The notes below the pieces were generated by a model. That model did not search any database, was not told the origin of the DNA, and saw only the letters and a program-made list of their open reading frames with translations. This document shows positions 1 to 64,000 of a stretch of DNA of 64,000 nt, in pieces (position 1 is the stretch's first letter; each line of letters begins with the position of its first letter). Position numbers and translations under genes: made by a program. Location: NCBI GenBank assembly GCA_003024175.1, contig MDYQ01000007.1, positions 248,001 through 312,000 of the forward strand, given 5' to 3'. The stretch comes from Planoprotostelium fungivorum. Taxonomy: Eukaryota; Evosea; Variosea; Cavosteliida; Cavosteliaceae.

Positions 1-57
1 CGCGTGTGGCGTGTCTTAGACAAAGATGGAGTCGATGATTAGACGTGGATGATGTCT

Positions 58-759
58 TCAGCTGGGTAATCGAGGTAATGCATCTGAGAAACAGAATTTC
101 TGCCTTCCTCTATAGACATTGTTCTGTAATATCGTGCTCGAACGAGTTCGACACAGCGATCGACAAAGATCGAAGGTCCCCCCTTCAAATGATTCCATTT
201 GTCTCCTCTTCGTCTTCTATCCGTTGTTAGAATATCTTGTCTATCGGAGACATCTCACGTTCGAACTGTCCATGCAACATGAGACACAGACTTCGTAGCT
301 GTTGCAGCAATCATTCTCTCCACAACCTCCACACGTGAATCTCTCAGCGATGGAAGGACAACAACTCGAATTACTGAGGATTTCGTTCCATAGACACGTG
401 CGACCTGTCCATCTGTAAATCCCAGCGACTGAATGTTCATAGACATCACCTGCATCATCGGTGACCCTTTGTCCATTTTCTACGGTATGTCTACATCTTC
501 TCTTGTGTGTGTCCTCTTCATTACTGACATCCACCTCTGCCGCCTGAGGATCTCTCCCCACCCCATAGCTCGGATCGCTCATACGATGCATCGACAGTGT
601 GATCATTCCCAGATATCCCACGGAGAACAGTACAAAGAGGGTCAGTAGCGACCTCTTGTATGATCGCGGGCGCATGTTCTGTATGAGGAAATGCCGGTTT
701 TCGTTCTTGTTTTTAATACGAGATCCTTCAGATCTGTGCCCACTCTCCGATCTATCCAC
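58..759 (-). CDS. SPRING / C12orf49-like protein (SREBP-regulating family)
   Basis: Two exons, 759-259 and 216-58, with a 42-nt intron (258-217) that has a CTAAC-type branch site and keeps frame. The product has an N-terminal membrane segment (LLTLFVLFSVGYLG) and a luminal Cys-rich domain. It shows CxGCGENDCCNSYEVCVSCC, and exon 2 carries FDLCRSLCRTRSS and a VY-RG-Q-FC pattern. Human C12orf49/SPRING has the same order (CCDGCWPNGCCSAYEYCVSCC, then FELCLAKCRTSS and a late Cys). In animals SPRING is a Golgi protein that licenses site-1 protease and so SREBP cleavage; that role here is inference. Length is 219 aa from the first Met or 191 aa from the Met at 675, which sits directly before the membrane segment as in the human protein (205 aa) and is the likelier start. 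Confidence 0.85.
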
Positions 760-780
760 ACGTCACAGGCTTCCCTGTCT

Positions 781-1373
781 TCATGCGGTAGTCTTCACAG
801 AAGCGTCTCTCTCCCCCACGTCTAAGGCGACGAGAAAGCGTGAGACCATGTTGTACGACGCGATGGTGGCAGTGAGTTCGACAATGTGACGATCATCGAA
901 GTGGGATCGGAGGTGAGAGAAGATGGAGTCTGGCACACGGATGGAGGTAGTCATCGCATCGGTATAGACGAGGGCGGCTTTCTGTTTTTCAGACAGAGGC
1001 GATGTTTCTGTGTGAGGGTGAGACAATGTGGTATTGAGACGATACGATGGGAGACGAGATTTGATTCACCTGATTGAAAAGATCGAATCGATTCTAACTG
1101 AGGTTCGGTCAAACCTGCTGCTCTACCTTCTTCCACGTGTTGATCCCACTCATATGATGCTTCATTCAGAATGGCTATGCGAAGGATGGCAAGCTCTCTG
1201 ATATCAGCGGATAGAACCAAACCTGTGCGGATTGTGCCCATCATTGAGTTCCATCCTTGAGCCAGAGGAATGCTGTGAAGGAGGGTTCGATCGAGATCTA
1301 ACAATTCGCCACCTCTTCTCTTTCGAATGACTTCTGTGACTGGATCCTGAGGTTCTACGTATGGCAATCGCAT
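781..1373 (-). CDS. Carboxymuconolactone decarboxylase-like (AhpD-fold) protein
   Basis: Two exons, 1373-1070 and 1007-781, joined in phase 1 across a 62-nt intron; 176 aa. The sequence fits the CMD/AhpD family: a helix with RELAILRIAILNEASYEWDQH, then the LSEKQKAALVYTDAMT stretch and a FDDRHIVELTATIASYNMVSRF helix. The EWDQH region holds the His and acidic residues usual for this fold. No CxxC pair is visible, so it is not an obvious AhpD peroxidase; it is closer to the CMD-like branch whose substrates are mostly unknown. No signal peptide is seen, so it is probably cytosolic. The start Met (MRLPYVEP) was chosen because residues upstream in the same frame are not family-like. It lies between the SPRING homolog and the start of the divergent receptor gene, 364 bp from the latter's ATG. 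Confidence 0.8.
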
Positions 1374-1737
1374 GATGATGGCTGTTGAAGTTTGTTTCCA
1401 AGATTGGGGTGTAAAACAAATCGTAAAACAGGACAGTGCTTTTCTTCGTAGAGGATGATGGTGCACCTGCTCTATACCTTTCCTCCTTCTTCGTAATTGA
1501 TTTTCCTTCAACAAGAGAATGGGCATATCTTGGCATCTCTCGCCAATCTGATGCAACGCATGCGATGCAGATGAAACGGAATGAGGATGGTGAAACATGT
1601 GACGTAACAGAGGGAAAACAGCGGACGTCTATGTGATGTGGGATGGTCTCTTCAGATGGGGCTGTTGATGTTTGACATCTTTCTGTTGTGTCAAAATATT
1701 TCCAGCAAACAGGACAATAGCATCCTCATCTCAAAGG

Positions 1738-4700
1738 ATGTTGGGCCTACTGTGTCTGTGTGTATTGGCTCGTTTGGGAGATGGATTTCATATGGGCAAC
1801 ACCTCTTTAATGGGAACCATCGATTGGACCAGCAACACGCTTGCATTTCAGCTGGCTCCTCCGATCATCGCTTACATAAATGCCTCCGGTTTCTATATTG
1901 CAGTGAGAAACGGTATAGGATAGCTCATTCGCCAACATCTTCAGAACTACACCAAAGGGTTTCAAAGTATCGCCGTATACCCTCCGGCTGGGTCGTCTGG
2001 CAGACCCATCTTGAGTGCCGCTATTCAATGCATTCCATGGGTTGGTTGCGCAGCCGCCATGGAGAATGGAGGGACACTCGCTGCCTTAACATACAATGTC
2101 GTCAACGGCCAGACGACTTCGTACGTCTTTGACAATTCTGGTAAATCCTCGAACCCCCGGATCACAAACATCACAGCCATCCTCGCCTTTCGAGATCGCT
2201 TTAGGGTAAACGCATCATCTCCTGACCGCCATCATCTCACACGGGATCAGATCTGGACCACGAAAGATGCCTATGACATCACTTCGCATATCGTGAGCAT
2301 CCAGACCCCTCAGCCTCTGGCTGATTCCGTCACAACTCTACCAGATTATTACTATTACCTATCCAATGGGGGTATACAATGTGTCCTCATAAAGGATGGA
2401 ACACTCAATGCCTGTGGTCAACCTGGACCGTACAATCAACTAGTACCTCTCCCGTTCGATTCTACCTCCGCAGTACCCGTAGAATTCTATACCACGGTCG
2501 CGGGTGAGCCATCTACATCGTTGTAGATGAGATATTAACGAGACGAGGTGTCGGCTTCGGTCTCATCTCATCGTCCGGACAAACGAAATCTGCGGGATAT
2601 TTCCTCTTTCCCACCGTCAGCGCGAACACCATCGCATCAGCCGGTGATCCGTACAATCGAGTCAGGTGTACACCGATGTACGCTCGAAATTTCACTGACA
2701 TCTCAGGTACTGGATGACAGACGGAAATGTGTTACGACACAATCAGGGAGGTAGCCCTCGCAAATGGATAGAGAATTTTCCATACGCATATGACATCACA
2801 ACGGCAAAGTGGGACAACAGCCTGAGGGCCTTGATCGTTGCGAGTCGAAATTTCCGCGGAAATTGGGAGGTCAGTCGAGTGGACGTGGCCGGTGAGAGAT
2901 TTTTGTGTTGTAGACGAGTGATGGTGTGGTAGATTGTGGAACGTATCAAGGATGTCAAGAGTGTCTAGGGTATATCAACGGATCGATCGACACTGGTGAC
3001 CATTTCTACTGGTGATTCTCAACGAAATTTCAAGACTGACACGTATGTGACAGTTCGTACTCCCCCGATTTGAACCGTTGCGTCGTCAAATCTCCCAACA
3101 CCTCCCTCTATCAGGTAAAATTTCCGTGAAAATTAGCGCGACTACAACAGTTCGACAGAACAGCTCGCAGTGTCCTTTCATCGTGGGACAGAACGTTCTC
3201 AGACAAGTCGTTGGTGTACTGAGTTCCGTTCAATTTCTCGTTGCCAATGGAAACTCCAAACTCAACTATTCTTGTTCGTTCACGAGAAGTGACAATCTAT
3301 CTCAGGTGAAATCCACGTGAAATTTCAGGATGGTCTGACACAAACGCAGATCGAATACACCCCGGCAACACAGTCACCGTACGTATTCATTTCAAATTTC
3401 CTCCAAATTTCTCCATTCGTGATTGACGATCACAGTACCCCATCTGGTATATCGATCAATTGTCCGAGTCCTCCGGGAGATTTCACCGCAATTTACGATG
3501 TACAATTGATCACATCACCCGATCGGGTGACTTATGCTACGAACCTCACCAACACCATCAATCAATTCATAAGGCAGACGTGCACCGATTTCAAAGAGTG
3601 AGGCAAAATTCGCGCCGTCATCTCTGACTGGTTGTAGTGTGAGCAGTTGTGTCAACAGTGTCTGCGGCTGGTGCAATTCGAAAAGTAAGTTGAGATGCAC
3701 GATCTACAATACTGACGCGTCGCAGGTATATGCAGTGACAGCACGGTTGGCTGTGATTCGTATTTAATTGTACCCATCACAGTTAGCTCCATTGTCCCCA
3801 ACTACACTTTCGTATACGATCCAGTTGATGTGACGGTGACTGGTACCCACTTCTATACAAGTGAGACTTGAACTTGATAGGAATTTTATTGAATTGAATC
3901 GATTGTAGATGCACTATATCATTTCCTGCTGAGAAGCGACACAAGCTTTCCCACGACGGTAGATTTCGATGAGAACTCGAGTCAGTGGAGTGGATCAGGC
4001 ATCGCCGTCAGCGAGTCAACCATCGTGGGAAGTCTGACGGGTCAGTCGATAGACGACATCTATCTACAAGTGTATCGTAATCACAGCATCGTTGGACAAC
4101 CTCTGACGCTGACGACAAAGAGTGAGATCCAATGTGAGATGAAACTGAATAAGATGTAGATTGCAGTGACTATGTTGGGTGTACAACATGCATGAGCAAC
4201 AGTCCATGTGTATGGTGTCAGTCCGAATGTGTCAGGCGTACGTCAGATGTCATGACATCGATGTCACCCTGTGTCTCTTCCAATTGTTCGGGTGCGTACA
4301 CAACATCTCTCACCTTCTCATGCATCTAAAGAGACAATATCCACCCTATCACCGCTGTACAATGATGTCTTAGCACCAAGTCCACTGTCTCTCTATCTAT
4401 GGTACTCTCCTTCCACCATCGGTCTCTCATTGGATTTCACGAATGGATTTAGGGTGATATTCCGTATTGTAACATCTCGTGATTTTCTCAACTGTTGTAG
4501 AACGTCAGTACGAACCTCGTTTCGTCTCTCAAAAGATCATCTTATAACTTGTCTGCTGCGGCTCCCGCCTTACCCCCGGACGAATATGCAGTCTACGTTG
4601 ACGATGGAACAACATCTCTGATGAAATTACCACAAGTCTACACGGTCGTCAGTGAGTGCTATGAACAGAAGAAACGAAGGCTGAGAAGTAAACAGACTGC

Positions 4701-6306
4701 TCCGTATCTGTCAGCTGTGACGGCTGTCAACAGAATGGAGAAGCTTGTCATTGGTGTTTGACAGGGCGAGGAATGGAATGCCTTGGTCACAGCAACAGCG
4801 AGTGCACGGCTGCAGTACAATGTTCCAACGGTCTAGTCGGTGGTCGGTCCAATTCCAAGCTAGTGGCAGTGCTAGCAGGAGCCATCGGCGGTGGTGTCGC
4901 CCTCCTACTCATCATCGCTCTCATCATGGTGAAGTGTCATTCTATACAGCAGGGAGACTGAAGAATGCAGGTGATTGCGATGAAGAGGAGAATGAAAGAA
5001 CACGAAGAGATAGGGATGGAAAGAGCTATGCCATCTAAGCCAGATCTCAAGATCTTCGCATACGTATGCCTGGTCCCGATTGTCAAGGTGAATCGAAAGC
5101 GATGACGTAATATGACGTCAGCAGATCACGGAAGAACAAAGAAGTCAGTTATCTTCGCTCGAAAAGATGCTACTCAACGACAGCTTCACCTTCACTTCAA
5201 GCCTCGTGCGTAGCGTACGTGAGGAAGAGTTGGAAGAATTCTCTCGCTACTACATGTACATCGCTCTACACGAGAGCAGACAGAAGGGATTGAATCTGTT
5301 GTCCTTCGTGCTGACGAATGATGTGTCATCCGACCGTGAGTGCTTCAGCTACGATATCGTAGATAGAGAATGACACGACGCAGAATGTGCAACGAGGAAG
5401 AGTGTGTCAGCGAGTATGTTTGGAGCTTATTCGAGATCATCTGATCTGGACTTTGTATGGAACGCTGTAGCTAGAGTGGTATGGGATGCCATCCACACAT
5501 TCGATGATTTTTCCACGGTGAATCATGTGTTGAATATGTTTCCATTGACGCTTGACAGGAGAACGACACGTTTGTAGATGACCATGTCTACACGCTGCTG
5601 ATGTTATCCTCCAAAGCTTTCAATGGTTTGAGAAAATCGGCGGGATCTTTGACAATGGCAACCCAATTGGCTCTGTTTCGCATCAAGAACGGTGGACATC
5701 ATGTCAGCACGGACAGACAGATGTCTGCTCTTGAGAGAAAGCATCTGGGACACTGTTTCTTCGGCTCTTTCGTCGTGTCTTCCATAATGCATCCTCACCT
5801 GTGGGGCATCTGCGATGGTGAGCAGTGTTCATCTCATGGTTCGTCTGTTAATGAACTGCAGCACCTGTGAAGCCTGCGGCACAGAGAGGTCTGAACATCA
5901 TTGGAGAAGGTATAGAAGTTGAACAGACAGATCTAATGGTAGTACAGTGTTGCTACATTTGGCCAGTAGTACGATGCCCAGTTCAAGGTCACCAGAGCTG
6001 AAGAAGTTTGATCAATTTGTTACGGACAACATCCCTCGTTTGAGCAAATACTACGATGTCATCTCAGTGAGTATAAATATTAAATCTCTCTTGAAGTTCT
6101 CATTTGACGTTGCTCGTGGCTCACAGCGACAGAATGGAAGAGGAGAGATGGAAGGAAAGTATGTCGCAGTCTCAGACGATGTGCACATGGCCTCACTGGT
6201 GTGGATGCACAACTACATCTACACAAACAGAGACAGGCTGAATGATCCTCACATGCAGAAATTAAGGTTAAACTTGTGTGAAGATCTGATTTCTTCAGAA
6301 GAATAA
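1738..6306 (+). CDS. Plexin-like receptor: PSI/IPT ectodomain, one TM, cytoplasmic RasGAP domain
   Basis: I resolve 22 exons: 1738-1902, 1945-2503, 2548-2706, 2751-2891, 2933-3011, 3054-3114, 3159-3305, 3350-3597, 3638-3684, 3726-3860, 3909-4121, 4160-4291, 4332-4453, 4501-4651, 4696-4928, 4971-5087, 5125-5335, 5384-5517, 5559-5817, 5862-5909, 5948-6066, 6127-6306. They sum to 1219 aa in one open frame. Order: signal peptide (1-15); about 325 residues of unassigned N-terminal domain where plexins carry Sema; PSI1 (CGTYQGCQEC, about 343); IPT-like 1 (about 389-510); PSI2 (CVNSVCGWC, about 525); IPT2 with VTVTGTHFYT; PSI3 (CSDYVGCTTC...CVWC, about 652); IPT-like 3; PSI4 (CSVSVSCDGC...CHWC, about 787); TM (about 840-864); basic juxtamembrane; RasGAP-fold domain (about 904-1219). 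GAP evidence is ATRKSVSASMF (candidate arginine finger near residue 978) and RGLNIIGEVLLHLAS. A 45-nt in-frame segment (2206-2250) could be one more intron. Function as a surface receptor acting on Ras/Rap GTPases is inference. Confidence 0.8.
2511..2528. repeat. Intronic palindrome, copy 1 (ATCTACA..TGTAGAT)
   Basis: Arms ATCTACA and TGTAGAT around TCGT. It lies in intron 2 of the plexin-like gene (2504-2547), starting 8 nt behind the donor. One of seven related copies in the window; see also 43254, 48109, 48989, 49770, 53499 and 55181. Confidence 0.85.
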
Positions 6307-6589
6307 ACGGTTGAACCACAGTGACTCTTCTTGAACGTGTCACGACCAAGGACGAATGGATCGACAAGTTCAAATGGAGGAAGATCCAAGACGGACTACA
6401 CGCGCCGTGAAATATCTCCAAATGATCAACATTCACGTGTCATCTGTAAATCTTCCTCCCCTTTAAAATGTGAAGGACGACAAGAACAGAATGATTCGTA
6501 GAAGAACGTCACGATAGAGTTTGTTGGTGTCATTCCGCGATGATCAGAGGAATATAATGGAAGACAAGATCCTTCATTCTTCGTTAGCT

Positions 6590-9500
6590 TCAGAAGAGCA
6601 AGGCCAAGAGAGAGACCACAAAGACAGTGACACAGAACCCAATGGTCTCTCCTCCATTTGCGGAGATGCGATCTGCTTCTATAGTAGAAGTAGAACCGGT
6701 GGTAGAGGGGAGAGCTAACGTCTGTCTCTCCATCGAGATAGAGGAGATGGGAGCTGCGGTGGAGAATCTCAGCTGATCGACCAACAGGGGCACATCTGCG
6801 TAGTAAGGATAGAAGCTGAGCCTCAGAGTGGAGATGGTGTTTCCACCCATGTCAGCCAGATTGACTCTCACTGCTCTCGGTCAGCGTGGTAAATCCTCGA
6901 TGAATGATGTGATAGAACTCACCGAACGACCAGCCGCGAGAGTTGATGATGAAATCAGTGCTCTTACTGGGTACGATGTTCGTCTTTTCTTCATCAGAAA
7001 CCATACGATGACATTTTTGAACTCACCGAGTTCTTTCCAGATGGATTCGTCGCTTCTACGGACAGATTGAAGAAGTTGTAATTGTTGTACGATCTAGTTG
7101 CTCGCACGTAAAATTCGAGGGAAGTGAATCTGCTGGGTACAGTGATGGCTTGCCTGTCATTTCTCAAGTACAAGTAGGTGTTGTGGGACAAGATGAGAGG
7201 CTTTCCACCACAGGTACTGGTGCCGTTCACTTGGATGTTGGTGGGGGCAGTGTAGTTGGTGCTAGCGAAAGAACCATTGTACACGTTCATGATCTCGTAA
7301 GCAGGTTTAGCGCACGCAGATGGACTGGAAGATGGTACAAAAGCAGCCGTGGGATCTTCCAACTGGAAGACACCGACCAACAGCTGAACGAGTGAGAAGA
7401 GAATCAGAGATGTGATGTCACCTGTCTACCGTCGACAACAGATCTGATCGACATCTGCAAGTTTCCATCGACAGCAGCCTGCCAGAAAGCGCGGGAGATG
7501 CGGATCATGGAAGTGAAAGCAGTCTGTCCGATTACGTTGTCGGCAAGGACGATTCCAGTGGAGCGATCTTCCCACGAAGCGTACAGATCTACAGATCCAC
7601 CAGGGATGTTGTGCCAGATCTGGAATCCAGCTGCGGGACCTTCCAAGACGCTGCTGGGGTACAGCTGAAGGAACACTTGAGATTCTGCCGCGGCCTGACC
7701 GTTGGGTGTCTGTGTGTACGTGTCATTCATCCAGTGAGCAGACGAAGTTTCACCTTGAACTTGAGACGGTACTTATCGTAACGCAACACGTAAGGGATGG
7801 TGCTGGGCATGGGAGGTACAACGTAAGCACCCGGAAGAGAACATTGGTCTAGGCTACAATCGGCTCTGATCTGATCTATTTCAGATGAAGTCGGATGAAA
7901 CCTCCTCACCTGATAGAAGTCCATGGTCACTTGCCAGTGATCGTATCCTCCGCTCGATTGGTTTCTGTAGGGGAACAACCAGAAATTCCAAAAGTCTTCG
8001 TTGACGAGAACGTACAAGTGCTGGTTCGTGTTGTTGTACCAATAGGTAGACGGTGAGAGGTCTTCCCATCGAGATGCTTGTCGAAAGAGTACACCTCTGT
8101 ACGTGTTATCTTCTTCACTGTCATACAAACTCACAGGTGAGATACGTTGTACTGGACTCCGCGAGGCACTGGAATGGCAACGACGTTCCAATCTCCTCTC
8201 TTTGCATCCTTTATGGCTAGATCGAGATAAGGAAGTGCTGCTGTTCTCCTTCCGGTACTGTCTGTGAAGAGAGGAGACCAGTAGCCGAGAGAAGGTGTCG
8301 GTGCTTTTCCAACGGCTGCGTCCGTGTCAGAGTGGAACGGGAAGGATTCAAACGATCTTACTGAACAAGTAAGGACCGTCTGGTGCGCTGCCGAGGGGTC
8401 GGTAGAGGACGACCGTGGATGGTCCAGCTGGTTCCTGGTAGATCTGAGTGTCGGTAGAGATCCTGGGATTGGGTGAAACTTGAGCGTATACATTCTACTA
8501 CAATTCAGAGGATGTTACGTGATTATAGCTCACTGGTGGCATGTGCATGGCAATCATTCTCCCGTGGAAAGAAGGGATGAGGTAACCGTTCACTTCCGGT
8601 CTCGGAATGGCACCCGGAATTGTACCGTAGAACGTCTGATTTCCCGCCATCCAGCCTCCACCGGGTATGATGACACCAGATCCCTCAGCGTAGCAGAGTC
8701 CGTTCTTGACGGTCTTGTACAAGTTAAGACTGACGTCCGTGCCTGCCACCATGGGATTGGCGTTGATGAACTTGCAGTTGAAGCAGACTCCGTCAGGATA
8801 AGTACCGAACTGACCTGTGTTACTGTTGACGAAACCTCCCATCATCTTGTCTGCAGAGGAAGTGAAGTTGATGAAGGTACAGTTGATCAATATGGCGCCA
8901 CCACCGTTGTCGTAGTTACGATAGCCTCCCACGTAATAAGCTTTACCATCAGGAGATGGAATCGACCTAGAGCGGTTGCCGACGGCCAATCCACTGAAAG
9001 AGTTGAGTGGGCTAGACGATCACGTGACCTCACTAGTTGTCCGATTCTCCAACAAAAGTGACGTTGATGAGAGCATTCATATCCGTTCCGATCATCAGCT
9101 GATTTCCGGAATCGAGCAGAACCATGTCGAGATAAGCAGAATAAGGAATGAATAGAGCCCAGAAGGCAGAACGTCTGCACTTGTACGCCACAAATCGAGA
9201 GAAGAGGTTGTCAGCGTTCTGTACAGAGTGAGAAGAATGGAAATAGCAACATAAGAACTCACAGAAGGTCCTGGTCCCCAATTCGATTTACCTTGAACGA
9301 GATTCCCTGCGGAATCTTGTCCGTCCTCGACTTGTAATCCGTCCTTGTAGCAAGAGTGGGCGACGTTATTATCAAACGGTTGGATGAAAGAAGCTCTTCC
9401 TGGCAACATGTTGGGCCATATCTTACCGCTGGTACCGAGAGGACTGGCAGGAGGGATGAACCAGTAGCCAACGTGGGTCGAACTGGCAGCGTTGTTGATG

Positions 9501-11038
9501 AATATGTTCTGTATGTGAGTGATCCAGAACATGGAAGGTTCAACATCGGATGGAATGAGGGGAGGGTACATCAGCTTCGCGTATATACCGAGGTTACCGT
9601 CGAACGTGTTGTTCATCTCGGAGCCATCTTCGCTGAGATGGATTAGATGTCAAGAGAAGAGTGAAGGACTCACAGGAAGTAACAGTGACCGTACGTCTTG
9701 TAAGCGACGTTCTGCTTCACTAACACTCCGCTTGTTCCTGGCATAGCATATCAGACTACAACTTGCCAGGAGATGATGTCACCGTGGATGGAGATACATC
9801 TCTGATAGTTGTCATGCATTGAAGAGTTGATGAGAGCGGCTGTGATGTCGTAGACATCCATGGCCAAGTGAAAGTGCACGGGATATCTTCCCAATATGCC
9901 CTGCTGACCCATGCGAGTGAACTCCACACCAGTGATCTGCAATATCTGTCCGTGACGTAAGAGAACGTGACCACCGTACAGCTCTGACTCTGATCCGTCG
10001 TCACCCCTCACGACAATGTTGCGTGTCAACAATCTATCGAATGTCAGTAGGATGAACGATGGATGTCAATATTCACCCCACTTCGGCTCTCTCGTAGTTG
10101 ATGCCCCAGTGCATCCACGACAGAGGTGTCTTCAGTGTCAGCGTCTTTCTGTCGGCTGAGATGGAAGAGATGATGGCTGTTTCACTCTGCTCGGGAGAGG
10201 GAACACCGTTCATGGGTGATGTGTTGGGCAGCTTCGAGCTGAGTACCTACTACGTGTCACCAAGGAGGAGAGCATGAGAGATGGTCTGACCCACCTCAGA
10301 GAAATCTGTGGAAGAGATGACGATGCTGTCCCCTGTACTCCAGTACACAGGCGTGTCCAGAGTCAGGGTAGTGTCACCCTGCATGGCAGTCTTAGACAGT
10401 CTACACCAGAGGGGACCGAGAGGGTTGACATAGCCGTTCATCTGCAGAGAGCCGTTCTGTGCCACCACTATACCTTTCGATCCGAATGCGACGTTTCCGT
10501 AGATGGCTCCAGCTGTCGGATCGACACCGAGAGTATCCGATCCTGCGTCGGCTTTTCTTCCAAAGAGGGTGATGGTCACCTGCTCTTGTGTGAGCACTTG
10601 TAGCCGGAATGTGATGTGAGATGTTGGAATGAGATATCATTAGATGTCTCGACGAGATGAGATGCGAGAATGATTGACCTTGGCTGTGATGGGACAAGTG
10701 GGTGTGCCCACGATCAGAGAACCGCTAGAGTAGACGACGATGCCTTGCGTCTGCAGATCCATCTGCTTGTTGCTGACAAACAGAACGCCTCTGACCTGGA
10801 TGACACCCAGCACGACCGAAGGGGAAGCATCGAGCAAGACCTTTTGGCCGGCCGCGATGCTGACTGTAGCATTGGCTGTGTTCCACGAAGCGACTGAGAC
10901 AAGAGTCAAATGCGAACTCAGAGATGGTCTCCTGAGGTCACCTGTCGACCAGCGGATGTACTGAGAAGTGTCTGGACATTGAGCTCGGACGCCGCAGCAG
11001 AAGGCCAAGAAGACGAACAACCAGAGCCGGCTGCTCAT
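6590..11038 (-). CDS. G8-domain / parallel beta-helix surface protein (CEMIP/PKHD1L1-like), GPI-type tail
   Basis: About 16 exons. Resolved ones include 11038-10942, 10893-10679, 10582-10295, 10246-10077, 10033-9783, 9737-9674 and 9632 onward, and the last ends at 6590. The N-terminus is a signal peptide (MSSRLWLFVFLAFCCGVRAQ). A G8 domain follows (GQKVLLD, VRGVLFVS, GSLIVGTPTCPI, then VTITLFGRKADAG and GDSIVISSTDFSE). Next come parallel beta-helix signatures shared by CEMIP, TMEM2 and PKHD1L1: RMGQQGILGRYPVHFH, then GHCYFLEDGSEMNNTFDGNLG. The C-terminal half is beta-rich with many N-glycosylation sites. It ends in a small-residue site plus hydrophobic tail (GFCVTVFVVSLLALLF), which looks like a GPI signal. 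CEMIP and TMEM2 act on hyaluronan; substrate here is unknown. The 3' end faces the 3' end of the plexin-like gene (284 bp apart). Confidence 0.85.
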
Positions 11039-11095
11039 GTTTCGAGGCCAAAAAGAATGATTCGCCAGTCTGGCATTGGGGTGTCAGTATCGGAA

Positions 11096-11172
11096 CGAAG
11101 CGAATCCTAAGGGGGTGCTTCTCTTCACGAAGCGAATCCTTAGAGGGGTGCTTCCCTTCACGAAGCGAATCC
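11096..11172. repeat. Short tandem repeat upstream of the G8 gene
   Basis: The block CGAAGCGAATCC occurs at 11096, 11128 and 11161, spaced 32-33 bp, with GGGGTGCTTC(T/C)CTTCA between copies. It sits about 60-135 bp upstream of the G8 gene's ATG (11038), so it is in its promoter or 5' leader. Confidence 0.8.
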
Positions 11173-11384
11173 AATCTTCAGCTTCTTATAAATGGCCTCT
11201 CTCTCGGCTTCGTGAAGAGAAGAACGGTCCGACATAGAAAATTGTCGAGGAAATACCTTCTGCGAGTTAATTGGTTCGATATATCGTGGTGTAGATGTCA
11301 GGTCCAGAGAACCATCCTTCATCGTTCGTGAAAAATCACAACTTTCCATCTGAGTGAGACGAAGGGAGGAGAGAGACACTGCGT

Positions 11385-13464
11385 TTATTCTGATGGATGC
11401 ATGGAGAACGTTTCCATCACGATCTGTCCCATGATGAGAATCGATGTCTCATCATCGCGTCTCACCCTATCCGTGGAAAAGTCTTTCAACAAGATCTTCA
11501 GCGCATCCACGCTCGGCTGCAGCGCCACCTGACATCATGAGCGAATTGTAGATACGTTCCATGTTATCCTTTCGATCTTGTTCTCACCCTCTCTACCTCT
11601 TCGACTTCTCCGGCTCGTTGTAGTCTGTCGACGTACATATCACACAGGTGTGTCATCAGCCCTTGTGTCTCTCTCATGTGATCCCTCACTACATCTTCAC
11701 TCTGAATCAACTGGTGTAAGAAATTGCAGCCTGCCAACACGGTGACGTCATCGTGAGAAGTCATGACGGCAGTCATGATATCTCCATGACAACCTGCGGT
11801 GACGATGAACGACAAGATCTCCTTCTTCTCCTTCGCCATCTTGGTTAAGAGACCGAACGCCTGCTCTCCATCAACCACTGACATCGTTCTCCTTCACCTT
11901 CTCGTAGATCTTTCCTCTGAACACGTGATCGAGTCCCAAATAATTTCGGACCACCTTGGTCAGCATGATGTGGCCGTGGACTTTCTGCAGGAGTTGAACG
12001 TTCCACGAATTCTTATCCACGAGCCTCTCCAGGAGAGTGAGGGAGCTGATGACAACGAGGGGATTGTCTTGTGTGATGGTCGATTTGACGATCTTGCCCA
12101 TGCCCTTGTCGCTCTACAACGAGTCAAATTGAGTGGGGTGACGGTGTCACCATTTGGGTCGTCCAATCCCGATTCTGTGGGGAAATTTCGCTGAGATGTT
12201 GGGTGAGAAGCTGTGAAGACTCGACCAATACGTTCATGTCATTCTGAGTTGGGTTGTTCACCTACAAATGTCAGACATCCACGCGAAATTTCATCTTCGA
12301 CGAAGATTATCCATCGTGACATCCTCCCAGAAGAAATAAAATAGATTAAAAGTTCATCTTGTCTCTCTCGTGATGAAGAGGTAAACAAAACAACTCACCA
12401 CTTCGAGCAAGAGACAAACGGTCTCGTACAGCTTCTGACATCTCTGAGATATCTTCTCCTTATCTCCGACAGAGAATCGTTCGAACGACCTGATCGAATC
12501 ATTCCCGCCATTTTCGAGCGTTCGAAATTCGAATCACCTCTTCTGCCAGCAGATGGTCAACAGACAAACGGCCTCGAATTGGAATTTGATGTCGCTCTTC
12601 ATGACTGTCATCATGCAGTCTATCAGCACGGATAGAACATTCCCCTCGAATAACGGATTGAGTTTCGCGCCCTTCTCTTGATTCAAAATTTGAATGGAGA
12701 CGATGATTCACCTTGAGGTCGTGGGCACTATTGCAGACGAGAAGCACGGAATAGAAGGCGTTTCTGATGGTTGGGGCATCCTTCGAAGCTCTATATGGAA
12801 CATCATCAGATTAATGTGTCGAACATTAGACATTACATCTTAAAGAGAAGAGATGAGAAGTGGATAGATCTCTTCACCTCCACAAGGTCAACGTTCGGAT
12901 GAAAAAGTTAGTCTGCAGGAGAGCCGGTCTGGCGGGAGTCATAAAGGCATAAGCGCAGAAATTGAGAGCGTTCTGGGTTTCACTCTTTCTGTCCAAGGCC
13001 TCTACGATCTGTTCGCATGTCAAGATTGGACACTACCAATCGATGGATGTATGGATGGATGAAGATGTCGAGTGTCTGCGGAATCATAGACATAGTAATT
13101 TACTTCGAAGTTATCGAGGTGTTCCTCTATCGGATCGAGATATCACCTTTATGAAATAGGGAACCAGCTCTTGGATTGATGCACTCTTATACTTGCTTGG
13201 TAGCCATTTGTCGATGAGAGGTCCACATTGAGATTCTAATGGTGCCCACGAGTGGGGTTGGAGCTCTTCTTCCTCCTCTTCTGCATCCTCTCTATTCAAC
13301 TCTTCTTCTGTCAGCCAGCCCTTCCACGTCCATTCTTCCCGCACAGGTAGAGGTCCGTATACAATCCAATGATACAGTTTCTGTGACCTATCGGAAATGG
13401 TATACGTCAGCCAACTGAAGATACCAGCAGGTGGTGGTGGCGTTGATGTTTCTAAATAAGACAT
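11385..13464 (-). CDS. Armadillo-type helical repeat protein, unknown function
   Basis: Multi-exon gene starting at MSYLETSTPPPP (13464) and ending ...METFSMHPSE at 11385. The N-terminal exon carries an acidic run (EDAEEEEEEL) after a Trp-rich stretch. Later exons encode alpha-helical segments typical of ARM/HEAT proteins: ALDRKSETQNALNFCAYAFM, SDIKFQFEAVCLLTICWQ, VVISSLTLLERLVDKNSW and DVTVLAGCNFLHQLIQSEDV. Frame changes between segments coincide with GTGAG donors and TAG/CAG acceptors, for example after NRDWTTQM and after GKIYEK. One intron (from about 13151 to 13008) is longer than usual. I do not recognise an ortholog. It could be a cytosolic scaffold of the ataxin-10 or importin-like sort, but nothing in the sequence decides this. 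Confidence 0.65.
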
Positions 13465-13530
13465 GATGTTACACAGATTCGTGGCGGTGATCTGATCAGA
13501 TCGTGTGATTTTTTGAAAAAGGACGAAAAA

Positions 13531-13873
13531 CTACAACGCCCCAACAACATTCCACTTGTACGCACTCGTGTGATCAAATGACCATTTTAATTTGGCATCG
13601 ATTGTGATGTACATCTCCACTGTACTTACACAGGAGCATATAGGGGTTGTACCTTGTTTGAACGGACTGTACACGATGTGTAGCAGGAATCCTCTTCTTC
13701 CTTGTCCGCTGTCACGATTCCTCCAAAGCCGGGAGGAGCTTGTCAGACACGAAAAAATGATCCAAGCACAGACCGGGGTACTCGTTACCCCTCCGGTAGG
13801 TGACGCGGTGCGCCTGCGGTTTCTTACCGCGTCGACCTGATTGATGTCTCCACGACGATTGAGAAGGCGCCAT
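13531..13873 (-). CDS. Small hypothetical protein
   Basis: Three short exons (13873-13716, 13666-13653, 13619-13531) give about 86 aa starting MAPSQSSWRHQSGRRGKK and ending AYKWNVVGAL. Frame is kept through both joins, but one exon is only 14 nt and one intron only 33 nt, so the model is tentative. The N-terminus is basic, and the middle (GNEYPGLCLDHFFVSDKLLPALEES) looks globular. No family recognised. It may be the 3' part of a longer gene whose first exon lies around 14140 (MMLRNKTRQPHVLYG, followed by a GTGAGT donor). Confidence 0.4.
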
Positions 13874-14174
13874 TCTGAAAGAAGGTGCATGCATCGGTGG
13901 GACTCGAACAACGCCGGCTGCCTATACACGGGTCACGATAGACATCGCAGTGCATCTAAGACAGAGAGAGCGCTGAGACTGTGCCGTAGTTTCGAAGAGA
14001 GGTATCTGCCTTATCATGTTCCGCTCTCGGACGCAGAAGATGAGATGTTAGACGGACCTTATCTCTTTCGCACGGAACCACAACTTCCAAGGATCACAGA
14101 AGAGAATAACTCACCATAAAGAACGTGTGGTTGACGCGTTTTATTTCTCAACATCATCGTCGGTGTAAATGCGA
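13874..14174. other. Unassigned stretch
   Basis: Open frames exist on both strands here, including a 92-aa plus-strand frame starting at 13841, but none shows a family. A minus-strand ATG at about 14160 followed by a good donor suggests a 5' exon of the small gene on its left. Confidence 0.4.
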
Positions 14175-14843
14175 TCAGGATGGAGGAGCTGTCGCAGTGC
14201 TGGTGCAAGAGGTGGGAAGTCTGAAACTCTTCAACTCATCGGCGGAGTTCTTGAAGTGAGTGAAGATAATCTTCCTCTCCGGTTCATCGGCGACAGCCAA
14301 GCTGATCCAGTAGGGTGTCTTGCGGTCCAAGCTGACAAGTCCACCAGTTGAGTCCGATTGGTGTTGTCTGGGAGCAGTAATGTGTTGACCCTTCCGATCT
14401 TCAATCCAGATCCCTTACACGGCTTCTGGGTTGGCCTGTGAACAGTGGAGTTCGACATACTCAGCGTGCTCGTCGGCCCATTTGAGAGCTAATGAGGAAG
14501 AAAGGGCATCCGATCGGGTGTTATAATTTGAGATTCACAGTCATTCTGAAAGAAGTCAGCAAGGTGTGTGATGGGTTCAAGTTGACTCACTCCTGTGGTC
14601 CATGTATATGAGGTCAAATTTCCATAAATAACAGCCTGATAAACAGTAGCGATGCTGCCCTCCACGATCTTTGAAACGAAGAAGAGATCGTCGTTTCCAG
14701 CCGCATGACCCTATTCGGTGAGTCAAATGGTGTTGAGTATCGTGATCACCTTGACGCTGAACTCGAAACCATAGTGGACATTTCCTGCGTAGTCACTTGC
14801 CGAGAGCTGAGGCCACAAGGAGGAGAAGAATGCAGTGTTGCAT
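14175..14843 (-). CDS. Small secreted protein, unknown function
   Basis: The C-terminal exons are clear. VHYGFEFSVK joins to GHAAGNDDLFFVSKIVEGS (intron with donor AAG/GTGATC), then YGNLTSYTWTTG, a short exon, LKWADEHAEYVELHCSQANPEAV, and a last exon ending SFRLPTSCTSTATAPPS (stop at 14175). The likely start at 14843 encodes a textbook signal peptide (MQHCILLLLVASALG). The signal-peptide frame and the next segment (DYAGNVHYGF) are out of register by one base. Either a short intron covers the join, the first intron takes in that whole segment, or there is a sequence error. No family recognised. Confidence 0.5.
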
Positions 14844-15401
14844 GTTTATCTTCTGTTATTGTGATGAGTTGAAGCGGAGACTCGTGGTGCGATCACCCGT
14901 CACGTTTCACGGGTCAGATGTTTGTCTTTGTCTGGACGTCTTTTCCTCAATTGATCTATCTGCACAACAAACTGTCCTCAATTTACGACATAGACAAGTT
15001 GGTGACCTCGTGCACGACGAAGACAAGCGAACTCTTCCTCTATCCTTATGATGATGGTATTTTGGTGCTTCTCCTCTCTCTTTCGATCTTCTATGAATCA
15101 ACGAAAGAAAGTGGATGATTGTACACGAGACGATGTTGGCATCAGAGGATGATTACATGAGATGACGATGATGCAATACGATACAAATGAAGGTGATGAT
15201 ACTCCAAGAGTAAGAGGCACTGCAGCATCACATGATGATGACACAAGATGATGATCAGATACCACAGTTACATGATGAAAACAAAGACGAAACGAAAAGA
15301 GTGAAATGACATAGATCGAAGATTTCAGTAGAGGTAACTCGCCAGAGCCGTTTATTGCATCCCTTGCCCTCTCTATGGATACGTTTAGATGATCGCTGAA
15401 T
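14844..15401. other. Intergenic region between two minus-strand genes
   Basis: Holds the upstream region of the secreted-protein gene and the 3' flank of eS7. It is rich in ATGATG/TGATGA runs. No gene, RNA or strong hairpin seen. Confidence 0.5.
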
Positions 15402-16087
15402 TTAGTTCTCCTTCTGGACAACGGGGAACTCGAAGACGGACTTCTTTCCGGTCAGCTTCTTGTACACAGCAGAGTATGTCTCGAGCTTGTACTCAGAGTT
15501 GTTTTGGTCCTTGCGGTCCAGCAGACTGTTTTTTGTCATCTTCGATTTATTTCTTTATCTCATTTTGTGTTCATTCGATCGTGAATGATATGATATCATG
15601 GATGATGGTGAATGTGTAAAGGGGTTGAAAAAAGGACTCACACTTTGAGGAGCTTGGATCCGTCTGTGCGAACACGGAGTCTCTTTCCGACGATCTCCGT
15701 TGGGTAGACGAGATCCTCGAGGATCTGCTCGTGGACAGCGGTGACGGTTCTGTTGTAGGGTCTTCTCTGGTTTCCAGCGCTCTTGTTCATGACCTGACGT
15801 TGAGCAACGATGACAACGTGCTGTCCAGAAAACTTCTTCTCGAGCTCGCGGACGAGTTGGAGTTGGACCTTGTGGAATCCCTTGAGGAGCTTGTAGGGGA
15901 CGAAGAGAACGAGGGCCTTGCGACCTCCGTTCAGATCGATCTGCTTGGCGGCGCCAATGTGCAGGTTCTTCAGATCAGCCTTGAACTCTGTGTTCTGGGA
16001 CAGGTCGAAGATGGCCTGGGCGACCTGGTTCTCCAGCTCGGTGGGCTCACCACTCTTCTTTACGATCTTCTCGCTGGCAGTAGACAT
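15402..16087 (-). CDS. RPS7: 40S ribosomal protein eS7
   Basis: Two exons, 16087-15642 and 15525-15402, give 189 aa (animal eS7 is 194). Diagnostic stretches are [57 protein letters not shown] and the C-terminal [18 protein letters not shown]. The 116-nt intron is long for this window. Its acceptor was fixed by phase: GT from exon 1 plus T gives Val, continuing as LLDRKDQNN, which matches the conserved LDKAQQNN region. eS7 belongs to the small subunit and is needed for 18S rRNA maturation. Codon use is strongly biased, as expected for a highly expressed gene, and this creates a long antisense open frame that should be ignored. Confidence 0.97.
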
Positions 16088-16791
16088 TGTATCTATATCA
16101 CTTCAGATACGACCTCTCTCCTCTCTCGTAATTCATCATCACACTCCCTATCACAATGATTCCATCCATCATACACATCGCACATCATCACTCGATTCTT
16201 TCGGATGCATTCTATCGTATGGAGATTCATCTTATTATCCAAAATTCTCACCGTTGGAGGACTCTGGCTCTGTATTCACCACCAAAAACCGATGCAAAGA
16301 GGATCTTCGGGTGTCACAGCAGATTTCCCTCCCCCCCCCTCACCTTTGTCGTTTTTCAAAGTGAGATATCATACTCTACCTTTCCTTCTCTTCTGCATCA
16401 CAAAGCGAGAGACACGAAGCAGGTGAGATATAGAGGATCCATGTTGATATAGAGAATATAGACATACTGTGATGATAAACAATTATATCAGACTAGAGTT
16501 TCTGAATTAATAATGAAGTGAAAATACATTTCTGAAAATCGTATGCATCGAACATCACGTGTGTGATTGGCAATCATCTGACATCGTCTATAGGTCCGAT
16601 GGATCTTCTCTGGCCGATCATCTCAAATAAATTGTACATTGGAAACATCCTTACTCTTCTCTGTCATGTGTCGAACTTCGATCTTGTCTATTTGTTCTCG
16701 TCCATTCCATCACTTCATCTCAGATCGCGATGAGATCGTGTTGAAGAGATGTATCGAATCACAATGGATCTTCCACATTGGATTTATTTCT
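16088..16791. other. Intergenic region upstream of eS7
   Basis: About 700 bp between the eS7 start and the WDR26 stop. It contains pyrimidine-rich DNA with a C9 run near 16330 and AT-rich tracts around 16460-16520. Promoter of the ribosomal protein gene is expected in its left part. No gene seen. Confidence 0.5.
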
Positions 16792-19211
16792 TTAGAGGGT
16801 CGATTGATACAACGGTGAGCTCTTCCCAACCCACACTCGGATCGTCCTATCATCACTGCAAGATGCAAGAATGGAGTCTCTCTGGTACGTCCATGAGACG
16901 GCGTTCACCGTTCCACAGTGACCTTCTAAAGTACTCAAGAGTCTCTCTGATTGATTGTGCCAGATGTAGATCTGTGAATCTGCATATCACATCAGACAAT
17001 GAATAGATCACGGGATGGAATATGACCTTCACTTCCTGAAGCGATGAAGTTCTCGTTGGGGCCTCCAAAACAAGGGAAGATGACCATGCGGTTCTCCGTA
17101 TGATCTTTGTGGAGGTAGCTGACGATCTTCCTCTCCTCTAAATCCCAGACATGAACATCCTGTTCGTGTCATTCGATGATGGTAAGACATAGCATGAGAC
17201 GACATCCAGCTCACCGTCGATGGAAGAGAGAAGACAACGAGATGCCTCCCATCCGATGACAAGTCCATGCTGACCACCGGATGTTGATCCTCTAATCTGA
17301 TCCATCATATGAGATGACATCATCCTCTAAAACTCTTCTCACGTGAATCGCGGAGGAGGATGAGAAGAATCCCAGTCAGAGCTGAGAGGATTCTCTATCA
17401 CATGGATCTTCCTCTCTCCACACACCAACACCATGCGACTCCCGTCTTTCGACACGGCGACCCCGTTGACCCTATAGACATCAGCTCATCGCATGCGACC
17501 TGTCATGATCACTTTGTCGATTCTTCCCATTCTCTTATGACCGTAGAAGATTGGACGTTCCACAGGTACACGGACTTGTCGTCGGAGCCAGAGACAAAGT
17601 GAATGCCGTCGGGGAACCAAGCACAAGATGTGACGGCTTCCGTGTGGCGATCGAAAGTCTGGAGGCAATCACCGGCCTGACGACTGTCAGGATGATCGTG
17701 TCGATGATGATGATCGATCGGTAGAAGGTGAGATGATGATGAGATGGAGATGATGAGATGGAGATGATGAGATGGAGATGATTAGATGGAGATGATTAGA
17801 TGGATGATGATGTCGTACGGAGGTATCCCATATCTTGATGACGTGATCTAGAGAGCAAGAGAGGATCTTCGTATCATCGTAGCTCCAACTCAAGCTCGTC
17901 ACCCCTCCCAAATGTCCCGTCAACAGTTTCCTGCTCTTCTTCACGGCCTGTATACATTTCAACGGAGCGTTGTAGATGGTCGAATCACACACATGTACGT
18001 CGGGCAGCAGTGTGAGATCCCAAATGATGATCGTGTTGTCTTTCGAGGAGGAAGCGAGATATCTTCCACTGTGTGAGAATTTGATGTACCAAACCTTGTT
18101 TTTTTTTAAGTCTAGAGACATTCACATCCGTCACACCTCATCGCTATGTGATTCTAAAACGGCTATACATTGGCTCGGTAATTGCTCTCTGATGATCATC
18201 TCATCATCGGATGATGTCACGTGTCACGTGTCCTCACCTCTCACAAACGTGATCTATGTACAAAGAAAATTGATCCTCTCGATTGTTATGATAGAGGCAC
18301 AGTGTCTTCTGATACTTTACGGCTTGGTCCAACAGTGTGTCCAATCGGTTCGAAGGGACGCAGACCTTACCCTTTCATCTAAAAGATCTACCTCACGATC
18401 TCACCTCGGGGGACAAGAGGGATTTGATCTTGTCCACGAGGCTTCCTCTTGACGAACCTTGTGCACCGTCCCATCTTCCTTCTCTTCTGACCTCCTTTCA
18501 TCGATCAGTGTCCAATGAGACAGTCACGATCACTCACTTCGGCCTTCGAGCAGATGATGAGACGAGAGAGTTGTGAGAGCTGCTCGGGTGGTGTGTGACC
18601 TGCGAGGTTTGTCTGGAGGATGTTGAGAGCTTCGGATATGTTTCTGTTCTCCAAGTGTTCGAGGTAAATTTGGACGTTGACGAGATTTCTTGCCTTCGCT
18701 CCGTCTTCTCTTCGGTGGAAAGAAACCTTGAAGAGTTGTGAGAGATGATGGTGGAGGGAGGTGGAGATAACTCACATCGTCCAAGAGTTTGATTACGACA
18801 TCCCAAGAGCCAGCCGAAATGGCTTCAAACAGAGGATACATTGTCTTCTCTTGTAATATGATTCCAGACTCTTTTTCTAGGGTTTTGACGGATTCTCTGC
18901 GTCGATCGTGAGCGATGGAGGATGCATTTTACAAGTATGCACCCGAGGCCCATCTCATCCAGTGCTTGAAGGATCAACTGCAGAGTCTCCTTTTTTCTCC
19001 TCTCGCCAGATGGTTTTACGTCACTATTCAGATCCCCTCCTGCCATCTCTATCTTTGAGATCTTGTTCTCTCTTTCTGCGATATCTCGTGTGTTCTTCCT
19101 CTTTCCTCGATGGAGATGAACATGTGAGGACGACGACATCACACCTTTCGTGTGAAGTCCGTTATAGCCGGCTTGGCCGGAGGTCTCTTTCTGTTCAATT
19201 TCTGACGACAC
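16792..19211 (-). CDS. WDR26: WDR26/GID7-type CTLH E3 complex subunit (LisH-CTLH-WD40)
   Basis: Multi-exon. The N-terminal LisH motif is split by an intron: [13 protein letters not shown] joins to [12 protein letters not shown] by skipping GTGCATAC...GACGCAG. It is followed by [18 protein letters not shown] and the CTLH region ([18 protein letters not shown]). WD repeats include [53 protein letters not shown] and the family-diagnostic [12 protein letters not shown] and [21 protein letters not shown]. The stop after SSPLYQSTL is at 16792. WDR26/Gid7 is a scaffold and substrate-recruiting subunit of the CTLH/GID ubiquitin ligase. The start may be 19211, 19139 or 19046; all lie upstream of LisH. 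Confidence 0.92.
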
Positions 19212-19452
19212 CTCTGATGGACCACTCTCGAATCACAATGCACAGGTCTGTGAGAACGAATGGTCCTGCCTCATTGTAGTGTGACCCAATTTATCAGATA
19301 AAAATGATCGAATGCCACACGTTCAACTAGAAGCATGAGAGATATCTAAGATGGCACAGCGCTAGGCATCAGAACTTACAGTTGCCGACAAAACAACATT
19401 ATCATCCAACAATACACGATGACAATGAGACAGTGAGGTGCAAGTTCTCCAT

Positions 19453-22400
19453 TCAAGGGAGATCGACGTTGCCAGGAGAATGTGGCTCCTCTTCCATCGA
19501 CACGGGCTTCTTCCCCTCCACCTTCTGTCTCCTCGTCGTCTTCTGTGCACGTGATGAGTCACCAGATGAGAATCAATCCACCTCACCTGTGGCCGAACCA
19601 CCGCAGCGAGTTTCATTCGAAGGAGTAAGGCCAAGTTCTCGTTCTCGCAGTGAATGATGGCACATCCGGGTTCGTAATCGAATCTCATCAAGACACCGTT
19701 CTGTTCGAGGCCGATGAGGGTGACGTCTGTGTCTCGAATGAGTCTCTTTCTGTATGGATGTCTCACCTTCGTGTCGAACGTTCCAGACCATGGAAGGCTC
19801 GTTGGGTTTGGCAACATCGATCATGATGGTCGTCTGATCGGTGATGACTACGACTCTCTGTTCGAAGAGGGGTGCGTGATAGATGTACTCTTCATTCTTG
19901 AAGGCTCCGTTGTCCAATAGATTCAACAGGTTCCTACCGTTCGCCTCTTCCTTTGAATAATTCTGTTTGGAGGTGAGAGAGGAGAAGAAGAGAGGGAGCT
20001 CACCGAGATGACACCACCACCTCCGATGTGTCTGGGTTGTCTCGCTCTCTCGTCTTCCTTCTCGAACATGGTGGCTGTGTTTCTGATACCCTCCGTTGTG
20101 TGTGTCAGCTGTCCGGATGTTTAGATCGTGAAGAAGAGAAGATAGAGAAGAAGAGAAGTTATAGAAGACAAGAGAAGAGAAGTTATAGAAGACAAGAGAA
20201 GAGAAGTTATAGAAGACAAGAGAAGATGGAGAAGGAGAGAAGATAGAGAAAAAGAGAAGAAGAGATAGAAGGAGGACTCACGAGATCGACGGCACCGACG
20301 GCAGGTTTGATCGGTAATCCGACCAGACCTGAAACAGTTCAGTAATAGAAGAGAAGAGAATGAGATCACCTTTTCCAATTCCTCGAATGAGACCCAACGC
20401 ACCACCCTCCCTTGCTCCCTTCATGGGCTGGGTGACGACACCGACGACACCCTCTATAGAAGATGAGCGCTCTGTCCTCCTTCATCATCTCACCTTTGAT
20501 GCCGGAAGAGAGGGCTTGTATGCCGTACATGACACCGTCTCCGGCGTGTTTCGCTCTACGATTTGCCTTCTTTCTCTGTCTCTTGGCGATGTACTCGTTG
20601 TCGAAGGAGATCTTGGATAGTAGTTTACCAGCGACGCCGGTTAATTTGGATGCCGTGTTGAACGTGCCATACAGTGAGTTCTGATACATTCAATCGTAGA
20701 ACGAGAGACTATGATGTGGTGAAGGATGATGTGAGAGTGTTGTAGAGGGATGAAGTGATAACAATCATTACCTTGAGTAGAGAGAAGGTTCCCTTGGCTA
20801 GACCTTTTCCAAAGGCATCCGGGCCTTCGATCAAACCTGCGGCAGGCTCGAAGAAGAAATCACCGACACCCTTTGAGAAACTGTTGAAGAGTCCAACTGG
20901 ATTACCGAGGAAATCAGCACTACCTAAGATCTTGTACACCTTTTATGTGTGAGAACTCATCAAAGGATGGTAACGTGACAATGACTCGATAGATGATGAG
21001 ATAGAGAAGATGATGAGATAGAACAAGATGATGAATGGAAGAGATGATGGATAAAATGTCAACAGGCTCACTTCTTGAATGACTTGACGAGTGTAATGAG
21101 TCTGAATGCGTGACTGCAAATCAGACATCTCACAGAAAGCTTCTTGGATGATCAACGCGTTGAGGCGTATGGGAGCATTATCCAGATTGGCAAACGTGTC
21201 ACCCAGTAGAGTGATGAGATAACTGATGACTCCACTGCCCACTGTACGATGGTGAAGGAAGATAACACGAACCATCGAAATATATAAGGATATTCGTTGC
21301 TCAGCATGGTGAAGGTGAGATTTAGCTTGATGGGATTGAGTACCAACAGCTTGAAGTACATCTTCCTGGAGATCTCGTTTTCAGATGCGCTCGAGCTGGT
21401 TCCGTTGTAACTGTCTTCTTGTTCTTCTCCTTCGATGACGGGTACGATGACACGACTCTTCTTATCTTCTCCGTTATCACATCCGATGGTATGGAATCTA
21501 CGTGTCATTCAACGAGAGAGAACATAGGAACACTTGATTCATCAGAGAAGATAAGACTCACTTCTTATACTGTCCGCGTAATGGATTATTGTGAGAAGAC
21601 AGATAAAAGGTTCTTGTCTGCCCCGCAGTCACTTGAATGTTCGTGATGGTCAGAGCCGAGAAACTCGTCGCCGCCTGCATTCTCGTGATAGGGCCCATGA
21701 TGCCGTTCGAAAATGCGTAGGTGAGGTAATAGATTCCTGCGGGGTAAATGTCTGATCTCGCCTGTGATCCGACTAATTCGGTCGCCGTGACGGTTAAGAC
21801 TTGAGTGGGGATGGGTCCTTTTGTTGTGGCGGTTAATCCGGCGAGGGGAAGTTTGCTGACGAAATTGCTCGCGGCGTTGATGAGTTGGGTGTCGACCTGA
21901 TGATGGATCAATCGACGATTTGATGTGTGATGTGATGTGATGTGATGTGTGATATGTGATGTGATGTGTGATGTGATGGGGAGGGTATCACCTTGATGCT
22001 CATCTCTTGAACGGATAAGGACATGTAACTCGTGTAATCGATGTTGGCATCTAATATGCATCAGTGTCATCGTTGTCATGTCTTCCTCTCACGTTCCAAG
22101 TCCTTCACGAGAGTGAAACGAAGGAAGGGTAATCTCTTCTTCGGTTCCTTCTTCTCTAGATAAGATATCATCACGGGATATTGTGTGTCGAACAGTTGAT
22201 TGTCCACTTGGAAGTCGTCGAGAATGAGTTGAATCGTCTGATCTACATTGGACATTCGATAAGCGAAGTACATCTTATCCACGGTGATGTAGAACAGTTC
22301 CTGTGGTAGATATCAGATGACGTGATGCCATCGTGGATGACATCGTGATGTGACACTCACTCTGGGTACAGAATCGATGATGGAGACACCGGCTCCGGCG

Positions 22401-25400
22401 ATCATCATCTCGAATTCGATCGATGTGACCTTTTCGTTTTGCTGTCTCCTTGTCACATCTTTGACATCGTTTCGTTCTCACCGGATTGGTTTCCTTATCG
22501 TACTTGTTCTTATCTTGTGTGATGTATAAAACTCTGGACGATGCACTCTCTGTCTTGATGTACATGTAAAAGATTCCCGATTTACTCTTCACCGGATCTA
22601 ACGTGTCCAATACATCCAACTCGACCGAGGCTGATGATGTTTCAGATGCACATCGAATCAAGGAGAGAGATGACTCACCTTTGATGCCGATTTGAGTGGA
22701 TGATAGCATGATGACTGGGTCGCTGGTGGGCAGATCCCAAGCATAATCCTTCTCTCCTTCGGCTGGGACAACGAAAGAAAGGTTCGCTGCATCCTTCACA
22801 CGTTTCAGTCATCGATGATGGGACATCACGATGAACGATGGATGTGGCATCATGATGGCTGATGGATTCAATTCACCTTCTGATGTGCTGTGATGTCGTA
22901 TTTCGTGTGGTTGACGATCTTGTATGGACTCTTCGTCTGTTCGCTGTTTCTCACTCTCACGACAGTCGTCGCTGATTCTTGATTGATTTCGATCGTGTAC
23001 AGCACGTAACTCTGATTGTGATCGTTCAACTTGACGTGGAAGGAGGACAACGCATCGATATTGAAGGGGCTCGACCTGATGCCCCGTGAGTCACATCGAT
23101 GATGTAAAGCTCACCAGTCACATCGACCATTCGCGATCTTGATGCAGATCTGTTCTTTCGTTCCCTCCTGTGAGATCCAACTATCGAACGTTGTGTGCTC
23201 CCCCGTTCTGATTCTACACTATTTCACATCATCAGACCAGAATCGATGTCATCGCATCATCACCTCCTTATCAATCGTTCCGTACTGCTTGATCAACAGA
23301 GTGGCATCACATCCGTTCTCGATGATGTACTTTGGCATGATTTCCACCACACGAGTTCGTGAGAACTGAACGATTCAACATCGATGTGAATGTAGACATC
23401 GACACCTTTCCTTCTGCGAGATAGAGAGAAGCACCGACTTGGTATTTCTGATGGTTGATGCCTTCGAAGGAGATGATACCCGTAGTTCCAACCGATTCGA
23501 TGTTGAAGGCCTGATCTCGTCATTCGATGTGATGCATTTGTTTCCCACCTTGGACCATTTGCCTTCTTCCTTTCCTTTCATCTTGATGCGATTACCGCCT
23601 GGCACATCGTTCGTGTAAGAGAACAAGATGGGCCTGAATCACGAATGAGAAGACATTCACAGTAGAACGATGAGATGAATCGAGATACATCGATGATGGA
23701 TGGAATGTAAATCGACGATGACGTGACCCACTTTGGTGATGCGGGGGCGTTGAACGTGGGCTCTCTCACGCCAGATCCGATGACTCTCTGTCTGAACTGA
23801 AGATCCATCGTGGAATGGTTGATGATCCAGTAGGGACAGTAGATGACCAACACGATGCCACCCTTGGTGGTGACCCGCTCGATGTGGAGGTTGATGAACG
23901 TCTCTCGCTCTCCCATCACCTTCGCTCGCATCAAGTTCTTCTTCTTCGAATCACTCTCCTCCGTACTGATGATCACCTGCACATCGTCGATTCGATTTTC
24001 ATCGATGTCTCCACTCACCGGCTTCGACTCTTGATAACCCTGCACCTTGATGGCGAGTTTCAATTGCTTCGCTGCGCTGACATCGTAGATTCCAACTCGA
24101 TCTCCACTGTTGATCTTCTTCATCGCTCCAGATTCATCGTGGTACAGTCTGTACTCTAGCTCTTCCGGCAGTGCATTCTCGATCATAACGGGTGATTGCA
24201 TGGTGATTTGAATCTCCGTGATGCCTTCTTCGGTTCGATTTGTTGTACCAGTCATCAATATGCGATTTCCATCGGATATCTTGATCGATTTCTACCACAC
24301 GTCAGATGATGAGACGATAAGTCGATGCATCGTGTCGATTGGATGAAGCATCACCTTGATGATCTGATTCGTCTTACCACCGCTCGATAAAGCCTTGAAG
24401 GCCTCCATCGAAAATGCACCGGGAGACGAAACGTTCCACGAGCTCGAATCATCAGCTCCCTTGATGATCATGATGCCTGTCTTCCATCAGCAGAGTCAGC
24501 GAGTGAGACATCACCCTTGTTGACAAAGGAGAGAGGGATGGGTGATTGTGAATCGGGGGTGATGGGACCTAATACGCAAGAGGGGAACTTGCTCGATTCA
24601 TCGGGAAAGAAGGCGACGTGAACGGAAAGGGTCGATGTGTTCATCATCGTGGCGGGTGATTGCAATGTGATCCACTTGCTGCCCTCTTCCACGGAGATCT
24701 AATCGAGAGGATGAGATTCAGATCGAGATCTCATCGAAATTTCATCGATGTCTCGTCGATGATTCACCTTGCAGAGGACAGGTACGGGAGAGCCTTCCAA
24801 AGAGAATTGTTGAGTTCCCACTTTGTCGAGAGAGAATTGAGGGATGATCGTGTTGTTTATCTTCACCGAGGCATATCTCACTGCGTGGTGATTCGATGCT
24901 TCCGATTTAGCCTGGATCGTGTTGTACCCGATGGCACATTCCTCGCCGTTTGCCATATCTCGACTCATCTGTTCTCATCAGTTTCTTCTATCTTCAGCTA
25001 TCATTTCTATATTGATTGCTTATATCTCTTCTATTGATCATATTCTTTCCATCGATTGCTTATATCCTTTCCATCAATCGCTTATATTCTTTCTCAAGTT
25101 CTCACCTCTTCCATCTTGATGGATATCTTTCCACCCGTCTTGTTGAAGATCCAATAAGGAGAGAAAGCTCTCTTCTCCTTCTCGTTCGTCTCTTTCTTCT
25201 CGACAAAGTAATCGCGATCCAAGATACTTCTCAGGGTGCCAAGGTTATCAATGAATGCGTGAGATAGATTGACGTTGAGGATGTCATTCGACTTCATAGA
25301 GATGTGCATCTGTGGTTCTCTTCTCTTCAGTGCCTGGATGCGTTCAACGATTATCGTTCTGTTTCATTGTACTCACGACGATCTTCATGGTGTAATCTTC

Positions 25401-28400
25401 GATGAGGGGTTCGAATTTAACGACAAAGTTGTTGTAATAATCGATGGATGTGCGGAATTCAACTGTGGCATCCATCTGTAAAGATCATCAACAACTGACG
25501 TGACGAGGACTAGATATCGATGTTAAATCGACAATGCGTGTGATCACGACTCACATCAGACGACCAATTTGCAACGGTGACCAAAGTATCAGCAACGGAG
25601 AGAGAGATGAGAGGAATCTTTCTCCCTTCGAAATCATTGATCAACGTCACATACACAGAAGGACAAGAGAATTGAAGCTGATGGAACGTCAATGAGGGTG
25701 AACGAGGATGAAAGAAGATCTCACCGATTCTCTCTTCGTGATCGATTTCTTGACCACGGCGACACTCTCCTCCTTCTCTTCTGGCTTGTGCACGGCTGTT
25801 GATTGTGATTCCGGTTGATATTTTTGGATCTCGCTCAATATACCCATGGCCAATTTGAAATCCTGAAATGGTTCAACTCTCATGGTGTTTGTAAGGAAAC
25901 AAAGAGGTTCGTCCTGTGTTTCGTATTCTGAAAAACGAGAGGAAGTAAGATAAAAGTCATCTCGTCTCACTTGATAGGTCACCACGAGACTGACCGGTTT
26001 CACTTTGACATTCACTCTCATGACGGAAGGTTGATTACTGTACACCATCGCAATATCCAACGGTCTCAATATCGAAGAGTTTTCATCGTTCTATCTTCAT
26101 CAGCTCACATTTCCATTATAGATCGATGAGATGTCTCACGTTCAGACCGGGGTAAAACACGAAAGCTTGAAAGTTGCGGACGTTGATTTCTGCGCTCTCG
26201 ATCGGCTCACTGCTGATGGCCACGTTGAACTCGTCTCCTCCTTCGCTCATGACGGATGAAGCTTCATCTACGTTGGCGAGGTAACGAACAAACACCGAAG
26301 TCTTCAGAACCATGGCTCTCGTGTTCGCCTTGCGTGGTTTGTGAGGTAAGACTAATTCCAGATGATTCAACTTGACATCGGCGATGAGAGTACTATCTGG
26401 TACAACGTTCTCCTTCTCTTTCTATCGAAAAGATCAGAATTCACGATTTGATGAAATTTGACGTCTTCACAAATAGTTGAAGAGATTCTGGTCTCTCACC
26501 TCTTCGATGACTTCGACTGGTTTCGGTTTCGGTTGAGACAAGTTCACCTCGTGACGATTCAATTTCGTGAAAACGAAACGAATGGACTCACCTTGGCCAG
26601 AGGAGTGAGGAAGAAATTCAAGATGGCAAAGAGAGTATCGGGCACGACATAGACGGCGGGACTGTTGACTTCGAGTTGGATGCGTTGATCACCCAACGAA
26701 GACTTGCTATAATCGACGGTCATCAAGTGTTTCGAGCTGCTGATGGATCCACAATCGATGATATTCCTGAACTCGTTGCGTGATTCCATTCGTTTGTCTG
26801 TCAGTGACATGCGATGTACGTAGACTTGGGCTTTCATCGAGTTATCCGTGTACATCTGATGAACGTTCAGCCTCGTCATCCATCGTCGATTCGTCTTCAC
26901 CTTGCTCGATAGGGTCAGGTGATTGATTTGAAAAGAAGCGATGGCGTCGTCTGGTTTGATGGCTGTCCCCGGAATGATGACGAGCGAGATCTTCTCTAGA
27001 GTGATTTCTACCACGGCCAGCTGTGCTGCCTCTCTCTGCATGATATCAGGTCTCTCTTCTGTCTTTGACTCACCCCCATCGTCGATGCGATCAATTGTGT
27101 CTTTAATCTGTCCTTCTTCTTCTCCTTCTTGATGGGCGTCGCAGCTGCTTCTACCTTCTCCTCCACTACTTGCTTCACCTTCTCACTTGCGTTGATGTCT
27201 TGACCTGACATCGCCGATGAGTCGTGATGTGAGAGATAGATGAGATGATTTCACCTTCTTTCAGATTTCCGTTGAGAGTGGATAAGATCAATTCCATTTG
27301 TGTCTCTGTGAATTGGAAATTGATCGAAGAGATGTCACTCTTGACAGAAAATTGAGGCAAGTAATCGTTGTACTTGATGTCGATCAATCGTGTGACAAAC
27401 AGTTCGATCTTGACGTCCTTTAACAGAGGAACGGCCACTAGATTCTCTTCATCCGCAGAGCTGAGAGGGTGAGGAGAGAAGGTGAATCCATACTGACCTC
27501 GACAGCTTCATCTCGGGGAGAGAGTTGATGTAAGAGCGAACGTTGATCGATGTGATGGTCATATGAAGGACATCCAACTCGATGTTATTGTTGTCTCCCG
27601 CAGACTGATCGATATCAATCGAGTGTGATGACATCACATCGTGATGAATCAGACGATTCGGATGATAACGAAGAGACGAATGAGATTCGATCACCTTGGA
27701 GTCGAACGAATTGGTGAGGGTCAATTCACCCAACTCTACTAGGATCTTCTCTGATGAATTTGAATCACGTGGAATCAATATCTGAGGTGTTCTGATCTGA
27801 ACGTCCAATTTGATGCGGACCACCTTCTCCTTCGGCCTTCTCATCGTCAATCCTCCACATCACGATTTCTCCACATCATGATTTCTCCACATCGATGATT
27901 GACTCACTCTGGAACGTTCGATTTCTTCTTGGGTGTGAGGCTGACCGAATTTCTGATCGAGTTCCTGACCATCATCGTGGCTCTCTTCATTCTATGATTC
28001 GAGATGCTTGCCGCCTTATCTTCCTTCTCCATGGACTGTAGAGTCTTCATCAGGTGACCCTGTAGATCCACATCAGCCACGTCATCCATCACACGCGACA
28101 CACTTGTAGGAAATACTGCTGGAGCTGAGTGACGAAACCATTTAAGAAGACGAGACGTATGGATCTCATGGATAGGTTGGCGTACATATCGTAATTGGGA
28201 TAACCTCACACGTGAGTCAGTCTCTTCTCTCGTAGGTGGACTCACCTTGCACCGTTGGATCGTACGTGTTGTAATGGAAATCGAGCATGTTCCTCTGACT
28301 CTGATCTCTCGTCTCGTCGGTCACCACAGATAAGATCTGTTGATATCTCGCGGCTCCCAGCACGTTGACCAATTCCATGTCTTCGATCGAGCCCTTCAAT

Positions 28401-31400
28401 CGATCGTTGAGAAACGAAAAGATTGAAAGGATTTAGAGAAGAGAGATCTCACCATGGCTTCCATGATCTTATCGTACATTTGGAGGTGGACTTCGATGTT
28501 TTTGATGGAGAATTCGGTGATGACTTGTTCGTTATCGTTGAGCATGATGCTGATCTGCTTGATGTTCGCGGACACCTTTCACTCGTCAGAAGACAAGTGG
28601 ATGTGATCTCACCTTCATGGTGATGTCTGATCTCGGCTTGACTTTCTGCTCTTGTCTCCTCTTCACCGCAGCCGCTGTGGTCGTTCAATCGATTATTCAG
28701 ATTGAATCGATTCTATTATAATGAAGACGAGATGAGATCTCACCGTTCACGATCGTCCCTCTCGGTGTGACTTCACCAGAAGTTTCTGTGGGCAACGAAT
28801 CTTTGTTATTCGTGGCAATTCTGTCATCATGAATACACCACACGTCCAAATTATTCTCTCACATGTCGAGCAGAGGTAGATACTGCTTCAGGCCCACTCT
28901 CATCAACAGAGCTAATGCACCTTGATTGACCACGATCCACAGGGAGTCGAAGTGGAAATCGACCTGAAGTGTGTTCATTGAGTGATGTGAGTGATGGATC
29001 ACCTGTGATTCGATCTTGGTCTGTTCGTAGTCTGGGGACTCCTTGTCCATCTTGTGGAATCGAATCTTCACCAGATGTGACACGTCATCATCTTCTTCTG
29101 TACATCGAATTCAGAACGATATCACATCGACGACAAAATCACATCGAGATGATATCACATCGAGGATGAGATATGAATGATTATCATTCTTATTTTACAG
29201 TGAAAAAAGATGTAGTGTGATGTGACTCACCTTGCATGTCGATACCGGAGCTAGTGATCAAGTGTCTGCTGTTCGGACCATCGCAGCCGATTAAATCTTC
29301 CAATTGAAGGAAACTCAATTGAACCGACGCAGTCATATCGTAAGTGCGTTGCAAGAAAGTGGCAGTCAAATGATCCAACGAGAACTGTTTCGTTGAATGG
29401 TGGAGACAAACGAATGGATCACCTTGATGAATTCGACTTCGCGCTTGTTGTCATCGTGAGATAGAATGACGTTCACTTGTTCGATTTGAAATTTGGCATC
29501 GATGAGAACTCTCTTGTGAAGTCTCGATCTCTCTTCCTCGGTCAACTGGCTGACTCTATCGGCGATACTGTACATCGTTACAACGATGAAATGAAAATGT
29601 GAACACTCTACGCTCATCATCACGACTCACATTGGAATTTCGACTGGTTTACTATTGGAAGGCCCTTTGGGTAAGGTGATCGATGCCCTGGGATTCGACT
29701 TGACTTGCTCCAACTTGGACGTATCGGACGCGATGAACACCTGTTCTCCATCAGTATCACGACTAGATCACAAAGAATACCTTGAGTAATCTCAACAGTT
29801 GAGCTGTCTTCTTGGGTGATACGTTGATCTGAAATTTGGGTAGGACACCCTCCACCCTGCGTTCGCCATTCAGTGTATTCCATTTTGATGTCACGGATGT
29901 AGAAGATGAGAACTCACTTCATCTTGCTGAGTGTCACTTCATTCGGGTCGATGCAATTGAAGAAAGAGACGAGAACGCTGATCTCTTCGATGAGATGCAT
30001 GTGGTATTTCTTCTGCTCCTGTATTGATTCTTCAGTCGATGGATCATATTGAAGATTATCACCTCTAATTTGAGCCATTCTTGTGATGCCTTCGGTACCA
30101 GCAGGACCTTTTATTTCATTTTAATCTCACGTCACGTGGACACCATTCGACTCACGTGTACTTTCGTCAGGGAGATGTCAAATTTGTCGTAGAAATCTCG
30201 CTCAGATCTCACGTCCGATCTCTCGCGTTGTAGATCGGTCGAGATCTCCAATCTACCCAGATCTACCACTAAGAGAGATGTGTCCTTGTGTCTCACATCT
30301 TCCGGGATGATGATTCGAGGCGCCTACACAATTGAATCACATCGACGATTTGAATGTTGATCACCTTCAGGCTGAGCTTGAGATCGATGGTCTTGTGGCT
30401 GGCGATGATGTCAGCCAGCTGGGCTTGACCTGATTGAGTGAGAGCCCTCGCACTCTCTTTCGCTTTGTCTCTTATCTCAGTGGCCACCATCACTTCTCCC
30501 TCAGGTTCGAACGTTTGAGCTATCAAGTATAAACCAATCGACGATGTGAATGGATGAATCGTCGATGTGTGAATGTGAATCGATGAGAGGGGAGGTTCAC
30601 CTAGCTTGACTAAGAGAGTGTGATTGACAAAGACATCGTTCGAATCGATTTTCAAATCGACGGCGAGATCTGCGTGATGATCGAGGGGATTCAGATCGAC
30701 TTCTATCAGCAAGAGAGCATCTTCGCTGGCTTGGTTGCTTCTTGTGATCATCTTGGGATATAAACTGTTCTTCGTCCATCGGTCCATCACTTCGATGGAT
30801 CCGATACTCAATTTCGCCTGATGTTCGTCATTCATCATCGATTCACAGCTCGATATCAATCGATATGTCGATGTGAGGTGAGGTGAGATGATGTGATGTG
30901 ATGTGAGATGATGTGATGTGATGTGAGATGATGTGATGTGATGTGAGATGATGTGATGTGATGTGAGATGATGTGATGTCGATTTGGATTTGATTCAATA
31001 CCTTCAGACCCGAACCACGAATGTGAGCAGAAGCTCCGATGTTCGTGATGCTTCCGTGGATGATCTCTCCATCCCCCTCACTTCCTATGACTCTCAACGA
31101 TGCCTCCTTCACTTGTACCTTTCCCTTCATCTTGACATACTGTCTCTTGTCATTCCTCTCATCCACTTTGAAATCTTTCACTTCTCTCGGTAGCTCGGTG
31201 AACTCCATGGCTTCGGAATAATCGATGGCGTGATACAATTCGTTCCTCTGTTCTTCACTCAACTGGATCATGGCTCTCTCCTCTTTCGTGTTAGTGGATG
31301 AACCACCGAACCAGCCTCCGAACCATCCTCGGTTCTTCTTCTCCTTCGCATCCACTTCCTCTGCATTCTGCTGTTCGACTTTCAACTCGGCATCACCCAG

Positions 31401-33062
31401 CGAACGGAAGCTGTTTCGAATGAGACGAATTCTGTCACATTCCACGTGTGTCTCTCACAATAAGATGTCGTTGATGTCCAGGATGTCTTCTTCTAGTTCT
31501 TTCATTCGGTCCTCTCCCTTCTTCTTCAATGGTTTCAACTGTCTCGATTGTCAGCCGGTCATGAGATGCATCTCCTCACCCATTTCTTGCCTTGAGCGCG
31601 TTTGTACAGAGAGATGTATTCCTTTCTCAACGTTCTCCTCTGCAACATGAAAGCCCACGATTTTCGCTTGATCTTGTCACGAATGGGGTTCAATATGGCA
31701 TTACCGGCATATTTCCACCATATCCTCGCTCCTGCAGGTGTGTTGGGTCTTATTTTAGGCCTGAACTTTAGATTCTACAGAGAAGGTCATGTTTCTATGC
31801 ACATCCATGTTTCTTTCACCTCCTTCACTCTCTCGAACGAAGCCAGAGAATCGACGAGCTTGAGTACCGTTTGATATTGGATCTTCTCTACTCCCAAATT
31901 GATGTTTTCAAAGACGAGCTCTGCCGCGATCTTCGGTACGTTCATGTCTGGCAGATCTGACGACAGATGAGTCAGAGTCCATCGTTTCGTTCTCACCGGC
32001 CGTATTGATGACGAGACGTAAGGCAGCTGATATTGGACTGACGACGAAATGATGAGGTGCAGACCTTTCCTCTGAACAGATCTGATGATGTCATTCCACG
32101 TCATCACTCTGGATTCACCTCTCGATTCATCCTCTCCTTCAAGGTAGTGAGTCCCTCGCTCTCCTTCGTGACCGTTTTCATTGGATCCATGTAAACAGAG
32201 AGGCTCGATAGTTTGGCCAACTTGTGGATGAGCTTACCGCTGTTTCCTTCGATGAAGATCTCTCGCCACTCTTCGTCCGTCGAGCTGACGGCCACTCTGT
32301 CGATACAAAATCCGATGGAGAAGGGAAACTGTGAGGAACGTCATCAGATGATGGAGATGGTGAGATCATCACGTTCGGGTTGGTCAGATCGTCTTCGATC
32401 CGAACGTGGATCTGTGAGATGTCGATCTGGATGTTGTCGATGATCTTTGTCGCCATCTTCGCGACGAAACCGTCTGACTTGTCTTGGGCCGTTTCGTTCT
32501 TGATGCTCTTCATCAGCTCTGCATTGTCGATCCTCGCCCTCTTGGCGGTGGCATTCCTCTTCTTCTCCGCCTTCTCATCGTATTCGCCGTAAGAATGGAA
32601 TTGTGGCCTCAACACGACGAGGACTTCACTGACCTGTTTGATCATTATGGTTGGATGTTATGTGAAGATGGATATACCTGAACGACCACAGGCTTCGATT
32701 TCAAAGACTGCCATGGAACTTTCAATACGAGCTTGCCGATAATTCCTGTCCTTCGTTCAAAATTGTGAAGGAGTGGAGATGAACGATTACCGTGTTTCAA
32801 TTCGAAGGGTAGACCGAGATTGTTGAGGGCATCTTTATTGATCTCTAGATCTTGGAGTACGACATCACCTACGACGATCAGAAGCTGACACTGACGAAGA
32901 TGAAAACGAGCGATCGTCGCACCTCCCCAGATTCCTATCTTGAGTCCATCTCGGTTGAGATTCTTGATGTAGTCTCCCTGTGGACGATCAATGAAAGAAT
33001 CTGATGGATCCACCCACGAGATATTTGAGTAATAGATCGGAGACTATCCCCTCGAACACCAT
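19453..33062 (-). CDS. VPS13: VPS13 bridge-like lipid transfer protein
   Basis: A 13.6-kb gene with several dozen short exons. Exon 1 (33062-33018) encodes MVFEGIVSDLLLKYL and joins GDYIKNLNRDGLKIGIWGG then DVVLQDLEINKDAL, the chorein N-terminus. The middle is the long repetitive beta-groove. Near 23.8 kb lies the VAB/SHR-binding motif (VIYCPYWIINHSTMDLQFRQ). Around 20.4-21.2 kb is the VPS13-C signature ADFLGNPVGLFNSFSKGVGDF with FFEPAAGLIEGP, LSSGIKGG and GLIRGIGKGLVGLP. A PH-like C-terminal domain follows, and the last exon ends MEEEPHSPGNVDLP at 19453. VPS13 moves bulk phospholipid between organelles at contact sites. The gene is head-to-head with TYSND1. Many introns carry ATCACATC/GATGTGAT repeats. 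Exon-by-exon limits were not all fixed. Confidence 0.95.
20130..20250. repeat. Minisatellite in a VPS13 intron
   Basis: The unit AGAAGTTATAGAAGACAAGAG recurs in tandem (about 24-bp period, three full copies) inside a purine-rich intron of VPS13. The plus strand is almost entirely A/G. Confidence 0.85.
30868..30982. repeat. Minisatellite in a VPS13 intron
   Basis: Tandem copies of GATGTGATGTGATGTGAGAT (20-bp period, about five) between coding exons of VPS13. A looser version of the same repeat is at about 21928-21980 in another intron. On the coding strand these read ATCTCACATCACATC, which resembles donor-flanking intron sequence used elsewhere in this gene. Confidence 0.85.
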
Positions 33063-33132
33063 GAGGTTAGTTCAGACAAGAGATCTCTCTTTGTCTTTTC
33101 TCTCTCCTTACGTGATTCTGAAAAAATCGCAG
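33063..33132. promoter_or_regulatory. Very short bidirectional promoter, VPS13 / TYSND1
   Basis: The VPS13 ATG (33062, minus) and the favoured TYSND1 ATG (33133, plus) are 70 bp apart. An earlier plus-strand ATG at 33061 overlaps the VPS13 ATG as the four bases CATG. Any core promoter for both genes must lie in this interval or inside the opposing coding region. Confidence 0.6.
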
Positions 33133-35328
33133 ATGCGAACGCCAGACACAGATCACACGGCATCACATCACGTCGTTGACATAACAACGTGGATGAGACA
33201 CGAGAGCTGGACGAATGGATCTTCTGTGAGCATCCGAATCAGTGGACCAGATCCCAGGAGCACAAAACAAACATCACGACCATTTTATCTTCCAATGAAT
33301 CTAGATACTGGTCTTGAAGACGGTTCCCTCTGTTATTCTGTCTCTGGGTTTCTCTTATCACCCGGTGAGCGATTTGATTGTGTAAGCTGATCCTCATTTC
33401 CCCTCAGGTGTGGTCGTGACAACAGCAACAGCCGTCACACCTTTCATTAATCATGAGAAGGTGAATCGATTAGGTATGATTGGATGAATTTACCCAATCG
33501 ACAAAGGAAGGTCCCATCTCATTGATAGACTCCGTCATCATGGAGGCTAGAGACCGAGATGGAGTCTGGGAGAGGATGAGATGTGTCAACATCATTGAGA
33601 TCCCCGAGATCAGGAGATCATTGAACACCCTTCTGGGAGGTCTTTCTGAATTCGAGCGAAGCTGGAGATTAGCCTGGCTAGTGCCGAGAGGGGATACACC
33701 CATCAACCAACGAACGCAGTCGATGTGGTCATCCATCGCCGTCTTGTCCTTCGATCGAAAATTCATCTCAGATGATCCGACTCCAATGAATGTCGGAAGA
33801 GTCAACGTGCGCGACGACATTTACATCGTAGGATCTCCGTTCGGTGTCTATAACGACAGTCTCAATCACTCGGTGGTGGGAGGCATCATCAGCAATCAGA
33901 TCGAATGTGATGGAGCGACCGGCCTCATCCTCTCAGACTCTAAATGTTTCCCCGGAATGGAGGGAGCGCCCGTCTATCGTTCCGATTCCATCATCGGCGT
34001 GAGTCACGGACATCTTCCTTCGCATCATCCGAAATCACATGTCGTTCGATTTTATTTTATTCTCCATCCCTTACGCTGATTTATCGTTCGGTAGATGTTA
34101 CTGCCTCCCATCATGAGGAGAGATCGTTATCCAGTCAAATTCACATTCATCGCTCCCATACAGCCCATCCTCTGTTCTCTTGGATCCGTCGTGCAGAACA
34201 TCTCGAAAGAGGTAGACAAGGGGAGATTTCAGATGGAGGACAATCTCGTGGCATTACAGTACGACTCTTCGTGGGCATCTGGCTTCGTATTCCATCCAGG
34301 CTGTATCTTACGTCTCTTCGATTCCTTCTTCATTTTCATCTCCTTGACTTTCTAGACATCATCACCAACGCTCATCTCATTCGACCGCATCATCAGGTGA
34401 CATCATCATCTCCCCCTTCTTCGACTCAAACAAAGACAGAAAGACAAAAAAGTGGACGAGAAGAACGTCCGAATTCGAGTTCGAACGAATCAAGTGAAGG
34501 AGAGACAATTCGAAGCCAAGCTCATCTGGACGTCTACAACCGAACTAGACATCGCCATATTGCGCTACGATTCCAATCTATTCCCCGTGTCAAAGAGCAG
34601 CATCTCATCAGAGCTTCATCAGGGTCAGCCCATCTACGTCTTGTGAGTTCTTGTGGAAGGAGAAGACTGATGAGAGATAGAGGCTATCCCATCTTTGAGC
34701 CGGGAAACATTCCACCCACTTGGAGTTCAGGTATCATCCAAAAGATCACGACATATAGAGGGCAACCCATCATCATACAGACAAGGTGAGTTTCGATGTT
34801 CGATCATTCAAATCAAGCACGTCGATCGACATCCATCTATACATGGATGAGAGAATGAAAGACTGCGGATGTGAAATTTCGACTCGATAAGGATGAGAAT
34901 TGAATGAAAGATCAGTGCGGCCGTACACCGAGGTAACAGTGGAGGCATGCTGATGAATCGGTGAGTCATTAAAATCAATTAAAAACTCATTTTATTTCAG
35001 AGACGGCCAGGTGCTCGGCATCGTTACATCGAACACGACGCTCAACCTTCCAACCGATTTTGAAGCACCAGAAGGAATGTCTGAAGAGCCCGCCTGGGAG
35101 GAGATTAAGAGGAGGAAGGCTCTCGTTCTAGCCCGGCTCAACTTCAGCATACCCTGTCAAGAGCTGTCGGTTCTCTTCTCTGGAGAATTCGAGAAGATAG
35201 CGGAGGGGGATGATGAGTCGGTTCAAAAGTGGATCGGAGAGAGACTGGGGAAGAAGGACGAGCAGAAGGCGAAATTGTGGGAGTGGAGGGATGTAGATGA
35301 AGAGAGGCCAATACAATCGAAATTGTAA
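33133..35328 (+). CDS. TYSND1: Peroxisomal leader-peptide processing protease TYSND1/DEG15
   Basis: Nine exons: 33133-33364, 33408-33460, 33507-33998, 34095-34302, 34356-34396, 34440-34642, 34681-34785, 34916-34960, 35001-35328. The product is 568 aa (human 566), which favours this start over the in-frame ATG at 33061. Family features: VGSPFGVYNDSLNHSVVGG and CFPGMEGAPV in the N-terminal half, then the trypsin-like domain with SSWASGFVFHPGYIITNAH (catalytic His), TELDIAILR (Asp) and AVHRGNSGGML (Ser in GNSGG). The domain closes with VLGIVTSNT. The protein ends QSKL, a canonical PTS1, as in the human enzyme. TYSND1/DEG15 trims PTS2 leaders and some PTS1 beta-oxidation enzymes inside peroxisomes. 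Confidence 0.93.
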
Positions 35329-35585
35329 TCGTGTTGCCTTCATTCAACTTGCATCTCATTCTTCTGGATGCCTGCTGATCTATTTCTATTCAGTTTCTTA
35401 CGCGCAGAAAACTGAACATCCAAGAAAGTCTCGCTGATGTATTCAGGTAAGTTCGAGAGCTTAGACACCATCGTTGAAGAGTAAGAGAAGGCTTCAAATC
35501 GTTTCACGAATGAACATCGTTTCACGCGTTACAGTGTCGAGAGAGATCTTCCATCTGAAGGAAATCTTATTCCACCACGGAATTA

Positions 35586-36027
35586 TTACTCAGGGAGAAC
35601 GGCCTGAAACAAGACGAGAACGCCGACCACGTTGACGTGAAAGTGTTCGTTCAGGTCTTCGAGGGGAACATCCTTCAATAGGTAACCTAAGACAGCGATA
35701 CCAGCGTTGGCGATGACGTAGTCGAGACCTCCATATCGCTGAACGAGAGTGAGATGGATGACACGTGGAGCGATGTCTAACCTTCTCGATGGCAGCTGCT
35801 ACTTCTCTGGCCTGTTCGACAGAGCCAGAAGTGAGCTTGACGATGTGCAAGTTGTTGTGCTCTGCCGCCAACTTCTGCAGCTCTGTTGCCTTGGCTGGAT
35901 CTCTGGCACCAGCGTAGACGACCACGTCGGGTCTTGTGATGACGTTCTTGACTAAGCCGAAGCCGATACCGCGATTAGCTCCAGAAATGAGCCAAATCTT
36001 CTGGTTAGTGTTTGAAGGGATGCTCAT
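35586..36027 (-). pseudogene. N-terminal half of a short-chain dehydrogenase (split by inversion)
   Basis: Exons 36027-35782 and 35738-35586 encode MSIPSNTNQKIWLISGANRGIGFG (cofactor-binding TGxxxGxG variant), then ARDPAKATELQKLA, RYGGLDYVIANAGIAVLGYL (NAG motif) and EHFHVNVVGVLVLFQAVLPE, then stop. The catalytic Tyr-Lys half is absent downstream on this strand: nothing resembling it occurs between 35329 and 35585. The missing half is found instead on the opposite strand, starting about 430 bp to the right of this start codon. The family is that of fungal and amoebal ketoreductase-like SDRs (sniffer/C-factor group). This fragment alone should not be an active enzyme, though it could still be transcribed. 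Confidence 0.7.
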
Positions 36028-36462
36028 CGTGCTGATCGGAAGGGTGGGTGATCGATTATGATGGAGATCGAGAAATAGGGTCACAGCGGCGATGTAAGGA
36101 GGCGGTCGGTTGATTTCGTCATCAAAGATGAAGCCCGAGGAGCTCCGTGTAATCCTCCGAGATCAATGTCGTCATCCGAACTCAGAATGTCATTTTCTTG
36201 AAGTAAATTGGATCACCTTGATCGTTATGAGAGGATGTTTGATTCCTCACCGTATTGTGAACTGATGGTGATTGCGGCTCCTCTAATCCAAGAGTACCAC
36301 ATCTGATCTAAGATATACTTGAACTCGTTTCACCTCTTGCTTCACCATCCGAGCATCCTGAGAGCCTGCCTCCGATTCATATCAGTGTATGAAGATCTCC
36401 CAAATAAGATGAAGCTGTAATCTTGGACAGATTGTTTTATCCTTTGGTCAGAATGCTCAGGT

Positions 36463-36834
36463 CTCCTCCTCAAGAGAACGACGAGAGTCTTCGAAGCCGT
36501 CAGCTCGTTAGCGGGCAGCAACACGAGCGCCACCCAAATGGCTGGCATCCTTAACGGTACATACAGTCTATCGAAGGCAGCTCTCAATTATCTCGTCCGC
36601 AGGATATCTGTGGAGCACGCCGAAGACGATCTCATCGCTTTCACGGTACATCCCGGCTTAGTCGAGACGGACATGGCTGTGGAGTTCTTGGCAGATCCAA
36701 AATTCGAGGCCTGGAAGAGTGCAGCCATCAAGCCAGATGACAGTGCTGAAGCTCTGTTGGCGATCGCGGACAAGGCAACGAAGGAGACCAGTGGTAAATT
36801 TTTGAACTACGACGGTACAGAGTTACCCTGGTAA
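36463..36834 (+). pseudogene. C-terminal half of the same short-chain dehydrogenase
   Basis: Reading from LLLKRTTRVFEAVSSLAGS through NGTYSLSKAALNYLVRRISVEH (catalytic YxxxK) to HPGLVETDM and the family C-terminus SGKFLNYDGTELPW, stop at 36834. The start of this segment continues exactly where the minus-strand half stops (...LFQAVLP, then LLLKR). No in-frame ATG precedes the catalytic region; the first is internal (36538). The two halves together make one ordinary SDR of about 260 aa. Either half could belong to a separate gene with undetected exons, but the precise fit of the break argues for one gene inverted in its 5' part. Confidence 0.7.
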
Positions 36835-37160
36835 TAAACATTCACGAGAAGAGTTTGAGTCGGCTGTTTACTTCCATCGAAACGATGGTTCTCGTGCTGT
36901 CCGAGGAGAAAAGTTTGTGATCACGCATCTGGACGGTGATCACCGAGATCCGAAACCGCCGATGGGACGGTGATCACCGTTCGAACAGAAGTAAGCACCA
37001 CCCAGACACACTTCCGTGGTACCTCTTCCCTCTCCTCGACTTGTCTCCGTTCGAGAATATGTACTTGCCACGGTGAATCATCATGAAACCGCTCGAACAC
37101 GATACAAATGATACGATATTACACCAATAACTCATTTATTGCTGAAAGGGGATAAATTAT
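36835..37160. other. Intergenic region with two palindromes
   Basis: Between the SDR half and the 3' end of the EF-hand-like gene. CGGTGATCACCG at 36934-36945 and ACGGTGATCACCGT at 36967-36980 are perfect palindromes 33 bp apart. No gene seen. Confidence 0.7.
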
Positions 37161-38654
37161 TTAGAGGGTGTTGACGGGGGCGGGGCGACCGGTGAGATCC
37201 TTGAGGTCGACACGTCCGTCGTGGTTTCTGTCCAGAGGGTTCACCTTGGCTCCTCCAACCATTCCTTGGTTGTTGGCCAGAAGGGGCTGCTGTCCGGCGA
37301 GTCCTTGTTGTCCGTAGCCGGGCTGACCGGTCAAGTCCTTGAGGTCGACGCGACCGTCGTGGTTTCTGTCCAGAGGGTTCTGGTGCAGACCTTGTCCAGC
37401 GAGTCCTTGTCCCATCATGGGCTGTCCGGCGAGTCCTTGTTGTCCGTAGCCTGGCTGTCCAGCGAAGTCTCTGGCGTCGACTCTACCGTCGTGGTTTCTG
37501 TCGAGGGGGTTCTGGTGAAGACCTCCGGCGAGTCCCTGCTGTCCGTAGCCTGGCTGTCCGGCAAAGTCTCTGGCGTCGATTCTGCCGTCGTGGTTTCTGT
37601 CGAGACCTTGTTGTCCGACCATGGGCTGAACGAGTCCGTGAGATGTGACCAGGGGAGGCTGTCCGTAGCCCTGAGACAGTCTCTGTCCTTGCTGGTTGTA
37701 GCCTGGCTGTCCGGCGAAGTCTCTGGCGTCGACACGACCGTCGTGGTTTCTGTCGAGGGGGTTGTGGTGAGCTCCCTGCAGACCCTGGCCCATCAGAGGA
37801 GCCTGAGTGTAGCCCTGAGACAGTCTCTGTCCGGCGAGAGGCTGAGCGTAGCCTCCGCTGAGGCGGTTTCCAGCCTCACCCAGGTTGAATCCCTGAGCTT
37901 GCAGGGCGGCGATGTCTCCACCGATGATGCCTCTGTCTTGAACGATGACGGTGCTGCGGTGAACGTGGGGGGCTTCGACAATCTTCTCGTAGATGGGCTG
38001 GGTGTTCTGGATGACGGTGGACTGGATGATGTCTCTCTCTAAGACGGGCTGGATCTCCTCGATGATGGTCTTCTTGATGACCTCCTGGACGATGGGGGCG
38101 TGGACGACCTGGGTGCGGGTGGCAGCGTCGACTTGTCTGGAAGATGCGACAAAGTTCTCTTGGATGGCGGCACCTCTCTCGATGATGGCCTCACGTCTCT
38201 CGGCGGGGAGCTCTCTCTGCTGGACGATGGTGGGCTGGATCTGAGTCTCGTGGAGGAGCTGGGTGACCTGCTTGACGTCGAGCTGCTCTCTCTCTCTGTA
38301 GATGATGGGTTGGATCTCCTCCTTCTGGACGGGGTGGATTCTCTCTTGGATGACGACATCCTTTTGGATGGTCTCGATGATGGTGGGCTCAGCTCTGACC
38401 AGAGAGGCTCTCTTTGTGGATTGGACGTAGACTCCTTGTTGTTGAGTGAGGAGGGTGGCATCGTGACCCTGAGACAGTCTTCTTCCGGACAAGTCGTTCA
38501 GATCGACTCTGCCGTCTCCGTTGCGATCGAGGGGGTTGGCGTGGTGTCTCTCGTTGAGGAGGACCTTCTCATCTTCAACGCGGCCGTGGGCGAGCTTCTT
38601 CTCTAAGTTGCTCTCGAGCTTGGATTCCAGGGCGGCGTTGTTGAGTGCGGACAT
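37161..38654 (-). CDS. Intronless protein with alveolin-like charged region and six EF-hand-like loops
   Basis: Single exon, 497 aa. Residues about 40-58 hold the first loop (DRNGDGRVDLND). Residues about 80-245 are a charged, Ile/Val-Pro-rich region with repeats such as IQERIHPVQKEEIQPIIYR, EEIQPVLERDIIQ and TQPIYEKIVEAPHVH, which recall alveolin/epiplasmin-type cytoskeletal repeats and related fungal allergen-like proteins. The C-terminal half is Gly/Gln-rich (QPGYGQQGLAG) with five more loops of the form DRNHDGRVDxxD. These have Asp/Asn/Asp at loop positions 1, 3 and 5, Gly at 6 and Asp at 9 and 12, like the Ca-binding loop of EF-hands and dockerins, but without clear flanking E and F helices. 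No signal peptide. It may be a Ca-responsive structural protein; function is inference. The strong codon bias suggests high expression. Confidence 0.85.
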   Translation of the reverse strand: MSALNNAALESKLESNLEKKLAHGRVEDEKVLLNERHHANPLDRNGDGRVDLNDLSGRRLSQGHDATLLTQQQGVYVQSTKRASLVRAEPTIIETIQKDVVIQERIHPVQKEEIQPIIYREREQLDVKQVTQLLHETQIQPTIVQQRELPAERREAIIERGAAIQENFVASSRQVDAATRTQVVHAPIVQEVIKKTIIEEIQPVLERDIIQSTVIQNTQPIYEKIVEAPHVHRSTVIVQDRGIIGGDIAALQAQGFNLGEAGNRLSGGYAQPLAGQRLSQGYTQAPLMGQGLQGAHHNPLDRNHDGRVDARDFAGQPGYNQQGQRLSQGYGQPPLVTSHGLVQPMVGQQGLDRNHDGRIDARDFAGQPGYGQQGLAGGLHQNPLDRNHDGRVDARDFAGQPGYGQQGLAGQPMMGQGLAGQGLHQNPLDRNHDGRVDLKDLTGQPGYGQQGLAGQQPLLANNQGMVGGAKVNPLDRNHDGRVDLKDLTGRPAPVNTL

Positions 38655-39092
38655 TGTGTTGTGTGTTGTGTTGTTGCTTGATTCTGTGGTATTGAACAGA
38701 CTGAGCGATTTTGCGTAAAATCAGTTTTACGGAATCTTGACGTGAAAAACCGCGTAGAGAGGAGCAAATGAAAGGCACGTGAGCTATCAAAGCCACAACC
38801 AGGGAAAATTCGAGAACGAGAGTGGTAGAGATAGGCTTCCCTGCTGCCGGTAGGGATGCTGGAATGAGATGGCGATGACCATTTCAATCGTGATGGACTC
38901 GAAGATCTCGAGCGTGAGATCTATCTGAGACACCTAGATTAAATTTCAGACTCCACTGCTGGAACACCTGACGATGTGATTAGAACCGTGACATGTATCT
39001 TCTGAGACATTATTACCCCCCACCCCGGACGATTCCTTCCATCGATCAAATACCCATTTCCACGAAGATCGTCGCGCCTGCGAGTCATTCAG
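38655..39092. promoter_or_regulatory. Divergent intergenic region, EF-hand-like gene / M4 peptidase
   Basis: 437 bp between two start codons facing away from each other. It contains an ACAACACACAACAC-type tract just upstream of the minus-strand ATG and a C-rich stretch (near 39014-39030). No recognisable regulatory element beyond that. Confidence 0.5.
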
Positions 39093-40481
39093 ATGGAGAA
39101 AGTGATCCTCGGCTTACTTTTGGGCCAGCTATTCTCTTCCAGGAATTTTGATTCGAAGAAACATTTGGGTCCAGTGGGCCCCAAGAGCCGTTTGTACATC
39201 TCAGTGCACAAGATCAAACCAGACAAACTACGAACAGCAGCAGCAGCTATGTCACGACACAACTGCGAGGGCATCATGCCACGTCTCAACAAAAAATCTG
39301 GGACATCATCTTCCCAACACCCAGAACTTCCCCCGTCTGCTGACAAACACCATCACGTCGATGCGTCAGCTGAAGACACCAAACGTAGCCACACCGGAGA
39401 CGACGAGCCCCTCGGCTCTAAGAGGCGAATCATCGCATTGGGTGACGTTACCATCGCTGTACCTGTTGGGACACCAAAGGTGAGAAACAAACTCATCTCA
39501 CGAATTGACATAGTGCAGAACACCTTCCACCGGTGCATCTACGATGCTCACCAGGAGACGGAAGAAACAGACTTCAAGCTCAAGAGAGACGAAGGGGAGA
39601 AGGATGCGGAGGACTCCATTGTTAACGTTTGCTACGGCAACTTGGGATCATTTCACACATTTATGAGAGACACCATGGGACACGACACCCCCTTTCGGAT
39701 ACTGGCCGCTATCCACTTCTCCACCGACTTCTACAACGCCACGTTCGACAACCTCTGGCTGCTCATTGGGGATGGATCAAAGGATCGTGATGATGCACGC
39801 GGCATCTACATCGACAACCTCGCTCGCGCCATGGACATCCTTTCGCACGAAGCCACCCACCAGCTCATCTCATTCCTCCCCGACAGCTGCCCCTTTAACA
39901 ACTTGGACGACATGGAATCGAGATGCATCGCAGAATCCATCTGCGATGTGTTGGGAGTTCTAACTCGCCAACACCAACTCTACGGGATGACTCAGAGGCC
40001 CATCGACGATGATTACTGGTTGCTGGGTGCCGATGTCATCTGCACCAGACAGAATGGAGTGGGACTACGCTCTCTGAAGTCACCGGGCCACGCCTTCAAG
40101 AACCATCCTATACTGGGCGACGACAAGCAGGCTGCCCGCCGCAGCGAGTTCGATCCAAATGAGGACTCTCATTACAACTGCGGCATCGCCAATCATGCCT
40201 TCTACCTCTTTGTGATGAATCTGGGAGAGGAGAGGGAGCCTTGGAAGAGAGCTGGAGGCATCTGGTTCAAGACTCTCTTAGACAGTGCCGATCGAAAGGG
40301 ACACGTCACCTTCATCTCCTTCGCGATGTGGACTCTGGAGGCCGCGAAAGAGTTGTTTCCTGAGACAGTGGAACACTTGATGAAGGCATGGAACGATGTT
40401 GGTGTACCTGTGGAGGAGAAAGAAAGGGAGAAGAAGGGAGATGGTGTTCTCATGGAGGTGCTGAAGGTGGACTGCAGATGA
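39093..40481 (+). CDS. Thermolysin-family (M4) metallopeptidase, protealysin-like
   Basis: Single exon, up to 462 aa. Zinc ligands and catalytic residues are visible: HEATH (HExxH) in MDILSHEATHQL, the third ligand in CIAESICDVLG (ExxxD), and the late HYNCGIANHAFYL with the catalytic His. The end AWNDVGVP matches the M4 C-terminus. The Met at 39249 gives MSRHNCEGIMPRLNKK, which resembles the short protealysin propeptide (CxxIxPxxL), and RCIYDAHQETEE with RDEGE also fits protealysin-like enzymes. The upstream Met at 39093 adds MEKVILGLLLGQLF, which could be a signal peptide. M4 enzymes are mostly bacterial. The lack of introns in such an intron-dense window supports transfer from bacteria (inference). 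It may serve digestion of prey or act inside the cell. Confidence 0.88.
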   Translation: MEKVILGLLLGQLFSSRNFDSKKHLGPVGPKSRLYISVHKIKPDKLRTAAAAMSRHNCEGIMPRLNKKSGTSSSQHPELPPSADKHHHVDASAEDTKRSHTGDDEPLGSKRRIIALGDVTIAVPVGTPKVRNKLISRIDIVQNTFHRCIYDAHQETEETDFKLKRDEGEKDAEDSIVNVCYGNLGSFHTFMRDTMGHDTPFRILAAIHFSTDFYNATFDNLWLLIGDGSKDRDDARGIYIDNLARAMDILSHEATHQLISFLPDSCPFNNLDDMESRCIAESICDVLGVLTRQHQLYGMTQRPIDDDYWLLGADVICTRQNGVGLRSLKSPGHAFKNHPILGDDKQAARRSEFDPNEDSHYNCGIANHAFYLFVMNLGEEREPWKRAGGIWFKTLLDSADRKGHVTFISFAMWTLEAAKELFPETVEHLMKAWNDVGVPVEEKEREKKGDGVLMEVLKVDCR

Positions 40482-41629
40482 GACAGAGATGAGCAAGAGA
40501 AAGACTATGGAGACGAAGGGAAGAATGAGAATAAAAACGACTTGTACATCATGCACTTTATAAGGACGTGGTGGGCCTGATGGTGGTCCCAAATAATTGA
40601 CGTGCGTGGTGGCATGTCTGACGATTCATTCTCGTCTAATCTGACACATTCTTCGTTTCATCTGATGGCCTTCCAATGTGCGGATAAAACATGGAACATC
40701 CTGCTCATCGAGACGAAAAGAAGAGAGAACACATCGAATGAACTGCCCTAGTTGTATTCATGTTTTCGATACATAGATTTGATTTCGATGCCAAGTGTTT
40801 CGTAATGGATCGGTGATCCAGGTCTCGTTTTCGTCGCGTATTTCGTTCGTGCTGAATGGTTTCCGTGGTAGACTGTTATCTTGGAGTCCCTCTCTGCTAT
40901 TGTTCCTGTTCTTTCTTTGTGATCTCTTGACCAACACGAAAGAACACGGTGGCAGGGGCTACTCTTCGTCTTCAGACATCCTCATGCTGCTTCATCAGGC
41001 GTTCTCCTCGTCCTCTCTGGACGCTCAATCGGCTCCTCCTTCTTCCTTTCCTCTTCCCCCCGTTGTGAGAATCCAAGCAAGGCAAACTCCCGTATTTCTA
41101 CCGTTTTCCAAAGAGAACTGAACGACCGAACGTCACACGGCGTTTCGGAGTCTTTAACTCCGCAGGTTACCACCCTCTAAAGGTGTTAACGTAGCTCCTT
41201 ACCCCGGAGATTATGTAAAATGTACTGCCGGAGCTTGGGACGGAGTTATCAATTGCGGTGTTGGTCGTTTGATTGCGTAGAATCGAAGGGAAAGTCTATC
41301 AAGCCGGAGTACGTCAGCCAGGAGGGGGAAGAAATCAACGTCTCCCTTTCGCTTCACGCTCTGCGGTTTTGGAAAACTCCTGGAGACCGACGGGAAGAGG
41401 AGGACGGGACAGAATGGAAGAGTAGATAGAGTGGAAGATGAGTCGGATGATGATCAATGAACAACTACAGCTCTCAGCTCTTCGGCGTCATAGTTATGAT
41501 TGTGCACACCATACTATTAAAGCTGTATGGTGTGATGTACAAGATGAAATAAATCTGGATAAAATCCGCGACGTTGTAGAGAAGAGGTGATCACCTGCAT
41601 GATTGGGAGTCGATTGAGAAGAGATTGTC
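40482..41629. other. Intergenic region, no confident gene
   Basis: 1.15 kb between two plus-strand genes. A 108-aa frame at 40795-41121 is Ser/Pro-rich, has a hydrophobic segment (SLLLFLFFLCDLL) and lacks family features; it is not convincing. The stretch around 41140-41220 has small hairpins but no recognised RNA. The strong inverted repeat at 41505-41534 is listed separately. Confidence 0.5.
41505..41534. repeat. Perfect 10-bp inverted repeat (hairpin)
   Basis: CACACCATAC and GTATGGTGTG flank a 10-nt loop. It lies about 100 bp upstream of the TENT4/TRF4 start codon, so it is in the promoter or 5' leader. Confidence 0.85.
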
Positions 41630-43718
41630 ATGGCTAGGACACAGAGAGTAACGAAAAAGAAGAAGGGAGATGTTGAACCAATTGGAAAAAATGATGACAA
41701 TTCTTGTGAGTGAGGTGTTCGTATGACCCCTCCTGACACAACGTCACAACAGCCACAGCCATTATCAAAAAGTCTATAGAGGGTTCAGTTGAGGAAGAGA
41801 TTGGTGATCTGCCATCCAGCAACGATCTGAAGAGAGTAAATGATGGTTACAACAGTGATGAAAATGAGACACCCAAGAAGAGGGCGAGACAATCTCTCGA
41901 CGCTCAGGAGGTCGACCTGTTCTCACTCTTTGAGAAATCACCCATTCCCGATTATACAGAGTCTCTACCTGTGCCAAGATCTTCTATCGACGGTTCTGTC
42001 GAACCAACGACACCCACCAAGGTTGGTCATCGTCCAATCTAATATTATCATCGAATCACCATCAGTATTCGATCTCAAATCGCACGTCCATTTCATCTCT
42101 TTCACTTCTCATCGCCTTCCAGAGTCGTTTCAGCGACCTCCTCTCTTCTCTTCGTAATCACAGGAAGACTCCCAATGGCAGCGATGAAAAGGTGGCGCCG
42201 AAGAAGAATGAGGAGGTCTTTGAGAAGACCCCGTTTCCGAAACCGATCATCATCGAAGATGAACCCATCTCGGGCGAATGGCCTCCTTGGGTTGTGGCGG
42301 GAAACCCTTGTACTCTGGACGAGGAGATAGACATGTTCCAATATTACATGCATCCCACACAGAACGAACTCGATATGCGAGCAGACCTCATCAGACGTCT
42401 TCAGAGTGAGTCGACGCGATGATCCATCACGATCGCATCCCCTCTATCACCATCATCATCATCCCGTGTCACCATCCACATCATCACATCACCATCTCCC
42501 TCATCTCAATCGATCACTCTCATGATCTTCCCCTCTTCTCAAACTTCTCATCAGGAATCCTCATCACGACACCTCATCAGAAGCTCATCCCCTTCGGATC
42601 CTACCCATCCAACATCTTCCTCCCTTACAGTGACCTCGACTTTGTCTTAGAGGAAGGCAGCAGTCGCAGGAAGATCTACTACTACTCGAGCCGCCTCGAA
42701 TCTTCGGGAGAATTCGATGAAATTTTGAGTCTGCCGAAGGCTAGGGTGCCGATCATCAAAGCGAAAGACATTCGAACTGGAATATCCATCGACATCAGCT
42801 TCAATCAGAGTGGAGGACTAGAGAACACGAGGTGGGGTGGTCGCAGATCGCGATCGCGGGATGCGAATTGAATGGGGCAGGATTGTGCAGGAGGCGATGG
42901 AGAAAGTTCCAGAGTTGAAGCCACTCGTGATGGTTCTCAAATATTTTCTACAGCAGAGACAATTGAATGATCCGGCGACGGGTGCCGTACACATACGTAC
43001 ATTACGTACTCACACTGTACAGGAGGTCTGGGTAGTTACGCCACCGTCTTGATGACGATCAGGTGATCATCTACAACCGGCCAAAAAATAACTCATTTTG
43101 AAATTTAGCTTTCTACAACGGTATCATGATAATTATTTCACGCGGCCACAGAAGCCAGGCTTAGGCCAACTTTTAATCGATTTTTTCGATTTTTACGGGA
43201 GGAGGTTCAACTATTGGACCACGGGTATATCGATTCGAAACGGAGGTGGGTGCATCTACAACGTTGTAGATTGACGGAACGTAAGGTACGTATTTCAATA
43301 AGAGTGATTATGGATGGGCAAGTGATCGAGAGCCGTGGCAATTTTGGTAAGTGTCGACGTCATGATCGTCATGAAGCTCATCGTCATCATCACCACCTTC
43401 TGATCTAAAAATAGCGTCGAAGACCCACAAGACGAAGACAACAACGTCACGAGGTGAATTTCGAAATTTTTTCACAAATCGAAAAAAAAATGACACATTC
43501 AACTTTTCTGACACATTCGAAAAAGATCTTGTCGAGGGATACTCATCATAAGAGATGCATTTGTCGTAGCCCATTGTCGTATGATGTCGTACCCTACGGA
43601 CAACAGTCACAAGACCCATCTGTCCACCATCTACAACGTGACAAGATCAAACAACATGGAGGACATCAGAAGGAAAGTCAGGGACTTTGCCATCCAGAAG
43701 AAGAGGTCGTCGAAATAG
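41630..43718 (+). CDS. Non-canonical poly(A) polymerase TENT4/TRF4 (PAPD5/7 family)
   Basis: Ten exons: 41630-41705, 41753-42021, 42123-42405, 42555-42831, 42881-42981, 43023-43062, 43109-43245, 43286-43346, 43415-43453, 43526-43718. They give 491 aa in frame. A Lys-rich N-terminus (RTQRVTKKKKGD) precedes the nucleotidyltransferase domain with GSYPSNIFLPYSDLDFVL (GS plus DxD) and a third Asp in GISIDISFN. The poly(A)-polymerase-associated region follows: LKPLVMVLKYFLQQRQLN, LGSYATVLMTISFLQRY, LGQLLIDFFDFYGRRFNYW and CVEDP. TRF4 enzymes add short A or mixed tails to nuclear RNAs and mRNAs and, in the TRAMP complex, mark aberrant RNA for the exosome. Introns 6 (43063-43108) and 7 (43246-43285) carry half and full copies of the window's palindrome. 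Confidence 0.94.
43254..43271. repeat. Intronic palindrome, copy 2
   Basis: Perfect 18-bp palindrome ATCTACAACGTTGTAGAT in the 40-nt TENT4 intron 43246-43285, starting 9 nt behind the donor. Confidence 0.95.
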
Positions 43719-43728
43719 AAGTCTGTGT

Positions 43729-44728
43729 TTAGAGGTACTCTTTTATGTTCCAGCGGGGGGGACGTTGAGCGGACAATCGACCTCTGAACAAGAACATGAG
43801 GAGGAGAGAGATGAAGATGATGAGAAAGAGGACGGTCTGTGATGCAATCAGCATGGGTCTGTGTCGTGTGATGTCATTCGTGATGTGATGTGATGATCTC
43901 ACCAGCAACAAGTAATATCGCTCTGATTTGAGTTTCAAGATGTCTTGACGCAGGATGCAGTGAGGACATTCTGATCGGTGTACCGCATGTTTGTGTCTCT
44001 GTCCCTTCCAATCACATCCAATATCTCGACTGCCACACTCGATGAGAACATTTGGACAAGCATTTTGTGTGTGAGATGGAAGGTCTCCTCTCTTCATCTT
44101 TGCATGGCAACCGTGTGGACAGGCTGTATGAGTAAGGATGGACGTGACAGAGACGTGATGATGCACCTTTTAGACATTCGTGAGAAGGCATGAGACCGCG
44201 AAGTCCCTTCCAATTGCATGTCAAGCATGTTGTTTGTGTATTTGTGCATGTTTTGTAATGTTCATCTCGTTCAGATGGGTATATCTTCGCTCCACACTTC
44301 TGAGGACAATCTAAAAAGCGTTATGTGAGTGCTGATGTACGTGTGATTGACTGATCACCTATCTTGCAACACTTCGATAGTGATTCTCTTCTTACTACCT
44401 TCTCGCAATATGGACACACCACCTCAATACGAATCAGAGTCAGCTCAATCACATCATCTCACCTGTAATTTTGATAGCATGTTGGTAATAATGAGTGAGT
44501 GAGTGATACTCTCTGATCTGTACAGTGTTCGCGGCATTTTGGACACCTCTCGAGATCTTTTATGCATCTTCTACAAAATGTGTTGCCGCAAGAGCGTGCA
44601 ACGGGATCAACGAAGGGCTCCAGACAAATGCAGCAGATGAGGTCCTCATCGATGGCTGACTCATTTACGTATTCATAAACTGCATCAGTCAGTATAGTAG
44701 CATGATGTGATGATGTACCTGCTGACAT
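43729..44728 (-). CDS. RING / TRAF-type zinc finger protein with C-terminal membrane tail
   Basis: Starts MSA (44728) and joins VYEYVNESAIDEDLI. The RING finger is CCICLEPFVDP...CGNTFCRRCIKDLERCPKCRE. TRAF-type zinc fingers follow: VVCPYCEKVVRRESLSKC, CPQKCGAKIYPSERDEHYKTC, CNWKGLRGLMPSHEC, then a copy with CPHGCHAKMKRGDLPSH and CDWKGQRHKHAVHRSECPHC. After a helical ILKLKSERYYLL the last exon encodes a membrane span (VLFLIIFISLLLMFLF) and a short tail ending RWNIKEYL. The acceptor before TVLFLIIF was chosen because it alone keeps frame. It should be a membrane-anchored ubiquitin ligase facing the cytosol. No MATH domain is present, unlike most animal TRAFs. It is convergent with TENT4, only 10 bp between stop codons. 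Confidence 0.85.
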
Positions 44729-45661
44729 TTTCCGCACGTGGAGCAAAAAGTACCATTGTAAATGGCCATCAAAATTGGGCCCAGTTTGTATTGGTTCGGT
44801 ACACGAGTACTGGACACAATCAGCTCTATATCTCTACCATGGTGTGAGTCGAATCAACTGGATGATCCATTGATTGTGCTTCTGTGGTGGTGGATTGTTA
44901 TTCTGTGTTCCTGTTCAGGGCAAAAGCCAATATTCAGTGACAGGTAAAAGAGAGAATTAGACTAAAAATAGGAAGCTGCGTAACTTCGTTCTGCACCCTG
45001 AGATATTCGGTGGACATGGTGTGCTGACGAGGGAGTGGACGTTAGAGAAGTGTGACACTCTTGAACAAGACGATTTATTCTTTGGCCATGATCACATTTG
45101 GTGTGATGAGATGGGAGCCAACCAAGTTACATGCGTTGTTATATTACGTCTAATGGTACAATAACTTGTGACCACAGATGAGAGACCAGATCTCGACTGC
45201 CTGATGCTATCGCCATATCGTCTTGTACGAAAATCATAGCACCCCGGCAGCTGATGTCGGTTCATCTTCTACTGAAGGTTTGTCCTAAGAGCCTTCCTCG
45301 TCTCCACCTCCGCATGTGATGCTCTGTCGCTGTGCGGCTGAGAATGAACGCAATCGCAGGATACTATCTTCCTGGAATACTGGTGGATATGCTGAGGGAA
45401 GCTCTGGAATGTGACAGCCACCGCAGTGTTTCAGACACTGCTGTTGGCGCTTTCTGCCATAATCGCTCGCGCCCCTGACGAATGATCGTTCCTTCAAGTC
45501 TGAGCTCCTCGTAACTGGGATACTATCTCCGGTATCGAAGCAACGAGGAGAAAAACGGTGAAAGAGGTCGTGTGTTCCTGATCAAAAAAGAAGATGAAAT
45601 TTACAAATACACGCATGGCGTCATTGCAGAGGTGGAAGGTTTGAGAACGAGCGGACCCTCT
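44729..45661. other. Intergenic region, no confident gene
   Basis: 0.93 kb between the RING gene start and the flippase stop, both minus strand. A 70-aa minus-strand frame (45285-45497, starting MKERSFVRGASDYGRKRQQQ, with CLKHCGGC) is possible but unsupported by family or splicing. Confidence 0.5.
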
Positions 45662-48600
45662 TTATTCTCGAATCTCGATGGCTACCTTCCTCGGTGTCTT
45701 CGGTGTCCTCTTATCCTTCCTCTCCTTCTTCTTGTCCCTCCTCTTCTTCAGCATGCTCTTCAGTGACATGGAGAACGCGATGGCGGTGTGGTCATCTTGA
45801 GCGAAAGCGTAACCGGTGTGAGTCTTTGGACCGTTGTTGCCTTCGGCGTATTGAGCAGAAGAGTTGAGAGACATCATGGTGATGGTGGGCTTCTTCACGA
45901 CGAATCCCTTCTTTCTCAACTTCCTCCTCTCGCTCCTGCCTTCTCGTTGAATCTCTTGGACAATGTGTCGGGTCTCAGGGTAATAGTTTCTATGTAGGCT
46001 GCGGAAGACGTCAGATGGTATGAAATATCTTGATGTAAATATCTTCGTGTGGAATCTGACGATGCGAGATGTGATGATGCGAGATGTAACGATGTGAAAT
46101 GTGATGATGTGAAACGTGGATCATTTGAAAAGTGATGTGATGATGCCATGTGTCGATGAGTCGACTCACTATTTGAGGGTGACGTCTGGTAGAATGCAGA
46201 CGGCAGTGACGATGAGTAAGTAGAGCCAGAAGGTGGGAGTAGACCACACTCTGGGCGTCACCCAGTACTCGTCCCCGGCCACCTACCCCCGTCAGTCAGC
46301 CAGAAATTTCCTCGAAAATTCTCACCGATGGAATGACCGTGTACACCAGTGAGTACAAGAACCAGAACCCGATGGTAGTCGCGAGGGCCAAATAATTGAT
46401 CCACGTCCAGTAGCTGTCGCGTCGTCACCCTCTTGTGTCGACGATCTACAACTCACTATGTCTCCACGGCAACCTTCAGATTGACCACGATGACGATGGC
46501 AGTGAATCCAATCATAGCTTCGGACCACAAATCTAACACTTGTCCGTCGTCGGACAATACGCCCCAATCGAAGAAAGAGATGAGACCGATATAGATGATC
46601 TGTGTGGGTGAGTGGAGAGATGGAGGAATGGAGGACACACGAAGGCGTGGACGATACCGTAGATGAACCAAGCCCAGAGGAGAGACATGCTGTACTGTCG
46701 GGTTTCAGTTGATGTGATGATAAAAGTGTGTGATGAATGACATAAGGTGATGATGTGATGATGTGATGATGTGATGATAAAAGTGTGTGATGAATGACAT
46801 AAGGTGATGATGATGATGATGATGTGATGATCTCACTTGTGTTCCTTTCTGACCGATCTCGTACAACTTTGGATACGAGAAGACCTTATCCGGCTTCACA
46901 TCTTGATCCAAAATAGCAAAGAAGATGATGGGAAACGCTGCAAATACAACGTTGTATCCCGCCAAACTGTTGCTGTTGAACATGTTCTACACTCGTCAAT
47001 CGAAACGTCTCCCCTCTCTCCTCACCTGAGCCGAGAAGAGAGACTGGCAAGCGAACAGCAAGAGACACACGGACAAGACTGCATTCTTGTAGAAGGAGTA
47101 GAGGACCAACCTCGAAGTCCTGATGTAGCTGAATCTCCCGTGGACGAGCAGCATGTTCGCGAGATATCTGAATTGCGCGATCGCGTAATCGGAGCTCATT
47201 GCCGCTTGCATTCCTTCTTTTCCGAGAATTCCGACACCGATGTGTGCCTCCTGGATCATGCTGACGTCATTCGCTACCACGATCAGTTACGTCACGTGAT
47301 GTCATCATCACCTCCATCCCCTATAGCTAAGGTTCTCAGGTGTGGCCTCGATTTTTTCACCGCCCTGACTACGCCTCTCTTCTGTGAAGGTGATACTCTG
47401 CAGCAAACGACCGTCTTGCATTGTAGAGCGAGGTGGAGGAATAATTCTTGAATTTCGGGGGAAGACTTATTGAGACAGAATTTGAGACATTCTCCTTCGA
47501 TGACCAAGCCAAATTCTTCTCCGGCAGATCTCTGTGGATATTCAGCGTTGTAGACGGTGAGATTTCACCTTGTTTTCCAAACTGCGGATGGCGGCCTGTA
47601 ATTCCTCCTGCACCGTGGCCTGTTGACGTCAAAGACGTAACGATGACGACTGATGACATCATTACCTCATTGATGTGAGCGTCAGGGTTATCACTGTACA
47701 GTGAGATGAGAGAGACTCCGGTCAACAACTTGCAAGACAATCCAATGTTGATGGCTGTCTCTTGCTTGTCACCTGTCAGATGTCAGTCATATGTGACGTG
47801 TCACGTGACACCTGTCAGAACCCAGATGTTGATGTTTGCCCTCCTCAGTTGTGCGATTGCCTCTGGTACACCGTCTTGAAGCTTGTCTTCGATTGCAGTA
47901 CATCCAACAATCTTCATACCCCTCTCGATCTCGTCGGCCGCACTTTCGATCTGAAAAGTCTCAGAAAAATCGGATAAAAATCTCAGAAAGGTGGGAGAAC
48001 AATCTAGGAATTTTACCTTGCCCTTCCTGTCGTCCAGAGAAGAGTTGGCCTCTTCGAATCGAATGTTCCACGCCTCGTAAGCCTGACGATGCCGATCAGA
48101 TTTCATCGATCTACAACGTTGTAGATGGTTCACCTTCTCGTCGATGACTGCAGACGCACAGCAGAGAGTCCTGAGACCTTCTGCAGCGAAATATTCCAAG
48201 TGTGGGTCGATGTTCTTCTTGAAGTTCTCTTGTTCAGCCGGTGTCAGCCTGGGAACCATCATCGTATCCGCTCCCTTGCAGTACAATCGAATTCGACCTG
48301 TCACGTGTCACGCGTCACGTGTCAATTTGACACTTACCGTCGGGGCAGCGACAGATGACAGACATTCTCTTTCGGTTGCTGTTGAACTCGATCATGTTGA
48401 GTATGGTGTAAGTCAACCTCTGTCCCTCGCATTCAATCGAAACCGTGTCGAAAGTTCTCTCCTGTACCGTGTGAGAAGGGATGATGAGTGATGACGTCAT
48501 AAACCTTGAAGACATAGCCCAGATCGGCCGCCCTCTGTACAAGAGCTAGTTCATCGGGGGAGGAGGCCTGGTACACGATCTCTATGGGGTAATCAGTGAG

Positions 48601-50793
48601 ATGTCTCAGGTGAAAGTTGAGATGTCTCACTTGTGGGGTCATCTTTGTCAGTATCAGGCAGGACAGAGTGGCACACGGCCAAAAGCTTGAAAAATTCCTG
48701 CGAATTTTCCATATCGGGTATTCTAGACAACAGAGTCGATTTCGCGTGCTGTACAGCCGTCAGTCGAATTTTCATCGGATTTTCACTCACTTCCTCCAAC
48801 TCCAAATCTCCCAACGTGGCCGATTGAAAAGTGTTTTTGATGGTCTCCTGACTCTCTTCACCATCAACAGTGACGGGTTCGTACAGCGTATAGATCTTCC
48901 CATCGATCGTGCATTTCTGCAGCTCCATCTCGTTCGAGGTCAACGTTCCGGTCTTGTCCGAGAAGATGAAATCGATCTGAGATCATCAATCTACAACGAT
49001 GTAGATGAAAGGTACCTGTCCCAACTCCTCGATGAGATTGGATGTCTTGGCTTTGGCGGGTGTGTTCGATGCCTCGTGGTACATGTTGACATCGCTCTCC
49101 AGCAAGAACGTCTGCCACAGCTTGACCACCTGTCGCGTGTCAGAAGTTACGTACGTACGTACGTATCTACCTCCATGCATACGTAAAGGGATATGGGTAT
49201 CATGTAACTGAACAAGATGCAGTACGACGCGAAATTTCTAAAGAATGCCTCGGCCTTATCAGCCGTGGTGAGGTGATAATCCAAGTACCAATATTTTCCA
49301 TCCTGTACACGTCAGTGATGACGTGTGATGACGTCATCATCTGTTACCATGAGAGACACGCTGAATGCGGCGCAGACGGTGCAAGTGACAAAGAGGAGAG
49401 CGAAGAGACTCAACAGACCGGTGTTCATCTGTTTCTCCAGAGTGCTCCTCTTCGTGGGTGGATCACTGTGGATGTCAGGTTGTAGATCGATGACGTCACG
49501 TGACGTCACCGTGCGTTCTGTCTCAATTTCGTGTCGTTTCCGGTGAATACAACGAGCCCGACCGCGAAATCCGTATTCTTCAAGAGGCAGCCCTGTATAT
49601 CTCGTCAGAATTCGATCTACAACCTGCCAAACCCACTCTGAGCAGCAGCTGATTGTTGTCCAGAGACAGAGCATTCTTCTTGCTGGGCACGTATAATCTT
49701 CCGTCAAAGTTGTACAAGTCTTTGTTGGGTTGCTCGCATTCGAGTCTGCCTGGAGGATATGTCAGGTCGATCTACAACGTTGTAGATCACCGTTCCAGTC
49801 GGTGAGGGCAGATTCCGTCCTCACTTGAGCCGTCTCCGGTCTCGCCTGCCTCACCTTCAAGTTGGTCTCACTGTGGTGGATCAGCTCACTACAACGAGCC
49901 AAAACTAAAACTCACCCGTCCAGATTTGCGGTTTGGATGTAACACATGCCGTTAGACAGAGATGTCGACAAAAGTAGCATGTCGACAGGTAGAGCCTCGT
50001 CGCCCTGCACCTTGATGATGTCTCCCACTTGTACTTCGGCCCATGTGACCTGAGTCCATTTTCTACCCCGGAGGATCAAAGTTTTGGTGCGGTTGATCTC
50101 GCTGTCACCCATCTGACGTTTCTGGGTGGATGAGAAACCGAAGAGATTTCGAGTTACGTACCACATCATCGTAGGCCTCTTTGCATGCGGTGACCGCTAA
50201 GACAAAGACCAAGGGAGAGACACTGCTGACGGCCGAGATGTTCGTGATGCCAGGAATGAGCTGAGAGATCAGCGGGATAATGTTGAAATTAGCTCACCGT
50301 AAGGATGGCACAGACGAGAAAGAAAAAGTTGGCGAGACGGTGAAACTGTTCGTATAGATTCTTCGGAATGAAGTTCCACCAAGTGTATTTGGTAGTGCTC
50401 ACTCGGTTGTTGCAGAATCTGATGAAAATGGTCGGTGATGGATCCTTCGAATGGAACCGATCTCACTTGGTTTGGAGGTTGCGGCTGTTGCCTGTCTCAT
50501 TGGAATTGTTGAAGACGATGCGAAAAGTCTGGATGATGTTAAATGAGTCGAGGGTCAAGAGGAAAGAAGAAATGGCATACCAGTGGCTGATAACTGGGCT
50601 TTGAAGCAGTTGCATCGTCCAATGGAACGACCTCCAAAGTTCCAAAGCTATGATTGGTCTGGACAACCACTTCCTCCCCCTCTAACTCTTCAGACTCTGA
50701 GCTATTGTCATCTGGCACTTGGCTTTCTTGGTTGTCGTCGTAGGAGTCCATATCATCGAGCTCGACCTCAGGAGGTGCTGTGCCCCGCAACAT
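45662..50793 (-). CDS. P4-type phospholipid flippase ATPase
   Basis: Many short exons from [16 protein letters not shown] (50793; acidic, Ser-rich N-terminus) to a Lys-rich tail ([14 protein letters not shown]) ending VAIEIRE at 45662. P4 signatures: [20 protein letters not shown] with [11 protein letters not shown], the A-domain motif ANLDGETNLK (DGET replaces the TGES of other P-type ATPases), the phosphorylation motif [18 protein letters not shown] near 48950, and [14 protein letters not shown]. Further on are [15 protein letters not shown], the GDGGDD-type hinge, and the membrane helices of the C-terminal half. It flips aminophospholipids or related lipids to the cytosolic leaflet, usually with a CDC50 partner that is not in this window. 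Three of its introns carry the 18-bp palindrome. Confidence 0.95.
48109..48126. repeat. Intronic palindrome, copy 3
   Basis: Perfect ATCTACAACGTTGTAGAT in a P4-ATPase intron whose donor (minus strand) is at 48133; the palindrome starts 8 nt into the intron. Confidence 0.95.
48989..49006. repeat. Intronic palindrome, copy 4
   Basis: ATCTACAACGATGTAGAT (one mismatch) in a P4-ATPase intron with donor at 49015 on the minus strand; it starts 10 nt into the intron. Confidence 0.9.
49770..49787. repeat. Intronic palindrome, copy 5
   Basis: Perfect 18-bp copy, extended to 20 bp by flanking G and C, in a P4-ATPase intron with donor at 49790 on the minus strand; it starts 4 nt into the intron. Confidence 0.95.
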
Positions 50794-51165
50794 GATGGTA
50801 AGATAGAAGACGTGAGTGCTTTAGAACTGCGTTATGTGGATACAGAAGGCCCGATAGCTCGGCGATGGTCGGCTTATGCGAAATTGCCAGAGAAGTTGTG
50901 CTTGTAGAGCCCTACCATAAACCCTCCAAACCTTGACCTGGCAGATACAATCAGAACAAGGTTCTTCATCTTCACAGCAGACAAGATAGCCGCTGCTCTG
51001 ATCGCTTGGTTATGAAACTCAAGGATGTGAAAACAGAAGGTTGTCTGTGGAACGATGAAGATAGGGATCGATGTCATCTTGAGCTTTATCACTTTCGTCC
51101 CTTCATCGTTCGATTCATGTGTCCGATGCAGTCTTCCTCCCAAAAGAAATCGATGATGTCAAGGA
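50794..51165. other. Short intergenic region
   Basis: 372 bp upstream of the flippase start and downstream of the Rpp14 stop. Open frames on both strands (for example 50874-51143 minus) have no family features and overlap expected leader and trailer sequence. Confidence 0.5.
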
Positions 51166-51618
51166 TCACTGTGTCATCACACTGGAGCTAGGATTGGCCA
51201 GTGAGTTAAGAAAGGGAGTGACACGCAAGACTTTGACCCTGAAAGAATCTGCAAATTGAGAATAATTCATCATCGTTAAAGAGCCCCATACAGCGGAGAG
51301 ATCTCTGAACCGATCATCAATCTATGGATCATCTCTCAGTCGATTACCTCTTGTGCAGGCGAATGACAAACTGTTTCGATTCAACATCAGAGTGGACCAT
51401 TTGTACAGTCTTCTGTGCTTGTCCAAAGACGCCAAAGACTTTTCGAACGGCAGCATCACAGATTGTTCGAGCCGCCTTCTCTGTGTAGTCAAAGCCCTCA
51501 CATTCTCTGCATAGCAATGATTCAGCGTGTACCCTCGATCCACTCACACTTGAGCTTGGATGTAATAATAAGAGGGTCGAATCGTCCTCTTTGTGAATGA
51601 TGGCTGCTCCTCCGTCAT
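51166..51618 (-). CDS. RPP14: RNase P/MRP protein subunit Rpp14 (Pop5 family)
   Basis: Three exons, 51618-51548, 51506-51348 and 51304-51166, give 122 aa. The start MTEEQPSFTKRTIRPSYYYI was chosen over upstream frames because it puts SYYYIQAQVE in register with the conserved Y-Y-hydrophobic beginning of Rpp14. Later motifs match the family: AARTICDAAVRKVFGVFGQA, KQFVIRLHKRDLSAVWGSL and FRVKVLRVTPFLNSLA (human: LVKLWSSLTLLG and FRVIQVSPFLLALS). Rpp14 pairs with Rpp38/Rpp30-type subunits in the complex that cuts pre-tRNA leaders. It is divergent from phosphomevalonate kinase with 74 bp between start codons. Confidence 0.85.
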
Positions 51619-51692
51619 CGCGATGTGATTGGATCAAATTTTTCTGGAATTTACAGCTTTCAAATTCCAACACCACGCAACATCACCTCACG
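51619..51692. promoter_or_regulatory. Bidirectional promoter, RPP14 / phosphomevalonate kinase
   Basis: 74 bp separate the two ATGs. No TATA-like box is obvious. Confidence 0.55.
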
Positions 51693-53693
51693 ATGGTCGA
51701 GGCTTCCTTCTGCAGCGCACCAGGAAAAGTTCTCCTCACGGGTGGCTATATGATCCTTCAGCGACCCAATGCTGGATTGGTTCTCTCCCTCGATGCACGC
51801 TTTCACAGCGTCGTTAAGAGTCTCGAGAGAACAGACGACAGAGGCACTCTCGTGATCGTTCTTTCTCCACAGTTTGATAGTAGAGAATCCTATCGTCTCA
51901 TCTTTGATTCCGGCTCGTACCATCTTGATCCACTGTGAGTAATATGTTGTTATTTGTGCAATATCTATTCAAACAACAACATCAAGTCTTACATCTTATA
52001 GTAACGGAGACCATCAACGAAATCCATACACAGAGAACGTCATCATCGATTGCATCTCGGTCGCTCACGCCAGATTAGGCGCTGAACACGTTCGAACCAT
52101 GTTGAAGGATGGTCTCTCCATCACCATCTTGGGCGACAATGCCTTCTATTCACAAAAGGATCAAGTCATCGCGAGAGGTGATTCCGTCACACCATCCTCA
52201 TCACGATCAGTCTATGACGATAGAAGGTCTCCCCTTGAACCGTAAATCCCTCCAATCTCTTCCTCCCTTCTTACCTTGTTCGACTCATCTCAGCAACATG
52301 AAGAAGACAGGTCTCGGTGAGTCAGCTATAAATTCGATTTTCGTCGATTTTATTTCCATTCACCTGACACGAACAGGTTCTTCTGCTGCCCTCACTACCT
52401 CACTCACCGCCGCCCTCCTTCACTTCTTTCGAGTCATCCGGGTTCCATCACGCCATGATGATCGAAATTCAAACGAAACCAGCTTGCAGCTCGTTCATAA
52501 CGTGGCGCAGCTGAGCCATTGTAGAGCCCAAGGAAAAGTCGGCAGCGGATTCGACGTTAGTTCGGCCGTGTACGGACCTCAAAGATACACCAGGTGATAT
52601 AGACTGGCGCGTTGTAGATGGATGACACGCAAAACAGATTCTCGCCTGAGATCATTCAGGGAATATTGTCCCAGGAGTATCCCACGGTTTCCCAGGTATC
52701 GAAAGTCGTGGAGAAGGCGTGGGACAGTGAGGTTACGCCGTTACGTCTCCCACCGGGATTGCACTTGCTGATGGGTGACGTGTCTGTGGGTAGTAACACT
52801 CCGAACATGGTGGGAAAAGTGTTGGAGTGGCAGAAGAGAGATTCGTCGTGTGAGGAATTTGAGATGATCGATTTCGTTCATCGTGATCATATCATCGAGA
52901 TCATCCGCTCGTCAAGTGATTCGACATCACTTGATGAAAACCAATCACATCATCGAGATCATCATAGCATTCATAAACTCATCACATTGACATCACCATC
53001 ATCTGATGATGGTGCCTCAGCTCACATGACCATGAGAAGACTTTGTGTGGCGAACGATGAGCTCGTCTGGACTCTCGAACACATCACGAAATTATCCGAA
53101 GACGAAGACATCAACATCTACCACGAAACTCTCCGCAAATGCTCCTCCGTTCGCTCCGAAGAGGTGACGTACCGTACTTACCGTACGTAACCAAAGCGTA
53201 CAGTGGGTAGAAGTGACTTCCAATCCCATGGGACAATTACTCTTCAAGTTGAGGAGCAATTTTACAGAGGTGAAGACCTGGATGACACGTATGAGAAAAA
53301 CTGATGAAATTTAGATACGAAGGATGATGAGAGCGATTGGTGAGGCCGCCGCCGTTGACATCGAACCGTCCTCCCAAAGGCAACTGGCGGGTGAGCGAAA
53401 TTTCGGGTGGAATTCGATGAAATCTGACATCGAACAGACGACACGATGACGATACCGGGCGTACTCATCGCCGGCGTGCCGGGAGGTGAGGGGGTCCATC
53501 TACAACGTTGTAGACGACTGACTTTACCTTTTCAGCCGGTGGCTACGATGCCGTCTTCGCTCTCCTCTTAGATAGAAACGCTGCGTTAGATGTGGAAGAA
53601 TTGTGGAAGAGCAGGGGAGTGGTCACTCTGGCCATAGAGGAAGACTCGGTCGGTGTCGCGTCTGACACAGCTGAGCCGCAGTCAAAATTGTAA
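51693..53693 (+). CDS. Phosphomevalonate kinase (ERG8 type) with C-terminal SKL
   Basis: Exons include 51693-51934, 52002-52177, 52224-52316, 52377-52593 and 52638 onward; the last ends at 53693. GHMP-kinase features: MVEASFCSAPGKVLLTGGYM at the N-terminus (APGKVLLxGGY), the ATP loop TGLGSSAALTTSLTAALL (split by an intron after TGLG), then HCRAQGKVGSGFDVSSAVYG and GLHLLMGDVSVGSNTPNMV. The C-terminal motif is GVLIAGVPGAGGYDAVFALLL. These are typical of ERG8/plant PMK, not of the unrelated short human PMK. It makes mevalonate 5-diphosphate in the isoprenoid pathway. The protein ends AEPQSKL, a canonical PTS1, so peroxisomal location is expected. The intron 53486 onward carries a copy of the palindrome. 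Confidence 0.93.
53499..53514. repeat. Intronic palindrome, copy 6
   Basis: TCTACAACGTTGTAGA, a perfect 16-bp core, in the phosphomevalonate kinase intron that begins at 53486; it starts 14 nt into the intron. Confidence 0.92.
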
Positions 53694-53881
53694 ATGAAGT
53701 GAATGACACAGAATTGTAGGAGACGTTCACTTGAATGGATGAACGGAGATGTAAATGGCACACGTATTATTCTTCATTCGATTGATGTCGTGGTGTCACC
53801 ATCATCTTGACTTCGAGCCACCGTGATGGTGTGCATCATCGCACCGAATTGTTGTCCTCGTGGACAAAGAGTCCAAACCTT

Positions 53882-54856
53882 TTAATTCTCCCTCTTGCCC
53901 AATGATCTCTCACTCATCCGTTGACGATCTTCATCATCGACTTCTAATCCCTTCTCCTCTAGCCATTCTACAATTCTCCTCATGGTCTCTTCGTCTCTGT
54001 CTTTCGATAATAGTGTATCAAAGAGCCTTCGATGAATCGGATGACCCAGATCATGGTGAACCCATTGCATCATGTCGATGTGTGTGGCATCCACAGCGGC
54101 CACCATCAGTTGAGCATGAGAGTATCCGATGTATTCGAGCCACTCCCAAGTGCTTCTATCCGTTCCAGAGAGGTGTGAGAGATTGGGAAGGGTCTGGATG
54201 ATGTACTTGTGATCGACGAACCACTTGAGCATGCGAGGTGATACGCTGTGATCTTCGCTGTGATTGGCGTACCAGCCAGGGATGGTGCAGTGGCTCGATA
54301 GATATTGAACCTCTTCGATTCGATCCAATGCGATGGCCCTCTCGATCACATCGTTGGTGATCTCGACCCCTTGGCTGACGAGGTAATGGAGGAATTCCAT
54401 GCGGGTGGGAGCATCTTGCAGCCGGAGGACATCATGGAAGAGGTGAAAGGAGAAGCGTCCTCTGAGGTGAGTGTCACCCAGCCACCTGAGCGCTTTGATG
54501 TTGCCTGCAGATACGGCTCGATGATCTAGTCCGTCGCTCCCAAAGCGATCTGCGTACCATGCTACAGTTTCGACTCCATCGTCAGAGCGAAGTCGAACGT
54601 GTCGAATGTCTGGCACCCCCAGCGCCGCAACCTCGAGGGCCCAATGCATCAACGATGGTCCTCCTGACGGAAGATAATGGATCTTATTCCGTGTGATGTG
54701 ATCTCGGATTGGATGATTCTGAAGCAGTTGTGAGAGCCAGTGACAAGTCCAGGCAATGGGCAGCAGGTCGACCGGATTAAATAAGGACAAGATGCCGCAG
54801 GTTAAGACATCTTCAGGAATTCTCGAGAGGCCTTGAGATTCATAGAGGTCACTCAT
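53882..54856 (-). CDS. F-box-like / ankyrin-type repeat protein, intronless
   Basis: Single exon, 324 aa. The N-terminus (LSRIPEDVLTCGILSLFNPVDLLPIAWTC) fits an F-box-like helix set. The remainder is a run of about 30-residue helical units such as DHRAVSAGNIKALRWLGD, ITNDVIERAIALDRIEEVQYL and HAQLMVAAVDATHIDMMQWV, which resemble degenerate ankyrin repeats of the kind common in amoebal and giant-virus-like protein families. A role as substrate adaptor for an SCF ubiquitin ligase is inference from the architecture. The C-terminus is charged (DDEDRQRMSERSLGKREN). Confidence 0.75.
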   Translation of the reverse strand: MSDLYESQGLSRIPEDVLTCGILSLFNPVDLLPIAWTCHWLSQLLQNHPIRDHITRNKIHYLPSGGPSLMHWALEVAALGVPDIRHVRLRSDDGVETVAWYADRFGSDGLDHRAVSAGNIKALRWLGDTHLRGRFSFHLFHDVLRLQDAPTRMEFLHYLVSQGVEITNDVIERAIALDRIEEVQYLSSHCTIPGWYANHSEDHSVSPRMLKWFVDHKYIIQTLPNLSHLSGTDRSTWEWLEYIGYSHAQLMVAAVDATHIDMMQWVHHDLGHPIHRRLFDTLLSKDRDEETMRRIVEWLEEKGLEVDDEDRQRMSERSLGKREN

Positions 54857-55773
54857 ATGATGTGCAGTGATGCGTGACGTCCGAAAATTGAGCGAAGTCC
54901 AGATTAAATGAGATGATTCGATTTAAATCCTAACGATTGGGATGGCCTTACCAAATGAAAAGAGAGTTGAGCTATCTAACGACAAAGTTTTCGGCTTTCA
55001 TCCTGCCTATATATCGATTTCTCTGTATTTCGACTTGCATGCGTCCATATTCATCACGACACAGTACGAGAGGCATCAGCAATGGAGATTAAGATGCATA
55101 TATACAATAGATATCAGTCGTTCGTCATCGGTATGTGTTGTTCTTCCGTCATCGTCGTCGTTTAGATGAAGATGAGTTTCATCTACAACTGTGTAGATGA
55201 TCTCTAGCTTAAGTATACAGGAGGAGTTTGAGTCTTTTCCTCATTCTCTAGTCACTGAGACCGCGTGATAACTCACGCAGAGGCATCACGGGTTGCATCA
55301 TCAGCCGAAAGAGTGGAACGCGAAAGGCGCACCAGATCCAGGACCAAAGCTCAAAATGTCAGCAACGAGATGGAATGGCTTCTAAAGAATGGAGAGGTCC
55401 TGCGTACGTGTGTCTCTCTCTTGTTTGTGTGCGCTGAGTGGAGTGTAAGGTGATAGAAAATACAGATTTCCTGTTACGGAAACGAGTAAAACTACACCTG
55501 CTTCCTTTCCTCTTCACTTAATTCGCACGTTCAGCCACCCCCTACATTCACGACAAGGGAACCGGCACGATATCATTCATAACTAGCACAGATACACTCC
55601 GTGTCTATAGTAGTTAGTCCCTATCGTCATATTTTGTGTTTCGCGCCCGCGGCGAAACGAACCGCTCGTGCTTCCGTGAAATACTTTCGCTTGGCTTCAT
55701 ATCTCTCTCGGCTCGGGTTGGTAAAGGAAGAGCCATCATCACAATTCAAATACACACAAGAGAACAAGATCGA
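54857..55773. other. Intergenic region with one palindrome copy, possible missed transcript
   Basis: 0.9 kb between the F-box-like gene and MOB, which diverge. No convincing coding exon. A 62-aa plus-strand frame at 55265-55453 includes VSNEMEWLLKNGEVL and might be an upstream exon, but no family was recognised. See the palindrome at 55181. Confidence 0.5.
55181..55198. repeat. Palindrome copy 7, not in an annotated intron
   Basis: ATCTACAACTGTGTAGAT, arms ATCTACA and TGTAGAT. All other copies sit in introns, so this one may mark an intron of an unannotated gene or leader. Confidence 0.85.
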
Positions 55774-56457
55774 ATGGCGATGAGAAGGAAGAACTCTGTG
55801 AGAGATGTGGTCAAGTGTCCGAGCGGACAGGAGCGAGTGCGGTGGATCATCACGAATAGTGAGATGATGATGGAGTCTCGTGACGATGCTGATTGTCGGG
55901 CAGCCATCGACGTTTGTAACGAAGTCTTTCACTCTTGCTGGCCACTGCTTCCGGAAGAGATCTGCAATGATGAAACGTGCCCACACATGAGGGCAGGTCC
56001 TTATTACTCGTACTTGTGGAGAGAAGACAAGAGTCAAAAGCCGACCGATGTCTCTGCAAGAAAGGTGATGCATTGATGCGATCCATCAAAGTACTCACAA
56101 ACACACAGTACGTGGAGTTATTGCAACAGAAGGCATATGAAGAGCTGAAGTATCCAACGGAGATCACAGAGACTATCCTGGAGATCTGGCGGCGTCTCAT
56201 CCGTGTCTATTTCCACATCTACTGGTGTGTATCACCGAACATGATCTTCCGATCGCGATTGACCTGATCACAGTCACCATTGGGATGTCCTCTGCGAGAC
56301 GAAATCTGCCTTCTATATCAACACGTGCTTCAAGCACCTATACGTCTTTGCTTCCGAATTCAAGTTGGTCAGAGAAGCCGATCTGGGGCCGATCCAACAG
56401 ATCGCCAAGCTGAGTGTGAACGGACCCTTCGATCGTTACAGAAGGAGTGTATTTTAG
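55774..56457 (+). CDS. Divergent MOB kinase activator
   Basis: Three exons, 55774-56064, 56109-56224 and 56274-56457, give 196 aa. MOB features: VKCPSGQERVRWIITNS near the N-terminus, the zinc-binding CNDETCPHMRAGPYYSYLW, EIWRRLIRVYFHIYWCHHW (second zinc pair, H-x4-H), and NTCFKHLYVFASEFKLV. MOB proteins bind and activate NDR/LATS kinases in mitotic exit and Hippo-type pathways; others sit in the STRIPAK complex. The usual MxAGPxYEY is MRAGPYYSY and the spacing between helices is altered, so it is neither a clear MOB1 nor MOB4. All four metal ligands are kept. Confidence 0.9.
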
Positions 56458-56679
56458 ATGTTGTATCACGAAGTCATTGTATATAAAGTTGGACGTGTTG
56501 GTGTGAAACCACACTAGATGAGATGAAATTCCTCTCGTGGACGAATTCATTCTCGCTCTTTCGCGTCATCGAATCAACAACGGGGTGATCATCGAACAGC
56601 CGCAGGGTGGCGAATTCTGTACATTGATGTCGGCACTCAAATTTTGATATTTTGTAAACATAAAACCAGTAAAAGGTGA

Positions 56680-56766
56680 TGCTCAATGCAGGGATCGAAC
56701 CTGCGACCCCCGCGTGTCGTGGGACGTGTATTAGCACGGTGCTCTAACCAACTGAGCTAATCGAGC
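56680..56766 (-). tRNA. tRNA-Ile (AAU anticodon) with a 13-nt intron
   Basis: Read on the minus strand: acceptor arm GCTCGAT pairs with ATTGAGC (one G-T pair), the D-arm is TAGCTCAGTTGGTTAGAG, and the T-arm is GCAGGTTCGATCCCTGC. The anticodon stem CCGTG pairs with CGCGG around CTAATA...A, giving anticodon AAT. Thirteen extra bases (CACGTCCCACGAC) sit after position 37, the canonical place for a nuclear tRNA intron. A CTTTTA run just past the 3' end (about 56670) fits a Pol III terminator. Confidence 0.93.
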
Positions 56767-56964
56767 CGATGCTGTCAATCTGCACGATTTTGTGCAAAAT
56801 CATAGTCATGTCTGCAACGCTGTCGTGCCGCGACCTAATCGTATCAGCACCCATCATCTCGAGAGTTCGTTTGTCCTTCGATGCCACTGATTGCAAGGTC
56901 ACAACATCCTCCCCCAAATACAACGACCCGAATTCATTCTATAACTTTATCGTACGTATTCCTT

Positions 56965-58389
56965 CTACAGAGTGAAGAGGGCAACTGCGGCCACCAAGAG
57001 GGCGGAGGCAGTCAGACCGACGGCAGAACCAGAGTTCTGATCTCTACCGAGAGTGCTGGGCGTCAAGACGAAAGAGCCGACGGCGTTGGATGTCCTTCCC
57101 TGTCCATCACCCAGTGTGATCTCGGCGGTGGCGAAGGTCTGTCCGGGCTCAACGTTGGTCAGCTGACCGACAGTGATGGTCTGAGCTCCGTCCACTACAA
57201 CGACTCCTGCACGAGTGGCTGTTCCGTCTTGGATCACTGTGGTCTCTGTTCTGCCGTTGTTCCAGGAGATACCGGCGACTTCTACGGCTGTGTCGGTACC
57301 TTGTCCGACGATGACAGTCTCTGTGATAGCGGCGATGGGGTTGGCGTTGTTGCCTGAGGGAACGACGACAGTGGCTTCGGCAGACCTGTTGTCACGTCAG
57401 AAGCTGTGTGGATAGATACATCACAGAAGAGATGGACTCACTTGGATGCACCGTTGTAGTCGAAAGCGGCGACAGTCTCAGTGTAAGAGACGCTCTGAGT
57501 CAGAGAAGAGCCGACGGGGAAGACAGTGCCGATGACAGTAGAGTCTACGTGAGACTCAGAGGGGTTGATGGCAGAGGTGAAAGAGGTGGTACCAAAGTTG
57601 CCAGATCCTCCGTTACCGTTGGTATCAGTAGCCGTGTTGGTGTTGGTGTTGGTGTTAGTAGCACCAGTCTGTCCAGTAGCGGTGGCAGTCAGCGTGGGCG
57701 TGGCGGAAGCAGAGCTACCGAGGGCACCCGTGGGGAAGATGGAATCTCCGACTCCGTTCTCCAAGACGGTGAAACCGATGAGGTTGGTTCTCAAGTTGGC
57801 CGAGTCAGCGGCCTTGAAGGCGGCACCGGAAGCCAAGTTGATGGCCCAGAAGGCAGAGGCAGCGGGCTGGTAGAGGGCTGCGAGACCGAAGAAACGACCG
57901 TTGCTCGAGACACCGGAGAACTCGTGGCCGAGGCTACCAACGGAGACCAACTTGTCACCGGAGATGGTAGAGAGGACGGAGTTGGGGATGGCATCGATGA
58001 CGTAGAACTTTCCGTTGTAGAAGGCGACACTGGCGGCGGAGGGAGCTGCAGAGGGTGAGTCGATGGAAGATGATGAGAACGGATCAAGGTGAACTCACTG
58101 GTCAGAGTGGAAGAAGCGTCGTAAGCGAGAGAGGGGAGGGTCTGGCACTGTCCGGAGAAGACGTCAGCGACAAAGTGGTTTGAAGATTTTTCTGCCAGCA
58201 GGGTCACGATGTTGAGTTGTCCGGAGGTGGGCTCGAACTCGAGGGCGAGGGTGGGGTTGCTGTGGATGAGGTCACAGTTGAGAGTGGAAGTCTTTGTGGC
58301 TTGAGCGGTGTTGATGTTGATGCGGTAGACGTTCTTGTAGTTGGAGAGGAGGGTCTCACCGGAGGACAGGCCTTGGATCGTGTTGGACC
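56965..58389 (-). CDS. GPI-anchored secreted-type protein, N-terminus unresolved
   Basis: At least four exons. The first resolved one begins at 58389 (SNTIQGLSSGETLLSNYKN) after a TCTCGCAG acceptor. Then comes APSAASVAFYNGKFYVIDAI, and GHEFSGVSSNGRFFGLAAL on to a Ser/Thr/Asn/Gly-rich region (TNTNTNTNTATDTNGNGGSG) that looks like an O-glycosylated stalk. The last exon holds DGAQTITVGQLTNVEPGQTF and ends in a GPI-type tail (GSAVGLTASALLVAAVALFTL). The N-terminal part may be a beta-propeller of the DUF4394 kind; this is a weak impression. A signal peptide is expected upstream of 58389 but I could not find its exon. Strong codon bias makes long antisense frames. Confidence 0.75.
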
Positions 58390-59196
58390 TGCGAGAAGAT
58401 GAGAAAGATGGAAGATGGAGGAGATGTTTATGTGTTGACAGTTGCGGGATGGCAGCCGGAGTTAGCGTCAGAGGCCCACGCCGCGAAATTAGCCGGAATC
58501 TATGCGTTAGAACGTACACCCCCTGGCACATCTGTAACGCGTAGTGACGCCGTCAGTAATGATCTCCGGCATTGTGGACTGAAAATCGGTGGGTTTACAA
58601 GGTTGAAGGTGAGAAGAGGAGTCTCGGTGATAACTCACGTTCTAGATGTCCCAGTCTAATCATCTCTCCAAGCGGAGCCCTATAGACGTATCGATAGGAA
58701 GGACTCTACCGGCATCGCATGATGGTGGTCTCTAAATGACACCTTCCAGCATCGGTCCTCAATACAAGAGCCTAATGTCTGTATCAATTTATAATATTGC
58801 ACGTCAACGTTCTTCACACATGCATCACGTTAAGACGTACTTCGTAAAGACATGATTCACATCCCTATGAGATGCACGCCCGTCTCACCACACAAGAAAC
58901 AAAACTTCTCTCTCCACACATCTCATTCATACCACGTGCACCGCACCGACACATCTTTTACATCACGTGCATCGTGCGAAAGCAGCAGATCGTGTCACAC
59001 GTGTGATGATTGACGCATCTCCATCTTCAAGAAGAAGACCGTGCTGGGACGACAGACATCATCCTCTAATCGATCCTCATGTTCTATCACATCCTCCAAT
59101 CAAAGAGAGAGAAAACGAAGAAACGATAGAATTCATCCCATTATTGTATTTCCAATTGATCGGCCGGCAAAAATAGCACAGCAGAGAGCAGAAAGC
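58390..59196. other. Region between two minus-strand genes, 5' exon(s) not resolved
   Basis: Should hold the first exon(s) and promoter of the GPI-type gene and the 3' flank of SERBP1. I see no signal-peptide exon. CACGTGNA/ACGTGCA motifs recur around 58935-58975. Confidence 0.45.
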
Positions 59197-60782
59197 TTAA
59201 GCCTTTGTAGAGAGAGTGGGGAAAGCAGACTGGTCTCCAATGTTGAAGCTGGAAGCGTTGCCTCCTCTCTTTCCTTGGTTGCCTCCTCTCGCTCCTCCTC
59301 TTCCTCCTCTTCTGTCTCCTCCCTCTCTTTCTCTCCTCTCCTTCTCTTGGAACTTGAGAACCTTCCACGTCATCAGCCTCCACACTAACGTCCGACTCCT
59401 CTTGTCTCTCACCTGATCGGCGGACACCTTCTTCTCGGTGGACTCCTTGGTCTCCTTCTTCTTGTCCTTGTTGACCTTGTCAACGGCAAAGAGGGTCTCT
59501 TCAGTGCGAGTGAAGGGAACGAAACCCTTGACGGCGCTGGAGTCTTCTCCTTCTCCGGCCTTTCTCATGGTGGGGAGGGCAGCGGCGACCTTCTTTCTCT
59601 GGTTGAGGTAGTCGTCCAGAGTGCGGACCTGGTGGGGTGAGATGTCGTGGAGATTTCGAGTTACGTACGGCGGGCTCGGGCTCGGCAGCCTCGGCGGCTT
59701 CGGCGGGGGCAGCGGGCTCGGTGGTGGCCTCTTCTCCCTCCTTCTTCACGTCCTCAATGGCGGCGACTTCGGCAGCAGATCTGGTGATCGTGAGATCTCC
59801 ATCTACAACGAGACTCACCCTTGAGCGGAAGCTCCCTCGGCTTCCTCCTCGATGGATCCCCAGTTGCCCTTGCCGGCTCCTCCCTTGGAGACTTCCTTTC
59901 TACAACGCGTCAACCTCGAATTCTTTCCCGCGCAAATCTCACCCGCGTCCGGTACCGGAGTGACGGTCGTACTCTCTCTTCTGAGGTCTCTGGTCCTGGT
60001 CACCGGTGCGTCTACGCTCGTAGCCACGGTCGGGGCGGGGTCCACCCTTCTGTCCACGGGGAATGTTGGGGCGGGGAGCTCCCTCGGCGGCAGCCTGGCC
60101 GGCCTCGATAAAGGTGGCCTCTCCTCCCTCGACGGAGGATTGGGGGGGGCGGGGACGACGGGGTCTGTCACCCTCGGCACGGGGGGGACGATCGGTTCTG
60201 GGAGATCTCTCTCCTTGGGGGCGAGGTGGGCGGGGGCCACGGTCCTGGCGGGGTCCTAGAGGTGGGGATGAGGATGAGGATGGAGATATGGAGACATATG
60301 ATGGATGTGAGATGATTCGAAGAAACGGTGGGTGAAGATCATCGAGGGGAGATTTTCGATTTGGGAGAGATGATGGGGAGTTGATTGGTGAAAAGTGGAC
60401 AAGAGACGATTCTCCAGACGATCATCGTGATGATGTAGAATTCTGTTCACCTCTGGCGTCGTTTCCTCCTTCTGTAAGGAAAAAACATTCAGAATGTGAT
60501 CACATGATAATGTATTATGATATGTCCAATAACAAGCACGACGAGATCATCTCACAACACGAATCATGATGACAATCTTCAATTGGACTCACGTCTTCTC
60601 TCTCCAGCGGGCTTTCCAGTCTGTTGCTGGACAGGCTTGGGGGGTTGGGCGGGGGCGAGAGCAGCGGCAGCGGCAGCGTTCTTCTTCTCTAACGCCTCCT
60701 GGGCCTTTCTTCCAGTCTCAACACCGGATGAGTCGCTCTCATCGAGCAGCTCATAGATGTTGGCGAAACCAAGCCGACTCAT
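59197..60782 (-). CDS. SERBP1/HABP4/Stm1-family ribosome-binding RGG protein
   Basis: Starts MSRLGFANIYELLDESDSSG (60782), an Stm1-type N-terminus, then an Ala/Pro-rich part. The long middle exon, read in the frame giving RRRTGDQDQRPQKREYDRHSGTGR, is Arg/Gly/Pro-rich. The family core follows: REYDRHSGTGR, then KEVSKGGAGKGNWGSIEEEAEG (human SERBP1: EFDRHSGSDR and HNWGTVKDE) and VRTLDDYLNQRK, equivalent to MTLDEW. The C-terminus is an RGG tail (RREREGGDRRGGRGGARGG). Proteins of this family clamp mRNA entry and tRNA sites of idle 80S ribosomes. The first intron side of 59819 carries a half copy of the palindrome (GTTGTAGAT) 10 nt behind its donor. Confidence 0.9.
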
Positions 60783-61143
60783 TGGTGAATACTTTGATGG
60801 AGGATGGATATAGAGGAGGTCTCGTGATGATCCTTCTCTTGTCTAGATCCACTGAATCCGAAACCGTAGGAGGATAGAGGATGGGATTCAACCCTCAGCC
60901 ATCCCAACGTTTGTAGAGCCGATCCAAAAGGATATCCTTATCGGAAGCTTTTCCGTTCGTTTCTTTACTTTGTCCAATGTTGAACTTTGACTTTTGTGGT
61001 CGTTTGAATCGATCAGTGAAACAGACTGCACTCCAGCATGAGATGTCTACGAGTGATGAATCTAAATTAAGACGTCTAATGTCAAATAGAATCGTACATC
61101 AGAACGCAGAGATGAACGACAGGTGATCTTCGATACAAGTGTT
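60783..61143. other. Intergenic region upstream of the SERBP1-like gene
   Basis: 361 bp with no gene seen; AT-richer than flanking exons around 61040-61100. Promoter expected next to 60783. Confidence 0.5.
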
Positions 61144-62197
61144 TTATTCATCTCCTTCGTCAAAGTCATCATAGCTCGCCTCTAATCCGTTCTTATTCAA
61201 GATATTTCTCATCTCGTTCGTCGCCTCGTCATCGTCTACGACTTCATCATCATCATCCTCGTCGATGTGCATGTCTTTGGGGAAGGCAGGTGGAGGCATC
61301 GGACGATTGTCGGCACTCTCTTCCACAATCTGTTCGATCCGTCAACGTCCATGCATCATCGTGTGTGTCTTCTCACCTCCATCTCTTTCTCTTCTTCCTC
61401 TGGCTTCGGCTTCGATTCAGCCTCCAACAACTGTCTTCGCGTCACTCATGTTCTAAAGATTCATCGTGACGGGGACCCACCTGTTCTCTCGTCTGATCGT
61501 CCAACATCTCCCTGACTTCGTCCACGGACTTGGCGATGATCTCGGCGGGTAATGATGGGGCCTTCTCTGTTTCCAATCCAAAGATACGACTCAACATGAC
61601 CTCCACCTGATTCGATGTGAACGATTGAAATGCAGATGGATGATATCACCTCGGCCTGTGAGATGCTGAAGTGTATGCCGAAATCTTCCTTCGCCTTTCT
61701 TCGTATGGCTGCTTCTTCGACATGCAGTCGAGTCAGTTGATCTTGGAAGATGGTGGCTAGAGAATCCAAACATCTGTGGTCCTGATCCAGCTGTTTCGCC
61801 ACTACGGCGGAGTTGAAGGCAAGTGTTTGCGAAGAGGGGGCAATCGGTGCACGCACACTGTCGATGGTCTTTAGATTGGAGTGTATTCATCTCATCATCC
61901 ACTCACGTATGCTCTTTCAAAAGCTGCTCTACATATGGATCCCATGGTGTGTTGATCACTTGGATCGTATCTACCTTCTTCTTTCTTCCTATTAGATGTG
62001 AGATCACATCGATCATAACACGTGATAATTCCAACATCGACTATCATCACACCTGGTCTGACTTTCCTGTTGTCCTCTGAGGGGTCAACCATTGTCTTCT
62101 TCTTCTTGACTTGTTTTGGCTTCGTTTTCTCTCCATTAGTTTCTTGTGAATTCTTTGAGCTCCTTCTCCTCTTCTGTGGAGTAGCCGGGGCCTCCAT
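61144..62197 (-). CDS. Acidic, coiled-coil protein of unknown function
   Basis: About five exons. The basic N-terminus (PQKRRRSSKN, KQVKKKK) looks like a nuclear localisation signal. The centre is helical: QLDQDHRCLDSLATIFQDQ, LHVEEAAIRRKAKEDFG, then VMLSRIFGLETEKAPSLPAEI and SVDEVREMLDDQTRE. The C-terminus is strongly acidic (DEDDDDEVVDDDEATNE) and ends ASYDDFDEGDE at 61144. I do not recognise the family; a chromatin or transcription accessory protein would fit the layout, but that is a guess. It diverges from WDR53 with 86 bp between start codons. Confidence 0.65.
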
Positions 62198-62283
62198 GAC
62201 GGCTGATGCGGGTGATAGATGCGATGTGGAATAATAATGGGAGAAATTTGAAATCTTCGTGAATCACATCACATTCATCTCAA

Positions 62284-63941
62284 ATGGAGAGTGAAGGCCC
62301 TGTCTTCTCTCAAACAACACTTCGTAGATGTGCCAAGCTGATCGGTCACAAAGATACAGTCTTGTGTATGGACAACACCCATCAGATCGGTAATCTATTG
62401 TGCTCGGGTAGTGAGGTAAGTCCAGTCTCAAGATCTATCGTCTGAAGATGATCCCTGAAGGATGGAACTCTTCGCTTGTGGGACTTGAAGACAGTCAACC
62501 GAGGCGAACCATATTCAGAATTGAGAGCCATACGATCCCTAGTTGTTCCTTCGAAAGAGGCAGTGAGCGAGATCATGTGAAATGATGGACGATGCTAAAT
62601 CATCTTTAGGTGACCGGAGTGGCATTGCGTCACTTGGAAGAGAAGAAGAATAGAAAAGCTCCCGTGAAGCCAGCTGGCACTTTTGATTCACACGAAGAGT
62701 ATCAAGTGTACGTCGCTGCCGAATCACAGGTCGACATCCACACATGCACATTGTCCCTCTCCATCGACCATCATCTGATCTACATCACCCCATACAATTC
62801 TTCTCACCCATCTGATGAATCGATCACAGCTGTTTCGATTTTCATTGGAAGGAACTTCGATCGTGTTGAGAGACCCATACATCGTCCATCCCTACAACAC
62901 AGAGGAGATCAATCAGGTATATCTTCACATCAGACGTCATGATGAAGGTGACCATCATCGATGCAGGTGTCCATCTGTCATGGATATCTCGCGGCGTGTG
63001 ACGACAGCGGACAAGTGAAGGTATTAGACATCGAGCAGGGAGAAAAAGCACCAAAACTTTACAAGACCCTCACGGGCCAACACACGAACGTGAGAGAGAA
63101 TTCGTGTGATTTCCGTTGAACTTGTCGATAGATCTGCAGCAGTGCAGTATTTCGAAGTGGAAAGAACAGTGAAGGTGAGACGTGATGATCGTGCTGTGAT
63201 CGTGATGTTGATGATGGAAAGTGATCACTTGTGGTCAAGATTGTAGAGTGGTCATCTGGGACGTATCTACTACGCGGGCCGTCGCCACATTCGATACCAA
63301 CAAATGTGACACACTTCCTTTCCATTCATTCGGTGAACGATCGCAGCGGTGAAAGTCGAAGAGAACCAGGGGAAATTTCAGATGGTTAATCCACCATTGG
63401 CTCACTGTGTGGCCGTATCACCGGAGGGTAACGCGGCGGCCGTGGCCCTGGCAGACTGTTCGATTTCAATCTATCACATTCCAACCAAGAAGCAGCTGGA
63501 AGAGCTGAAAGAATTCCACACTGCGGGAGTCTGCCAAGTGTGCGTTGTTCATCATCTCTATCGTCTACATGATGATCGACATCATCACGTGATGAACATC
63601 ATCGCATGACACGTGGTGTGATTCTAAAGATCATCAGACTATTCTATCGCTCATCATCTGATGATGCCACTTATCTCGTGAGTGGAGGAAACGATGGGAA
63701 GATCAACGTGTGGAGAGTTCCTGCTTCTCACATCCTCCACCCCAGGTATGTTCACACCATCATCGCGAGACGATGACATCTGAAACCGCTCAGACCGAAA
63801 GCCACCGTGACGGAGAACTGCATCCACATCGCATCAGTGTCTCACGGCTCGAAGATCAACTGGCTGACATTCAGCAAGAGGAGTGGCCTCCTCTGTGTGG
63901 CCGATCAGACGAACGACATCACAATATACGAACTCCCTTGA
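62284..63941 (+). CDS. WDR53: WD40 protein, WDR53-like
   Basis: Starts MESEGPVFSQTTLRRCAK (62284); the first repeat is LIGHKDTVLCMDNTHQIGNLLCSGSE, then TLRLWDLKTVNR. The middle runs through VTGVALRHLEEKKNRKAP and VSICHGYLAACDDSGQVKVLDI, then CSSAVFRSGKN and DCRVVIWDVSTTRAVATFD. The C-terminal part matches WDR53 closely: NPPLAHCVAVSPEGNAAAVA, YLVSGGNDGKINVW, then SHGSKINWL and CVADQTNDITIYELP (human: GGNDGKITLW, GEKVNWL and LVADQTSCISVY). It has about six exons with short introns. WDR53 is a putative DDB1-CUL4 adaptor; its function is poorly known. Confidence 0.88.
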
Positions 63942-64000
63942 TCTTCTTCTCTCTTTTCATCGAGAATCCTCTTCAATTCGTTTGTGTGAATATTTTTGCT

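Follow-up and report, generated by a model that had tools for sequence, protein, structure and literature searches.

A family of predicted receptors with plexin-like stalks and neurofibromin-type RasGAP tails in Planoprotostelium fungivorum

Main findings

A gene near the start of the analysed window (64,000 nucleotides of contig MDYQ01000007.1 of Planoprotostelium fungivorum) probably encodes a type I single-pass receptor, one of five family members found in the genome. On the sequence evidence, we consider it likely that these proteins carry a plexin-like stalk to which a GAP domain of the neurofibromin (NF1)/p120 type was joined independently of plexins, and that the family includes both active and pseudo-GAP members. 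What is new is that, as aligned, the window gene and its closest paralogue (C139) have lost all three tested basic positions of the GAP domain, which are kept in the other three members (C142, C107 and C170). We found no description of this PSI-IPT-RasGAP receptor family among the open-access papers that our searches listed. The observation in the original prediction, of a plexin-architecture receptor, is partly confirmed as a whole, and its interpretation is partly supported.

Domain organization of the window protein

The window protein starts with a signal-peptide-like segment, followed by an N-terminal domain, a PSI-IPT-PSI-IPT-PSI-IPT-PSI array, a membrane helix, a basic juxtamembrane stretch and a RasGAP domain (Table 1). 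The signal-peptide-like start was recognised by eye, the single membrane helix and basic juxtamembrane segment by hydropathy and the KRRMK stretch. There are 18 N-glycosylation sequons before the helix and 2 after it, and 36 cysteines N-terminal and 4 C-terminal of it. Four PSI-like units are present as predicted, but not all carry the full motif: PSI1 lacks the first cysteine of CxWC, and PSI2 lacks the second cysteine of the overall PSI pattern. The three predicted IPT-like units are also present, but a Pfam TIG match is confined to IPT2; IPT1 and IPT3, which match no family on their own, are supported by their position and by the internal PSI-IPT repeat (E 7e-10). The N-terminal domain has no family match and spans ~310 residues rather than the about 325 first given.

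Table 1 Features of the window gene and its predicted product
Feature	Position in the window	Strand	Residues and remarks
Whole coding region	1738..6410	+	25 exons, 1206 aa; curated model, gene finder and paralogue introns
Exons 1-9	1738-1902, 1945-2205, 2251-2503, 2548-2665, 2707-2891, 2933-3011, 3054-3114, 3159-3305, 3350-3378	+	
Exons 10-18	3436-3597, 3638-3684, 3726-3860, 3909-4121, 4160-4291, 4332-4453, 4501-4651, 4696-4928, 4971-5087	+	
Exons 19-25	5125-5335, 5384-5517, 5559-5817, 5862-5909, 5948-6066, 6127-6277, 6322-6410	+	
Signal-peptide-like start	1738..1785	+	1-16; read by eye
N-terminal domain, without known family	1786..2890	+	17-327; aligns with paralogues
PSI1-like unit	2891..3096	+	328-368; long loop; CxWC without its first Cys
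IPT1-like unit	3171..3577	+	379-480; position and internal repeat
PSI2	3578..3754	+	481-512
IPT2	3767..4120	+	517-618; Pfam TIG E 0.002, below cut-off
PSI3	4121..4290	+	619-662; full Cys pattern; Pfam PSI E 0.0031, unit alone
IPT3-like unit	4291..4650	+	663-753; position and internal repeat
PSI4, adjoins membrane	4651..4829	+	754-798
Membrane helix	4857..4985	+	about 808-836; hydropathy 2.68 over 19 residues, then KRRMK
Juxtamembrane segment	4986..5087	+	837-870
RasGAP-type domain and C-terminus	5125..6410	+	871-1206 and stop; family profile, Pfam RasGAP
Arginine-finger column (NF1 R1276)	5392..5394	+	Thr944; Arg945 next; GAP alignment
Replaced FLR motif	5760..5768	+	Phe1053-Gly-Ser1055; Ser1055 at NF1 R1391 column; GAP alignment
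NF1 K1423 column	5906..5908	+	Glu1087; GAP alignment

In Pfam profile searches, PSI, TIG and RasGAP matched the window protein weakly, below the cut-offs, and Sema and Plexin_cytopl did not match. With the full-length protein, PSI reached 13.8 bits and RasGAP 18.5 bits; with the PSI-IPT piece alone PSI rose to 17.8-20.1 bits, and with the tail alone RasGAP rose to 21.2-21.9 bits. The curated cut-offs are 23.1 bits for PSI and 28.3 bits for RasGAP. IPT2 scored 18.5 bits against TIG (cut-off 20.9). The family as a whole gives stronger matches. C107 passes the cut-offs of both PSI (3.1e-13) and RasGAP (1.6e-25, 90.7 bits), and IPT2 matches TIG in all four members given (C170 left out), at best 6.6e-5. 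Pfam PSI matches 12 of 14 scanned units at E<=1 (best 4e-7); these 14 were chosen from 19, omitting the long-loop PSI1 of the window protein, C139 and C142, PSI4 of C139 (cut model) and PSI2 of C170. The RasGAP-type cytoplasmic domain is borne out by the family profile and by Pfam RasGAP matches in all five members (best 3.6e-27).

A five-member family among the RasGAP loci

The ectodomain, membrane helix and GAP domain occur together in five predicted proteins of the genome. The four paralogues keep the plan of the window gene, one of them with three PSI units; they were modelled with the same gene finder, PSI4 of C139 is cut and the C170 model lacks a signal peptide. A genome-wide Pfam RasGAP search listed 55 exon matches at E<=1, which count as 38 loci, many of them weak; the window gene's own exons are absent from the matches listed. 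We inspected 12 of the 38 loci, namely the four paralogues, C124, C450, C45, C259, C452, C5, C40 and C268. In the last six, mean hydropathy over 19 residues nowhere exceeds 1.6 in about 1.2 kb upstream; this screen found all six known cases (the window gene, the four paralogues and C124, at 2.68-3.83), and an intron-split helix would escape it. The C450 model has no clear ectodomain.

Loss of catalytic residues in two members

At the arginine-finger column, where loop placement in the alignment is uncertain, the window protein has Thr and C139 has Asn, and C142, C107, C170, C124, C450 and NF1 have Arg. The arginine column of the FLR motif holds Ser in the window protein, Glu in C139 and Arg in the same six others, and the motif reads FGS in the window protein, FKE in C139, FHR in C142 and FLR in C107 and C170. 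At the K1423 column, the window protein has Glu and C139 has Asp, with Arg or Lys in the others (Arg in C142, C107 and C170). Judged by these residues, the window gene and C139 most likely encode pseudo-GAP receptors. A comparable case is provided by IQGAPs, which are described (PMC12871552) as having Thr at the finger and YYR in place of FLR, with neither GAP activity nor Ras binding through that domain. The window protein resembles them in its RasGAP fold, finger Thr and altered FLR, but it is a predicted receptor with a secreted-type ectodomain, and no IQGAP-specific domain is among the Pfam families listed for it.

Between the window gene and C139, dN/dS values are 0.357/2.21 for the GAP domain, 0.31/1.98 for the membrane and juxtamembrane part, 0.555/2.22 for the PSI-IPT part and 0.571/2.65 for the N-terminal domain, all of them rough because dS is near saturation. 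The GAP domain changes more slowly than the ectodomain despite the residue loss. Such constraint would also be expected of an active GAP, whether because Arg945, which directly follows the finger column, extends into the active site or because the domain works on another GTPase by a different, plexin-like mechanism; the plexin GAP acts on Rap by a non-canonical mechanism (PMC3787391). We regard activity of the window protein as rather unlikely, with the FLR and K1423 positions lost too and the nearest Arg of its sister C139 lying four residues upstream of the finger column.

Relationship to plexins

The original prediction read the domain order as that of plexins and offered two explanations, namely that plexins are older than Holozoa or that the order arose independently. 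The module order is indeed plexin-like. As in the plexins of animals and choanoflagellates, a type I receptor with alternating PSI and IPT domains and one membrane helix ends in a RasGAP-fold tail. The window protein differs from plexins in having no detectable Sema domain, in PSI4 taking the place of IPT4-6 at the membrane (it ends about 10 residues ahead of the helix), and in a shorter tail of 368 residues with a GAP of NF1/p120 type. Three further IPT domains are described for choanoflagellate plexins (PMC6374515).

The type of the GAP domain was assessed with a profile of the five family domains. Its 13 distinct PDB matches at E<=10 are all RasGAP-type and include neurofibromin (7.9e-30), p120GAP (4.5e-27), SynGAP (1.6e-14), IQGAP2 (2.1e-13) and IQGAP1 (2.3e-11); no plexin cytoplasmic chain is among the 13, a result that depends on the PDB copy containing such a chain. 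Plexin_cytopl (PF08337) is not among the Pfam families listed for the five members, nor among those listed at E<=10 for the window protein. The proposed tree of GAP domains was built only as a small tree without plexins, in which the five members stand apart from C124, C450 and NF1 (support 0.997). We favour the reading that the GAP domain is of NF1/p120 type, from a different RasGAP branch than plexins. It aligns with neurofibromin and p120GAP over nearly its whole length, and three paralogues keep the three basic positions. Neurofibromin and p120GAP-type RasGAPs are cytosolic proteins, whereas here the GAP domain is a receptor tail and two of the five copies lack the three residues. The distance from the finger column to the Phe of FLR is 109 residues in the window protein and 113 in NF1, which leaves no room between them for a large insert such as the RhoGTPase-binding domain (RBD); this test is based on the exact position of the RBD insert within the plexin GAP.

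For the N-terminal domain, Sema is absent from the three Pfam families listed at E<=10 for the five members (HMMER filters drop most matches above 0.1). A family profile of this domain gave three PDB matches with no Sema chain, although a very diverged propeller could escape a sequence search, and no internal repeat was detected. A propeller had been considered because RYWMTDG looks YWTD-like by eye, and was set aside as Pfam, the PDB profile and the internal-repeat test gave nothing. Weak Pfam names (DUF6727 at 0.0017 and two others, in one member each) were also set aside. Searches of the genome itself with Pfam PSI, Plexin_cytopl and Sema returned nothing, and their controls were silent too, so that they are uninformative on absence.

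True descent from plexins, with plexins older than Holozoa and this family as a diverged relative that lost recognisable Sema and RBD, draws on the module order and on PDB matches of a four-member PSI-IPT profile to Plexin-A1 (9.9e-10), Plexin A isoform A (6fkm, 2e-7), Plexin-A4, Plexin-A2 and MET. These matches seem to reflect mostly PSI, because a PSI-only profile alone reaches Plexin-A1 at 7.2e-9, whereas an IPT1-only profile reaches it at just E 1.6 and an IPT2-only profile matches no plexin chain; we therefore dropped homology of the whole ectodomain as their explanation. PSI is a module also present outside plexins. MET and RON likewise have PSI followed by IPT domains, and the PSI of MET is matched by the family's PSI profile, but these receptor kinases carry a Sema propeller and a kinase tail, unlike the window protein. 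Sequence profiles may miss a weak tie to plexins, whose GAP is also of RasGAP fold. With no Sema match, a GAP that matches NF1 and p120GAP rather than plexin, and finger-FLR spacing that leaves no space for a large insert, we consider plexin descent improbable, and we rejected plexin orthology as the main reading on account of the GAP type, the missing Sema match and the PSI unit that adjoins the membrane.

Parallel assembly fits better. We favour it because the GAP domain appears to be of NF1/p120 type without a Plexin_cytopl match, Sema is not matched, the unit next to the membrane is a PSI where plexins have IPT4-6, and the genome encodes a further predicted receptor whose RasGAP sits below a different ectodomain. 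The likeness to plexins looks independently evolved, as the GAP belongs to another RasGAP branch and key residues are lost.

Reliability of the gene model

A single gene with an intact spliced frame, as originally predicted, is borne out by the curated model, the gene finder and the introns shared with paralogues. The exon count of 22 and the 3′ end at 6306 need correction. The hand-curated model has 25 exons (23 if introns 3379-3435 and 6067-6126 are retained), and the gene ends at 6410 because intron 6278-6321 takes out the stop read at 6304-6306. The frame stays open if introns 3379-3435 and 6067-6126 are kept in the mRNA. Splicing out of both is favoured, because introns of identical position and phase occur in C139 for the former, and in C139, C107 and C170 for the latter. 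Intron 2206-2250 is likewise open if retained, and is matched by an intron in C139 and C142.

Trained on 264 kb of the contig and run on 1-6590 and 1630-6590 with no fixed ends, the gene finder returned one forward-strand gene at 1738-6410 with 23 exons and a score of 196.5, against 29.1 for the best of 20 random-sequence controls; its Cys/Trp and other amino-acid weights were tuned after the PSI motifs were known. With unadjusted weights it gave 2059-6306 (score 99.7). An earlier free run gave 2059-9822, and the filtered gene list did not contain the window gene. When the sequence was extended to 9000, both versions continued into the opposite-strand neighbour.

Shared introns connect the two halves of the gene. 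Intron position and phase coincide at 26 places in two or more proteins (random mean 1.4), at 20 in three or more (0.01), at 10 in four or more (0) and at 5 in all five (0). This agreement is far beyond chance, and indicates that the ectodomain and the GAP domain are linked by descent. As judged from these comparisons, the window gene is real and one unit, and no chance join of ectodomain and GAP. That two adjacent genes, or wrong splicing, were joined by eye is very improbable, even though the model is a prediction from sequence and the free runs above start or end elsewhere or read into the next gene, because the same join occurs in four paralogues with shared intron positions across it and one predicted paralogue protein (C107) exceeds both Pfam cut-offs.

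Discussion

We suggest that the N-terminal domain, on its PSI-IPT stalk, senses something extracellular, and that a neurofibromin/p120GAP-type tail was joined to this plexin-like stalk independently of plexins, as sequence profiles indicate. Upon receptor engagement, C142, C107 and C170 would probably inactivate a Ras- or Rap-type GTPase beneath the membrane, and the window protein and C139 may act by binding without catalysis, by scaffolding or by pairing with an active paralogue. A more speculative and somewhat doubtful extension is that pseudo-GAP and active members of this independent family pair as heteromeric receptors that gate Ras/Rap shut-off, by analogy with animal receptors in which a kinase-dead member works with an active partner.

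If these readings are true, a PSI-IPT-membrane-RasGAP family from another RasGAP branch would mean that a direct link between this kind of ectodomain and a Ras-family off-switch arose more than once. The constrained pseudo-GAP subfamily would then be a natural experiment on the role of a receptor GAP domain that lacks catalysis, with the residue-keeping paralogues as built-in controls.

A single predicted receptor and its family

Our analysis at the sequence level establishes a single predicted receptor, its five-member family, its GAP type and its loss of catalytic residues. The gene finder combined codon, splice-site, branch-point and intron-length terms and was trained on 264 kb of the surrounding contig C461, where introns are of the GTGAG...CAG type and short (466 of the 818 introns in the final training round span 37-47 bases). 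The adjusted finder, when left to choose its own ends on 1-6590 or 1630-6590, returned 1738-6410 in 23 exons with a score of 196.5, against a maximum of 29.1 for random sequences of the same length (n=20); its amino-acid weights were changed only once the PSI motifs were known. It retained two in-frame introns, 3379-3435 and 6067-6126, both matched in position and phase by introns of the paralogues. Runs extending beyond 6590 continue into the neighboring gene, and the unadjusted finder placed the start at 2059 and the stop at 6306. This stop, also chosen in the original prediction, falls within intron 6278-6321 and was replaced by 6410. Phase-1 introns 2892-2932, 4122-4159 and 4652-4695 interrupt codons 328, 619 and 754, with which PSI1, PSI3 and PSI4 begin; phase-1 introns at module starts are typical of shuffled modules.

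Genes in the window and a further receptor-type RasGAP gene of the genome
Gene	Position	Strand	Features
Receptor, curated model	1738-6410	+	25 exons, 1206 aa
CEMIP/TMEM2-like predicted gene, neighbor of receptor	6590-11322	-	G8 domain 2.5e-21, CEMIP beta-helix 6.4e-57 (scan of a 789-residue piece)
Predicted gene with NPLDRNHDGRVDARDF-type repeats	37161-39619	-	repeats match EF-hand and dockerin models
Carboxymuconolactone decarboxylase family gene, adjoins receptor	about 799-1381	-	9.4e-8
C124 receptor-type RasGAP	G000:C124:123092-127772		signal peptide, membrane helix, RasGAP 5.6e-27

CEMIP and TMEM2 are known from hyaluronan turnover in animals.

The whole genome (G000, 36.86 Mb, 471 contigs; the window is G000:C461:248001-312000) was searched with both halves of the window protein. 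Contigs C139 and C142 matched with both halves, C107 and C170 with the GAP. Predicted gene models at all four loci contain ectodomain, helix and GAP. The four-PSI plan is found in C139 (its last PSI cut in the model), C142 and C107, while the C170 model has three PSI and no signal peptide. The C107 model is a single predicted protein with RasGAP (1.6e-25) and PSI (3.1e-13) each above the Pfam cut-off. Introns coincide in position and phase in at least two proteins at 26 places (random mean 1.4) and in all five at 5 places (random mean 0). A weak match to the PSI4-membrane segment (G000:C433:77258-77494, E 0.009, 28%) is possibly a further relative.

Ectodomain and topology

The predicted window protein fits a type I topology, because sequons and cysteines are concentrated before the helix (18 and 36 in 808 residues) and few after it (2 and 4 in 368 residues). 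A PSI-IPT profile from four members (C170, one unit short, was omitted) had PDB matches to plexins and MET, the best at 9.9e-10. A PSI-only profile reaches 7.2e-9 and explains most of this similarity; IPT1 alone reached Plexin-A1 only at E 1.6, and with IPT2 alone there was no match to a plexin chain. Pfam TIG was found on IPT2 in all four members supplied. The ectodomain profile matches itself at an offset of ~140 residues (7e-10), equal to one PSI-IPT unit. For the N-terminal domain, profile searches found no convincing family match and profile self-comparison no internal repeat.

GAP type and loss of catalytic residues

The five-member GAP profile matched the neurofibromin chain 1nf1 (1.5e-29, positions 14-312 of 327) and p120GAP (4.5e-27), followed by SynGAP and IQGAP. 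No plexin chain is among its 13 PDB matches at E<=10, although the PDB copy may hold no plexin cytoplasmic chain; such structures exist, e.g. PDB 3IG3, according to PMC3787391. The PSI and RasGAP domains of the original prediction were both recovered by Pfam in the window protein, but below the curated cut-offs (PSI 8.2e-4 in the PSI-IPT piece and 0.077 in the whole protein; RasGAP 1.8e-4 to 2.8e-4 in the tail and 0.0019 in the whole protein). A small GAP tree places the five members apart from C124, C450 (another RasGAP gene of this genome) and NF1 (support 0.997).

Three GAP columns were read against the NF1 letters of the profile-1nf1 alignment. Their names depend on a construct start at 1198, which we take to be that of 1nf1; chain positions 79, 194 and 226 are consistent with R1276, R1391 and K1423.

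Residues in the three GAP columns
Protein	Arginine finger (R1276)	FLR arginine (R1391)	K1423
Window	T	S	E
C139	N	E	D
C142	R	R	R
C107	R	R	R
C170	R	R	R
C124	R	R	K
C450	R	R	K

All three residues are lost in the predicted window protein and C139, which are sisters (support 1.000; GAP identity 57%). The window protein may have a displaced arginine finger, since Arg945 directly follows the finger column. The GAP and membrane segments have the lowest dN/dS between the two sisters (~0.16), against ~0.2-0.25 in the ectodomain; dS is near saturation. Changes of this kind, including Thr in the finger position, are described for IQGAPs in PMC12871552; their RasGAP domain lacks GAP activity and does not bind Ras.

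Other RasGAP genes of the genome

A RasGAP search of the genome gave 55 exon matches at E<=1, or 38 loci by our count, many of them weak. The next receptor-type match is C124, whose ectodomain differs from the PSI type: IPT-like and EGF-like stretches were seen by eye only, and Pfam listed neither. Its gene model continues into an apparent succinate dehydrogenase gene (by eye). The screen that detects the C124 helix found none at six other RasGAP loci. Receptor RasGAPs in this genome are broader than the PSI type, because the predicted C124 protein couples a helix and RasGAP to a different ectodomain. RasGAP genes are apparently expanded in this genome.

Discussion

Plexins have been reported from choanoflagellates and animals, and no Sema-domain protein turned up in the genome of an ichthyosporean or of a filasterean, according to PMC6374515, whose main text contains no words starting with amoeb or Dictyostelium. 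Searches of an open-access library turned up no report of this receptor family. The nearest working analogue of the window receptor in layout is plexin, and that of its GAP is IQGAP, in which the RasGAP fold is not catalytic. Ligand binding would fall to the N-terminal domain together with the stalk, and the three members with intact residues would shut off Ras or Rap. The window protein itself may have a binding-only, scaffolding or partner role.
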